NCBI GenBank assembly: GCA_023247275.1
Contig: JAHFGT010000010.1
Span: 1 to 45,393 of the forward strand
From: Candidatus Omnitrophota bacterium
GTDB taxonomy: Bacteria > Omnitrophota > Gorgyraeia > Aquiviventales > Aquiviventaceae
DNA: 45,393 bases
Direction: 5' to 3'
Part shown: positions 1 through 45,393 of the stretch, piece after piece
Position numbering within the stretch: the first letter of the stretch is position 1
How the letters are laid out: each line of letters begins with the position of its first letter
The notes under the pieces: model-generated
The model's database searches: none
What the model saw: only the letters and a program-made list of their open reading frames with translations
What the model was told of the DNA's origin: nothing
Translations under genes and position numbers: made by a program

Positions 1-1
1 G

Positions 2-604
2 CGGCGCGGCCCGCAAGTGCGCATTTGGAAAAAGGCGACCGAACAAACGCATGTATGCGTCGGCACCTATGCGATTCCACGCACCCACCCAGGCCGGTTC
101 GCCTTGGAGTTGCTCCATGTGGTGCTGGGTGCGAACATGTCGTCTCGGCTGTTCCGCGAAGTTCGTGAGAAGCGCGGGTTGGTGTATGAGGTGGGCACGC
201 AGATCAAACGGTTCGACGACACCGGCGCGTTTGTGATCTCTGCTGGGTGCGATGCCGGCAAATTGGCCGCGACGCTCGACACGATCCGGGCCGAGTTGGC
301 CAAGATCCGGCGCGTGCTGGTGCCAGAGGCTGAGCTGCGCCGCGCGAAGGACTACTATGCCGGGCAGTTGGTGATGGGGCTTGAGGACACGATGGATCAT
401 ATGTTGTGGATGGGCGAGCAGGCGATTGCCGTCGGTCGGATCGGCCGGCCGGACGCGCTGTTGGCGCATGTGCAACGCGTGACCCCGTCGGACATTCGGC
501 GCGTGGCTCGTCAGTTGTTCGTCACGCCAAAGATGCATGTGGCGATCGTCGGGCCGGTGTCAGATCTGGAAACACACCGGTTGGCCCGGTTGTGTGAATT
601 GTGA
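2..604 (+). CDS. M16 family zinc peptidase, C-terminal part (5' end outside window)
   Basis: The reading frame is open from the window edge, so this is the end of a longer gene; the GTG at 17 is not a real start. The visible 200 residues match the C-terminal half of pitrilysin/insulinase-family (M16) peptidases: a HVCVG strand, the SSRLFREVREKRGLVY block typical of the inactive M16 C-domain, and a long helical tail. The zinc-binding HxxEH motif would lie in the missing upstream part. Bacterial relatives are usually about 420 residues and act as peptide-degrading proteases. The stop lies 7 bases before the rpe start, so the two genes are probably co-transcribed. Confidence 0.85.
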   Translation, partial: RRGPQVRIWKKATEQTHVCVGTYAIPRTHPGRFALELLHVVLGANMSSRLFREVREKRGLVYEVGTQIKRFDDTGAFVISAGCDAGKLAATLDTIRAELAKIRRVLVPEAELRRAKDYYAGQLVMGLEDTMDHMLWMGEQAIAVGRIGRPDALLAHVQRVTPSDIRRVARQLFVTPKMHVAIVGPVSDLETHRLARLCEL

Positions 605-611
605 TTGCGCG

Positions 612-1280
612 ATGACCGCATCTGCGATGTCGCGTCCCTGCCGTGTTGCCCCAAGCCTATTGGCCTGCGACTTTAGCCGGCTGGCCGATGAGATCCACCA
701 GGTCCAGGAGGCTGGCGCTGACTGGTTGCACATCGATGTGATGGACGGTCATTTCGTGCCGAACCTGACGATCGGTCCGGTGGTCGTCGAAGCGATCCGC
801 CGGTCCAGCCAGGTGCCGCTGGATGTGCATCTGATGCTCGACCATCCTGAGCGGTATCTGAAGATATTTATCGACGCTGGTGCGTCGTATCTTACGGTAC
901 ATGTCGAAGCGCCCGGCGTGGCTAATCCAGGCCAGATGCAGCAAGCGCTCGGCGAGATCCGGCGGCTGGGCGCCCGGGCTGGCGTGTCACTACGGCCGCG
1001 CACCGCGGCCGAGGCGATCCGCCCGTATCTGGACCAGACCGACCTGGTGTTGGTGATGAGCGTCGAGCCTGGGTTCGGCGGCCAAGCGTTTCTTCCGGAT
1101 GTGCTGCCCAAGGTGCGCCAGATTCGCGAATGGTTTGCCGGTGAACTGTCGGTCGACGGTGGGATTACCGCGCAGACCGGGCGGCTGTGCCGCGAGGCCG
1201 GCGCGAATGTGCTGATCGCAGGGACCGCGGTGTTTCGATCGGCGTCGTATCGCGACGCCATCCACTCATTGAAAGGATGA
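612..1280 (+). CDS. rpe: Ribulose-phosphate 3-epimerase
   Basis: Interconverts ribulose 5-phosphate and xylulose 5-phosphate in the pentose phosphate pathway. The 222-residue TIM barrel has the family landmarks: VAPSLLACDF at 12-21, LHIDVMDGHFVPN at 39-51 with metal ligands H40 and D42, DVHLMLDHP with H73, VEPGFGGQAF at 151-160, VDGGIT with catalytic D182, and a phosphate-binding loop near IAGTAVF. The frame opens upstream at 537, but similarity to the family begins only after 612, so ATG 612 is chosen; ATG 627 is also possible. No clear ribosome binding site is visible, which fits translational coupling to the M16 gene. The next gene starts 3 bases after the stop. Confidence 0.96.
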   Translation: MTASAMSRPCRVAPSLLACDFSRLADEIHQVQEAGADWLHIDVMDGHFVPNLTIGPVVVEAIRRSSQVPLDVHLMLDHPERYLKIFIDAGASYLTVHVEAPGVANPGQMQQALGEIRRLGARAGVSLRPRTAAEAIRPYLDQTDLVLVMSVEPGFGGQAFLPDVLPKVRQIREWFAGELSVDGGITAQTGRLCREAGANVLIAGTAVFRSASYRDAIHSLKG

Positions 1281-1283
1281 CGC

Positions 1284-2717
1284 ATGGCGATTAAATTCGG
1301 CACAGAAGGGTGGCGGGCCATCATGGCAGAGGAGTTCACCGCCGACAACGTGCGGATCGTGACCCAAGCCATCGCGGATCATCTGCTCGCGCAAGGCTCG
1401 GCGCATGGGCCGCGCGCCATGACCGTCGGGCATGACACCCGGTTTCTCTCCGACCATTTCGCCCGGGCGGTGGCTGAGGTATTGGCGGCCAATGGAATTC
1501 AGGTCGTGCTGACCGACCGTGCGGTGCCCACCTGCGCGGTCAGCCGAGCGGTGTTGTCGCGCAAGCAGCCGCTCGGGGTCATGGTGACCGCAAGCCACAA
1601 CCCAGCGATCTACAACGGCATCAAAGTCAAAGAGTGGTTCGGCGGCTCGGCCAACCCGGATAGCGTTGAGTCCATCGAGCGTCGAATCGGCCAGACACCG
1701 GTCAAGCGAATCTCGTTCGAAGCCGCACAGCACGCCGGCCCCGTCACGATGGCCAACCTGCTGCCAGATTTTCTGAAAGGGATCAAAGCGTTTCTTGATT
1801 TCAAGGCGATCAAGCGGTCCCGGTTCACGGTGCTGGTCGAGTCGATGCATGGAGCCGGCGGCCGGTTGATTGAAGGGTTGCTCGAGGGTGGCCAATGCCG
1901 TGTGCAGACGCTGCATCCAGACCCTGATGCCCGGTTTGGCGGCCGGGCGCCAGAGCCGATCGCCGCCAACCTGGGCGAGCTGATCGCGACGATGAAACGC
2001 ACCAAAGCCAATCTGGGAATCGCCAACGATGGTGATGCGGATCGGCTGGGGATCATTGGGCCTGGTGGAGTGTGGCTCAACCCTGGCCAGGTGATGTGCG
2101 TGTTGCTCCTGCACCTGGTTCGCCACCGCAAGGCCAGCGGAGCTGTGGTGAAAACGGTGTCGAACACCATGATGATCAACCGGCTGGTAGGAACGTTAGG
2201 ATTGCGGCTGATTGAGGTGCCGGTCGGGTTTAAACACGTCGCCAAACTGATGCTGGAAGATGATGTGCTCGTTGGTGGGGAAGAGTCTGGCGGGATTGGG
2301 GTGAAAGGCTACATGCCAGAGCGTGACGGGCTGTTGACTGGGTTGTTGGCGTTGGAAGCCATGGCGGTCAGTCGCAAGACGCTGTCCCAGCTGATGGCGG
2401 AGCTGGAAGCGATGTGCGGGAGTTGGCACTATGGTCGTCGAGATCTCCACCTGAAGATGGAACAGGTCGACGCGCTGTTCGCCCGGTTGCACTCCACGCC
2501 GCCCGACCAGCTCGCCGGCGTGCCGGTGTCCCATGTCAACCGGCTTGACGGCGTCAAGTTGATCGGCCGCGACGAGAGCTGGTTGTTGTTCCGTCGATCC
2601 GGGACCGAGCCGATCGTGCGAATCTACGCTGAGACACCACGCCGGCCGCGGTTATCCCAATTGCTGAACCTCGGTGTCCGCCTAGCGGCAGGAGACATTG
2701 CGTCTGCGCTCGCATAA
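1284..2717 (+). CDS. Phosphoglucomutase/phosphomannomutase family protein
   Basis: Alpha-D-phosphohexomutase that moves a phosphate between C1 and C6 (or C1) of a hexose phosphate, supplying sugar-1-phosphates for envelope glycans. At 477 residues it has the normal family length. Visible motifs are FGTEGWR at the N-terminus, the phosphoserine loop TASHNP (S104), the magnesium loop NDGDADR (D250, D252, D254), the sugar-specificity loop GGEESGG near 332-338, and the phosphate-binding loop RRSGTEP near the C-terminus. The GEESGG loop suits glucose/mannose substrates, but the sequence does not settle which is used, so no symbol is given. An AAGGA ribosome binding site overlaps the end of rpe. Confidence 0.93.
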   Translation: MAIKFGTEGWRAIMAEEFTADNVRIVTQAIADHLLAQGSAHGPRAMTVGHDTRFLSDHFARAVAEVLAANGIQVVLTDRAVPTCAVSRAVLSRKQPLGVMVTASHNPAIYNGIKVKEWFGGSANPDSVESIERRIGQTPVKRISFEAAQHAGPVTMANLLPDFLKGIKAFLDFKAIKRSRFTVLVESMHGAGGRLIEGLLEGGQCRVQTLHPDPDARFGGRAPEPIAANLGELIATMKRTKANLGIANDGDADRLGIIGPGGVWLNPGQVMCVLLLHLVRHRKASGAVVKTVSNTMMINRLVGTLGLRLIEVPVGFKHVAKLMLEDDVLVGGEESGGIGVKGYMPERDGLLTGLLALEAMAVSRKTLSQLMAELEAMCGSWHYGRRDLHLKMEQVDALFARLHSTPPDQLAGVPVSHVNRLDGVKLIGRDESWLLFRRSGTEPIVRIYAETPRRPRLSQLLNLGVRLAAGDIASALA

Positions 2718-2723
2718 AAAGTT

Positions 2724-2774
2724 GGTGTGAGGTGTGAGGTGACGACGCTACTCGAGCATCCCACACCCCACACC
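2724..2774. other. Imperfect inverted repeat upstream of lepA
   Basis: Arms 2724-2736 (GGTGTGAGGTGTG) and 2762-2774 (CACACCCCACACC) pair at 12 of 13 positions around a 25-base loop. They fill most of the 77-base gap between the mutase gene and lepA. There is no U tract, so it is not a canonical terminator. It could be a transcript-stabilising or attenuating hairpin. Confidence 0.45.
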
Positions 2775-2794
2775 GAGTAGCTAACGATTCGACA

Positions 2795-4588
2795 ATGGAA
2801 TCTTCCCACATCCGCAACTTCTGCATTGTCGCCCACATCGACCATGGCAAGTCGACGCTGGCCGATCGGCTGCTCCAGATGACCGGCGCGGTCGAAAACC
2901 GCAAGTTCCGCGAGCAGGTGCTCGATGACATGGACCTGGAGCGCGAACGGGGGATCACCATCAAGGCGTCGGCGGTCCGGCTGAACTACCAGGCGGCCGA
3001 CGGACAGCGGTACATCCTGAACCTGATCGATACGCCAGGGCATGTGGACTTCTCCTTCGAGGTGACCAAGAGCTTGCAGGCGTGCGAAGGCACGATCCTG
3101 GTCGTCGATGCTGGCCAAGGGGTGGAAGCGCAGACGGTGGCGAACTATACGCTCGCGAAAGAACGCGGGCTGACGATTATTCCGATCATCAACAAGATCG
3201 ATCTGCCCAACGCCCAGGTCGATCGGGTGGCCGATGAGATCGGGTATCTGCTTGACGTCGAGGATCCAGTCATCACCCAGGTGAGCGCGAAAGAAGGGAC
3301 CGGTGTGCCGGAGTTGTTAGAACGGGTGGTGCGCGAGATCCCGCCGCCACGCGGCGATGCGGCCGCGCCATTGCGAGCGCTGGTGTTCGACTCCAGCTAC
3401 GATTCGTATAAGGGTATTATCGTGTTCATTCGACTGATCGACGGCGTCCTGCGACCTGGCATGTCGGTGTCGTTTATGAGCACCCAGCAGCGGTTCGACG
3501 TGCAGGAGTTGGGAATCTTGTTGCCCCAACCCCAACCCGTGCAAGAGCTGCAAGCCGGCGAAGTCGGCTATCTCTCGGCGGCCATCCGCAGTCCGCACGA
3601 TGTCGTCGCTGGCGACACGGTGACTGAGACCGGCCAGCCAGCCAGCCAAGCGTTGCCAGGGTTCAGGCGGCTCAAGCCGATGGTGTTCGCCGGAATCTAT
3701 CCAGCCAGCCAGCAAGAGCTGACCGTGTTGCGTGGTGCCATGGAGAAGTTCGCGCTGACCGACGCGGCATTCCAGTTCGAGCCAGAGCAGTCCGACGCGC
3801 TGGGCCAGGGATTTCGGTGCGGGTTTCTTGGATTGCTGCATATGGAGATCGTGCAGGAGCGGTTGGAGCGCGAGTATGGCGTGGATCTGGTACTCACCAC
3901 CCCCAGCGTCGTGTTCCAGGTGACCAAGCAGGGTGGGCAGCTCATCGAAGTCCACCGGCCGAACGATCTGCCGTCACCTGGAGTCATTGAGGCGATCGCC
4001 GAGCCCTATGTCCGCGCGGTGCTACTGTGCCCGGCGACGGCGGTCGGCGGGCTGTTGGAGCTGTGCACGCAAAAGCGTGGGGTGTACACATCGACCGAGT
4101 ATCTGAGCGAGACCAGGGCCAAGCTGGTGTTCGAAATGCCCCTGGCCGAAATCCTCATCGACTTCTACGATAAGCTGAAATCGCTGACGCGCGGGTACGG
4201 CTCGTTCGACTATGAACTGATTGGTTATCGGCCGGCCAAGCTGGTCCGACTGGACATCCTGCTCAATGGAAAAGTGTGCGAGCCGTTGTCGTCGATCGTC
4301 GCCAAAGACCACGCGTATGAAAAGGGCAAAGCGCTCGTCGAGCGGCTCAAAGAGTTGATCCCGCGTCAACTGTTCGAGGTGACCATTCAGGCCGCGGTCG
4401 GCAGCCATGTGATCGCGCGGGAAAATGTGCGGCCGCTCGCCAAGAACGTGACCGGGAAATGTTATGGCGGCGACATTACGCGCAAGCGGAAGCTCTGGGA
4501 AAAACAGCGAGAGGGGAAGAAGCGAATGAAACAGTTCGGCAGCGTGGAGATCCCGCAAGAGGCGTTTCTTGCGGTGCTGAAAATCTGA
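2795..4588 (+). CDS. lepA: Elongation factor 4 (LepA), back-translocating GTPase
   Basis: Ribosome-associated translational GTPase. The 597 residues match the family length. The G domain shows G1 AHIDHGKST near 13-21, the switch RGITIK, G3 DTPGHVDF, G4 NKIDLP, and a G5-like VSAKEGTG. Domains II and III and the LepA-specific C-terminal domain follow, the last with the lysine-rich KCYGGDITRKRKLWEKQ block that is diagnostic of LepA over EF-G. The start is the first Met before the conserved HIRNFCIVAH; no strong ribosome binding site precedes it. The stop codon shares one base with the lepB start, a lepA-lepB arrangement also seen in other bacteria. Confidence 0.98.
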   Translation: MESSHIRNFCIVAHIDHGKSTLADRLLQMTGAVENRKFREQVLDDMDLERERGITIKASAVRLNYQAADGQRYILNLIDTPGHVDFSFEVTKSLQACEGTILVVDAGQGVEAQTVANYTLAKERGLTIIPIINKIDLPNAQVDRVADEIGYLLDVEDPVITQVSAKEGTGVPELLERVVREIPPPRGDAAAPLRALVFDSSYDSYKGIIVFIRLIDGVLRPGMSVSFMSTQQRFDVQELGILLPQPQPVQELQAGEVGYLSAAIRSPHDVVAGDTVTETGQPASQALPGFRRLKPMVFAGIYPASQQELTVLRGAMEKFALTDAAFQFEPEQSDALGQGFRCGFLGLLHMEIVQERLEREYGVDLVLTTPSVVFQVTKQGGQLIEVHRPNDLPSPGVIEAIAEPYVRAVLLCPATAVGGLLELCTQKRGVYTSTEYLSETRAKLVFEMPLAEILIDFYDKLKSLTRGYGSFDYELIGYRPAKLVRLDILLNGKVCEPLSSIVAKDHAYEKGKALVERLKELIPRQLFEVTIQAAVGSHVIARENVRPLAKNVTGKCYGGDITRKRKLWEKQREGKKRMKQFGSVEIPQEAFLAVLKI

Positions 4589-5160
4589 TGGCCCAGTCTG
4601 ACGCAACGCCGGCTCCAACCGCCGCGCCTGTCCGCCAAGTGTCGGCTTGGCGGGAGAACATCGAATCGCTGGTGTGGGCGGTCGCGTTGGCGATCGTCAT
4701 CCGGACGTTTGTCATGGCGCCGTACAAGATCCCTTCGGGCTCGATGCGGCCGACCTTGATCGAAGGGGATCGGATTCTGGTCAATAAGTTCATCTACCGA
4801 TTTCGCATCCCAACACGAGGGGATATCGTCGTCTTCCACTATCCGGACGACACGCGCCGACCCTTCATTAAACGGCTGGTCGCTCTGGGCGGCGATACGG
4901 TGGAAATCCGTGATGGCCACATCCTGATTAACGGACAGCCGCAGGATGGTGTGTTCAGTACGATCCACTATTACAATCAAGGCCCGTTCGGCCAGCCAGG
5001 CACGCCGATTACCGTGCCGGACGGCCAGTATTTTGTGCTCGGGGACAACTCTGGCTCATCCCACGATAGCCGCATGTGGGGGTTTGTGCCCAAGAAGCTG
5101 ATGATCGGCCAGGCGATGTGTATTTTTTGGCCGATCACACGGTGGCGCATCCTACATTAA
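4588..5160 (+). CDS. lepB: Signal peptidase I
   Basis: Membrane-bound S26 serine protease that cleaves signal peptides from Sec and Tat substrates. The 190-residue protein has one N-terminal transmembrane segment (about 27-44), then the catalytic Ser box with S52 in PSGSMRPTL, the Lys box with K95 in PFIKRLVALGGD, and the late box GDNSGSSHDSRMWGFVP. The frame opens earlier (4459), but ATG 4588 is chosen because it overlaps the lepA stop (TGATG) and gives a normal N-terminus. It is needed to process the many exported proteins encoded in this window. Confidence 0.97.
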   Translation: MAQSDATPAPTAAPVRQVSAWRENIESLVWAVALAIVIRTFVMAPYKIPSGSMRPTLIEGDRILVNKFIYRFRIPTRGDIVVFHYPDDTRRPFIKRLVALGGDTVEIRDGHILINGQPQDGVFSTIHYYNQGPFGQPGTPITVPDGQYFVLGDNSGSSHDSRMWGFVPKKLMIGQAMCIFWPITRWRILH

Positions 5161-5273
5161 GACAAGACCTATGGCAACAAGCGGTTACTGAGTTGACGAA
5201 ATGATCCGTGGGACGGAACTTTTCTCTCGCCATGGCGTCAAATAGACAGAGGCTTCATGAGTCTGGCCGTTGG

Positions 5274-5302
5274 TTGAATTGGCCAAGCCTTCGTGCTACA
5301 GT
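5274..5302 (+). promoter_or_regulatory. Putative sigma-70 promoter for the glycine-zipper lipoprotein gene
   Basis: A -35 TTGAAT (5274-5279) and a -10 TACAGT (5297-5302) are separated by 17 bases. A purine-rich ribosome binding site (GGGAGGAGGGG, about 5319-5329) follows, with the ATG at 5335. Each box matches consensus at four of six positions. The 174-base gap after lepB supports a new transcription unit. Confidence 0.5.
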
Positions 5303-5334
5303 AGAAGGATAGAACCTGGGAGGAGGGGAAACGC

Positions 5335-5709
5335 ATGAAACACCAGACGGTCATGGGGATGGTCAGTGTCGGGCTCCTGTTGGCTGGCTGTGAGTCGATG
5401 GGAACCGCAGCGCAGTCCAAGACGACGCAAGGGGCTGTGTTGGGGAGTTTGCTCGGGGCTGGGACCGGGGCTATTATTGGGAATCAAACCGATCATGCTG
5501 GCGCTGGGACCGCGATCGGCGCTGGACTGGGCGCCTTGGGCGGCGGGCTAGTCGGCCACTCGATGGAAGAAAACAGCCAGCGAACCCAGCAGCAAGCAAC
5601 ACCGCCAGCCTCGGCCAAGACAAAATTTTGCCCGGTTGGCGGAGAGGTCTACACCGAGGATATCCGGTACTGCCCCAACCACGGTGTCGAGCTGAAGTAT
5701 AAAGAGTAA
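5335..5709 (+). CDS. Glycine-zipper lipoprotein with a C-terminal CP..CP ribbon-like end
   Basis: A 124-residue exported lipoprotein. The N-terminus is a type II signal with lipobox LLAG/C, the lipidated Cys being residue 19. Residues about 33-80 are a Gly/Ala-rich zipper (repeats such as GAVLGSLLGAGTGAIIG and AIGAGLGALGGGLVG), as in outer-membrane 17-kDa antigen and YMGG-type lipoproteins. After a Gln/Pro linker the end has CPVGG followed by CPNHG 16 residues on, resembling a small zinc-ribbon knuckle. That ending is not usual for glycine-zipper lipoproteins. The ribosome binding site is strong. Function is unknown beyond an envelope role. Confidence 0.8.
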   Translation: MKHQTVMGMVSVGLLLAGCESMGTAAQSKTTQGAVLGSLLGAGTGAIIGNQTDHAGAGTAIGAGLGALGGGLVGHSMEENSQRTQQQATPPASAKTKFCPVGGEVYTEDIRYCPNHGVELKYKE

Positions 5710-5720
5710 GCAGGTTAAAT

Positions 5721-5739
5721 CGCTCGATCCACTCGAGCG
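5721..5739. other. Short perfect hairpin after the lipoprotein gene
   Basis: CGCTCGA (5721-5727) and TCGAGCG (5733-5739) pair perfectly around a 5-base loop, 11 bases after the lipoprotein stop. There is no U tract. It may protect the 3' end or pause polymerase together with the next hairpin. Confidence 0.4.
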
Positions 5740-5751
5740 CATCTGAATCAT

Positions 5752-5796
5752 GCACCGGAGTAGCGTTGACGATCCGCCCGCTGCTCCGGTGCGTCA
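5752..5796 (+). terminator. Hairpin between the lipoprotein gene and pgsA, possible weak terminator
   Basis: Arms 5752-5765 and 5779-5792 pair over 14 positions (13 Watson-Crick plus one G-U) around a 13-base loop, followed by GTCATTTT. The U run is short, so termination would be partial. The hairpin swallows the upstream in-frame ATG at 5750, which argues that pgsA begins at 5837. Confidence 0.5.
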
Positions 5797-5836
5797 TTTT
5801 GTGCCCGCGGTGGCGGGTTCGTGGACATCTGGTCGG

Positions 5837-6379
5837 ATGAGCCTGGCCAACCAGATCTCCTTGTTCCGTATTTTGCTGGTCCCAGGGATCGTCGCCTGCC
5901 TGGTCTACTATCATCCGACGCGGGATGGGTTGCGGTTTCTGGCGCTGGGATTGTACATCCTCGGGATCCTGTCTGATGCGGTCGATGGGTTTCTGGCCCG
6001 GTGGCAACATGAGGAAAGTGAGCTAGGCACGCTGCTGGATCCGATTGCCGACAAGTTACTGGTCTTATCGACGCTGATTAGCTGCTCGGTGATTCGTGGT
6101 CTACCGCAATGGATGCGGCTGCCGGCGTGGTTCAATCTCATCGTGATCAGCCGAGATGTGCTGCTGGTGGTCGGTTCGGTTGTCCTGTTTGTGATCAAAG
6201 GACGCTGGAATGTGCGGCCGAGCTGGCTCGGGAAAGCGACGACCTGCGCGCAGATGTTGGTTGTTCCGGCGGTCCTCATCGGCCTGCCGATCCGCACACC
6301 CTTGGTGGTCATCGCCGCTGTTCTGACCGTGTTGTCTGCGATTGACTACGTCCGCACCGGCGTCCGGGTGCTCGGGTAA
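5837..6379 (+). CDS. pgsA: CDP-diacylglycerol--glycerol-3-phosphate 3-phosphatidyltransferase (CDP-alcohol phosphatidyltransferase)
   Basis: Integral membrane enzyme that transfers the phosphatidyl group from CDP-diacylglycerol to an alcohol, most likely glycerol 3-phosphate. The diagnostic motif is complete: D47, D50-G51, A54-R55, G64, D68, D72. The 180-residue length and the N-terminus MSLANQISLFRILL match PgsA. ATG 5837 is preferred over the ATG at 5750, because the 29 extra residues would be encoded through a strong hairpin and do not look like the family. Because an inositol-phosphate synthase lies at 39918-41021, an inositol-phosphate acceptor should be kept in mind, but PgsA is the better guess. 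Confidence 0.88.
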   Translation: MSLANQISLFRILLVPGIVACLVYYHPTRDGLRFLALGLYILGILSDAVDGFLARWQHEESELGTLLDPIADKLLVLSTLISCSVIRGLPQWMRLPAWFNLIVISRDVLLVVGSVVLFVIKGRWNVRPSWLGKATTCAQMLVVPAVLIGLPIRTPLVVIAAVLTVLSAIDYVRTGVRVLG

Positions 6380-6411
6380 ATCCGCGCATCCCGCCTGGCT
6401 CCTTCGCCAAC

Positions 6412-7728
6412 ATGCTGCACCACGCCGGACCCCTCATCATGATCCTTGGGCGACCCAACGTCGGCAAATCCACGCTGTTCAATCGGTTGGTGGGCACACG
6501 CAAGGCCGTCGTGTCTTCCATTCGCGGCACCACCCGCGATCTGATTACCGCAACTGTCCAATGGCAGGGTCAGACCCTGACCATTGTGGATACCGGGGGT
6601 GTCGAACTCGAGGCGCGCCATGGCTTGCCGGCTGCGGTGCAACGCCATCGTGACCGCGCGCTCCAGCAGGCCACCCACGTGCTGATGATCTGCGATGCGC
6701 AACAAGGACTGCTGCCGGCCGACGAACATCTGCTGGCCCAGGTCCGGCGACAGAATCGACCGGTAACGGTGGTGGTCAATAAAGCCGACAACCGGCCTCT
6801 CGTGCCGTCAGAGTTTTTTGGGCTGGGCGCAGAGGCCTATGCCGTCTCAGCACTGCATGGGCAGGGAATCACGCCGCTGTTAGACCATCTCGTGAAAGCC
6901 ACTGGCGCATCGGCCGACGCGGTCCCGACGCAAACGCCTGTCGCAGCGGTCGCCATTGTGGGTCGGCAAAACGTCGGCAAGTCGTCGTTGTTCAACGCGC
7001 TCCTGCGCGAAGAGCGGATGTTGGTCAGTGAGGTTCCAGGCACGACGCGGGATGCGGTGGATACCATCCTGATGGTTGAGCGACAACCGATCCGGCTGGT
7101 GGATACCGCCGGTCTGCGGCATCGCCGCAAGATCCGCGACCCGGTCGATCAATTTGCGATGTCCCGTGCGATCGCGGCGATCCGACGCTGCGATGTGGCG
7201 CTGCTCGTGCTTGACGCGCCTGTTGGCGTGACGCGGGACGATCTGCGGATCGTCAGCCATGTGCGGGCTGCGGGCTGCGGGCTGGTGATCGTCGCGAATA
7301 AATGGGACCTGGTCGCCAAGGCTGACCCGCGCCGCCTGGAAGGCACGGTGCACCAGGCGGCTCCATCAACCAGGTTCGCCCCGGTGATGGCGGTGTCGGC
7401 CAAGACCGGATTCAATGTGACACGCAGTGTCGCCCTTGCCTGGCAAGTGGCGCAGCGGTTACGCCAGGGCTTGCCACTCGCCGAGTGCGAGGCGTTGTTC
7501 CGTAAGGCCTGGAATCGCCAGCCGCCGCCGCGCACACGTGGCCGCCTGGTGCAGTTGCGGGCAGCTCGCTGGCTCCCGGGCCGTCCGGCGACCATTGAGT
7601 TAGTCGTCAGCCCGGCGGCGCCATTGCGAGCGTCGTATGAGCAGTACCTACTCAAGCAGCTCGCCACGCAGCCGCGATTGATCGGTGTGCCGGTGCGGCT
7701 GGTGGTCGCAAAGCCCAATGGGCGTTGA
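6412..7728 (+). CDS. der: Ribosome assembly GTPase Der (EngA)
   Basis: Essential double GTPase of 50S ribosome maturation. Two tandem G domains are clear: the first with GRPNVGKST, DTGG and NKAD, the second with GRQNVGKSS, DTAGL and NKWD. A C-terminal KH-like domain follows. At 438 residues it is typical. The N-terminus is about eight residues longer than usual before the first P-loop. The stop overlaps plsY by 11 bases. The first domain has a short G3-to-G4 region, but all nucleotide-contacting motifs are present. Confidence 0.97.
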   Translation: MLHHAGPLIMILGRPNVGKSTLFNRLVGTRKAVVSSIRGTTRDLITATVQWQGQTLTIVDTGGVELEARHGLPAAVQRHRDRALQQATHVLMICDAQQGLLPADEHLLAQVRRQNRPVTVVVNKADNRPLVPSEFFGLGAEAYAVSALHGQGITPLLDHLVKATGASADAVPTQTPVAAVAIVGRQNVGKSSLFNALLREERMLVSEVPGTTRDAVDTILMVERQPIRLVDTAGLRHRRKIRDPVDQFAMSRAIAAIRRCDVALLVLDAPVGVTRDDLRIVSHVRAAGCGLVIVANKWDLVAKADPRRLEGTVHQAAPSTRFAPVMAVSAKTGFNVTRSVALAWQVAQRLRQGLPLAECEALFRKAWNRQPPPRTRGRLVQLRAARWLPGRPATIELVVSPAAPLRASYEQYLLKQLATQPRLIGVPVRLVVAKPNGR

Positions 7729-8329
7729 CGCGCTTCGCCTGGCTGGGGCGGTGCTGAGCGCCTATCTCGTCGGGTCGATCCCGAGCGGCTATGTGCTGGT
7801 CCGGTGGCTGAAGCGCGTCGACATCCGGTCTGTCGGCAGCGGTAATGTGGGCGCGACCAATGTCACGCGCGCGGCTGGACTGTCCGTCGGGATCATCGTG
7901 TTTCTGCTGGATTTGCTCAAAGGAATCGTGGCGGTTCGTGTCATCGCGCCGATGTGTCTTCCAGCAGTGACGCCTGAGCTGCGTTTGGGCTGCGGGATCG
8001 TGGCGGTAATCGGGCATATGTTTCCCGTGTTCCTCAGCGGGCAGGGCGGCAAGGGGGTTGCCACGACGATCGGGGTGCTGCTCGGCACCATGCCGTGGCT
8101 GGCTGCCACGTGTGTGGCGGTGTGGCTGGGCTGTTTTCTGATGTGGCGGTATGTCTCGGTCGGATCATTGGCGGCTGCCCTGACGCTGCCGGTTGCCCAA
8201 GTGCTCGCCCGTCAGACGTTGACCCAAGTGGTGCTGGGCGCTGCGCTGGCGTTGCTGATCCTGCTGAGGCATCGGACCAATATCGAGCGTCTGTTGCAAG
8301 GCACCGAGCACCAGTGGTCGAAAAAATGA
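7718..8329 (+). CDS. plsY: Acyl-phosphate:glycerol-3-phosphate acyltransferase
   Basis: Integral membrane enzyme that puts the first acyl chain on glycerol 3-phosphate, starting phospholipid synthesis. All three family motifs are visible in the 203 residues: SIPSGYVL, GSGNVGATNVTR, and GHMFPVFLSGQGGKGVAT. About six or seven hydrophobic segments are present. The frame opens at 7685, but ATG 7718 is chosen: it gives the usual PlsY N-terminus and overlaps der by 11 bases. It works in the same pathway as PgsA encoded just upstream. Confidence 0.97.
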   Translation: MGVDALRLAGAVLSAYLVGSIPSGYVLVRWLKRVDIRSVGSGNVGATNVTRAAGLSVGIIVFLLDLLKGIVAVRVIAPMCLPAVTPELRLGCGIVAVIGHMFPVFLSGQGGKGVATTIGVLLGTMPWLAATCVAVWLGCFLMWRYVSVGSLAAALTLPVAQVLARQTLTQVVLGAALALLILLRHRTNIERLLQGTEHQWSKK

Positions 8330-8359
8330 CCAGTGACCAGGCGAACTGTCACGACATGA

Positions 8360-8388
8360 TTGACGAGTTCGTCGGACTCGCGTAGAAT
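8360..8388 (+). promoter_or_regulatory. Sigma-70 promoter with almost no leader, upstream of the SPOR gene
   Basis: TTGACG (8360-8365) and TAGAAT (8383-8388) are 17 bases apart. The predicted transcription start is near 8395, only about 8 bases before the ATG at 8403, and no ribosome binding site is present. This suggests a near-leaderless mRNA. Confidence 0.7.
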
Positions 8389-8402
8389 ATCACCTTGCGT
8401 CC

Positions 8403-9113
8403 ATGACGCCAGATGACGATTCTCGTCAGTTAGAATTCTTTGACCTGTCCGGTCAGGCGGCCCCACGTCGGTCTCGGGTGTCGATCGGGCGGCTGAGCGT
8501 CCACCTGCGGTACGACCAGTTGGTCTTGGCCGGGATGGCGGCGGTCATCGGGCTGACGGTGGTGTTCGCTTCAGGTGTCGAGCGAGGCAAGCAGTTGGTA
8601 CGGTCTGAACGGTCGATGCTCGCGTCCCGAGCCAGTCGACCGTCTGATGTGCCGGCCCCGGTGGCGACCATGCCAGCTCTGCCACTCGACCAACCGCCGG
8701 CCATCGCGCCATGGTTGCCTGCAGCCAAGGTCATTGCGCGCCAGGCCCCAGCGCCGACCGAACCCGCGCGCACGGTGCCAGCAACGAGCAAGGGAAAGAA
8801 AACCGAGACGGACAGTAAGTCCATCCCGGCGAACACACCAAGCGTCGGGGTGAAGAAGAGCCAGACGCGCGTGGTGAGCGCACCGGTGTCAGGGCGATCT
8901 CGCTATGCTATTCAGGTCATGACGTATAGCCGACCGCAGCTGGCTCAGCGAGAGCTAGCGCGGCTGCACGCGCGTGGTGAGCGAGCCTTCCTCATCATCC
9001 AGGAGGGACACACCATCGTGTACGTGGGACCATTTCCATCCAAAGGGAACGCCAGCGAAAAGCTGGGAACGCTGAAAACACGGTACCAAGACTGCTTTCT
9101 CAGGACACTCTAA
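8403..9113 (+). CDS. Single-pass membrane protein with C-terminal SPOR domain
   Basis: A 236-residue protein with a cytoplasmic N-terminus of about 38 residues, one transmembrane segment (39-57), a long Pro/Ala/Lys-rich periplasmic linker (about 70-155) and a SPOR-type domain (about 160-236; SRYAIQVMTYSRPQLAQREL, then TIVYVGPF). SPOR domains bind denuded peptidoglycan at division sites, so a role in septation or wall remodelling is likely (FtsN/DedD-like architecture). It has its own promoter with almost no 5' leader. The small basic protein gene begins 1 base after its stop. Confidence 0.85.
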   Translation: MTPDDDSRQLEFFDLSGQAAPRRSRVSIGRLSVHLRYDQLVLAGMAAVIGLTVVFASGVERGKQLVRSERSMLASRASRPSDVPAPVATMPALPLDQPPAIAPWLPAAKVIARQAPAPTEPARTVPATSKGKKTETDSKSIPANTPSVGVKKSQTRVVSAPVSGRSRYAIQVMTYSRPQLAQRELARLHARGERAFLIIQEGHTIVYVGPFPSKGNASEKLGTLKTRYQDCFLRTL

Positions 9114-9114
9114 C

Positions 9115-9369
9115 ATGTCGATTCATCCTTCGTTGCGAACGGCTGGCGGTGCCACAAGCTCATCGCGGAATGTCCTCAAACGATATGAGCGCGTGCGGCA
9201 TTTGATGACGCAAGGCCAGTGGACCGATGGCCAGTCGGTGTTTGGATTGCCCAAGCTCAAGCAAACTAAAATCAAGGCCCGCAAGGCGGCGAAAGAAAAG
9301 GAAGAGACAGCCGGTGCACCGGCTGAGAAGCCGGCAGCCGGTGCAGCTCCGGGTGCGGGCGCGACCTAA
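9115..9369 (+). CDS. Small basic protein (Chlamydiae/Verrucomicrobia-type family) with Ala/Pro-rich tail
   Basis: An 84-residue, strongly basic protein. The first 55 residues (start MSIHPSLR, then RNVLKRYERVRHL, GQWTDGQSVFGLPKLKQTKIK) resemble the small basic protein family known from Chlamydiae, Verrucomicrobia and related phyla, thought to be ribosome-associated. Members I know are about 50-65 residues. Here a Lys/Glu stretch and an Ala/Pro/Gly tail (about 57-84) are added. It is compactly placed between the SPOR gene and the epimerase gene. Family assignment is from recall of the motif, not a search. The stop lies in a small inverted repeat (9362-9367 with 9378-9383). Confidence 0.7.
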   Translation: MSIHPSLRTAGGATSSSRNVLKRYERVRHLMTQGQWTDGQSVFGLPKLKQTKIKARKAAKEKEETAGAPAEKPAAGAAPGAGAT

Positions 9370-9405
9370 TTCTGGTCAGGTCGTCGCAGTGCGTTGTTCC
9401 ACCAC

Positions 9406-10131
9406 ATGCATGACGCGGCCGGTTCGTGCTCCTCTTCTGCCTGTCCTCCCCCATCTCCTGCACCTGTGTCTGTTGCGATGATGCAGCGAATCGACTCCAC
9501 CGCGATCGACACGATCGGAATCCCACGACTGCTGCTGATGGAGCATGCCGGGTTGGCTGTTGCCCACGCTGTTGCGCAGTTACGTGACGGTGTCACGCCT
9601 CTTCGGGTTCTCATCTGCGCCGGGACTGGCTTCAATGGCGGCGATGGCCTGGCAGCCGCCCGACACCTACTCGGGTGGGGCGCTGACGTCCAGGTCGTGC
9701 TGGCCGGGCGAATCACCCACCTGCGAGACGAGCCAGCGATCTACGCGAACCTATTGCAGCGGCTTGGGGTATCGATCACCGAGTGTGGCGCTGTGGCTGA
9801 TGTGGCCGCTCTGGCGAGCCGGTGGATCGACCGGGCCATCGTGGTGGATGCTCTGCTGGGGATTGGCGCGCGCGGTCAGGTGCGCGAACCGATCCACTCC
9901 ATGATCGCGGCGATCAATCAGCTCGGACGACCGATCGTGGCCGCTGATGTCCCCTCTGGTCTAGACGCTGACACCGGCGCGGTCCTGGGCGGTGCGGTCA
10001 GAGCTGCTGTCACGGTCACATTCGGATTGGCCAAGCAAGGGTTGTTCCGGGGAGCTGGTCCGACCTGTGTGGGCCGGCTGATCATTGATCCCATTGGTCT
10101 TCCGCCAGCGTTGCTGCAGCAGGCTGGGTGA
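9406..10131 (+). CDS. nnrE: NAD(P)HX epimerase (YjeF N-terminal domain)
   Basis: Repairs hydrated nicotinamide cofactors by epimerising R- to S-NAD(P)HX. The Rossmann-like YjeF_N fold shows the conserved MxxxD start (MMQRIDSTAI), LLMEHAG, the GTGFNGGDGLAAARHL nucleotide loop, VVDALLGIGARG and VAADVPSGLDADTG. Only the epimerase half is present; the dehydratase domain often fused in bacteria is absent. The start is uncertain: the frame opens with TTG at 9394, ATG at 9406 is used here, and GTG 9466 or ATG 9478 would remove a Cys/Ser/Pro-rich stretch not typical of the family. The gene ends 3 bases before aroB. Confidence 0.88.
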   Translation: MHDAAGSCSSSACPPPSPAPVSVAMMQRIDSTAIDTIGIPRLLLMEHAGLAVAHAVAQLRDGVTPLRVLICAGTGFNGGDGLAAARHLLGWGADVQVVLAGRITHLRDEPAIYANLLQRLGVSITECGAVADVAALASRWIDRAIVVDALLGIGARGQVREPIHSMIAAINQLGRPIVAADVPSGLDADTGAVLGGAVRAAVTVTFGLAKQGLFRGAGPTCVGRLIIDPIGLPPALLQQAG

Positions 10132-10134
10132 ACG

Positions 10135-11220
10135 ATGTCCATTCCAGTTCGGTTGGGTGACTGCTCGTACGAGATCGTGCTGAGCGATTCCTACGCCTCG
10201 TTGCCGCGTCGGTTGGCCGCTCTGAACCTTCCGAAGGAGGGATGGATTGTCTCGCACCGATCCATCCTGGCCCGCGATGGGCATGCGCTGATCACGCCGT
10301 TGCGGCGAGCCGGATGGACGCTGCGAGTCGTGACCGTCCCGGAATCTGAGTCGTCGAAATCGTGGACGATGGCCGAGCGGTTGCTGACAGATCTCTCCCG
10401 TCAGGCCGCGATGCGGGTGCCGGTCGTGCTGGCGTTCGGCGGAGGGGTGATCGGTGACCTCGCCGGGTTCGTCGCCTCGGTGTTCCGGCGGGGCGTGCCG
10501 TATGTGCAGCTGCCGACCACGCTCTTGGCGCAGGTCGATTCAGCGCTTGGTGGCAAGGTGGGGGTGGATCTGCCGCACGCAAAGAATCTGGCCGGGGCGT
10601 TCTACCAGCCGCGCCTGGTGTACAACAACGTGGCGATCCTTGACTCGCTGCCGCTGCGTCAGCGTCGATCAGGGCTGGCCGAAATCATCAAGTATGGCGT
10701 GATCGCCGACCCGACCTTATTCGCGTATCTTGAGACGCACCTGCCGGTGTGCCTGGCGCTGCAACGATCGGCCGTCCGTGTGTTGATTGAGCGCTCGTGT
10801 CGCATCAAGGCGCGCGTCGTATCACACGATGAACGTGAGGCGACGGGAAGGCGCGCGCAGCTCAACTTTGGCCATACGCTCGGCCATGCCTTGGAATCCG
10901 CGACCGGGTATACGCGATGGACGCACGGCGAGGCGATTGCGATTGGGATGTGCGCGGCCGCCGCGCTGTCTGTCGAGCTGAGGCGACTGAGTCCGACCGT
11001 GCTCAATCGGCTGGAGCGATTGATTCAACGCGCCGGCCTGCCCACACACGCCCGCAAGGTGTCATTCCAGCAGGTATGGCAGGCGGTGCGCTACGACAAA
11101 AAATTCATCCACGGTCGTCCGCGCTGGGTGTTAGTGAACCGGCTGGGACACGTGGTCGTGACCGAAGATATTCCACAGGCGGCGGTCCGCCGTGTGCTGA
11201 AACGGTATGTCACACCGTAA
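10135..11220 (+). CDS. aroB: 3-dehydroquinate synthase
   Basis: Second step of the shikimate pathway, converting DAHP to 3-dehydroquinate with NAD and a divalent metal. The 361-residue length is normal. Visible blocks are the NAD-binding GGGVIGDLAGFVAS, the LPTTLLAQVDSALGGKVGVD region, KNLAGAFYQP, the metal-ligand Glu in LAEIIKYGVI, and the His ligands in FGHTLGHALE and HGEAIAIGM. It ends the long plus-strand block and faces a minus-strand gene 33 bases away; no clear terminator is visible between them. Confidence 0.97.
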   Translation: MSIPVRLGDCSYEIVLSDSYASLPRRLAALNLPKEGWIVSHRSILARDGHALITPLRRAGWTLRVVTVPESESSKSWTMAERLLTDLSRQAAMRVPVVLAFGGGVIGDLAGFVASVFRRGVPYVQLPTTLLAQVDSALGGKVGVDLPHAKNLAGAFYQPRLVYNNVAILDSLPLRQRRSGLAEIIKYGVIADPTLFAYLETHLPVCLALQRSAVRVLIERSCRIKARVVSHDEREATGRRAQLNFGHTLGHALESATGYTRWTHGEAIAIGMCAAAALSVELRRLSPTVLNRLERLIQRAGLPTHARKVSFQQVWQAVRYDKKFIHGRPRWVLVNRLGHVVVTEDIPQAAVRRVLKRYVTP

Positions 11221-11253
11221 GTCCCGCTCGAGTCAACCACACAGACGCGCTGA

Positions 11254-11823
11254 CTAACGCGGCACCTGCAGCATGCGCTGGCTGCCGTCTGTTCGACGCA
11301 GCGTCACCGAACCGTCTGCAATGTCCTCGAGCGTCCACTCCCCGATCATCTCACCAATAGACACAATCTGACCGTTGATCATCGCAAACGGCTGACCAGC
11401 CCCTGCGACAGTGCCGCTCAGCACCAGCTCACCAGACGCGGATGGCTTTGGGGTCGGTAACCAGGACATCGCCGAAGCAGCGGACGTCGCTGCAGCACCT
11501 GCTGGAGCGGTTGGTGAAGATTTGGCTGGTGCGGCCGGTCGCGAGACTCGTGGAGGCGGCAGCTTCAAGCCGGGCGCAGCCGTCTTCAGCCAGCCAGCCA
11601 AGGCTCCGAGGCCCAGAGCCGCCGCGAGCAAAAACACCGCGGTGGCTGCGTACATCAGTGGACGTGATGAGGGAAGCTGACGGGCTGTGGGCGCCGTGGC
11701 GCTCGGCCATGAATGCGCGGTTGGCGCGGTCGGTGTGGCGACCGGCGCAGGCGTTGTTGCCGACGGCGTGGTGGGTAGCGTCGGATCGTTCACGCGACGC
11801 AGGGCATCATCAATTAAGCTCAT
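11254..11823 (-). CDS. GspB-like protein (ExeB/OutB-type, single transmembrane)
   Basis: A 189-residue protein starting MSLIDDALRR, a start shared by GspB/ExeB-type proteins. A Pro/Ala/Thr linker is followed by one transmembrane segment (about 56-80), a long Pro/Ala periplasmic linker and a C-terminal domain (about 130-189; LSGTVAGAGQPFAMINGQIV, then TLEDIADGSVTLRR), which resembles the type II secretion GspB domain. It follows the GspA-like ATPase by 40 bases and has a good ribosome binding site (GAGGAGGTG). In Aeromonas, ExeA/ExeB insert the secretin through peptidoglycan; that role is inferred here because no secretin gene is in view. Confidence 0.75.
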   Translation of the reverse strand: MSLIDDALRRVNDPTLPTTPSATTPAPVATPTAPTAHSWPSATAPTARQLPSSRPLMYAATAVFLLAAALGLGALAGWLKTAAPGLKLPPPRVSRPAAPAKSSPTAPAGAAATSAASAMSWLPTPKPSASGELVLSGTVAGAGQPFAMINGQIVSIGEMIGEWTLEDIADGSVTLRRTDGSQRMLQVPR

Positions 11824-11863
11824 CAGTCACCTCCTCAACAGTCCGACAGTCGGTGGTCGTCCC

Positions 11864-12682
11864 TTAGGCGACCAGGACTTGTCCGGACAGCTCCTGAAAA
11901 CTGTGCCGCACGATCTCGGCATCCACCCGCTTGATCTGATATACGTAGCACGCGAGCAGGGAACGGTCGCAAATCAGATTGATGAGTCGTGGCACGCCGC
12001 GCGAACATTGAAACACTTCGGTGACCGCTTCTGGTGTCCACTCTAACGACCCGTCCGCGCCGGCGACCCGTAGCCGGTGATCGATGTAGGTGCGTACTTC
12101 ATCGATATCGAGCGGGGTCATGTGAAACCGCACCCCAATGCGTTGGCATAGTTGCTCGAGTTGTGGCAACCGCAGCTTGTCCCGCAGTTGTGGCTGACCG
12201 ACCAGGACGATCTGGATTAACTTCTCCTTGTCGGTTTCCAGATTGGACAGCATGCGGATCTGTTCAAGCACCCGCAAGCTCAGGTTCTGCGCTTCGTCGA
12301 TCACCACGACGATATTCTGGCCGCGCTGGGCTTGATCGAGTAAGAATTGATTGAGCTGCGTGAACAGCCCCAGCCGATTCGACGACAACGGGTTCAACCC
12401 AAAATCCTGCGCGACCGCCTGGAGCAATTGCAGCTCTGACAGTCCAGGTTGCAGGATGAGCGCGCTCTTGGTCGATGGGTCCAGGTGCCGCAGGAGCACC
12501 TTACACAGCGTGGTTTTTCCGGTACCGATCTCTCCGGTAATCTCCACGAACCCCTTCCGCTCCCGGATGCCATAGAGCATGTGGGACAGCGCTTCTCGGT
12601 GCTTCTTGGACAGGTAGAGAAACGATGGGTCGGCCGTATTAGAGAACGGATTTTCCCTCAATCCGAGGAAGTCAAGGTACAT
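11864..12682 (-). CDS. GspA/ExeA-like AAA ATPase
   Basis: A 272-residue P-loop ATPase. The start MYLDFLGLRENPF and the SKKHREAL block are typical of ExeA/GspA, MshM and TniB-like ATPases. Walker A is GEIGTGKTT (50-58 with K56) and Walker B is VVVIDEAQ (D129, E130); the arginine-rich lid VFQCSRGVPRLIN sits near 230. It is shorter than full ExeA, lacking the transmembrane and peptidoglycan-binding C-terminus, and so resembles the soluble subgroup. Its ATG lies about 5 bases from the predicted transcription start. Pairing with the GspB-like gene supports a role in envelope secretin or pilus assembly. Confidence 0.85.
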   Translation of the reverse strand: MYLDFLGLRENPFSNTADPSFLYLSKKHREALSHMLYGIRERKGFVEITGEIGTGKTTLCKVLLRHLDPSTKSALILQPGLSELQLLQAVAQDFGLNPLSSNRLGLFTQLNQFLLDQAQRGQNIVVVIDEAQNLSLRVLEQIRMLSNLETDKEKLIQIVLVGQPQLRDKLRLPQLEQLCQRIGVRFHMTPLDIDEVRTYIDHRLRVAGADGSLEWTPEAVTEVFQCSRGVPRLINLICDRSLLACYVYQIKRVDAEIVRHSFQELSGQVLVA

Positions 12683-12693
12683 GCTATAGGTCG

Positions 12694-12722
12694 ATTATAG
12701 CGTTGGAGCGATCGACGTACAA
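12694..12722 (-). promoter_or_regulatory. Minus-strand promoter of the GspA-like gene, near-leaderless
   Basis: On the minus strand a perfect -10 TATAAT (12699 to 12694) follows a weak -35 TTGTAC (12722 to 12717) with 17 bases between. Transcription should begin near 12687, only about 5 bases before the ATG at 12682. Confidence 0.55.
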
Positions 12723-12750
12723 GGAAAACTCCGACCGCCAACGACTCGCG

Positions 12751-12780
12751 GAGAGCTCCAGAGAGCTCCAGAGAGCTCCA
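12751..12780. repeat. Three tandem 10-bp repeats GAGAGCTCCA between divergent promoters
   Basis: Three exact copies of GAGAGCTCCA lie head to tail and end 5 bases before the -35 box of the PilZ gene. The unit is close to one DNA helical turn and contains the palindrome GAGCTC, so a protein bound at each copy would sit on the same helix face. This is a plausible activator or repressor array. Confidence 0.8.
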
Positions 12781-12785
12781 GATTC

Positions 12786-12814
12786 TTGACACACTCACTG
12801 CCACATGATAGCCT
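12786..12814 (+). promoter_or_regulatory. Sigma-70 promoter of the PilZ gene, extended -10, near-leaderless
   Basis: A perfect -35 TTGACA (12786-12791) is followed after 17 bases by TAGCCT (12809-12814) with an upstream TGA (12806-12808), an extended -10 feature. The expected start of transcription is about 12821, next to the ATG at 12823. No ribosome binding site is possible in so short a leader. Confidence 0.65.
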
Positions 12815-12822
12815 AATACACT

Positions 12823-13173
12823 ATGGACCATGAGCGCCGACGAAGCCATCGGCTCCGCGCCTACCAGCCGGTGCGACTCAGAAAACCGGGTGCTGCAACG
12901 CTGATTGAAACGCTCGCCAAGGACGTCTCATCCACCGGCCTGCGCTGTCTGAGTCAAGTGGAATTCCCGGTCGCCACAGAGCTGATCATCGAGCTCCTTC
13001 TCTCCTCTGGTTATGCCCCATTTACCGCCAGAGGAAAAATGATCTGGTTTCAAGCCATCCCACAGAGCGAACAGTTCGATATCGGCATCGAATTCGTCGA
13101 CGTCTCTCAGGAAAATCAACGACGTTTGTCTGTCTATCTCGACCGACTGTCCCGCCAAGCGATTCCTGCCTAG
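12823..13173 (+). CDS. PilZ-domain protein
   Basis: A 116-residue single PilZ domain. The c-di-GMP-binding motifs are present: an RRxxR-like start (ERRRSHRLR, with Arg at 4, 5 and further on) and DVSSTGLR, matching the (D/N)xSxxG element. The remainder forms the beta-barrel strands and a C-terminal helix (ENQRRLSVYLDRL). Such stand-alone domains relay c-di-GMP levels to motility, polysaccharide or secretion machines. The gene is divergent from the GspA-like ATPase and shares its 140-base control region, which hints at a functional link. Confidence 0.85.
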   Translation: MDHERRRSHRLRAYQPVRLRKPGAATLIETLAKDVSSTGLRCLSQVEFPVATELIIELLLSSGYAPFTARGKMIWFQAIPQSEQFDIGIEFVDVSQENQRRLSVYLDRLSRQAIPA

Positions 13174-13193
13174 ACTTCAGTCTGTGTAGCACA

Positions 13194-13220
13194 ATAACAC
13201 ATTGATACAGTAAGTGTTAT
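13194..13220. promoter_or_regulatory. Perfect dyad ATAACAC-N13-GTGTTAT in an AT-rich island
   Basis: Seven-base arms at 13194-13200 and 13214-13220 are perfect inverted repeats. A smaller dyad, ATAGC (13219-13223) with GCTAT (13235-13239), overlaps the downstream side. Together they lie just upstream of the promoter for the 49-residue membrane protein and look like an operator. The core ATAAC-N17-GTTAT recurs at 33921-33947 before the PEP-CTERM gene. Confidence 0.5.
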
Positions 13221-13232
13221 AGCATATCACTA

Positions 13233-13261
13233 TTGCTATTCCGGTAGAAATATGGTATGGT
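13233..13261 (+). promoter_or_regulatory. Putative sigma-70 promoter for the 49-residue membrane protein
   Basis: TTGCTA (13233-13238) and TATGGT (13256-13261) with a 17-base spacer. Each box matches consensus at four of six positions. The expected transcript starts near 13268 and carries a leader of about 77 bases. Confidence 0.5.
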
Positions 13262-13306
13262 TTGTACGAGGGTGATCTGGCACCAGGAGGATGCCGGCGC
13301 CTTCAA

Positions 13307-13326
13307 TTCTAGACAAACGTCTAGAA
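13307..13326 (+). other. Perfect 8-bp leader hairpin just before the ribosome binding site
   Basis: TTCTAGAC (13307-13314) pairs perfectly with GTCTAGAA (13319-13326) around an AAAC loop. The ribosome binding site GAGGGAGGTG starts 2 bases later. It may block upstream initiation at the ATG at 13291, or modulate ribosome access. Confidence 0.6.
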
Positions 13327-13344
13327 GAGGGAGGTGAGTACGAG

Positions 13345-13494
13345 ATGAAACTTGAGAACCTGTTCGATCATCACCTACTGACGGGGATTATTCTAGGCGC
13401 ACTGATTGGCCTGCAATTCCCGTTGGAGACCTACAAGGGGATTCTCGTGGTGCTGGCGGTGGTCATGACGCTAAAAGTCGTCGCCACCAAGTAA
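13345..13494 (+). CDS. 49-residue small membrane protein
   Basis: ATG 13345 is preceded by a near-perfect ribosome binding site (GGGAGGTG). The protein has a short charged N-terminus (MKLENLFDHH), one hydrophobic segment (about 11-24), a Pro/Glu/Tyr turn and a second hydrophobic stretch (about 32-45), so it is probably an inner-membrane hairpin. An in-frame ATG at 13291 would add 18 residues, but its ribosome binding site directly abuts it and the leader hairpin intervenes, so it is less likely. The gene is a complete transcription unit with its own promoter, operator-like dyads and terminator. I do not recognise a family. Its segment LLTGIILGALIGL resembles the 34-residue protein encoded next. 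Confidence 0.75.
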   Translation: MKLENLFDHHLLTGIILGALIGLQFPLETYKGILVVLAVVMTLKVVATK

Positions 13495-13518
13495 GTCTGT
13501 CGCCCACAGAGTTCTCTC

Positions 13519-13560
13519 AAGCTGCCCCGCGCGGCACGTGCGTGGGGCAGCTTTTTTCTT
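13519..13560 (+). terminator. Strong intrinsic terminator
   Basis: AAGCTGCCCC (13519-13528) pairs perfectly with GGGGCAGCTT (13544-13553), followed by a run of Ts to 13557. It closes the small-membrane-protein unit. Confidence 0.92.
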
Positions 13561-13588
13561 GACCGGGTCTTCCGCCGTCGAGTAGAAT
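13559..13588 (+). promoter_or_regulatory. Sigma-70 promoter directly after the terminator
   Basis: TTGACC (13559-13564) and TAGAAT (13583-13588) with an 18-base spacer. The -35 box begins at the end of the terminator T run, so a new transcription unit starts exactly where the former one ends. Confidence 0.65.
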
Positions 13589-13629
13589 ATCCCTTTGTTG
13601 CCGCACGTCATGTACCGTCGGAGAATCCG

Positions 13630-13734
13630 GTGTTCGAATTCATCGACCCACGCGTCGTGAACCTCGTGCTTGGCTTGGCGATTGGACTGACCCTTGCCTT
13701 GGTATGGCACGCGATCGCGTGGTCTTGCCGCTAG
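13630..13734 (+). CDS. 34-residue small membrane protein (GTG start)
   Basis: A short frame with GTG start at 13630, a GGAG ribosome binding site at 13620-13623 and a stop TAG at 13732. The product begins with six mostly polar residues (MFEFID) and is then hydrophobic (VVNLVLGLAIGL followed by TLALVWHAIAW), fitting one transmembrane helix. With one gap its DPRVVN-LVLGLAIGL aligns to DHHLLTGIILGALIGL of the 49-residue protein upstream, so the two may be paralogues. A dedicated promoter sits 42 bases upstream. It is too small for ordinary gene finders; reality rests on the promoter, binding site and the likeness. Confidence 0.5.
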   Translation: MFEFIDPRVVNLVLGLAIGLTLALVWHAIAWSCR

Positions 13735-13818
13735 CGGCTGCCTCTCCCCGTTTCACACTCCCAGCGGGGAGGGTATGTGAAGATACACCACGTATCGTTG
13801 AGTCTGCCAGCCCGTTGA

Positions 13819-14481
13819 ATGGGTCGACCAACGCTTTCGCTTCAGGTGATGTACCGGCGATTAGCGACCGCCTTTGGCCCGCAACATTGGTGGCCTGCGG
13901 ACAGCGCCTTTGAAATGATGGTCGGCGCCATTCTCACGCAGGCAACCAATTGGCACAATGTCGAACAGGCCATTGCGCGCCTGCGCCAGGCTGGGGCATT
14001 GTCGCCGCGCGGACTCCTGGCGCTGACTTCGGCCCGGCTGCGACGCTGCGTCCGTCCTGCGGGGTATTTCCGGCAGAAGGCGACGCGCTTGCGGCAGTAC
14101 GCGCGTTGGTACCTCCGGCGATTCAACGGGCGACCGGAGCGCCTGTTCGCCGTTGCCTGGCCGCACCTGCGCGCGCAATTGCTGGAACTGCACGGCGTTG
14201 GTCCTGAGACCGCGGATTCCATCTTGCTGTACGCCGGTGAGCAGCCGGTGTTTGTGGTCGACGCCTATACGCAGCGAATCTTTCGCCGGCATGGGTTGAT
14301 CGATGCCACAGCTGACTACGACCAGACGCAGCGGTTGGTCATGCAGCGTTTGCGGCCATCGGCTGGGCGGTACAAGGAGTTTCATGCGCTTCTGGTGGCG
14401 GTCGGCAAGCGGTACTGCCGCCGGCGCGATCCACACTGTGAGAGTTGCCCGCTGGGGTCATGGCCCCATACATTGAGGTGA
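13819..14481 (+). CDS. Endonuclease III-family DNA glycosylase (monofunctional, MagIII-like)
   Basis: A helix-hairpin-helix glycosylase of 220 residues. The N-terminal FEMMVGAILTQATNW (31-45) and the hairpin LLELHGVGPETAD (121-133) with catalytic D148 (VFVVDAYTQR) fit the family. Residue 130 is Glu where endonuclease III has its Schiff-base Lys, so a monofunctional glycosylase without lyase activity, as in Helicobacter MagIII, is expected. The iron-sulfur motif is incomplete: C200, C207 and C210 are present, but the fourth Cys (expected at 216) is Pro. ATG 13849 is an alternative start. Base-excision repair of alkylated or oxidised bases is the likely role. Confidence 0.85.
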   Translation: MGRPTLSLQVMYRRLATAFGPQHWWPADSAFEMMVGAILTQATNWHNVEQAIARLRQAGALSPRGLLALTSARLRRCVRPAGYFRQKATRLRQYARWYLRRFNGRPERLFAVAWPHLRAQLLELHGVGPETADSILLYAGEQPVFVVDAYTQRIFRRHGLIDATADYDQTQRLVMQRLRPSAGRYKEFHALLVAVGKRYCRRRDPHCESCPLGSWPHTLR

Positions 14482-14487
14482 AGACGA

Positions 14488-14670
14488 ATGGGCATTGGGA
14501 GTCGGCCGGCGATGTGTACGTCGTGCGGCAAGCGATTGACGCGGAAGCAATGGTATTATCGTAACGGTCAATATTTTTGCAAACGACGATGTTGGGTCAA
14601 AGAGAGCGCCAAGGTTTCTGCCGAAGCCGCCAAGGCCGAATCCGCCAAACCAACGCCAGCCGCTTCGTGA
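14488..14670 (+). CDS. Zinc-ribbon-like microprotein (60 residues)
   Basis: A GAGGTGAAG ribosome binding site precedes ATG 14488. The N-terminal half holds two Cys pairs, CTSC (10-13) and CKRRC (31-35), with a basic, aromatic stretch between (RLTRKQWYYRNGQYF), fitting a small treble-clef or zinc-ribbon knuckle that could touch nucleic acid. The C-terminal half is a charged Ala/Lys/Glu tail. It sits 6 bases after the glycosylase gene and 7 before the HIT gene, so it is part of that operon. No function is recognised. Confidence 0.7.
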   Translation: MGIGSRPAMCTSCGKRLTRKQWYYRNGQYFCKRRCWVKESAKVSAEAAKAESAKPTPAAS

Positions 14671-14677
14671 TCGGTGC

Positions 14678-15028
14678 ATGAGTCGAGCCAACTGCCTGTT
14701 TTGCCGGATCGCCGATCGCACGCAGTCGGCAGACATCGTAGCAGAGGCTGACAGGCTCATCGCCTTCAAGGACATCCGTCCTCAGGCCCCAACGCACCTG
14801 TTGATTGTTCCCACCGAACACATTCCCTCGATTGCCGATGTGACTGACACGCACACCGTGTTGCTCGGACAGGCCATCCATCTGGCCAATCGCCTGGCCC
14901 GTCAATATCAGTTGGTCCCTGGCGGGTATCGAGTCGTGGTGAACTGTGGGGCTGGGGCTGGTCAAACGATTTGGCATCTTCATTGGCACCTATTAGGTGG
15001 ACGGACGATGGCCTGGCCGCCGGGCTAA
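14678..15028 (+). CDS. HIT-family nucleotide-binding hydrolase (HINT-like)
   Basis: A 116-residue histidine-triad protein. The C-terminal HLHWHLLGG is the H-x-H-x-H-x-x signature with the catalytic middle His, and the N-terminal CLFCRI is the usual CxxC of HINT-type members. Members hydrolyse adenosine 5'-phosphoramidates or similar nucleotides. The length and all motifs are typical. Confidence 0.95.
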   Translation: MSRANCLFCRIADRTQSADIVAEADRLIAFKDIRPQAPTHLLIVPTEHIPSIADVTDTHTVLLGQAIHLANRLARQYQLVPGGYRVVVNCGAGAGQTIWHLHWHLLGGRTMAWPPG

Positions 15029-15044
15029 CCAGGGAGCCGATTCG

Positions 15045-15413
15045 ATGACACACAGAGAACGTCGCCAGTTGCCCCGGACCCCTGAGCGGCTCTCCATTGC
15101 TGTGCAGGATGGCGGGTTGTCGCTGACGACCGAGACGAAGAACCTCAGCGCCTCAGGCGCGTACTGTCTGGTGGACCGATTCATTCCTCCGATGACGAAG
15201 TTGGCGCTCACCTTTGAATTGCCAGATGGGAGCCGCCGAGTCAAGATTGCCTGCGCCGGCGCGGTGGTCCGTGTCGATCCGGTGATTACCGACGCACAGC
15301 ACAGCAGCTATCACATCGCGATTTTTTTCACCGACCTGTCCGACCGCGATCGAGCCGCCATTGGGCGGTTCGTCCAACACCGCCTAGCGACGGCCACCCG
15401 CACAACCCACTAA
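15045..15413 (+). CDS. PilZ-domain protein
   Basis: A 122-residue PilZ domain, the second in the window. RERRQLPR gives the RxxxR element near the start and NLSASG gives the (D/N)xSxxG element. An AGGGAG ribosome binding site lies 8 bases before ATG 15045; the frame opens earlier at 14997 but that part overlaps the HIT gene. Unlike the PilZ protein at 12823, it sits in an operon between HIT and a membrane-anchored hydrolase. It is a likely c-di-GMP receptor. Confidence 0.85.
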   Translation: MTHRERRQLPRTPERLSIAVQDGGLSLTTETKNLSASGAYCLVDRFIPPMTKLALTFELPDGSRRVKIACAGAVVRVDPVITDAQHSSYHIAIFFTDLSDRDRAAIGRFVQHRLATATRTTH

Positions 15414-15419
15414 CTGACC

Positions 15420-16274
15420 GTGTGGTGGCTCCTCGGTCTTCCTGGGATTCTGCTCGTCGCGTGGGGAGTGGCCTCAGCCCACCGCGTTTTGTATCCCGAG
15501 CACCATCTCCTCCCGATTCCGCATCCCGAACCCAGCGTTGAAGCCCACCGGCTGATCGCAGAAGATGGTCGCGCGTTCACGGTGTGGCGGTTACGCCCGC
15601 ACTCACCGCGCGCACGCGTGCTGCTGTGCCATGGCTATTATGCCAGTCGGTACCAAGTCTTGGATATTGCCCAAGGGTTGCGACAGCGGGGGTATGAGGT
15701 GCTGGTGCTTGAGTTGCGCGGGCATGGCGACCGGCCAGGACCGTGCACCCTTGGGATGAAAGAATCGGCGGATGGAATCCAAGTGCTGACATGGGCCAAA
15801 GCCCAGTCAGGGGTGGCCGAGATTCCGGTCGGCGTCGTGGGGCTATCCATGGGCGCGGCGGTCGTCTGCCAGATCGCGGCTCGGTGCCAAATGGTGCGGG
15901 CGGTTGTGGTCGACTCGGTCTATTCTCGGTTGTTTCCAGTGTTGTGTCGGTCGATGTGGATTCGGTACTGCGTGCCAGCGGTACCCTGGGGTTGGGTGAC
16001 CTGGTGCAGCTTGCACCTCGCCCTTCGGCGCCGGCTGTCGCGGATTGATCCGGTGGTCCTCGCTGAGCGATTGACCGTGCCGCTCTTGGCTATCCAGGGC
16101 GGGGAAGATCGACGGGTCGTCCCGTTGCTGGGCCGGGAGTTTTATCAACGGTGGGCTGGTCCGAAAGAGCGGTGGTTTGAGCCGCAGGTCGCGCATGTCG
16201 GGATGTTTGCGAAGCATCCGGTCGAATACTGCGATCGGATCAGCGCCTTCTTTGATCGCGTGCTGGTCGTATGA
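15420..16274 (+). CDS. Membrane-anchored alpha/beta hydrolase
   Basis: A 284-residue hydrolase starting with GTG and an N-terminal transmembrane anchor (about 2-20). The serine hydrolase triad is visible: nucleophile S143 in GLSMG, an acid in GGEDRRVVP, and a His in AHVGMF. The oxyanion-side motif CHGYYASR and ELRGHGD match the BAAT/YqkD-like group. A similar protein with the same anchor plan is encoded at 35864-36733. The substrate is unknown; an acyl ester at the membrane face is a reasonable guess given the neighbouring lipid genes. No ribosome binding site is obvious, so the start is less certain. Confidence 0.85.
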   Translation: MWWLLGLPGILLVAWGVASAHRVLYPEHHLLPIPHPEPSVEAHRLIAEDGRAFTVWRLRPHSPRARVLLCHGYYASRYQVLDIAQGLRQRGYEVLVLELRGHGDRPGPCTLGMKESADGIQVLTWAKAQSGVAEIPVGVVGLSMGAAVVCQIAARCQMVRAVVVDSVYSRLFPVLCRSMWIRYCVPAVPWGWVTWCSLHLALRRRLSRIDPVVLAERLTVPLLAIQGGEDRRVVPLLGREFYQRWAGPKERWFEPQVAHVGMFAKHPVEYCDRISAFFDRVLVV

Positions 16275-16356
16275 CGCGCCAGCGACCAGCCACGTTTCTC
16301 TGCTGCGCGCCTGCCGGCACCTTCACGCGTCCGGTACAAAGGTCGGCGAGCGTGTG

Positions 16357-16365
16357 TGATATCAT
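16357..16365 (+). promoter_or_regulatory. Possible extended -10 promoter before the phosphodiesterase gene
   Basis: TGA followed by TATCAT (16360-16365) is an extended -10 element without a recognisable -35 box. It lies in the 120-base gap before the lipid module, 45 bases upstream of ATG 16410. Confidence 0.3.
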
Positions 16366-16382
16366 CGTAGGCAACGGGTCGA

Positions 16383-16405
16383 CCGCGCCGCTTCGTGCGG
16401 CGCGG
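16383..16405 (+). other. Perfect 9-bp GC hairpin abutting the ribosome binding site of the phosphodiesterase gene
   Basis: CCGCGCCGC (16383-16391) pairs with GCGGCGCGG (16397-16405) around the tight loop TTCGT. The 3' arm runs into GGGGAGATG, so it could occlude ribosome binding at ATG 16410. The alternative GTG at 16395 begins in the loop and runs into the 3' arm. Confidence 0.6.
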
Positions 16406-16409
16406 GGAG

Positions 16410-17177
16410 ATGTGGTTCCAGTGGTCGCATAGCGCTCGCATGAGACAAGGATCAAGTCGTCGACGGGTGGCCATCATCGCCCATCGGGGGGCGTCAGCGG
16501 TCGCGCCCGAAAGCACCCGCGCCGCCATCCGCGAGGCGATCCGCGCGCGGGCTGACATGATTGAGGTCGACGTGCAGATGACGCGGGATGGGCGACTCGT
16601 GGTCTTTCACGACGATCGGCTTGAGCGGACCACCACCGGGGCCGGACGATTGACCGCCAAGTCTGCGGCGACGCTGGCTCGGCTCGATTGCGGATCATGG
16701 TTTCATCCGCGATTTGCTGATCAACGCATCCTGTCAGTTGCGCAACTGTTTCGAATCGTCCCGCCTCGCATCGTGTTGAATCTGGAGCTCAAGCGTTCCC
16801 GCAACGCCGGCCTCTTGCTCCGGAACATCCATTCCCTGATTCGTCGCGTCGGCCGGTCCCGGTCGCTACTCATCTCCTCGTTTGAGCCGCGCCTGCTCGC
16901 TGGATTGCGACGCACGCGCCTGCGGCGAGCCTTGATTTGTCGACGACAACCGACGCGAGTACTGGAGCAGGCCATTCGCCTGCGCTGTTGGGCTTGGCAC
17001 CCGCGCCAGGATGTGGTGACACCGCAGCACATCGCCCGCGCGCATGCGGCTGGCCTGCGAGTCCATGTGTGGACCGTCGATCATCTCCGGTTGGCTCGTC
17101 GGTTGATTGCCTGGGGGGTCGACGGGCTGTTCACGAATGATCCAGCTCGGTTGTCGCACGCGTTGAGACGTCCATGA
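16410..17177 (+). CDS. Glycerophosphodiester phosphodiesterase
   Basis: Hydrolyses glycerophosphodiesters (deacylated phospholipids) to glycerol 3-phosphate and an alcohol. The TIM-barrel motifs are clear: AHRGAS, the PEST region, IEVDVQMTRDGRLVVFHDD with the metal-binding Glu/Asp, then LNLELK and WTVDH, ending NDPARL. The start is uncertain: GTG 16395 overlaps a hairpin, ATG 16410 has GGGGAG just upstream, and ATG 16440 (245 residues) begins nearest the conserved domain. There is no signal peptide, so it is likely cytoplasmic. It overlaps the next gene by ATGA, implying translational coupling to the patatin-type phospholipase. Confidence 0.9.
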   Translation: MWFQWSHSARMRQGSSRRRVAIIAHRGASAVAPESTRAAIREAIRARADMIEVDVQMTRDGRLVVFHDDRLERTTTGAGRLTAKSAATLARLDCGSWFHPRFADQRILSVAQLFRIVPPRIVLNLELKRSRNAGLLLRNIHSLIRRVGRSRSLLISSFEPRLLAGLRRTRLRRALICRRQPTRVLEQAIRLRCWAWHPRQDVVTPQHIARAHAAGLRVHVWTVDHLRLARRLIAWGVDGLFTNDPARLSHALRRP

Positions 17178-19366
17178 GCTCCGAGCCTTCTCGTCCGCAG
17201 GACAAGGTCCTGATCCTCAAGCGGGTTCCGGTCTTTGCGTCCTGCACCGATGAGCAGCTGCACCTGATCGCGGATCGCACGCGTCTGGTCGAATTTAAGA
17301 AAGGGGAAACCATCTACCGAGAAGGCGACCCGGCGAATGCGTTCTATATCATCAGTTCCGGACGCTTGCGGGTGTTTACGGCCAATGGGCCGGATGAAAA
17401 AACGTTGACGGTGCTGCACAACGGCGATTCATTCGGTGAAATTTCCTTACTGACGGGCGAGACACACTCCGCCACCGTGCAGGCGCTCAACGACACGCTG
17501 ATTCTCGAACTCCAGAAGGGCGACTTTGACGACGTCATCAACCGAATCCCATCGCTGGTGCTCTACCTCAGTCGACAATTGTCCAAGCGTTTGCGCACCC
17601 GCCAACTCACCAGCGAATTCTCAGAGGCCACGATCGCCGCGATGTACAGCGCCACGACCGGGGTGGGCCAAACCTGTGTGGCGATCGCGCTCGCGGCCAG
17701 CCTGAAACGAGAGACCGGCAAAGAGGTGGTCCTGGTCGATTTCCGTGGCGGCCATACGCATCGGGCGTGGCTGTATCCCGAGGACGCGGCCGGCACGACG
17801 AGTCAGCATGTGCTGTTGGGCGCGTCGTCGGACGAACCGTTTAACGCGGAGATCTCGACCCATCCGCTAGGATTTAACATGCTGGCGGCGGCGAGCCTGT
17901 TTGCTGAGGATGGCGGGGAGCAGATCATTGCGCCGCTCTTGAGTTTTCTCACCAACCGGTTCGCCTATGTGCTGATCGAATTGCCGCCGGTGTTAGAGCC
18001 AGGGGTGATCAAAGCCCTCGTGCAATCGGATCTCATCTATCTGGTGAGCGATCATGACGAGGCCCATGTGCTGCGGACCAATGCGTTGATTCGCCAGCTC
18101 CAAGAAATCGTCGGGACCATCGACCAGCGACTGAAAATTATCGTGAATCTGTTGCCAGGTGTTGAGCGACCCATGGCGACGGCAGAGATTGCTCAGCAGT
18201 TAGGCCGACCGGTCGCGCACGTGTTGCCCTGTATCCTGTCGCCGTCCGGCCAGTTGACACTGGAAGCATTGACCCAGACACTGATCACCCGCAGCGCGCC
18301 GTACACCATCATGGCTCGGTACATGGCGCGTGAGCTCAGCGGCCTGCTGGTGGGACTTGCCCTCGGTTCTGGCGCAGCGCTGGGTTTGGCGCACATTGGC
18401 GTTCTCAAGGTGTTGGAACGAGAACAGATCCCAATCGATATCGTGGCGGGCTCCAGTATCGGGGCGCTGGTGGGCGGGTTATGGGCCTCTGGACGGTCGG
18501 CCACCGAGTTAGAGGAGATGGCACTTCGCTTTAAAAATCCTTGGGATGTGCGCAAACTGTTCATGCTGGATCTGGGGATTCCCTGGATCAGCCTGATGAT
18601 TGGCATTGCGGCTGGTGTGGGCATGGGATGGTTGGCCGGGGTGTGGACCGGGCTCCTGTGTGGATTTCTGGTCTGCATGACCGTGGGGCTCATCCTCGGT
18701 CCGCTTGTTGGTGGCCCGATCGAAGGGGCTCGGTTGATGGCGCAACTCGAGCAGGATTTTGCCGGAAAGACGTTTGACCAGACGTGGATTCCGTTAAAGG
18801 TGGTGGCCGCCAATCCAATGACGCGGGAAGAGGTCGTCTTCGAATCCGGACGGCTGGCCGATGCGGTGCGGGCCTCAGTCTCGATCCCAGGGATTTTTAA
18901 ACCCGTCCTGCGCGGCGGCAACCTGTGTCTTGATGGGGGGGTGCTCAGTCCGGTGCCGGTGGGTGTGCTCAAACGGGCTGGCGCGAACCGGGTCATCGCG
19001 GTCAATGTGTTTCCCAACGCGACCGAGTTGGCTTCCTATCGGCAGGAACGACAACGCCGCCGGGCTGAACGCGATGCGCAACTGGCGAGTCGCAGCTTGC
19101 CGATCCGGGTCTTGTGGCGAATTCGGCAAGAGGTCATCCGGTCGATGTCGCCGTTGGTGTTTGATGTCATCATGCGGTCCATGCAGGCCATGGAACATCA
19201 GATCGCCGACGTGGCGTGTCGGGAATCGGATCTGACGCTGCGCCCAACGGTGCCAGGGTCGCATTGGCTGGAGTTCTTCAATCCGGAGAAATTTATCCGC
19301 CGCGGGGAAGAAATTACCTTGCAATACCTGCCTGAACTCAAGCGAATTACGCGGCGAGGGGTTTGA
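17174..19366 (+). CDS. Three-part protein: cyclic-nucleotide-binding domain, ParA/MinD-like domain, patatin phospholipase
   Basis: A 730-residue fusion. Residues about 14-135 are a cNMP-binding domain (FKKGETIYREGD, then FGEISLLTGE). Residues about 153-380 are a ParA/MinD-type P-loop fold: the Walker A-like TTGVGQTC has Gln166 where Lys is expected, and VVLVDFRGG gives the acidic strand. Residues about 389-640 are a patatin (NTE) domain with the oxyanion GSGAALGLAHIG, nucleophile S428 in GSSIG and D587 in DGG. Two hydrophobic segments (about 471-515) interrupt the patatin domain, so it should sit in the membrane. It is a probable regulated (lyso)phospholipase, coupled to the phosphodiesterase gene by ATGA overlap. 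Confidence 0.9.
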   Translation: MSSEPSRPQDKVLILKRVPVFASCTDEQLHLIADRTRLVEFKKGETIYREGDPANAFYIISSGRLRVFTANGPDEKTLTVLHNGDSFGEISLLTGETHSATVQALNDTLILELQKGDFDDVINRIPSLVLYLSRQLSKRLRTRQLTSEFSEATIAAMYSATTGVGQTCVAIALAASLKRETGKEVVLVDFRGGHTHRAWLYPEDAAGTTSQHVLLGASSDEPFNAEISTHPLGFNMLAAASLFAEDGGEQIIAPLLSFLTNRFAYVLIELPPVLEPGVIKALVQSDLIYLVSDHDEAHVLRTNALIRQLQEIVGTIDQRLKIIVNLLPGVERPMATAEIAQQLGRPVAHVLPCILSPSGQLTLEALTQTLITRSAPYTIMARYMARELSGLLVGLALGSGAALGLAHIGVLKVLEREQIPIDIVAGSSIGALVGGLWASGRSATELEEMALRFKNPWDVRKLFMLDLGIPWISLMIGIAAGVGMGWLAGVWTGLLCGFLVCMTVGLILGPLVGGPIEGARLMAQLEQDFAGKTFDQTWIPLKVVAANPMTREEVVFESGRLADAVRASVSIPGIFKPVLRGGNLCLDGGVLSPVPVGVLKRAGANRVIAVNVFPNATELASYRQERQRRRAERDAQLASRSLPIRVLWRIRQEVIRSMSPLVFDVIMRSMQAMEHQIADVACRESDLTLRPTVPGSHWLEFFNPEKFIRRGEEITLQYLPELKRITRRGV

Positions 19367-19391
19367 CATCATCTGGTCGGATCAGTACGAT
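19363..19391 (+). promoter_or_regulatory. Sigma-70 promoter for the beta-oxidation genes
   Basis: A perfect -35 TTGACA (19363-19368), overlapping the patatin stop codon, and TACGAT (19386-19391) with a 17-base spacer. The expected start of transcription is about 19398, 29 bases before the thiolase ATG. Confidence 0.65.
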
Positions 19392-19417
19392 GGTCACAGC
19401 GTCGTTGAGAGGAGTCG

Positions 19418-19423
19418 ATGTGA
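19418..19423 (+). other. ATG-TGA start-stop codon pair between ribosome binding site and thiolase start
   Basis: A GAGAGGAG sequence (about 19407-19414) is correctly spaced for ATG 19418, but that ATG is followed at once by TGA. The thiolase ATG at 19427 is 12 bases from the ribosome binding site, which is long. Ribosomes may initiate at 19418, stop and restart at 19427. Confidence 0.4.
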
Positions 19424-19426
19424 CTG

Positions 19427-20620
19427 ATGGCACATGAGATGGTGATCGTCGATGGGGTCCGCACTCCGCAGGGGGTGTTTGGCGGAGCGCTCAAACAGTT
19501 CACCGCCCAGGGGTTGGGCGAGATCGCTGTGCGTGAGCTGTTGAAGCGGACGAACCTCAAGCCGGCGCAGATTGAAGAAGTGATTGTCGGTTGCGTGGCC
19601 CAGGGCTCTGATGCGCCGAACATTGCCCGGGTCATTGCCTTGCGCGCCGGCGTGCCGATCCAAACGCCGGCGTATACGGTGCAGCGCAACTGCGCCTCTG
19701 GCCTGCAAGCCATCATCAACGCGACGCAAAACATCGTCTGCGGCGATCGCAATGTGCAGATCGCCGGCGGGGCAGAGTGCATGAGCGCTGCGCCGTACGT
19801 GAGCCGTGACTTGCGCTGGGGAAAACGAATCCGTCACTCAGAAATGATCGACACGGTCTGGGAAGGATTGACCGATCCTGTCTGCGGCCAAATAATGGGG
19901 CAGACTGCGGAGAATATCGTTGGCGAGCTTTCGATTACCCGCCAGGATCAGGATAAGTTTGCATTGCTCTCGCATCAGCGGGCGTTTCGCGCAACCCGGG
20001 AAGGTCGGTTCAAGGACGAGCTGGTTCCGGTCATGGTGCCCAAGCGCGCGATGGGTCGAGAGCTTCCGCCAGAGCCATTCACGCAAGACGAAGGCATCAA
20101 TCCAGGACTGAACGAGCAGGTTCTCAGCCAGTATCCTGCGATTTTTAAAGAGAACGGCTCGGTTACACCAGGGAATGCCTGCTTCAACGCAGACGGTGCA
20201 GCGATGGCGCTGGTCATGTCCGCGGACAAGGCGAAAGCGTTCGGATACACGCCATTGGCGAAGATCCGCGCCTACGCGATTGCCGGCCTGGAACCAGAAC
20301 GGATGGGGCTGGGGCCGACACTCGCGGTGCCGATGGCGCTCAAGCAAGCCGGGCTGACTATGAAGGATATCCAACTGATCGAGCTCAACGAAGCGTTTGC
20401 CGCCACTTATTTGGCGTGCGAACGGGTCCTCGGCTACAACCGGGAGATCGCCAACGTCAATGGGGGAGCGATTGCGCTCGGGCACCCGGTTGGTGCGACC
20501 GGCACACGGCTTGTGGTCACCCTCTTGCATGAAATGAAGCGGCGGAAATTGTCGTTGGGTCTGGCGACCGCCTGCGTCGGCGGTGGCCAGGGCACAGCCA
20601 TCATCTTCGAACGCGACTAA
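19427..20620 (+). CDS. Thiolase (acetyl-CoA acyltransferase/acetyltransferase)
   Basis: Cleaves 3-ketoacyl-CoA to acetyl-CoA and a shortened acyl-CoA, the last beta-oxidation step. The 397 residues carry the active-site Cys C89 in RNCASGLQ, H353 in GHPVGATG and C383 in ACVGGGQG, plus the ELNEAFA signature. Context with dehydrogenase, hydratase and acyl-CoA dehydrogenase genes downstream argues for degradation rather than acetoacetyl-CoA synthesis. An upstream in-frame TGA at 19421 fixes the start at or after 19424, so ATG 19427 is used. Confidence 0.95.
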   Translation: MAHEMVIVDGVRTPQGVFGGALKQFTAQGLGEIAVRELLKRTNLKPAQIEEVIVGCVAQGSDAPNIARVIALRAGVPIQTPAYTVQRNCASGLQAIINATQNIVCGDRNVQIAGGAECMSAAPYVSRDLRWGKRIRHSEMIDTVWEGLTDPVCGQIMGQTAENIVGELSITRQDQDKFALLSHQRAFRATREGRFKDELVPVMVPKRAMGRELPPEPFTQDEGINPGLNEQVLSQYPAIFKENGSVTPGNACFNADGAAMALVMSADKAKAFGYTPLAKIRAYAIAGLEPERMGLGPTLAVPMALKQAGLTMKDIQLIELNEAFAATYLACERVLGYNREIANVNGGAIALGHPVGATGTRLVVTLLHEMKRRKLSLGLATACVGGGQGTAIIFERD

Positions 20621-20633
20621 ACACTTCCGGTGC

Positions 20634-20651
20634 GATTCATGTACACGAATC
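20634..20651. promoter_or_regulatory. 18-base imperfect palindrome, possible operator
   Basis: GATTCATGT and ACACGAATC mirror each other at 8 of 9 positions. A second ATGTAC-centred palindrome lies 26 bases on, over the dehydrogenase start codon (20665-20672, ATGTACAT). Repeated ATGTAC centres suggest a repressor site, perhaps for an acyl-CoA-responsive regulator; that is inference. Confidence 0.35.
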
Positions 20652-20664
20652 ACTCGGCTTGATC

Positions 20665-21891
20665 ATGTACATCTATAAGACCGCGGTCGTAGGCGCTGGG
20701 GCGATGGGCGCGGAGATTGCTCAGGTCATCAGCTTTAGCGGGGTTCCGGTGCTGCTGAAGGATGTGGACCAGGCCAGGGTGGATCAGGGGCTTGGGGTCA
20801 TCCGCAAAATCTACCAGCGCCGGGTGGACCGTGGCAAGATGACCCAGGACGAGTTGGAGAAGAAGCTGACGCTGGTCACCGGCGTGACCACGTTGGACGA
20901 GTTCAAAGATGTCGACTTGGTCATCGAAGCTGTGCCGGAGAAGCTGGCGCTGAAGCACAGCATCTTCAAAGAGCTTGACGGAATCCTTCCGGAATCCTCC
21001 CTCATCGCCTCCAACACCTCCTCGCTGTCGATTTCTGCGTTGGGTGGAGCGACCAAGCGTCCGCATAAGGTGATCGGGATGCATTTCTTCTATCCAGCGC
21101 ACATCATGAAGCTGGTTGAGGTGATCCCAGGCCTGGAGACCTCGGACGAGACCGTTGCGGACATTCTCTCATTTGCTGAGAGCCTCAGGAAACTGCCGGT
21201 CCGGGTCAACGAGTGCCCTGGATTTCTCGTCAATCGGATCCTGATGCCGTATTTGAACGAAGCCGCCTTCTGTGTGCAAGAGGGCGCGGCCACGCCACGG
21301 CAGATCGACGAGGCGCTGATCGCATTTGGATTCCCCATGGGACCATTCACCCTGGTGGACAATCTAGGATTCGATGTGTGTCGAGAGGTCGTGAACATTC
21401 TATTAGATGCCTACGGATCACGCATGCAACCTGCACAGATCTGGGAGCGGTTGCACACGCTCAAGCGGTATGGCGCCAAGGCCGGAGCCGGATTCTATCT
21501 GTATGGAGACCGTGCCGGACAGCCTGACCCTGAGCTGGACCAGATCATCCAGCAGGCAACGGCCCAGCGCAAGACACCGTCGGAGTTTTCAGTTCACCGC
21601 TTGGTGCTGCCGATGATCAATGAAGCGATCCGGTGTCTTGAGGAGCATGTGTGCACCGCAGCAGACGTCGATCTGTCGGTCATCGCCGGGCTCGGGTTCC
21701 CGCAATCCAAAGGCGGGATCTTACACTACGCTGACGAGGTAGGGCTGGAGGCGGTGCTCTGCGAACTGCAGCAGCTGACTACGGTTCATGGGGAACGGTT
21801 CTGGCCGTCGCCGCTACTCAAGCGCAAGGTGGCGGCCGGGCACCTGGGCAAGAAAGCGAAGAAAGGGTTCTTCGACTACAGCGGCTCATGA
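20665..21891 (+). CDS. 3-hydroxyacyl-CoA dehydrogenase with duplicated C-terminal domain
   Basis: Oxidises L-3-hydroxyacyl-CoA to 3-ketoacyl-CoA with NAD. ATG 20665 gives 408 residues; TTG 20659 is less likely. The N-terminal Rossmann domain has GAGAMG (10-15), EAVPEKLALK and the ASNTSSLS loop with MHFFYPAHIMKLVEV (catalytic His). Two 3HCDH C-terminal domains follow, the second ending ILHYADEVGL. This is the dehydrogenase half of FadB without the hydratase half, which is supplied by the next gene, so the usual multifunctional protein is split here. An AAGGAG ribosome binding site for the next gene overlaps its end. Confidence 0.94.
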   Translation: MYIYKTAVVGAGAMGAEIAQVISFSGVPVLLKDVDQARVDQGLGVIRKIYQRRVDRGKMTQDELEKKLTLVTGVTTLDEFKDVDLVIEAVPEKLALKHSIFKELDGILPESSLIASNTSSLSISALGGATKRPHKVIGMHFFYPAHIMKLVEVIPGLETSDETVADILSFAESLRKLPVRVNECPGFLVNRILMPYLNEAAFCVQEGAATPRQIDEALIAFGFPMGPFTLVDNLGFDVCREVVNILLDAYGSRMQPAQIWERLHTLKRYGAKAGAGFYLYGDRAGQPDPELDQIIQQATAQRKTPSEFSVHRLVLPMINEAIRCLEEHVCTAADVDLSVIAGLGFPQSKGGILHYADEVGLEAVLCELQQLTTVHGERFWPSPLLKRKVAAGHLGKKAKKGFFDYSGS

Positions 21892-21901
21892 AGGAGTAGA
21901 T

Positions 21902-22693
21902 ATGGCGGTGACATCAGGGCAAACAGTCACGGTGGCGGTCGAAGAGAAAGTCGCGATCGTCACCATCGACCATCGGCCGGTCAATGCGCTGGATCCAGCC
22001 ACGCTCCAAGAGCTCGGGCAGGTGGTCGATGCGACGGCTGCCGATCCTGGCGTCAAAGTCGTGCTGCTGACCGGGGCAGGTTCTTTAGCGTTCGTGGCTG
22101 GTGCTGATATCAAAGCGGTCAGCCAGATTACCTCGGTGCAGCAGGCGCAGGAGCTGTCCGCGTTGGGGCAAGCGGTGTTCCTCAAGCTCGAGCGACTCAA
22201 GAAACCGGTGATCGCCGCGATCAATGGGGTCTGCCTTGGTGGCGGATTGGAGCTGGCGATGTCCTGCCATCTGCGGATCAGTGGCGATCGGGTGAGGTTC
22301 GGCCAGCCGGAGATCACCCTGGGGATTATCCCAGGATGGGGCGGCACCCAACGCTTGCCACGACTGATCGGCCGGGCCAAGGCGATCGAATGGATCCTGA
22401 CCGGCGATGTCATCTCAGCGCAAGAAGCCTATCGTCTTGGATTGGTGAATCAGGTCGTGCCTCAGGATCAGGTGATGAAAGTCGCGAAAGATCTTGCCAG
22501 AAAGCTGGCCTCGAAACCCGGCGTGGCGCTGATCGAAGCGCTGTGGGCCATCGAAGAAGGCCTGAGACTGCCGATCGAGCAGGGCGGGGCCAAAGAAGTT
22601 GAAGCCTTCGGCCGGGTCGCGGCCAGCGAGGATAGCCGCGAAGGGGTCAAAGCCTTCCTTGAGAAGCGCCAGCCACAGTTTATCGATCGCTAA
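21902..22693 (+). CDS. Enoyl-CoA hydratase/isomerase family protein
   Basis: A 263-residue crotonase-fold enzyme that hydrates trans-2-enoyl-CoA. The oxyanion-hole regions AGADIK and GGGLELAMSCHLRI are present, and RFGQPEITLGIIPGWGGTQRL carries the catalytic Glu pattern of true hydratases. The frame opens at 21788 inside the dehydrogenase gene, but ATG 21902 follows an AAGGAG ribosome binding site and gives the normal start. It pairs with the upstream dehydrogenase to do the job of FadB. Confidence 0.95.
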   Translation: MAVTSGQTVTVAVEEKVAIVTIDHRPVNALDPATLQELGQVVDATAADPGVKVVLLTGAGSLAFVAGADIKAVSQITSVQQAQELSALGQAVFLKLERLKKPVIAAINGVCLGGGLELAMSCHLRISGDRVRFGQPEITLGIIPGWGGTQRLPRLIGRAKAIEWILTGDVISAQEAYRLGLVNQVVPQDQVMKVAKDLARKLASKPGVALIEALWAIEEGLRLPIEQGGAKEVEAFGRVAASEDSREGVKAFLEKRQPQFIDR

Positions 22694-22782
22694 CCGCGTT
22701 GAGCAAACGCGCCCAGCCGTTGGCCGATCATGACCAGCCTTCCTAGTTAAATCAGGTACACTTACCACGGGGTCCTGATGCT

Positions 22783-24648
22783 ATGACACAGCCGATGCTT
22801 GATCCGCATGCGCTGCTCGGCAAAGATTCGCCAGAGGCGCTTGAGGTCACCGAAGCCGCCCGGCAAGCCGAATGGCACTATCCGAGCTTGGTCGCCGACC
22901 TGTTCATGGGCCGATTGCGGCGGGATCTGGTGTTTCCATTTCCTGAGCAGGAGGAGCAGGACCGTCGGATCGGCGATGAGTTTCTGGCCCGACTTGAACC
23001 GTTTTTGAAAGAACATTTGGACCCAGATGAGGTCGATCGCACCGGCGAATTGCCGGCCAGGGTGATCCAGGGGCTGGCTCGGCTTGGCTGTTTTGGCATG
23101 AAAATCCCCAAAGAGTATGGCGGCCTTGGACTGTCCCAAACCAACTACAACCGCGTGATTACCTTGTTGGGCAGCTATTGCGGATCGACGACCGTGTGGC
23201 TGAGCGCCCACCAAAGTATCGGGGCGCCCCAGCCGCTGATGCTGTTCGGCACCGAGGAGCAGAAACGGCGCTATCTTCCCAAACTGGCGACCGGGACCAT
23301 CTCGGCATTCGCGCTGACTGAGCCAGGGGTTGGATCGGATCCGGCGAACATGACGACGACAGCGACCCCGGTCGACGGCGGCGAATCGTACCTCCTCACC
23401 GGTGAAAAACTGTGGTGTACCAACGGGCCGGTGGCCGAGGTTATGGTCGTGATGGCGAAGACCCCATCGGTGACGGTGCGCGGCCGGGAACGCCAGCAGA
23501 TCACGGCGTTTATCGTCGAGCGGTCGATGCCAGGGGTCGAATCAGTGCACCGATGTGATTTCATGGGGTTAAAAGGGATCCAAAACGGCGTCTTACGATT
23601 CACGAATGTGCGTGTCCCGAAAACGAATATCATCTGGGGGCTTGGCCTCGGGTTGAAGCTGGCGCTGGTCACGCTCAACGCCGGCCGGTTGGCGATCCCG
23701 GCCGGCTGTGTCGGGACGGCAAAACGGTGTTTGCAGATCACGCGCGGCTGGGCGAAAGAACGTAAGCAATGGGGCAAGCCAATCGGCCAACACGAAGCGG
23801 TTGCGGTGAAAATTGGCGAGATGGCCGCGACCACCTTTGCCATGGATGCGATGGTCGGACTGACCTCAGCGCTGGTGGATCGCAAAGTGATTGACATCCG
23901 CCTGGAGGCGGCGATCGCAAAGCTGTACTGTTCTGAAGCCTGTTGGCGAATCGTCGATGAGACCGTGCAAATCCGCGGTGGTCGCGGCTATGAGACCGCG
24001 CGATCGCTGCGTGGGCGAGGCGAGCCCGCCTTCCCGGTCGAGCGGATCATGCGTGATACGCGGATCAATTTGATCATCGAAGGCACCAGCCAGATCATGC
24101 GGCTGTTCATTGCGCGTGAAGCGTTGGATGCGCACATGCGGGTCCTCAGTGAGCTGTTGAATCCGGCGTTGTCTGCCATAGCTCGACTGAGAGCTGGTGT
24201 GGCCGCCATCGGCCGGTACGCGGTCTGGTATCCTCGGCAATGGATGCGCGGCGGCTGGTGGCCAGCGTATGTTGAGTGCGGTCGATTGGCTGGCCATCTG
24301 CGATTCGTGGAACGGATGAGCCATCGATTGGCCCGCGCCCTGTTCCATGCCGCGATGCGGCATCAAACACGGTTGGCGAATCGTCAGCAGCTCCTCGGTC
24401 GGTTGGTGGATGTCAGCGCAGAGCTGTTCGCAATGTTGGCCGCCTGTTCCAAAGCCCATACGATGGTGCGACGGCAGCCGGCAGAACACAGCCCGATCGA
24501 ACTCGCGGATCTCTTCTGTCGTCAGGCGCGCCGACGAATCGCGCATACCATGCGAGCGGTGAGCGAGAATGAGGATCACACGCTGGCGCACACCGCGCAA
24601 CACGTCATGGATGGTCGGTTGGTCTGGCTCGAAGACGGAATCGTCTAG
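22783..24648 (+). CDS. Acyl-CoA dehydrogenase with C-terminal extension (VLCAD/ACAD9-like)
   Basis: FAD enzyme that introduces the 2,3 double bond into acyl-CoA. Residues about 60-450 hold the standard fold: FALTEPGVGSDP (177-188), WCTNGPVAEV, RKQWGKPIGQHE, and the EGTSQI motif with catalytic Glu E433. About 170 extra helical residues follow, as in mitochondrial very-long-chain enzymes, which use that part to bind the membrane. The length of 621 residues fits that class, so long-chain substrates are likely. Electrons would pass to an electron-transfer flavoprotein not encoded here. The stop codon abuts a 106-bp MITE-like element. Confidence 0.94.
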   Translation: MTQPMLDPHALLGKDSPEALEVTEAARQAEWHYPSLVADLFMGRLRRDLVFPFPEQEEQDRRIGDEFLARLEPFLKEHLDPDEVDRTGELPARVIQGLARLGCFGMKIPKEYGGLGLSQTNYNRVITLLGSYCGSTTVWLSAHQSIGAPQPLMLFGTEEQKRRYLPKLATGTISAFALTEPGVGSDPANMTTTATPVDGGESYLLTGEKLWCTNGPVAEVMVVMAKTPSVTVRGRERQQITAFIVERSMPGVESVHRCDFMGLKGIQNGVLRFTNVRVPKTNIIWGLGLGLKLALVTLNAGRLAIPAGCVGTAKRCLQITRGWAKERKQWGKPIGQHEAVAVKIGEMAATTFAMDAMVGLTSALVDRKVIDIRLEAAIAKLYCSEACWRIVDETVQIRGGRGYETARSLRGRGEPAFPVERIMRDTRINLIIEGTSQIMRLFIAREALDAHMRVLSELLNPALSAIARLRAGVAAIGRYAVWYPRQWMRGGWWPAYVECGRLAGHLRFVERMSHRLARALFHAAMRHQTRLANRQQLLGRLVDVSAELFAMLAACSKAHTMVRRQPAEHSPIELADLFCRQARRRIAHTMRAVSENEDHTLAHTAQHVMDGRLVWLEDGIV

Positions 24649-24755
24649 GGCCGTTCCAACTTGTTGCGCCACGCGTCAACCGTGCGGTTCAGCAGGAGTG
24701 GTTAGAAGTTTTTGCTCAAACGGATCGTTAGGGGCATCAAGTTGGAACGGTCCTA
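24646..24755. mobile_element. 106-bp MITE-like element with 16-bp terminal inverted repeats and TA flanks
   Basis: Inverted repeats GGGCCGTTCCAACTTG (24648-24663) and CAAGTTGGAACGGTCC (24738-24753) match at 15 of 16 positions and are flanked on both sides by TA (24646-24647, 24754-24755). No coding capacity exists inside. TA duplication is the hallmark of IS630/Tc1-mariner-type transposition. Removing the element and one TA would leave the acyl-CoA dehydrogenase stop TAG intact and place the next ATG about 20 bases downstream, as in the rest of this operon. No transposase or second copy is visible in the window. Confidence 0.6.
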
Positions 24756-24776
24756 GTGGCCAGCGGTGAAGAGGTG

Positions 24777-26579
24777 ATGGCGGAAACGATCCCGGCACTG
24801 TTTATCGAGCAAGTCGCTGCGTGCGGCAGCCGGCCGCTATTTTTTGCCAAACGCGGTGGCACCTACCAATCCATCAGTTGGCACCGCGCTGCCGAAGACG
24901 TCCTCGCCCTTAGTAGTGTTCTCATCCATCGCCAGGTTGCTGTCGGTGACCGAGTCTTGATTCTCTCCGAGAATCGGCCAGAGTGGGGGATCGCCGACCT
25001 CGCCATCCAATCCATCGGCGCGTGGACCGTGCCGGTGTATCCGAGTCTGGGCGAGCAGGATCTGCTGGTGATCTGTCGGGATTGCCAGCCGGTCGTGTGT
25101 ATCGCCTCAACAGCCGACCAAGCGAAGAAGCTGTTCACCGTGGCCGGCACGGTCCATTCCATCCGGCTGATCATCGTGATGGATGCTGGCACGGTGACGT
25201 ACGAGCAGACCATCCCTTGGGCACAGGCGCTGGCTGATGGCGCCCAGATGCAAACCAAATTGAAAGACCTATTGGAGTCCCGACGGACGCACCTACGGCC
25301 GGATGACACCGCCACGTTGATCTACACCTCAGGCACCACCGGTGAGCCGAAAGGGGTCAGGCTCTCCCACCGAAATTTCTTGTTCAATGTGGATGCCTGT
25401 TTGCAGGTCATCCCGGTGACATCTACAGACCTCCATCTCTCATTTCTCCCGCTGTGCCACGTGTTTGAACGGATGGCCGGCTGGTACCTGATGCTGACCG
25501 CTGGGGCCAGCGTCGCCTATGCCGAGGATATGGATACGATCCCGCAGAATATGCTCGAGATCCATCCGACGGTTATGCTTGGGGTGCCGCGATTCTTCGA
25601 GAAGCTGTATGCGCGGATTCAAGAAGGGATTCGCCAGGCGCCGGCAGGGAAACGTCGGTTGGCCGAGTGGGCGCTGCGTGTCGGCCGGCGCGTGGCCACG
25701 TTGCAGCAAGCCAGGCAGCCGATTCCCATGTCGCTGACTGCCCAACGCTGGCTGGCCCAGCGGCTCGTGTTCAAGAAGCTGCAGACCCGCCTCGGCGGGC
25801 GACTGCGATTCTTCGTCTCTGGTGGGGCGCCGCTCTCCAAAGAGATCGGCGAGTTCTTCTATAGCCTAGGTGTCACTATCATTGAAGGATATGGACTGAC
25901 GGAAACATCCCCTGTCATCACGGTGAATCGGCTGGCCACACCGCGGTTCGGGACCGTTGGGCCGGTGGTGCCCGGGGTAGAGCTGCGCGTCGCTGAAGAC
26001 GGGGAAGTCCTGACCAAAGGCCCGCATGTCATGCAGGGCTACTATCAAAAGCCTGAAGCGACCGCAGCAGCGATCCACGATGGGTGGTTGCATACCGGAG
26101 ATATCGGGCATCTCGATACCGAGCATTGTCTGGTCATCACAGACCGAAAGAAGGATCTCATCAAAACAGCCGGCGGCAAATTTGTCGCGCCGCAAAAACT
26201 GGAGAACTTGTTCGTGACTGATCCAGCTATTAGCCAAGCATTCATCTATGGCGATACCCAGCCCTACTGTGTGGCCCTGATCGTGCCCAACATGGAGTAT
26301 CTTCGACGCTACGCCGAATCCCATGGCCGGTCTGGGGCTTCTGTCGATCAACTGCTTCACGATCCCCAGGTGATTCAATTGTATTGGGATCGGGTGCAGG
26401 CCAAACAGCACGGTCTGGCCAATTTTGAACAGGTCAAGAAGATCGCCTTGCTGAGTCACGAGTTCAGTCAGGCGTCCGGAGAGTTGACGCCCACCCTGAA
26501 GGCCAAGCGCGGGATTATCGCTGCCCGCTACGACCAGGTGCTCCGCCGTTTGTATCAGGTCGCTTCCCCGGCAGCATGA
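24777..26579 (+). CDS. Long-chain acyl-CoA synthetase (AMP-forming)
   Basis: Activates fatty acids to acyl-CoA via an acyl-adenylate. From ATG 24777 the protein has 600 residues. Motifs: P-loop YTSGTTGEPKGV, the gate region FLPLCHVFER, YGLTETSPV, and the hinge HTGDIGHLD followed by DRKKDLIKTAGGKFVAPQ. This matches the FadD15/ACSBG-like subgroup. GTG 24756 is another possible start, but it directly abuts the MITE-like element. It feeds the beta-oxidation genes upstream and overlaps the lipase-like gene downstream by ATGA. Confidence 0.93.
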   Translation: MAETIPALFIEQVAACGSRPLFFAKRGGTYQSISWHRAAEDVLALSSVLIHRQVAVGDRVLILSENRPEWGIADLAIQSIGAWTVPVYPSLGEQDLLVICRDCQPVVCIASTADQAKKLFTVAGTVHSIRLIIVMDAGTVTYEQTIPWAQALADGAQMQTKLKDLLESRRTHLRPDDTATLIYTSGTTGEPKGVRLSHRNFLFNVDACLQVIPVTSTDLHLSFLPLCHVFERMAGWYLMLTAGASVAYAEDMDTIPQNMLEIHPTVMLGVPRFFEKLYARIQEGIRQAPAGKRRLAEWALRVGRRVATLQQARQPIPMSLTAQRWLAQRLVFKKLQTRLGGRLRFFVSGGAPLSKEIGEFFYSLGVTIIEGYGLTETSPVITVNRLATPRFGTVGPVVPGVELRVAEDGEVLTKGPHVMQGYYQKPEATAAAIHDGWLHTGDIGHLDTEHCLVITDRKKDLIKTAGGKFVAPQKLENLFVTDPAISQAFIYGDTQPYCVALIVPNMEYLRRYAESHGRSGASVDQLLHDPQVIQLYWDRVQAKQHGLANFEQVKKIALLSHEFSQASGELTPTLKAKRGIIAARYDQVLRRLYQVASPAA

Positions 26580-27421
26580 GTGGTACGGCGTATCGGGAAG
26601 GCTCGTGGACAGCCCCGCACTCCGGGCATCTATTCGCCTATCGAGCCTGGCAACCGTCGATCCCAGCTCGTGCGTTGGTCGTGATCATCCATGGGTTTGG
26701 CGAGCATGGCGGGCGGTATCGACCTGTCGGTCAAGCGCTGGCTGAGCAGGGAATCTGTGTCGTGGCGCCGGATTTGTGGGCGCACGGCCGGTCCGGCGGC
26801 TCGCGAGGCGATCTTGGAGACCTGGGCGAGGCGGTGAGCGAGCTCGTCGCATGCACGGAGCAGGTTCTGCTGCCCCTCTCTGGCCAACAGACCTATACCA
26901 TTTACGGACACAGCTTCGGAGGGCTGGCGGCGATCGTATGGCTGTTGGATCATCAGGCCCATGTCCGACGAGCGGTGATCCAGTCGCCGTTGCTCGAGGT
27001 GGCATTTCAAATTCCCGCGTGGAAACGAATTGGTGCCAGTGTCCTTGCTCGTTGCTGGCCATCGTGTGCGCTCTCGATGGATCTGGATACGACCCGACTG
27101 AGCCATGATCCGGCGGTGATTCAGGCCTACCGGGATGATCCGTTGGTGCACAATCGGATGAGTGCTCGGACGTATCATTCATTGCTGGAATCGCGCGATC
27201 GTGCGCTCCGAGATGCCGCCCGGATCCAGGTGCCTACCTTGCTCCTGGACGCTGGGGATGATCAGATTATCTCCACCGCCTGGGCCGCACGATGGTTTGA
27301 TCGGCTCGTGTGCCCGAAACGCCGAATCACATTTCCTGAGTCGTATCATGAGTTGCATCACGAGTCGGTACGAACCGAAGTCCTCGGCCTAGTCACCGAC
27401 TGGGCGCTCGAGCTCACGTAA
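26576..27421 (+). CDS. Monoglyceride-lipase/lysophospholipase-like alpha/beta hydrolase
   Basis: A 281-residue serine hydrolase of the S33/Hydrolase_4 type. HGFGEHGGRY (39-48), the nucleophile S113 in GHSFGG, an Asp in DAGDDQI and a His in ESYHELHHE make the triad and the typical lipase N-motif. Relatives include monoacylglycerol lipases and PldB-type lysophospholipases. It starts inside the acyl-CoA synthetase stop (ATGA overlap), so it would release fatty acids right where they are activated. It has no signal peptide. Confidence 0.88.
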   Translation: MSGTAYREGSWTAPHSGHLFAYRAWQPSIPARALVVIIHGFGEHGGRYRPVGQALAEQGICVVAPDLWAHGRSGGSRGDLGDLGEAVSELVACTEQVLLPLSGQQTYTIYGHSFGGLAAIVWLLDHQAHVRRAVIQSPLLEVAFQIPAWKRIGASVLARCWPSCALSMDLDTTRLSHDPAVIQAYRDDPLVHNRMSARTYHSLLESRDRALRDAARIQVPTLLLDAGDDQIISTAWAARWFDRLVCPKRRITFPESYHELHHESVRTEVLGLVTDWALELT

Positions 27422-27430
27422 GCCGGCCAC

Positions 27431-28705
27431 ATGGCTGCCCCGCATCCTCGCCCCATGGTCCTCTGTGTGATCGCTAGCTGGTGCCTGATGATGACAGCAC
27501 CGTCGATGTGGGCCGAGACTCCCCAAGACCATGAGCCGACCGATTGGCCGGTCATGATTGCCAGGTTGCGGCAAGAGTGGCAGCAGCACCCTGGCCTGGC
27601 CAACACCCGGGCTCAATTAGCGATTGCGTACAACAACTATGGGGTGAGCCTCAGCGATCAGAACGACTGGATCTCGGCCGCTCGGCAATTTGAAGAAGCC
27701 ATCCGGCTGGATCCGACGAACGAGCAGTTCAAGACCAACTTCGGTCACAGTTTATTGAACCAGGCTCAGGACGCCTATCAACACTATGATCTGGTCGGGG
27801 CCACCGCGACGCTCCAGAAGGCGCTCCAACTCAATCCCAAACTCGACAACGCCTATGCATTGCTCGGGGAGATCGAATATAATCGGCAACACCTCAAGGA
27901 AGCGAAATCCGCGTGGGAGAAGGCGCTCCAGCTGAATCCACAACTGCCCAGGGTGCAGGATCGGCTGATGCAGGTCACCGGCGAGCTGCCGGTTGAATCC
28001 AAGTTTGAACGGGTGTCGCAAGCCTATTTCGATGTGCGATTCGAAGAGGGAATCGATCGGCCAACCGGGTTTGATGTGCGCGATGCGCTGGTCGAAGCGC
28101 GTCGCCAGGTCGGCAGCGATTTCAATTATTGGCCGAAGCATCAAGTCATTGTCCTGGTGTACAGCGCAGACAGTTTTCGGGCCCTACGACAACAGGTGCC
28201 TGATTGGGTCGCCGGCCAGTTTGATGGAAAGATCCGTGTCCCGCTTCCTGGGGCGCAGTTGAATCTCGTCGATGTCCGCCAGACACTGTTTCATGAGTAC
28301 ACGCATGCGGTGATCTATGACCTGACCAACGGCGCGTGTCCGGAGTGGATCAACGAGGGATTGGCCGAATATGAAGGGCGGAGTCAGCGCGCTGGTGCGG
28401 TTCGCCTCCTGAGAGAAGCGGCAGAGCAACAACGGCTCTATCCGTGGGGAGAACTCGGGCAACATATTACCAACGGCACGTCAGCCGATGAGGTCGGCTT
28501 AGGGTACGAGCAGTCGTACAGCATCATCGCCTACGTAGTGAATCGGTATGGATTTTGGCGAGTTCGGAATCTCCTCAAACGGTTTGCAGCCGGCGAGTCG
28601 TGGGAATCAGCCTTGCCGGCCGAGCTCCACACGAAGGGGTCTTCGCTCCAGACGGCGTGGCGGAACTGGCTGTCAGAATTCCTGGCGACCTATCCGTCGA
28701 GCTAG
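27431..28705 (+). CDS. Exported TPR protein with C-terminal HEYTH metallopeptidase domain
   Basis: A 424-residue protein with a signal peptide (cleavage near 28, SMWA-ET), three to four TPR repeats (about 60-185) and a gluzincin-type domain with HEYTH (288-292) and the downstream WINEGLAEY (E309 or E313 as third zinc ligand). TPR plus peptidase MA-like modules are common in envelope proteins of under-studied phyla; the substrate is unknown. ATG 27455 would also give a signal peptide. It likely acts in the periplasm. Confidence 0.88.
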   Translation: MAAPHPRPMVLCVIASWCLMMTAPSMWAETPQDHEPTDWPVMIARLRQEWQQHPGLANTRAQLAIAYNNYGVSLSDQNDWISAARQFEEAIRLDPTNEQFKTNFGHSLLNQAQDAYQHYDLVGATATLQKALQLNPKLDNAYALLGEIEYNRQHLKEAKSAWEKALQLNPQLPRVQDRLMQVTGELPVESKFERVSQAYFDVRFEEGIDRPTGFDVRDALVEARRQVGSDFNYWPKHQVIVLVYSADSFRALRQQVPDWVAGQFDGKIRVPLPGAQLNLVDVRQTLFHEYTHAVIYDLTNGACPEWINEGLAEYEGRSQRAGAVRLLREAAEQQRLYPWGELGQHITNGTSADEVGLGYEQSYSIIAYVVNRYGFWRVRNLLKRFAAGESWESALPAELHTKGSSLQTAWRNWLSEFLATYPSS

Positions 28706-28757
28706 TGCTTCGACAGGATTGATCTGATGGGTTCTGATGGGCCATCCTGCTCAGCAC
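28705..28757 (+). other. Two-part hairpin after the metallopeptidase gene
   Basis: GTGCT (28705-28709) pairs with AGCAC (28753-28757) and CAGGAT (28714-28719) with ATCCTG (28744-28749). The loop contains a tandem direct repeat, TCTGATGGG twice with a 10-base period (28723-28741). There is no U tract; it may act in mRNA stability or control of the next gene. Confidence 0.4.
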
Positions 28758-28818
28758 GAGTGGTGAGCAACCTCGCAAGACACTCTTGTCGAACCACGAG
28801 CAGCAGGCCGGTGGTGGG

Positions 28819-30000
28819 ATGAGCCAGGTGCTCGGCTGGGCCTTGTTCGACCTCGCGAACACCTTCTTTGCGGTGGCGATGGTGTCGTTCTATTTTCCGC
28901 TCTGGATCACCAAGGATCTGCACGCGCCGGAGATTTGGTTTAGCATCGCGCTGACGCTCTCCACCCTGGTCGTCGCCGTGGCACTGCCGTTTTGCGGCGC
29001 GGTGTCTGACGCGACCGGGGAACGGATGCGGTTTCTTCGGTGGACCACGTATGTCTGCGTGATCGGCACGTCGTTGGTGGCCCTCACGTCGAATCTGTGG
29101 CTGGCGCTGTTGTTGTTCGGCGTGGCGAACATCGGCTATCAATTGGGCGCGGTGTTCTATGACGCGATGCTCTGGCAGGTGGCGGCGTCAGGGCAGCTGG
29201 GCCACACGTCGGGATTGGGCGCCTCATTCGGATATGTGGGCAGCATCCTTGGGCTGGTGCTCCTGTGGCCGTTCGTCAACTGGGCCGGATATCGAGCGAC
29301 GTTTATTCCCTCGGCGTTGCTGTTCGTGGGATTCGCGCTGCCGACGTTTTTGACGGTGCGCGATCCTCAGCCGCGCAGGACCCTCTCGTGGCCACAGGTG
29401 GCGCGTGCCGCCAGCCTGCGACTGGCGGCGACGATTCGATCGGCGCGAGCCCTGGGCGGCTTATGGCGGTTTTTCTGCGCCGCGTTTTTCAGTCTGAACG
29501 CGATTAACACCATCCTCGTCTTTATGGCCGTGTATACGAGCAAAGTCGCTGGGTTGTCCGACCAGCAGGTGATTCGGTTTTTTGTCGTCGGACAAGTGTG
29601 CGCGGTGATCGGATCACTGACGGTGAGTCGATTGATCCCGCGTCTTGGCGCCAAACGGACCCTGGGGTGGATCTGGGTTGGGTGGATCGTGGCGTTGACC
29701 GCACTGGTCGTTCGGCCGTCCATTCAGGTGTTGTGGATCGTTGGGCCGGTGCTCGGGTTCTGCTTGGGCCCGACCTGGGCGACCTCACGGGTGCTGCTCG
29801 TGCAGCTCTCGCCGAAAGATCAACTGGCTGAGATGCTCGGGTTAGCCGGGCTGTTCGGAAAGGCTTCCTCAATGATCGGTCCGCTCGTGTGGGGCCTGAT
29901 CGTGCGGGACCCCTCACGATACGGTCTGGCCGTGCTGGTGATGATCGGATTTTTGATCGTGGGGGTTGTGGTGTTGCGCGGGGTTCCAGAAGGCCAATGA
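28819..30000 (+). CDS. MFS transporter, UMF1/Atg22-like
   Basis: A 393-residue membrane protein with about 12 hydrophobic segments. The first segment, WALFDLANTFFAVAMVSFYF, and the GAVSDATGERM loop between helices 2 and 3 are typical of the UMF1 branch related to yeast Atg22 (vacuolar amino-acid efflux). The substrate is not predictable from sequence. The frame opens with TTG 28786; ATG 28819 is chosen. Its stop overlaps the PolX start (ATGA). Confidence 0.88.
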   Translation: MSQVLGWALFDLANTFFAVAMVSFYFPLWITKDLHAPEIWFSIALTLSTLVVAVALPFCGAVSDATGERMRFLRWTTYVCVIGTSLVALTSNLWLALLLFGVANIGYQLGAVFYDAMLWQVAASGQLGHTSGLGASFGYVGSILGLVLLWPFVNWAGYRATFIPSALLFVGFALPTFLTVRDPQPRRTLSWPQVARAASLRLAATIRSARALGGLWRFFCAAFFSLNAINTILVFMAVYTSKVAGLSDQQVIRFFVVGQVCAVIGSLTVSRLIPRLGAKRTLGWIWVGWIVALTALVVRPSIQVLWIVGPVLGFCLGPTWATSRVLLVQLSPKDQLAEMLGLAGLFGKASSMIGPLVWGLIVRDPSRYGLAVLVMIGFLIVGVVVLRGVPEGQ

Positions 30001-31769
30001 AACAGCACGAGCTCTCCACACTATTTGAGCAGATCGCGAACCTGCTGGAATATCAGGGTGAGAATGTTTTTCGAATCCGTGCGTATCGTCGAGCCGCCGA
30101 GACGCTCGCGACGTTCAGCGGCGACTTAGATCACTTGGCCACGGCCGGGCGGTTGCGCGAACTGTCTGGGATCGGCGCAGACTTGGCGCAAAAGATTGAG
30201 GAGTACCTCACCACCGGCCAGCTCGACGCCTTCGAGCGACTGAGGAAAACGGTTCCGAGTGGCGTGCTCGAGTTTCTCGAGGTGCCTGGCGTTGGACCGA
30301 AACTGGCGAAGGTGTTTGTCGACCGGCTGAAGCTGAAGACCGTGGCGGATTTGGAGCAGGCGGCTCGAGACGGCCGGCTGCGTGCCTTGCCAGGATTCGG
30401 CGGGAAGAAAGAAGAGAACATCCTCAAGGCCATCGGCCTGATGAAGCAGGGTCGGGAACGCATGACGTTGAATGTGGCGCTGTCACTGGCCCAGCAATTT
30501 CTGACGCGGCTCAGAGAGGTGCCCGGTGTGCTGAACGTGTCGACGGCCGGCAGCTTGCGCCGCATGAAAGAGACGATCGGTGATTTGGATCTACTGGTCG
30601 CCGCGCGTCGTCCCGGGCCGGTGATGGAGGCGTTTCAGCGTTCGCCCTGGACCGGGCGGGTGCTGGCCGCTGGCATGACCAAGGCGTCCATCCTGACGAC
30701 CCGAGGGCTCCAGGTGGATTTGCGCGTCGTCAAACCGGCCAGCTTTGGCGCGGCGCTGCAATACTTCACCGGCTCGAAGGAACATAACGTCGTGCTACGC
30801 GAATTGGCCGTGCGCAAAGGGCTGAAGGTCAACGAATACGGCGTGTTCCGGGTCAGCGACCGACACCGCCTGGCTGGGACAGAGGAAGCCGACGTGTACC
30901 GCGCGCTTGGTCTGGCCTGGATCCCGCCGGAATTGCGCGAGAATAACGGCGAGTTGGAGGCCGCCAAAGTCGGACGGTTACCGACGCTGGTTGAGGCCAA
31001 GGACATCCGGGGTGATTTCCATATCCACACGAATTGGTCTGATGGGGCGGACAAGCTGGAGGTGATCGTCCAAGCCGGAAAAGACCGAGGCTATGAGTAC
31101 ATCGCGATCTGTGATCATTCCCAGTCGCTGCGAATCGCGCGCGGCATGTCCATCGAGCGGATTCGGGAGCAGATGGGGATTCTCCGCGCGCTCAATGCGC
31201 GGTTGACCGGCTACCAGGTCTTGTTGGGGGCAGAAGTCGACATCCTGGCGGATGGGTCGATGGATTATCCGGATGAGGTACTGGCCGATCTTGATTTCGT
31301 GGTCGGCTCGATCCATTCCGGATTCAAGCAGAGCGAGTCGGCGATCACCAACCGGATCCTGCGCGCCATACGCAACCCGTATGTGACGCTGATCGCGCAT
31401 CCGACCGGCCGATTGATCGGCGAACGCGAGCCGTATCAGGTGAACTTGGAGGCGGTGTTCCAGGCGGCGAAAGAGACCAATACTGTGCTCGAGATCAATG
31501 CGTGCCCGAAGCGGTTGGATCTGTGTGATACGGCAGCGCGTCGAGCTCAGGAGCTGGGTGTCATGTTGGCCATCTCAACCGATACGCATCGGCTCACGCA
31601 CCTGGACCACATGGCGGTCGGGCTCGGAATCGCTCGGCGGGCGTGGGTCGAACCGCGCCAGTTACTCAACTGTTTGACCCGCCACGAGCTGTTGGCATGG
31701 ATCGCGCGCAAGCGCACCACGCTGGCCGGACATGCGGCCCCCCGGCGGGTTGGGTCGCGCCGGCGATGA
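29997..31769 (+). CDS. polX: DNA polymerase X with PHP exonuclease domain
   Basis: A 590-residue repair polymerase, close to the 570 of Bacillus PolX. Helix-hairpin-helix segments (LSGIGADLAQKI, VPGVGPKLAKVF) precede the palm with catalytic D196 and D198 in GSLRRMKETIGDLDLL. The C-terminal PHP domain has DFHIHTNWSDG, CDHSQ, GAEVDI, GSIHS, AHPTGR and STDTHR, an intact metal-binding set, so 3'-5' exonuclease/AP-endonuclease activity is expected. A short basic tail follows. It starts at ATG 29997 (ATGA overlap with the transporter); the longer frame from 29889 is a shadow of that gene. Confidence 0.96.
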   Translation: MKQHELSTLFEQIANLLEYQGENVFRIRAYRRAAETLATFSGDLDHLATAGRLRELSGIGADLAQKIEEYLTTGQLDAFERLRKTVPSGVLEFLEVPGVGPKLAKVFVDRLKLKTVADLEQAARDGRLRALPGFGGKKEENILKAIGLMKQGRERMTLNVALSLAQQFLTRLREVPGVLNVSTAGSLRRMKETIGDLDLLVAARRPGPVMEAFQRSPWTGRVLAAGMTKASILTTRGLQVDLRVVKPASFGAALQYFTGSKEHNVVLRELAVRKGLKVNEYGVFRVSDRHRLAGTEEADVYRALGLAWIPPELRENNGELEAAKVGRLPTLVEAKDIRGDFHIHTNWSDGADKLEVIVQAGKDRGYEYIAICDHSQSLRIARGMSIERIREQMGILRALNARLTGYQVLLGAEVDILADGSMDYPDEVLADLDFVVGSIHSGFKQSESAITNRILRAIRNPYVTLIAHPTGRLIGEREPYQVNLEAVFQAAKETNTVLEINACPKRLDLCDTAARRAQELGVMLAISTDTHRLTHLDHMAVGLGIARRAWVEPRQLLNCLTRHELLAWIARKRTTLAGHAAPRRVGSRRR

Positions 31770-32680
31770 GCAAGGCGGCTTGTCGGTCAGGGTTTGCCGG
31801 GATTATCGGCCGGCCGAATGTCGGTAAGTCCACCATCTTGAACTATTATCTGGGGTCCAAAATCGCCATTGTTTCGCCAAAACCGCAGACCACTCGTCGC
31901 CGGATCCTCGGGGTCCTCACGCGAGAAGACGCGCAGGTGGCGTTTCTCGACAGTCCTGGGTTGCACCGGCCTGAGCATGCCCTGGGTCGATACATGCAAG
32001 AGGTGGCCAAGGCGGTCATCGACGAGGCGGATGTGCTGGTTGTCGTCATCGATGCGCGGGCCGGAATCACGCGGGACGATGAACAGGTGTTTTCGCGTGT
32101 CAAGCAGGCCATCCGGTCTGGCGAGGCTCGTCATCGGACCGTGATCGCGGCGATCAATAAGGTCGACCTGGTGAAGAAGCCGCTGCTGTTGCCAATGATG
32201 GAAACCTGTATCACCCGCAAACTGTTTACTGACTGCATCCCGGTGTCTGCTGTCACCGGGGTGCAGATGGATGTGTTGCTGCAGCGGATTGTCGCAGCAC
32301 TTCCAGAAGGCCCGCGCTGGTACGAATCGGATCAGCCCACGGATCAAACCGTTGTCCAGCTCATCAGTGAACTCATTCGAGAGCAGGTCTTGCTGCTAAC
32401 ACATGAAGAGGTCCCACACGCTGTGGCGGTGCTGATCGAGACGTTCACACCAGAGCCGCAGTTGACACGGATCGAGGCCACGATCTTGGTGGAGCGGCCA
32501 GGGCAGAAGGCGATCGTGATTGGCCGAGGCGGAGACATGCTCAAGCGAATTGGGCAAGCGGCTCGACGGGAGATTGAGCGGCTGCTGGGCCGCAAGGTAT
32601 ATCTGGGGCTCTGGGTCAAAAGAGCCGAGCATTGGCGTCAGGACGAGCGGATCTTGCGTCAGCTCGGATATCTGTCATGA
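31766..32680 (+). CDS. era: GTPase Era
   Basis: Essential 16S rRNA maturation and cell-cycle GTPase. The 304 residues contain GRPNVGKST, PQTTR, DSPGLH (DxxG) and NKVD in the G domain, then a KH domain with the RNA-binding loop VIGRGGDMLKRIG. The start at 31766 overlaps the polX stop by ATGA, and the earlier frame from 31643 is a shadow of polX. G3 reads DSPG, an accepted variant of DTPG. Confidence 0.97.
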   Translation: MSKAACRSGFAGIIGRPNVGKSTILNYYLGSKIAIVSPKPQTTRRRILGVLTREDAQVAFLDSPGLHRPEHALGRYMQEVAKAVIDEADVLVVVIDARAGITRDDEQVFSRVKQAIRSGEARHRTVIAAINKVDLVKKPLLLPMMETCITRKLFTDCIPVSAVTGVQMDVLLQRIVAALPEGPRWYESDQPTDQTVVQLISELIREQVLLLTHEEVPHAVAVLIETFTPEPQLTRIEATILVERPGQKAIVIGRGGDMLKRIGQAARREIERLLGRKVYLGLWVKRAEHWRQDERILRQLGYLS

Positions 32681-33231
32681 TCGCTCGGCCAAGCCCTGCT
32701 CGAACAACCCGGATCCATATCATTGAGCGGAGCACGATGTACCAGGGCCGCGTCATCCGATTGATCCGGGAGCAGCTGGAAATCGGCGGTCAGCGGCTGG
32801 TGCGCGAAACCATCCAACACCCCGGCGCGGTCGTGATCGCCCCCATGATCGACCGATCGCACCTGGTGTTCGTCCGCCAATACCGCCGGGCGGTTAGACG
32901 ATGGCTCATTGAGCTGCCGGCCGGGACGTTGAGCCCCAAAGAACCTCGGCTCGCCTGTGCTCGGCGAGAGCTGCGGGAAGAAACTGGCTGGACCGCGCGT
33001 CGCTGGCACAAACTCGGCCAATTCTACGCAGCGCCTGGATTTGTGTCGGAGCTGATGACGCTGTTCCTGGCGCAAGATCTCATCAACGGCCCGGCCAGTC
33101 CAGAGGCCGATGAACTGGTGACGCCAGTGATCCTGTCGTTGCGCGAAGCCCTGGCCAAGATTCGTTCCGGCGCGATCTGCGACGCCAAAACCATCATCGG
33201 CGTGCTGCTCATCCGACAGGAGATAGGTTGA
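32677..33231 (+). CDS. Nudix hydrolase (ADP-ribose pyrophosphatase-like)
   Basis: A 184-residue Nudix enzyme. The Nudix box is complete: Gly, then Glu six positions on, then RELREETGW. ELPAGTL just before and the fold around VFVRQYRRAV match ADP-ribose pyrophosphatases (NudF group). ATG 32677 overlaps the era stop by ATGA; ATG 32737 with GAGCGGAG upstream is an alternative that would drop 20 poorly conserved residues. It ends directly against the tag start (TGAATG). Confidence 0.93.
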   Translation: MIARPSPARTTRIHIIERSTMYQGRVIRLIREQLEIGGQRLVRETIQHPGAVVIAPMIDRSHLVFVRQYRRAVRRWLIELPAGTLSPKEPRLACARRELREETGWTARRWHKLGQFYAAPGFVSELMTLFLAQDLINGPASPEADELVTPVILSLREALAKIRSGAICDAKTIIGVLLIRQEIG

Positions 33232-33879
33232 ATGCCATCGACGGCATTATCGCGGTGCCCCTGGGCGATGCAACCGCCGGTCATGACAACCTATCACGAT
33301 GTCGAGTGGGGCGTGCCGATCTATGACGACCGGAAATTGTTTGCATTACTCGTGCTTGATGCGATGCAGGCTGGGTTAAGCTGGTTGATCGTCCTGCGTA
33401 AACGCGAGGCCATCCGACAAGCGTTTGACCAGTTCGATCCAGAGCGGATTGCCCGCTATAGCCGCGCCAACATCAGCACGCTCTTGCAGAATCCAGCGCT
33501 CATCCGGAATCGCTTAAAGATCGAGGCGACGATCGCCAACGCCCAAGCGTTCCTGCAGGTCGTCGAACGGCAGCGGAATTTTCATACTTATCTGTGGAGC
33601 TTTGTCGATGGTCAGCCCGTGCAACCCAAGCGTCGCTCGATGCTGCAGATTCCAACCCAGACAGCAGAATCCCAGCGGATGAGCCGAGCGCTCATGCAGG
33701 TCGGGTTTCGGTTTGTCGGCCCAACTATCTGCTATGCCTTCATGCAAGCCGCCGGCTTGGTGAACGATCATCTCATCGACTGTTTTCGCCATCGGCAGTT
33801 GCTGTGCCGGCACAATTCATTCCGTCGGATAACCAAGCCACCCCGTAGCAGGATCAACCTATTGTCGAGGCGTCGTTAG
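33232..33879 (+). CDS. tag: DNA-3-methyladenine glycosylase I
   Basis: Removes 3-methyladenine from alkylated DNA. The 215 residues show the Tag-specific zinc ligands: Cys in RCPW (C9), His in TYHDVEWG, and His and Cys in NDHLIDCFRH near the C-terminus. The substrate-pocket segment DAMQAGLSW is conserved. It is slightly longer than E. coli Tag, with an Arg-rich end. It closes a repair/GTPase operon (polX-era-nudix-tag). Together with the MagIII-like glycosylase at 13819 it gives this genome at least two alkylation-repair candidates. Confidence 0.95.
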   Translation: MPSTALSRCPWAMQPPVMTTYHDVEWGVPIYDDRKLFALLVLDAMQAGLSWLIVLRKREAIRQAFDQFDPERIARYSRANISTLLQNPALIRNRLKIEATIANAQAFLQVVERQRNFHTYLWSFVDGQPVQPKRRSMLQIPTQTAESQRMSRALMQVGFRFVGPTICYAFMQAAGLVNDHLIDCFRHRQLLCRHNSFRRITKPPRSRINLLSRRR

Positions 33880-33918
33880 TACCTGGAATAAATTGACCGA
33901 TTCTCTACGCATATAATC

Positions 33919-33949
33919 ATATAACATGCTGTAGTGTAGTACGTTATAT
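33919..33949. promoter_or_regulatory. Perfect dyad ATATAAC-N17-GTTATAT, candidate activator site
   Basis: Seven-base arms at 33919-33925 and 33943-33949 lie in an AT-rich island, centred about 50 bases upstream of a sigma-54 promoter. That is a plausible place for an enhancer-binding protein. The core ATAAC-N17-GTTAT is shared with 13194-13220. Confidence 0.5.
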
Positions 33950-33980
33950 AATATAAGATATTGTCTTTTTGAAAGATAGA

Positions 33981-33996
33981 TGGCATGTTGCTTGCT
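33981..33996 (+). promoter_or_regulatory. Sigma-54 promoter (-24/-12) of the PEP-CTERM gene
   Basis: TGGCATGTTGCTTGCT matches the RpoN consensus TGGCACG-N4-TTGCW with the invariant GG and GC exactly 10 bases apart. Transcription should start near 34007 and give a leader of about 60 bases ending in a GGGGAGGA ribosome binding site. RpoN with the PrsK/PrsR two-component pair is known to control PEP-CTERM genes in some bacteria. Confidence 0.8.
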
Positions 33997-34065
33997 TCTT
34001 GCTTAAAGTATCTACTATATTGTATTTCACTCTGTGGTTCATTGAACAGCATGGGGAGGAAGTCC

Positions 34066-34599
34066 ATGACGCGTAAGTGGCAATTTGCCGGGGCGCTACT
34101 GGCGGTTCTGTTTGCGTTTCCAGGAACATCACATGCGGTGATTGGCGCATCGCTTTTCTCTATCGGTGGTGATGTCCAAGTGGAAATCCTCCCATTTTCT
34201 GCCGCCTTTACCAACGAACTGCATCTGTTCTCTCCAGGACCTGACAGGTTCATCGGTCTGAATACCGAGGTTGGAAAGGTTGTGGATCTCGGGAACTTTC
34301 CAAGCGGCGAAGAGCTCATCTTCGGGATTTTTGTTCAGAATACCGGCAATACCTTCGTGATGGGGCCTGGATCCCGTAACCCGGACGGTGTCGCGCATGC
34401 GGATGTCACCGTCTTGAATCCACGAGTTGCCACCGTGGCATTTGAGGATTTATACGGCGGGGGCGATGTTGACTACAACGATCTTGGGTTCCGAGTGACT
34501 CAATGCCATAGCGTGATCCCAGAGCCTGCCAGCGCAGTGCTGATGACAGTGGGATTGCTTGGGACAGTGATCAGACGCCGGTCTCGGTCTAGAATCTAG
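34066..34599 (+). CDS. PEP-CTERM sorting-domain protein, DUF4114-like
   Basis: A 177-residue surface or extracellular protein. The signal peptide (1-24, ending SHA) leads into a beta-rich region with Asn/Gly-rich segments. AFEDLYGGGDVDYNDLGFRV (125-144) resembles the DUF4114 motif, likely calcium-binding. The C-terminus is a PEP-CTERM tripartite signal: PEP at 152-154, a hydrophobic helix (156-169) and RRR (170-172), the target of an exosortase. ATG 34066 has a good ribosome binding site; the frame opens at 33985 but that part is leader. It is a single-gene unit with its own sigma-54 promoter and terminator. No exosortase gene is in the window. Confidence 0.92.
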   Translation: MTRKWQFAGALLAVLFAFPGTSHAVIGASLFSIGGDVQVEILPFSAAFTNELHLFSPGPDRFIGLNTEVGKVVDLGNFPSGEELIFGIFVQNTGNTFVMGPGSRNPDGVAHADVTVLNPRVATVAFEDLYGGGDVDYNDLGFRVTQCHSVIPEPASAVLMTVGLLGTVIRRRSRSRI

Positions 34600-34631
34600 T
34601 TCGCTCAGCAGTATTGCGAGGACAGCTTCAG

Positions 34632-34660
34632 GCGCCCAGCGTAGGCTGGGCGCTTTTTTC
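34632..34660 (+). terminator. Intrinsic terminator of the PEP-CTERM gene
   Basis: GCGCCCAGC (34632-34640) pairs perfectly with GCTGGGCGC (34645-34653) around a 4-base loop, then TTTTTT. Confidence 0.93.
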
Positions 34661-34679
34661 ACGACCAGAGCCTGCTGAC

Positions 34680-34708
34680 TTGATCGCAGCCAGAAAGTTG
34701 TATAGACT
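34680..34708 (+). promoter_or_regulatory. Putative sigma-70 promoter of the yqeY-ferredoxin operon, short leader
   Basis: TTGATC (34680-34685) and TAGACT (34703-34708) with 17 bases between. The predicted transcription start near 34715 leaves about 5 bases before ATG 34720, another near-leaderless case. Confidence 0.5.
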
Positions 34709-34719
34709 AAGTGATCGCC

Positions 34720-35178
34720 ATGACATCCTTGACCGAGCGGCTGGAGTCTGATTACAAGAACGCCCTGCGGGCCAGAGATCGGCTACGGGTTGATGCGATT
34801 CGGTTGATCAAAGCCGGAATCCAACGGGCCGCTATGGACAAGCGCAAGGACACATTAGACGAGGCAGAGATCGTCCAGGTCCTGGCTCAGCAGGCGAAGC
34901 AGCGTCGAGAGACACTCGAATCGGCCAAGCAGAACGGCCGGCAGGATGTGGTCACGCAGACTGAGCAGGAGTTGCAGATCCTCCATGCCTATCTTCCACA
35001 ACAACTCTCAGCCGATGCGTTGCGCCGACTCATTGACGAGGCCATTGCTGCGGTTGGCCAGCACCAGGGTCAGATCATGAAGCATGTGATGACCCAGGCG
35101 GCCGGCGCGGCCGATGGGAAACTCGTGAGTCAGCTTGTTGCCGAGCGGCTGCGGCCAGCTCAGAAACCCTCAGCATAA
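34720..35178 (+). CDS. GatB/YqeY-domain protein
   Basis: A 152-residue protein with the YqeY fold: an N-terminal helical part (RLESDYKNALRARDRLRVDAI, with LRLIKA-like core) and a C-terminal helical GatB-tail-like domain (LHAYLPQQLSADALRRLI, then DGKLVSQLVAERL). The domain is shared with the tail of GatB, so a link to aminoacyl-tRNA metabolism is often assumed, but YqeY proteins lack a defined activity. GTG 34711 is a possible earlier start; ATG 34720 is preferred. The stop shares a base with the ferredoxin start. Confidence 0.9.
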   Translation: MTSLTERLESDYKNALRARDRLRVDAIRLIKAGIQRAAMDKRKDTLDEAEIVQVLAQQAKQRRETLESAKQNGRQDVVTQTEQELQILHAYLPQQLSADALRRLIDEAIAAVGQHQGQIMKHVMTQAAGAADGKLVSQLVAERLRPAQKPSA

Positions 35179-35447
35179 TGGCGGCGCCAGCGCCGCGAAA
35201 AGGTCGGCCCAAAGCGGTGATCAATCCGGATAGTTGTACCGGCTGCGAAGTCTGCGTAGCCGTCTGTCCGGTTGATTGTATTCGCAAAGAACCTGGTCCA
35301 GAGTACCCAGGTCTGCAGGCGACTTGTATCATCGATCAGCCCAAGTGTATCGGCTGTTTTCTGTGTGAGAAAGTGTGTCCCTGGGACGCCATCACGATGG
35401 TTCCGCCGCAAGAAGCCCCGGCGCTTTCATCGCCAACCGCCGTATGA
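35178..35447 (+). CDS. 2[4Fe-4S] ferredoxin
   Basis: An 89-residue electron carrier with two classical clusters: CTGCEVCVAVCP and CIGCFLCEKVCP. The N-terminal basic extension (PAPRKGRPKA) and Pro/Ala tail are dispensable-looking. It could serve radical or anaerobic enzymes or carry electrons for the acyl-CoA dehydrogenase route; nothing local specifies a partner. Its ends overlap both neighbours (TAATG and ATGA), so it is translationally coupled. Confidence 0.92.
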   Translation: MAAPAPRKGRPKAVINPDSCTGCEVCVAVCPVDCIRKEPGPEYPGLQATCIIDQPKCIGCFLCEKVCPWDAITMVPPQEAPALSSPTAV

Positions 35448-35860
35448 CCTCTGCCATCCCACCGATTCCAGCATCTAGCGGTGAGGAAGGGAAGTCCACG
35501 CCGGCGACCCCCCCGACGTTCCCGATGGCGCCTCCCCTGATCTCGATTGACGACTTTGCCAAACTGTCACTGCGGGTGGGGGTCATCACGGCTGCTCAAC
35601 CCCATCCGAACGCGGACCGACTCCTTGTGCTGACCGTGGACATCGGCGACGGTCCTGCGCGTCAGGTCGTTGCCGGAATCAAAGCGTCGTATCAACCTGA
35701 GCAACTGGTCGGTAAACAGGTCATCGTCGTGGCGAACCTAAAGCCGGCGACCCTGCGTGGCGTTGAAAGTCAGGGGATGGTGTTGGCGGCCTCGGATCCG
35801 AATGGGATCGTCCTCATGAGCCCTGAGCGACCGGTGCGCGTCGGCAGTACGGTTAAGTAG
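35444..35860 (+). CDS. tRNA-binding OB-fold protein (MetRS C-terminal/CsaA-like)
   Basis: A 138-residue protein. After about 30 Pro/Ser-rich residues comes an EMAP/Arc1-type OB fold: DFAKLSLRVGVITAAQPHPN, then DRLLVLTVDIGDG, VVAGIKASY, VVANLKPATLRGVESQGM. In some bacteria this domain is the C-terminal part of methionyl-tRNA synthetase; here it stands alone, as a trans-acting tRNA binder or CsaA-like chaperone. ATG 35444 overlaps the ferredoxin stop. Confidence 0.9.
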   Translation: MTSAIPPIPASSGEEGKSTPATPPTFPMAPPLISIDDFAKLSLRVGVITAAQPHPNADRLLVLTVDIGDGPARQVVAGIKASYQPEQLVGKQVIVVANLKPATLRGVESQGMVLAASDPNGIVLMSPERPVRVGSTVK

Positions 35861-35863
35861 CTG

Positions 35864-36733
35864 GTGATCGTCGTCGAGGTTGTCTTCCTCGTCATCTTCT
35901 GGACCTGGCTTGGGTCCGCGCTGTTGTTCCTGCGCAATACCATTCTCCCACGACTCCCGCTGCTGGATACCCCGGAGCACTACGGTCTCCCGGCCCAGAC
36001 CGTTCGCTTTCCAGCCACTGACGGGCAGTGGTTGGAAGGATGGAAAATTCCAGCAGAGTCTTCGCGCGGTTGGATCATCATCTGCCATGGGCTTGGCGCC
36101 AACCGGTCACATGTGCTGCCGCTGGCGGCCGGATTGCACGCCAATCGGTTCAGCGTGTTCGTGTTCGATTTTCGCGGCCATGGTGGCAGTGCGGGACGGT
36201 GTTCCTCCTTCGGTTGGCATGAGCAGTTGGATCTCGAAGGGGCGTTGGCATTTCTCGGCGCAGAAGCAGATGTTCCAGCGCGCCCCTACGGAATCATCGG
36301 GGTCTCGATGGGAGCGGTCGTCGCTTTGGCCGTGGCATCATCCGATGAGCGGATTGGGGCGGTGGTCGCTGAGAGTCCGTACCATAATCTTGAGCAAAGC
36401 CTCCGGCGGCATGTCAGGCTGTTCTATCCATGGCTGCCGAACATCCCATTCGGATGGTATCTCTCCAGCACCTATCGCATGCGATTCGGCGTGTGGCCTC
36501 GACGGATCGATTGCCGGCGGTTTGCCGCGCGGCTTACTCCACGACCGTTGTTGCTGATCGGCGGCAGCGAGGATATCCGGGTGCCGGTTGCATGGATGGA
36601 GGAAGTTTTTGCATCAGCCCAGGCGCCGAAACAGTTGTGGATCGTTGAAGGTGCCGGGCATCTGGACGCATTTTCGAAGGAGTCCTCCGGCTATGTGGAG
36701 CGGGTCGCAAAATTGCTTAGTAACTGCTTATGA
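35864..36733 (+). CDS. Membrane-anchored alpha/beta hydrolase, second copy
   Basis: A 289-residue protein (GTG start) with an N-terminal transmembrane helix (about 2-24) and a hydrolase domain: ICHGLGANRSH, FDFRGHGGSAG, nucleophile S148 in GVSMG, an acid in GGSEDIRVP and a His in GAGHLDAF. The plan matches the hydrolase at 15420, so the two are likely distant paralogues. It ends the plus-strand operon and faces DUF3108 42 bases away; no terminator is seen there. Confidence 0.85.
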   Translation: MIVVEVVFLVIFWTWLGSALLFLRNTILPRLPLLDTPEHYGLPAQTVRFPATDGQWLEGWKIPAESSRGWIIICHGLGANRSHVLPLAAGLHANRFSVFVFDFRGHGGSAGRCSSFGWHEQLDLEGALAFLGAEADVPARPYGIIGVSMGAVVALAVASSDERIGAVVAESPYHNLEQSLRRHVRLFYPWLPNIPFGWYLSSTYRMRFGVWPRRIDCRRFAARLTPRPLLLIGGSEDIRVPVAWMEEVFASAQAPKQLWIVEGAGHLDAFSKESSGYVERVAKLLSNCL

Positions 36734-36775
36734 CAGAGAGGCTAATGGATGGCGAGTGGATTGGTTTGGTATTGT

Positions 36776-37639
36776 CTATTTTACATAATGGATATTATCA
36801 GACATTACTGAATCACCCAACACCGACGACTCATCTAGGACAGCTGTCATGGGTCCCCAGGGTGTGGTCGCCTTGATCAAGACTGGCAGTCGCCGCGCAT
36901 CGGCGGTCACATACGCCCACACCCTCCCACGTTTGACCAAGAGGCCCTTAAAGGAGGCTTCTGGCTCCACGATGACGCAGCGAAACGTCCCGCGCTTGAG
37001 CAGTTCCAGATCACGCACAGGTCCTACACGGATGAGCGTATCGTAGATTTTCTCATCGGTATACATCGAGATCCGCACGGTGCTCTCTGGCGTCAGGGAT
37101 TGTCGACGGAGCCAATAGAACGTGCTGATAAGGTCCTGAAACTGATCCGGGAGCGAAATCTGCTTCGTGGAATGATTGAGGAGCGAGTGATAGCTGGCGG
37201 TTAAGGTCGTGGGATCAAAGGTGACAACTTCGTCGGCACGGTAATGGCCTTCTTGCTGATGTTTCTCAAACCGGAGCGGCTGAAGGGTATCGACGTCGAG
37301 AAATGAGTGTACAACGTCGGTGATCGGATAGAACGTGGACAACAACCTATTGGAGTATCCGTGGGCCTCGATATGGACGACTTGGCAACCGTCGAGCTGG
37401 GCTCGCTCCTTCGTTTCGATCCAGCCGTAGCCGACCGGAATGCCGAGCCAGTACCCATGAAATGCGAACCGTTCGCCGATGACAGGTTCAGGGCCAGATC
37501 CGAGCGAACCCGTCGCGGGTACCGACGCCTGTTCTGCGGCTGTTGCTACCTGCGTGCCATGCGCACTGAGAACAACGGCCGTGAGCACACACGTCAGGCG
37601 CGCGCCAATTATTCCCACGCGTAGTCGCTTAACTCCCAC
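36776..37639 (-). CDS. DUF3108 exported protein
   Basis: A 287-residue protein with a likely signal peptide (about 1-35, ending ATAAEQ) and the DUF3108 pattern: GERFAFHGYWLGIPVGYGWI, then FYPITDVVHSFLD, LRFEKHQQEGHY and a C-terminal beta-rich domain. Such proteins are periplasmic, of unknown function, and often sit near polysaccharide or envelope genes. GTG 37639 overlaps the TIGR04073-like gene by 31 bases; the inner GTG at 37618 is an alternative. It is the last gene of the minus-strand envelope cluster. Confidence 0.85.
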   Translation of the reverse strand: MGVKRLRVGIIGARLTCVLTAVVLSAHGTQVATAAEQASVPATGSLGSGPEPVIGERFAFHGYWLGIPVGYGWIETKERAQLDGCQVVHIEAHGYSNRLLSTFYPITDVVHSFLDVDTLQPLRFEKHQQEGHYRADEVVTFDPTTLTASYHSLLNHSTKQISLPDQFQDLISTFYWLRRQSLTPESTVRISMYTDEKIYDTLIRVGPVRDLELLKRGTFRCVIVEPEASFKGLLVKRGRVWAYVTADARRLPVLIKATTPWGPMTAVLDESSVLGDSVMSDNIHYVK

Positions 37640-37941
37640 GATTCATACGGGGAGGCGTAGTCCTTTGGGTACGGGATGGGAAATGTCATAGCTTCGAAGA
37701 GTCCGACCCCGCCGCGCAACACGGTCAGCCCTACCCCCTTCGCGAACCCTTTTCCGACCCCGGTGACCGGGTTGCGTTCTTGCAAGCCCAAATGAACATT
37801 TTTGGGCACTTCAATCCACCCGGTCAACACATTGACCACACCGCGGCCCATTTTATGGATTGGGTCCTGCGCCCAAACCGACGAACTTCCCAGCAACATC
37901 CCTGCGCTCAGTGCCATTCCGATCAGGACGCCGTACCGCAT
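37609..37941 (-). CDS. Exosortase system-associated protein, TIGR04073-like (copy 1)
   Basis: A 110-residue exported protein: signal peptide to about residue 24 (SSVWA-QD), then KMGRGVVNVLTGWIEVPKN, ERNPVTGVGKGFAKGVGLTV, RGGVGLFEAMTFPIPYP and a Trp/Asp/Tyr-rich end. This is the family named for co-occurrence with exosortase systems. The repeated Gly-x-Gly helices suggest membrane insertion or oligomerisation. It has a good ribosome binding site (GAGGTGGGG) and its own promoter at 38002-38031. A divergent second copy lies two genes upstream. Confidence 0.85.
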   Translation of the reverse strand: MRYGVLIGMALSAGMLLGSSSVWAQDPIHKMGRGVVNVLTGWIEVPKNVHLGLQERNPVTGVGKGFAKGVGLTVLRGGVGLFEAMTFPIPYPKDYASPYESWELSDYAWE

Positions 37942-38001
37942 GACCCCACCTCTGCTTGTGGCGTGCCCTCAATGGACGTCAGTCTGTGAGTCGATAGGCG
38001 T

Positions 38002-38031
38002 ATTCTATCCAGGCGCGAGCGAGCTTGTCAA
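38002..38031 (-). promoter_or_regulatory. Sigma-70 promoter inside the envelope cluster
   Basis: On the minus strand TTGACA (38031 to 38026), overlapping the stop codon of the HAD gene, and TAGAAT (38007 to 38002), separated by 18 bases. It should drive TIGR04073 copy 1 and DUF3108 separately, with a leader of about 54 bases. Confidence 0.7.
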
Positions 38032-38708
38032 TCAGGACACACGAGTTCATCCAACGCCTGGATGAGATCGCGGACCGATCCGACGATGACATGCGCGCCC
38101 TGGAGATATCGACGTGGAAGCGAGCTCGCCAGCGCCACAATGTATCCTGCGCCCGCCTGCTGAGCTGAGCGGATTCCGTACGGCGCATTTTCGACGACGA
38201 TCGCCCGGTGCGCTGGAATGTGCAAGGCGCGCACGGCAGTCAGATAGGGTTCGGGGTGCGGCTTGCCCCGCCGCACGCGATCCCCAGTGACGAGCGCATC
38301 GAATGTGTGGCGGATAGTCTGTGGCAGGATGCGATCGACTTCTCGTGATGAGGTCCCTGTGACCAACGCCAGGCGGGTGTGCCGCCGGCGAATGCGGCGC
38401 AACAATCGTTGCAGCGGCACGGGGACACGAATGTCACGGGCCAACATCGCAAATCGGCGTTCCTTGTCAGCGAGCAGGTCGGCTGCCCCAATCTGGGGAC
38501 ATTGATGGGCTGCGAGCAGTCGGCGGGCGGACACGATTCCAGATTCCCCTTCCCATTCGTAGATGAGCCGACGCGACACGCGCAATCCCCGCGTCCGTAA
38601 CGCGTGCTGCCAGGCGATGGCATGCAACGGCATGGTATCGATCAACACGCCATCCAAGTCAAAACAGACTCCGAGCCAAGGTTGGGGGCTACTCAGCCCA
38701 GTTCCCAT
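38028..38708 (-). CDS. HAD-superfamily phosphatase (beta-phosphoglucomutase-like subgroup)
   Basis: A 226-residue cytosolic HAD hydrolase. Motif I DLDGVLIDT (17-25) gives the nucleophile and acid Asp, LVTGTSS is motif II, GKPHPEPY motif III with Lys, and VVENAPYGIRSAQQAG motif IV. The helical cap between motifs I and II is the type 1 cap of phosphoglycolate and sugar-phosphate phosphatases. Motif IV reads VEN rather than VEDS, a known variant. It lies in one operon with inositol-phosphate synthase, so dephosphorylation of inositol phosphate is a testable guess. Confidence 0.88.
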   Translation of the reverse strand: MGTGLSSPQPWLGVCFDLDGVLIDTMPLHAIAWQHALRTRGLRVSRRLIYEWEGESGIVSARRLLAAHQCPQIGAADLLADKERRFAMLARDIRVPVPLQRLLRRIRRRHTRLALVTGTSSREVDRILPQTIRHTFDALVTGDRVRRGKPHPEPYLTAVRALHIPAHRAIVVENAPYGIRSAQQAGAGYIVALASSLPRRYLQGAHVIVGSVRDLIQALDELVCPD

Positions 38709-39054
38709 GCTCCCAAACGAATTCAGGCCGAATCAGCGGGGCGCCGTCGTGCGGCACATCGATGAAGAAGGTTGCCACTTCGTAGACGCCGGCCGCTTCT
38801 CGCAAGAGGGTGCGCCAAACGCCCTGCACCACTCCGACCGTCACACCCGGTAAATACCCTTCGCGCCGACTCACCAGTTCCGGGGTCCGAATCAATTCGG
38901 CGGCCCCAAGGGCCACGTTGGCAATTCCCCGCCCGAGTTTGTGCAGGCTCTTATCCACATCGAAACCCTGCTCATCGGCGCTGGCCACGGACGCCAGCGT
39001 GAGGAGCAACAGCGGTGCTGCCGTCAGCCACACCCATCCCTTACGCCTGCTCAT
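38689..39054 (-). CDS. Exosortase system-associated protein, TIGR04073-like (copy 2)
   Basis: A 121-residue exported protein: signal peptide (about 1-26, ending ASVASA), then KSLHKLGRGIANVALGAAEL, VTVGVVQGVWRTLLREAAGVYEVATFF and an acidic, aromatic end. The order of elements equals that of copy 1, with similar GRGxxNVxxG and GxYE/GLFE blocks. ATG 39054 follows an AGGAGG ribosome binding site; the longer frame to 39147 is a shadow of the CPBP gene. It overlaps both neighbours, so it is translated as part of that operon. Confidence 0.82.
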   Translation of the reverse strand: MSRRKGWVWLTAAPLLLLTLASVASADEQGFDVDKSLHKLGRGIANVALGAAELIRTPELVSRREGYLPGVTVGVVQGVWRTLLREAAGVYEVATFFIDVPHDGAPLIRPEFVWEHGNWAE

Positions 39055-39940
39055 ACCCGAGTCCTCCTCTGTTCCTGTGACGCGATTGGACCCACCACAG
39101 GACAACGGCTCCGACAACAAGCAGCACAATCCAACTTGCGACTCCATTGATCAGTCGACTCGTTCCGATAAACCACGAGCCCGGGGGTACGGTGAACTCG
39201 ATCACCAGTTTGTTCACGCGCGCACCGTACGCGAACGCTGCGTGTAGTCCCATGGCCAGCGCCAGATGTCGCGTGACAATACAGCTCACCGCGAGGACCC
39301 CGCCCAATAGGAACAATCCAAACAGTTCTCGCAATCCGGCCGCGGCAAACGAGAGTTCCTTGACATGCACGGCAGCATACGCGGCGCTCGTGAGTAGGAC
39401 TCCAAGCGGTGTCGATAAGGTCGATAGATGCCGCAGGAGGTATCCACGGAACACCAGTTCTTCTAATGCCGCCACGAGGACTGCAGCCGGAACAAACAGC
39501 AGCACGGTTCGCCACAATCTGACCCCATCCGGCGTGATCGCAAATCGGCACACGCCACTGAGCAGTCCAATCGCGAGCATCGAGCCCAGGGCCGTGACGC
39601 CGAGTGCCAGCCCGAAGGCAAATTCCCGCTTGGCAGTCAGCAACCCGAACCCATACCAGCGAAAGGAGCGGTGTTCGATGGCTCGAATACAGACCCACAA
39701 ACTAATTCCTGCTGCGATCGAGGCGCAACGACGAAAGATTCGCCACCAGGAAAGACCGAGCGGAGGAAGACCGAAGTGATGCAACAGTTGATTGACGAGC
39801 GGTTGGAGCAGCGTCCCAAACAGGGTCAGCGACACGCCAACGAAGAACGCCACCAGAGCAAATTGGGCGATGGCCGTCCACCCTGACCGGCATGGGTGGT
39901 GGACACGAAGCGAAGGACTAGCGGAGGCCGGTTCCACCAA
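39041..39940 (-). CDS. CPBP-family intramembrane glutamic endopeptidase (Rce1/Abi-like)
   Basis: A 299-residue polytopic membrane protein with the CPBP signature: E160-E161 and R165 in EELVFRG, H192 in AAVH, and H233 in GLHAAFA. The family includes eukaryotic Rce1 and bacterial proteases often linked to peptide or surface-protein maturation. The frame starts with TTG 39940 or GTG 39937, overlapping the inositol-phosphate synthase end. Its place beside two TIGR04073-like genes recalls exosortase loci, but it is not an exosortase: the Cys/Arg/His motif is absent. Confidence 0.88.
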   Translation of the reverse strand: MVEPASASPSLRVHHPCRSGWTAIAQFALVAFFVGVSLTLFGTLLQPLVNQLLHHFGLPPLGLSWWRIFRRCASIAAGISLWVCIRAIEHRSFRWYGFGLLTAKREFAFGLALGVTALGSMLAIGLLSGVCRFAITPDGVRLWRTVLLFVPAAVLVAALEELVFRGYLLRHLSTLSTPLGVLLTSAAYAAVHVKELSFAAAGLRELFGLFLLGGVLAVSCIVTRHLALAMGLHAAFAYGARVNKLVIEFTVPPGSWFIGTSRLINGVASWIVLLVVGAVVLWWVQSRHRNRGGLGYEQA

Positions 39941-41021
39941 TGAAAGCCTCTACCGTTTGGCGCGCTCGTTCGTCGGACATGGGCACGGGCGGGTGTTTCA
40001 TGGTCCAAGCCGACACCGACTCTAACGGACCGGCCAGACCGCGATCTCGAGCCAATCGTAAGCAGCGAATGGCATCAATGGTCATTCCGGCGCTGTTCGG
40101 GGAATCCTCGACCGACAGTCTGGCCTCAATCTCGATGGGGCAGTCCCCGAACCCTCGTCCTTCAATGCGAAGGAAACACACTTTCCGATCACGTTGCCAG
40201 GGCACGTAGTCGCTGGGACCGATATGGATATCCGAGCGCGTGAGGGGCTTGTGCAAGACGCTTTGGACCGCTTCGGTCTTCGAAATTTTCTTCAGTTTCA
40301 AGCGCTCCTGATTCAGCATATTCAGGAAGTCGGTATTACCGCCCACATTCAGTTGATATGTCCGATCAATGGCGGCGCCCCGCTCCATGAACAGGCGCGC
40401 CAGCGTTCGATGCAGGATGGTGGCACCCACCTGCCCTTTCACATCATCGCCGATGAGCGGAATCCCCTGGCTCTTGAATCGCGCCGCCCATCGAGGATCT
40501 GAGGCAATGAAGACCGGAATACAATTGATCAGGCTCACCCCAGTCTCGACGCATGCCGTGGCGTAGACTTCGGTCGCCCGCTGTGAGCCGACCGGCAAGT
40601 AGGCCAACAAGATTTCGGCACGGCTCCGCTTTAAGACCTGTGCAATATTGGTTGGACGCGTTTTTGCGACGACAAAGGTTTGCTCCGGCGGGTACCCATG
40701 CATGTGGGGAGCCACGCCATCCAGCACCGGGCCCATCTGGACCCGCACACCGTAGCGCGGCAGCCGCTTCAGAAACTGCGTGGTGCAATTTGGCGCGGCC
40801 ACTAACGCCGATTCAAGCGGTTGACCCACTTTGCGGGAATCGATGTCAAACGCGGCAACGACAATGATGTCGCGTGGGGTATACATCCCAATACGGGCAT
40901 GGAGCAGGCCGGCAGGACTCGGGCGGCCATGTGTGGCCGGGGTGGCATAATAGGCCAACCCTTGAAGAAGGGCGCTGGCACAATTGCCAACGCCCGCAAT
41001 GGCAATGCGAATTTGCTTCAT
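39918..41021 (-). CDS. ino1: Inositol-3-phosphate synthase
   Basis: Converts glucose 6-phosphate to myo-inositol 3-phosphate with NAD. The 367 residues match the short prokaryotic (actinobacterial/archaeal) type: GVGNCASALLQG Rossmann loop, AFDIDSRKVG, AYLPVGSQ, DDVKGQVGATI, NVGGNTDFLNM and SDYVPW. The enzyme is uncommon in Gram-negative-type bacteria; the product usually goes to phosphatidylinositol or other inositol lipids and solutes. It leads the minus-strand operon from a good promoter. Confidence 0.95.
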   Translation of the reverse strand: MKQIRIAIAGVGNCASALLQGLAYYATPATHGRPSPAGLLHARIGMYTPRDIIVVAAFDIDSRKVGQPLESALVAAPNCTTQFLKRLPRYGVRVQMGPVLDGVAPHMHGYPPEQTFVVAKTRPTNIAQVLKRSRAEILLAYLPVGSQRATEVYATACVETGVSLINCIPVFIASDPRWAARFKSQGIPLIGDDVKGQVGATILHRTLARLFMERGAAIDRTYQLNVGGNTDFLNMLNQERLKLKKISKTEAVQSVLHKPLTRSDIHIGPSDYVPWQRDRKVCFLRIEGRGFGDCPIEIEARLSVEDSPNSAGMTIDAIRCLRLARDRGLAGPLESVSAWTMKHPPVPMSDERARQTVEAFIGGTGLR

Positions 41022-41045
41022 GCGTTTTTGCGGCTCGATGATCCC

Positions 41046-41074
41046 ATTATAGGAGAAGCTCGACGAGGAATCAA
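41046..41074 (-). promoter_or_regulatory. Sigma-70 promoter of the inositol-phosphate-synthase operon
   Basis: On the minus strand TTGATT (41074 to 41069), 17 bases, then a perfect TATAAT (41051 to 41046). Transcription should begin near 41039, 18 bases before the ATG at 41021. It lies just after the GH57 stop. Confidence 0.75.
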
Positions 41075-41087
41075 GGTGACTCCTCTG

Positions 41088-43244
41088 CTAGACCAGCCAG
41101 GTTTCCGATTCCAGATCGCTCACCACGGTGGGCAGCTCGAACATGCCCTGTGACGGATAGCGCTCAAGGATGTCCTGGCCGTTTTGTCGGAGGGTGAGGA
41201 TGAGGGGGATGGGTTGTTCCAGCGTGAGGCCAGCAGCCGAGAGAGGGATCGCGACCTCCAAGACGCGCTGGAATGCGCACGCGAGTGGCACGGATGTGGG
41301 CGATTCTCCATCGAGGACAAGTTCGGCACGGGCACCGCTGGCCGACGAATCGGGTCGGATAACGACGGTCGTCTTCGCAGCAAGGGAAAGCTCGACACGC
41401 CACGACCCCAGAGCCTGCAGGAGCTCCAATCGCACATCGATTCGCAGATACAGGGTGGTGTCATCCACGCCGTACGCGACTGTTTCCAGACCTTGCATCG
41501 CTCGGTGGATGGCGGCGTAGGTGCGGAGCTCCAATCGACCGGCATAGAGCCATTCATAATAGGAGGTTTCCCGTCCATCAATCGTCGGATGGATGGGTCC
41601 TGTTGGCCTGTAGAGCGGCTGTGCCACTGGACGACGAATTGGCACAGACAACTCCTTGGGAGGCTCGTGATGAGCGAGGCGATAGGTATTACTCACGTGC
41701 AAACGAAAGAGTCGATCAAACTCCTCAGCTTGGGCGGAATAATGGGTATCCCCGAACCACCACATCCAGTCGCTGCCTTCCGCGGCTGCCAGGCTCTGCC
41801 AGATGGGCCGGCTCGTCGGGTCATCAGGATTGAGCTGCCCGAGCGTTTCTCGCAAGCGGGCCAGATGCGACCACGCCGTGTTCTTCTCCGGATGTCCTAC
41901 CCACGTGGCGAAGTTCGCATCGATCCAGGAACCGCTAAACAATGGCGGGAGCGATTCATCATCAGTGGGCGGGACCTGTTGGAGAAATTCACTCACCGTC
42001 ACACACCGAAACCTCGTGTCAGCGGCGAGCGCGTGATACACAGCGAGGAAGAAATCATGACCATCGTTCGCATACGATTCCCAGGCATTTTCTCCATCGA
42101 GAATGATGCTGACCAGGCCCGGGCGTGGCCCGGCCTGCAACGTCTGATGGATGCGGCCGAGTCGACCCAAAAAATCCTCAGCCGCCCGATCCGGTGCCCA
42201 ATGACTGTACGTAAATCCGATCAAGTCTGAGAGTTCGCGATCACGGAAGATGATGAAGAGCTGTCCCCCGTCACGTTGCAGCCGGTGGGCCCGATAACGT
42301 TGTGCCGGAGTTGGGGAACTTCGGAGCGTGCGCCACAAGATCTCTTCATCGGTTGCGATCCACTGCACGCCGCTGTCGATGGCCAGTCGAACGACCTCTT
42401 CACTCACCGCCCCTTCGGACGGCCAGACCCCGCGTGCTGGAATCCCGAACGCCTGGGCATGGCGTGCCAGGCCTTGCTGCAGCTGCCAGCGTGCGTCATC
42501 CGGATGGCGAAAAGAGGCTTCGGGGAGCGGCAAGTGTGGCAAAGCCACGTGGGCGGCACGTAGATCACAGAGGAGCGGAAGAATGGGATGATAGTAGGGC
42601 GAGCAACTCAACTCAATGTGGCCGCGAGCGGCAGCGCTGCGATACGTGGGAATGACACGCGCCAAGAATTCGAGGTGCTGCTCCAACACATACCGCTTCT
42701 CTTCTTCGGTGAATCCTGCCCCTTTCTGTTCAAGGTGTGCGAGGTGTGGATCCTGTCTGCGCAACCAAGGATCAATCCATGCGAGATTGAACCACACTTG
42801 GAGATCGAGGTAGTCTTGCAGTTTGAACCGGCGGCGAATCTCTGGCCACTGCTCTTCCCTGATCGTCGCCCCACGTTTGGCGAAGAGGTCTTCATACCGT
42901 GGATAGGGTCGAATCATGCGTTCAGGATTCGCGAGGAAAAACCATTCCAGCACGAACTGTTGTTCCTGTACTGAGAAGTCAGCCGCCGACTTGCGGGACA
43001 GGTCCAGAAAGACATCAGACAAATTCGCGGGCGGCAGATACTCTTCCAGCTGATCCAACAGCGATGGCACCATATTGAAGGTTTGGTGGATCGTGGGAAA
43101 CGCCTCTAACCGAGTCACCATATCTAGGTAGTCTTTGGCGGCATGCAGCCGAACCCATGGCATGGAACTGGTCCCTGAAACCGGATCACGGTAGTAGGGC
43201 TGATGCATATGCCAAACAAACGCGATGTACAACGGCTGGGTCAT
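41088..43244 (-). CDS. Glycoside hydrolase family 57 protein (alpha-amylase/amylopullulanase-like)
   Basis: A 718-residue protein. The GH57 domain starts with VWHMHQPYY (10-18), contains WPSEGAVS with nucleophile E277 and DGENAWES with acid/base D383, a spacing close to that of archaeal amylopullulanases. The region after about 480 includes a DUF1926-like or beta-sandwich part. No signal peptide is present, so it likely acts on intracellular alpha-glucan (glycogen) or as a branching-type enzyme. It starts 18 bases after the terminator of the porin gene and has no evident promoter of its own, so it may depend on read-through. Confidence 0.92.
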   Translation of the reverse strand: MTQPLYIAFVWHMHQPYYRDPVSGTSSMPWVRLHAAKDYLDMVTRLEAFPTIHQTFNMVPSLLDQLEEYLPPANLSDVFLDLSRKSAADFSVQEQQFVLEWFFLANPERMIRPYPRYEDLFAKRGATIREEQWPEIRRRFKLQDYLDLQVWFNLAWIDPWLRRQDPHLAHLEQKGAGFTEEEKRYVLEQHLEFLARVIPTYRSAAARGHIELSCSPYYHPILPLLCDLRAAHVALPHLPLPEASFRHPDDARWQLQQGLARHAQAFGIPARGVWPSEGAVSEEVVRLAIDSGVQWIATDEEILWRTLRSSPTPAQRYRAHRLQRDGGQLFIIFRDRELSDLIGFTYSHWAPDRAAEDFLGRLGRIHQTLQAGPRPGLVSIILDGENAWESYANDGHDFFLAVYHALAADTRFRCVTVSEFLQQVPPTDDESLPPLFSGSWIDANFATWVGHPEKNTAWSHLARLRETLGQLNPDDPTSRPIWQSLAAAEGSDWMWWFGDTHYSAQAEEFDRLFRLHVSNTYRLAHHEPPKELSVPIRRPVAQPLYRPTGPIHPTIDGRETSYYEWLYAGRLELRTYAAIHRAMQGLETVAYGVDDTTLYLRIDVRLELLQALGSWRVELSLAAKTTVVIRPDSSASGARAELVLDGESPTSVPLACAFQRVLEVAIPLSAAGLTLEQPIPLILTLRQNGQDILERYPSQGMFELPTVVSDLESETWLV

Positions 43245-43265
43245 GAGTGGAATCGTCGTGGTGTA

Positions 43266-43300
43266 AGAAAGCCCCCTGCTTCAGCACGAAGCAGGGGGCT
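43266..43300 (-). terminator. Intrinsic terminator between porin and GH57 genes
   Basis: AGCCCCCTGCTTC (43270-43282) and GAAGCAGGGGGCT (43288-43300) pair perfectly over 13 bases with a 5-base loop. On the minus strand TTTCTT follows. The U run is short, so some read-through into the GH57 gene is possible. Confidence 0.85.
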
Positions 43301-43320
43301 GGAAATCAACCAACAAACAG

Positions 43321-44871
43321 TTAGAACTTCACATCGACTGACGTGACCAACTCCTGCGCGATGTCATCAAACGGGTGGCGAAACACGCTGCCCGGCGTGA
43401 ACACCGCGTAAATCAGGCCAAACTGTACATCATCGGTATAGTTGTAGCTGGCCTGCAAATCATACTCGCCGCCGATATAGCTGTGGCGCTTGCTCCCAGC
43501 CACAGGGACGATGCCCTCATCGGCAATGAACCACGTGTAGCGGTTGTCGACCGTCAGATCCTGGAGCGGTCGCACCGTGCCGTGCAGACCAAATTGGTGC
43601 TCGTTGGTGTACGAGTTCGTCAGCGGATTGTATTGCGTGTTGCTGCCGCTGATATTCGTGATCACCGCTGCGGATTGCGCCGGCATATACAACCCTGCTC
43701 CTTGGAACTCACGGATAGCGGTCGAGAACGATCCACGGTACACAGGCTCCCACCCGCCGATCGCGCTCGCGTACGGGAACTCCCCGGTGTCTGTACAGTC
43801 GGTGTCAAAGTTGGAGTTCGCACACCCGGCTCCCTCGCTGCCAGAGTAGAATATCCACTCGGCGCCAACCGTGGGAGACCAGGCAACTTCCTTCGCCGTG
43901 TAATCTGCACCGAAGTTCATGGCCCAGGCAGAGTACGGATCACCAGTTGCCCCTTCAGCATCGAAGGAGAACGGTGTGGTCATACGGTGGCCCCACTGAT
44001 ACGCCATTTCACCCCAGGTGCTCAGCCCCTCAACCGGCGCAACGCTGCCACGAACGCCAAGGGTGTTGGATTGCGGATTGGTGTCCAAGGTAAACGCCTG
44101 GCCATTCTCGGTTTCATTGTTTCGCTTGTTCCAGTAGTAGATCTCAGCCTCTCCCATGCTGAACTTGGTGCCGAGGTTGAGTCCGAGCAAGGTCTTGTCG
44201 TCCGCCGAGCTGTCTGTCGCACCGTTGACACTGATCTCGTTCTCGTCAACCTTGGCATAGACCGCATCCAGGGTGACCGGAATTGGCGAGATCTGGGAAA
44301 GGTCAAGGACACCTTTGATGGCGTCGAACCCTGTCATATCTGAAAATTCGTCAGCACCAAGAGCTTGCTCAGGATCAAAATCTCCTTCGAGCAACCGATT
44401 GCCGACGATGAAGCCACGCCCGTACCAGAGTCGCTGTCGTCCAAGGGTCACGCTCAGCGGAGAATAGAACAGCTCCTTCAGCGTGACGTTCGCCAGCGAT
44501 AAGTCGACTTGGTTAGCGTCTCCAGTGCCGTCGACAGCATCCTGTGTGAGGTTGCCCCAGACCCGCTGGTTGATGACCCGCAGTTGTGTGGAGACGTTCT
44601 CCGTGAGATCAGCGCCAACGTTGATCGCCGTCAATTGCTGCATGAAATTGTCCTGCGATGACCCATACTGCCCGTTGCCAGGGAACACGGCACCGGTTGA
44701 TGTTCCACCGACCCCATTGATGACATCTTCACTCGCGCGCATACTCTTGCGTGCGAAGCCCCTAACGGTCACCTCACCACCTACTTTGACGTTCTGGACT
44801 TCAGCATAACTCGGTGCGCTGATGGCCAGAAGTCCGAGAAGGACTGCGCTTCTAAGCGTAGCCTTCAGCAT
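43321..44871 (-). CDS. Outer-membrane beta-barrel porin (alginate-export-like)
   Basis: A 516-residue exported barrel. ATG 44871 has a perfect AAGGAGG ribosome binding site and a signal peptide of 23 residues (ending APSYA). The mature chain is rich in alternating strands with aromatic girdles, Gly/Asn/Ser loops, and ends in VKF, the terminal Phe recognised by the BAM machine. GRQRLWYGRGFIVGNR and the overall plan resemble the alginate-export (AlgE) porin group. One loop holds two Cys (near ANSNFDTDCTDTG). It has a strong promoter and a long leader and is probably an abundant porin. Confidence 0.88.
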   Translation of the reverse strand: MLKATLRSAVLLGLLAISAPSYAEVQNVKVGGEVTVRGFARKSMRASEDVINGVGGTSTGAVFPGNGQYGSSQDNFMQQLTAINVGADLTENVSTQLRVINQRVWGNLTQDAVDGTGDANQVDLSLANVTLKELFYSPLSVTLGRQRLWYGRGFIVGNRLLEGDFDPEQALGADEFSDMTGFDAIKGVLDLSQISPIPVTLDAVYAKVDENEISVNGATDSSADDKTLLGLNLGTKFSMGEAEIYYWNKRNNETENGQAFTLDTNPQSNTLGVRGSVAPVEGLSTWGEMAYQWGHRMTTPFSFDAEGATGDPYSAWAMNFGADYTAKEVAWSPTVGAEWIFYSGSEGAGCANSNFDTDCTDTGEFPYASAIGGWEPVYRGSFSTAIREFQGAGLYMPAQSAAVITNISGSNTQYNPLTNSYTNEHQFGLHGTVRPLQDLTVDNRYTWFIADEGIVPVAGSKRHSYIGGEYDLQASYNYTDDVQFGLIYAVFTPGSVFRHPFDDIAQELVTSVDVKF

Positions 44872-45059
44872 CGACTTCCCTCCTTGTTGTGAGCCCCACT
44901 TCCGTTCCACACGACCCTCTGCATTGTCAACGAGTCAGCACTCCATGTGTTGCAGATGACACAACGACGTGAGCGAAATTTCAGACGCTGTACTCCTGCT
45001 TGAGCTTGCCTGCGTGCTCCCAGTCCCCGAGATTCTGAGGGCACCTCCTTTCACAGGTT
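44872..45059 (-). promoter_or_regulatory. Long (about 188-base) porin mRNA leader
   Basis: The region between the predicted transcription start (about 45059) and ATG 44871 holds no confident gene. It begins near an AAAGGAGG stretch (minus strand, about 45055-45048) that abuts a GTG opening a 59-codon frame running to TGA at the porin start. The spacing is wrong for initiation, so I treat it as chance, but such a leader could bind a small RNA or regulator. Confidence 0.45.
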
Positions 45060-45065
45060 GGACCT

Positions 45066-45094
45066 ACTATAGGAAGGAAGCCTAGCAATGTCAA
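45066..45094 (-). promoter_or_regulatory. Strong sigma-70 promoter of the porin gene
   Basis: On the minus strand a perfect TTGACA (45094 to 45089), 17 bases, then TATAGT (45071 to 45066). It is among the best promoters in the window and fits an abundant outer-membrane protein. Confidence 0.85.
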
Positions 45095-45117
45095 GCACTT
45101 TTTAGCTCTAGTGCTAA
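45094..45117. promoter_or_regulatory. CIRCE-like dyad overlapping the porin -35 box
   Basis: On the minus strand TTAGCACT (45117 to 45110), 10 bases, then AGTGCT (45099 to 45094). This resembles the HrcA operator TTAGCACTC-N9-GAGTGCTAA, but the spacer is one base short and the last two bases differ because they form the -35 box. A repressor bound here would block the promoter. Confidence 0.45.
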
Positions 45118-45203
45118 GGGCTACGAGACTTTATGAATGTTTATTGGATTGTAGCAGACCTTGAAGAGGGTGTCGGAGTCAAGGAGTGACGGGTGAAAAG
45201 AAA

Positions 45204-45278
45204 TGCGCCTGGCAGGAGTCGAACCTGCAACGCAGGGCTTAGGACGCCCCCGCTCTATCCAGTTTGAGCTACAGGCGC
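45204..45278 (-). tRNA. tRNA-Arg (anticodon CCT)
   Basis: A 75-base cloverleaf on the minus strand: acceptor GCGCCTG pairs with CAGGCGC, D stem GCTC/GAGC, anticodon stem GGGGC/GCCCT with loop GTCCTAA (CCT at 34-36, reading AGG), T stem GCAGG/CCTGC with TTCGACT loop, discriminator A. CCA is not encoded. Confidence 0.96.
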
Positions 45279-45393
45279 AGATATTCATGGTACAAATGGT
45301 GAACCGTTGGTTGGAGGAGGCCGGTCGGCGCAGCTAGCGCCTAACTTTTGCCGATCGACGCGGATGGGCGTGGGTGGATGTGCGGGTCGCAGG
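45279..45393. other. Window end, no gene recognised
   Basis: The last 115 bases upstream of the tRNA gene show no convincing coding frame or promoter. They may belong to a gene continuing beyond the window. Confidence 0.4.

Follow-up and report, generated by a model that had tools for sequence, protein, structure and literature searches.

The PEP-CTERM gene located at positions 34066–34599 of the window is probably (we put the likelihood at roughly three in four) controlled as part of a sigma-54 regulon through which, in Omnitrophota, the synthesis of exopolysaccharide is coupled to PEP-CTERM surface proteins. The window is the whole 45,393-nucleotide stretch of DNA that was analysed, and is contig C76 of a 1.89 Mb Omnitrophota MAG, which is 86% complete. 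Its original assignment to this phylum was borne out, as the nearest named relatives of the exosortase belong to Candidatus Omnitrophota MAGs. The genes and their linkage, the statistics of the promoters and upstream dyads, the co-occurrence of these sites with a regulator and the presence of a single activator were all observed directly, and this reading is built upon them.

The window gene and its promoter

It had been noted that an exact −24/−12 promoter, an upstream dyad, a ribosome binding site and a private terminator surround a DUF4114-like PEP-CTERM gene between positions 33919 and 34660, and inspection of the sequence located each of these parts in its place, all on the forward strand. 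The gene initiates with an ATG at 34066 and encodes 177 amino acids, consisting of a signal peptide (judged by eye), a DUF4114 part and a PEP-CTERM tail. The match to DUF4114 was partial and covered residues 102–145 (34369–34500; PF13448, E = 6.1e-7, above the gathering score), while the PEP-CTERM sorting signal VIPEPASAVLMTVGLLGTVIRRRS at 34516–34587 scored 20.5 bits with TIGR02595 (cut-off 16) and at the cut-off with the Pfam PEP-CTERM model. The product is predicted to be processed by exosortase. The ribosome binding site GGGGAGGAAG (34053–34062) lies ahead of the ATG, and downstream of the gene is an intrinsic terminator (34630–34659; −23 kcal/mol, z = −5.74) with a GC stem at 34630–34655, a four-base loop and a T run. 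The gene is monocistronic, the upstream neighbour ending at 33879 and the downstream neighbour starting at 34711. No close orthologues of the protein were found in 99 relatives, which gave only weak matches to the tail or to DUF4114, and footprinting was therefore moved to its class of genes.

The sigma-54 promoter TGGCATGTTGCTTGCT at 33981–33996 (GG at 33982–33983, GC at 33994–33995) matches the consensus exactly, and from the position of the box transcription is expected to start near 34007. This was the highest-scoring site across four contigs (G+C was equal across the contigs used, 0.59–0.60), it lies 70 bp ahead of one of the approximately six PEP-CTERM genes, and it is the single copy of TGGCAYR-N4-TTGCW in the 1.89-Mb assembly. 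About 1.5 copies of this exact sequence would be expected per genome by chance, as estimated from base composition, so the match alone is unremarkable and the box counts only through its place and its company.

A scan with the same exact sequence had been proposed to reveal promoters ahead of other PEP-CTERM genes. In this form it proved too strict as a regulon finder, returning the window site alone, while intergenic sites of the relaxed form TGGYAY-N6-TGCT were found ahead of five of the six PEP-CTERM genes of the genome (five above the TIGR02595 cut-off and a sixth just under the Pfam cut-off); the gene at C26:22763 had no site. In raw number the relaxed form showed no excess in this genome (20 matches versus 27 in the reversed control), and position or a dyad is therefore needed to give it weight. 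Absence of rpoN, or of such promoters from other PEP-CTERM genes, had been named as evidence against sigma-54 control, and the genome was found to carry both.

The exosortase cluster and its activator

A search for rpoN and exosortase, as originally suggested, identified one of each in the genome. The single exosortase matched PF09721 with 210 bits and TIGR02602 with 156.6 (cut-off 105.55), and contains the motifs VCSGLRS, NMVRI and FLHYG. Together with the single-copy rpoN and a full-length NtrC-type regulator it is located on contig C69, in a cluster which begins with a small PEP-CTERM gene (C69:13521) and continues with genes for a membrane protein (C69:13926), a TPR lipoprotein, the exosortase (C69:15750), EpsI (C69:16565), a histidine kinase (C69:17199–18395), the NtrC-type regulator (C69:18388–19776, with the start also placed at 18361) and a PocR-domain protein (C69:19837). 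rpoN (C69:20436–21932) is located on the opposite strand, convergent with the cluster.

This order, whole or for the part present on the contig, was kept in all the remaining genera with exosortase, both within the family and in its sister family, and rpoN was the convergent neighbour wherever contigs extended beyond the PocR gene, with the exception of G023; the kinase gene is missing from the cluster of G011. Elsewhere in the class, several families showed a membrane–TPR–kinase–regulator block linked to the exosortase cluster (G040, G045, G049, G064 and G083), and in G030, G038, G071 and G086 no such regulator was found within about 10 kb. G030 carries 26 PEP-CTERM genes and an exosortase and has no full-length sigma-54 activator; no −24/−12 box was found at the two of its PEP-CTERM genes that were examined, and this genome thus serves as a natural negative control.

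Two components of the cluster were observed to have features of their own. The membrane protein of ∼296 residues (L029:13926–14813; orthologues at L122:7695–8594 and elsewhere) adjoins the TPR lipoprotein in most clusters, gave no Pfam or NCBIfam match and represents an unnamed exosortase-associated family. The PocR-domain protein (L009:2938–3498) has 187 residues here and approximately 350 in most relatives; it may have been shortened in this genome, or may sense a ligand for the switch.

One full-length protein with the sigma-54 activator domain (Sigma54_activat) was detected in the genome, the C69 regulator, besides three further matches of 19–34 bits, which are weak, as expected of other AAA+ proteins. 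Most cluster-bearing members of the family have exactly one full-length protein of this type (G002 and G016 have two), and none above 200 bits was detected in the members without exosortase (G001, G006, G008 and G012). As far as an incomplete assembly can show, the C69 regulator, as the sole activator, must be used by any sigma-54 promoter of this genome; at 86% completeness, a second activator could be missing from the MAG.

The original prediction had pointed to the PrsK/PrsR pair, and for this genome that part did not hold. The C69 regulator scored 380 with PrsR (TIGR02915, cut-off 502.6) and was fitted better by the AtoC/NtrC models. The kinase is a short soluble PAS-HisKA-HATPase protein, scoring 86 with PrsK (TIGR02916, cut-off 300) through a match to the kinase core alone, and the TPR lipoprotein, the one protein scored with PrsT (TIGR02917), reached 39 against a cut-off of 312. 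In another family of this class, f6 (G031 and G065), a regulator above the PrsR cut-off (533 and 538) is located beside exosortase and EpsI, with a PrsK-like kinase scoring 234 and 228, below 300. The regulator tree placed the window kind in a clade of 16 (support 100/98), apart from the f6 PrsR, which suggests that different two-component pairs occupy the place beside exosortase. It had also been proposed that the control circuit travels with the sorting system; these data suggest that the logic of control accompanies the sorting system, though here it is not carried by the same proteins.

Upstream dyads and the genes behind them

A sigma-54 matrix was written from the published consensus before any sequence was looked at. 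Sites scoring ≥12 were located ahead of 22 of the ∼42 PEP-CTERM genes of the family, and the reverse-strand windows gave 0; in the family loci overall, 21 of 65 sites precede PEP-CTERM genes, where approximately two would be expected by area (our own arithmetic). Approximately half of the PEP-CTERM genes in the family lack a site, in part owing to their position within operons. In the window's genome, further intergenic TGGYAY-N6-TGCT sites precede the genes for the sugar transferase, a BNR-repeat protein and a GH5 cellulase-like protein, as well as a Poly_export gene and rpoN. Identical 16-base sigma-54 boxes (TGGCACGGCGTCTGCT) were observed at G000:C31:17782–17797 and 21342–21357, both on the reverse strand, preceding genes for a secreted protein of the BNR/sortilin type and for a GH5 cellulase-like protein, which are located between two PEP-CTERM genes.

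The box of rpoN itself (C69:21877–21892) is 35 bp ahead of the likely start of the gene. A box was present shortly 5′ of rpoN in 10 of the 11 genera in which the gene start is present (G000, G007, G013, G014, G015, G017, G020, G022, G024 and G027, not G011; loci L121, L122, L125, L126, L128, L231, L233, L234 and L235), where ∼0.014 would be expected per gene. rpoN is probably autoregulated.

The regions upstream of 23 −24/−12 boxes were searched with no prior motif, and two inverted repeats stood out. The first, TAAC-N17-GTTA, is present at the window gene as a dyad (TAACATGCTGTAGTGTAGTACGTTA, 33922–33946), a putative activator (enhancer) site which is enriched in relatives and in the class; its 7-bp arms, ATATAAC and GTTATAT, span 33919–33949, and it starts 59 bp 5′ of the −24 box. 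Among the 23 boxes this dyad was found four times exactly (0.08 expected) and 13 times with up to one mismatch (2.0 expected), starting mostly 58–61 bp and at times 45–49 bp 5′ of the box; no exact copy was found at the rpoN boxes examined. The exact count was borderline, as 9 of 200 shuffles also gave four for some repeat, and a class-wide test was therefore performed. The second, TGTC-N10-GACA, was the most enriched inverted repeat (5/23 exact, 0.03 expected) and is located mostly 115–170 bp 5′ of boxes heading operons (for example L029:13306–13323, L122 and L118); it was not found ahead of the window gene.

For the class-wide test a composite was defined as TAAC-N17-GTTA followed within 15–45 bases by TGGYAY-N6-TGCW. 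This gave 58 matches in 49 of the 384 genomes of the class, just a few of them supplied by the discovery sequences, and the reversed control gave 0. Further letters inside the dyad were shared as well (TAACtnnTT...AAnnnGTTA). The distance from dyad to promoter was mostly 24–43 bases, and no helical phasing of this distance was seen over the 58 sites. The 56 genes behind the composites include 16 sugar transferases initiating EPS synthesis, 13 PEP-CTERM genes and nine polysaccharide export genes, with smaller groups of subtilases, MerR-type proteins, PilZ proteins, receivers and pilins. At a presence threshold of 1e-100, with the truncated regulator of G005 added by hand, the regulator was present in 41 of the 49 composite-bearing genomes and in 80 of the 335 others (Fisher p = 6e-16, a statistic which ignores shared ancestry); the remaining eight gave no match at this threshold. 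Of the 58 sites, 26 are on the same contig as a regulator gene.

EPS sugar transferases from two genera of one Omnitrophota family (L171:1757–2536 and L172:14–451) were observed to carry a PEP-CTERM-like segment VPEPSTTALLATGFIGYMT behind their N-terminal signal peptide, which in sequence looks as if a sorting signal had been fused to the N-terminus of the enzyme.

Since roughly one exact copy of the consensus is expected per genome by chance, the box at 33981–33996 could be fortuitous and the window gene driven by a sigma-70 promoter. This is very improbable given the placement of the box, the dyad at a shared distance, the boxes at five of six PEP-CTERM genes and the class-wide count of 58 versus 0; moreover, the one sigma-70-like match in the region was weak and equal to shuffles, that is, at chance level. 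Alternatively, sigma-54 control may be real while the cluster regulator uses another site, such as TGTC-N10-GACA, with TAAC-N17-GTTA bound by a different protein, for example a DNA-bending or repressor protein. The second dyad does top the enrichment and sits at a classical enhancer distance, and the TAAC composite occurs in eight genomes that gave no match to the regulator. This arrangement appears rather unlikely, as the TAAC dyad is the one present at the window gene and in the class-wide composites, as TGTC-N10-GACA is missing from the window gene, and as the TAAC sites co-occur with the regulator, often near its gene, in addition to the window's genome having no other detectable activator.

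A canonical PrsK/PrsR circuit, as in Proteobacteria, shares the same logic, and family f6 (G031 and G065) has a true PrsR and a PrsK-like kinase next to its exosortase. For the window's genome such a circuit is extremely improbable, with the regulator and kinase well under the PrsR and PrsK cut-offs, the regulator in a different and well-supported clade, and an enhancer motif unlike the TTTACA-ending motif 1 of Haft et al. (2006). That motif, located about 63 bp ahead of the −24 box, was absent at the window gene, which has TAAC-N17-GTTA instead. The preferred reading is a sigma-54 regulon served by the cluster's own regulator through the TAAC dyad.

Proposed mechanism and relation to known systems

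In the proposed mechanism, a signal would be received by the cytoplasmic PAS kinase encoded beside exosortase (C69:17199–18395), which would phosphorylate the adjacent NtrC-type regulator. Once bound to the TAAC-N17-GTTA dyad 5′ of the promoter, the regulator would use its ATPase to open the sigma-54 RNA polymerase held at 33981–33996. Sec would export the product, which would then be processed by the only exosortase and end up at the surface or in the slime layer. The same switch would also activate the genes for the polysaccharide exporter and the first sugar transferase, together with the exosortase operon, and rpoN, convergent with the cluster and with a −24/−12 box of its own, probably regulates itself.

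As rpoN, the only matching activator, the kinase and exosortase are located side by side, the genes for surface proteins and for slime sugars are probably turned on jointly, through a two-component pair other than that known from Proteobacteria. With one rpoN, one activator and one kinase, all in the exosortase cluster, the sigma-54 of this family appears, on balance, to be a dedicated and self-regulated factor of the exosortase/exopolysaccharide system that serves no other regulon; across the phylum, on the same balance, PrsK/PrsR and the present pair would have taken the same seat beside exosortase.

Haft et al. (2006; PMC1569441) reported operons of one PEP-CTERM gene preceded by a sigma-54 box and an activator motif, together with PrsK/PrsR/PrsT, in Proteobacteria only. 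The present system is similar in having solitary PEP-CTERM genes with an enhancer-like motif and a −24/−12 box ahead of them, in its NtrC-type regulator, kinase and TPR lipoprotein, and in its link to exopolysaccharide genes. It differs in belonging to Omnitrophota, in a regulator and kinase outside the PrsR and PrsK families, in a different 25-bp dyad, in a TPR protein far under the PrsT cut-off and in the presence of rpoN within the cluster. Regulators are routinely linked to exosortase here, whereas they were near or adjacent in 3 of 13 cases in the earlier study (PMC1569441). In Aquincola tertiaricarbonis an RpoN-dependent −24/−12 promoter of pepA, a gene associated with flocs, was mapped experimentally (PMC9850573). 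pepA is likewise a PEP-CTERM gene with a −24/−12 promoter and its own terminator (putative in Aquincola); unlike the present organism, Aquincola is a proteobacterium with canonical PrsK/PrsR, and no rpoN is shown in the mapped loci (PMC9850573).

Control of the bacterial exterior by sigma-54 is an accepted theme (Francke et al., 2011; PMC3162934), into which exopolysaccharide and surface genes under sigma-54 fit; PEP-CTERM was not mentioned in that study, and in the present case sigma-54 seems to have been narrowed down to a single regulon of this kind, served by a single activator. In a PVC relative, chlamydial sigma-54 and CtcC form an NtrC-type system controlling cell-surface genes (PMC7482065), but CtcC has no DNA-binding domain and its targets are late-stage membrane and secretion genes rather than exosortase or EPS genes (PMC7482065). 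Exosortase, PEP-CTERM and RpoN are not mentioned in the main text of a large Omnitrophota genome study (PMC10066038).

Sigma-54 control of PEP-CTERM genes has been reported as limited to Proteobacteria, and the same logic is here found in an uncultured phylum, where both the regulator pair and the enhancer motif are different. The system is compact, with one factor and one activator, and rpoN has been drawn into the cluster. Its defined motif can be used to predict genes for surface and slime across Omnitrophota, and the system offers a testable case in which a control circuit was replaced while the wiring plan was kept.
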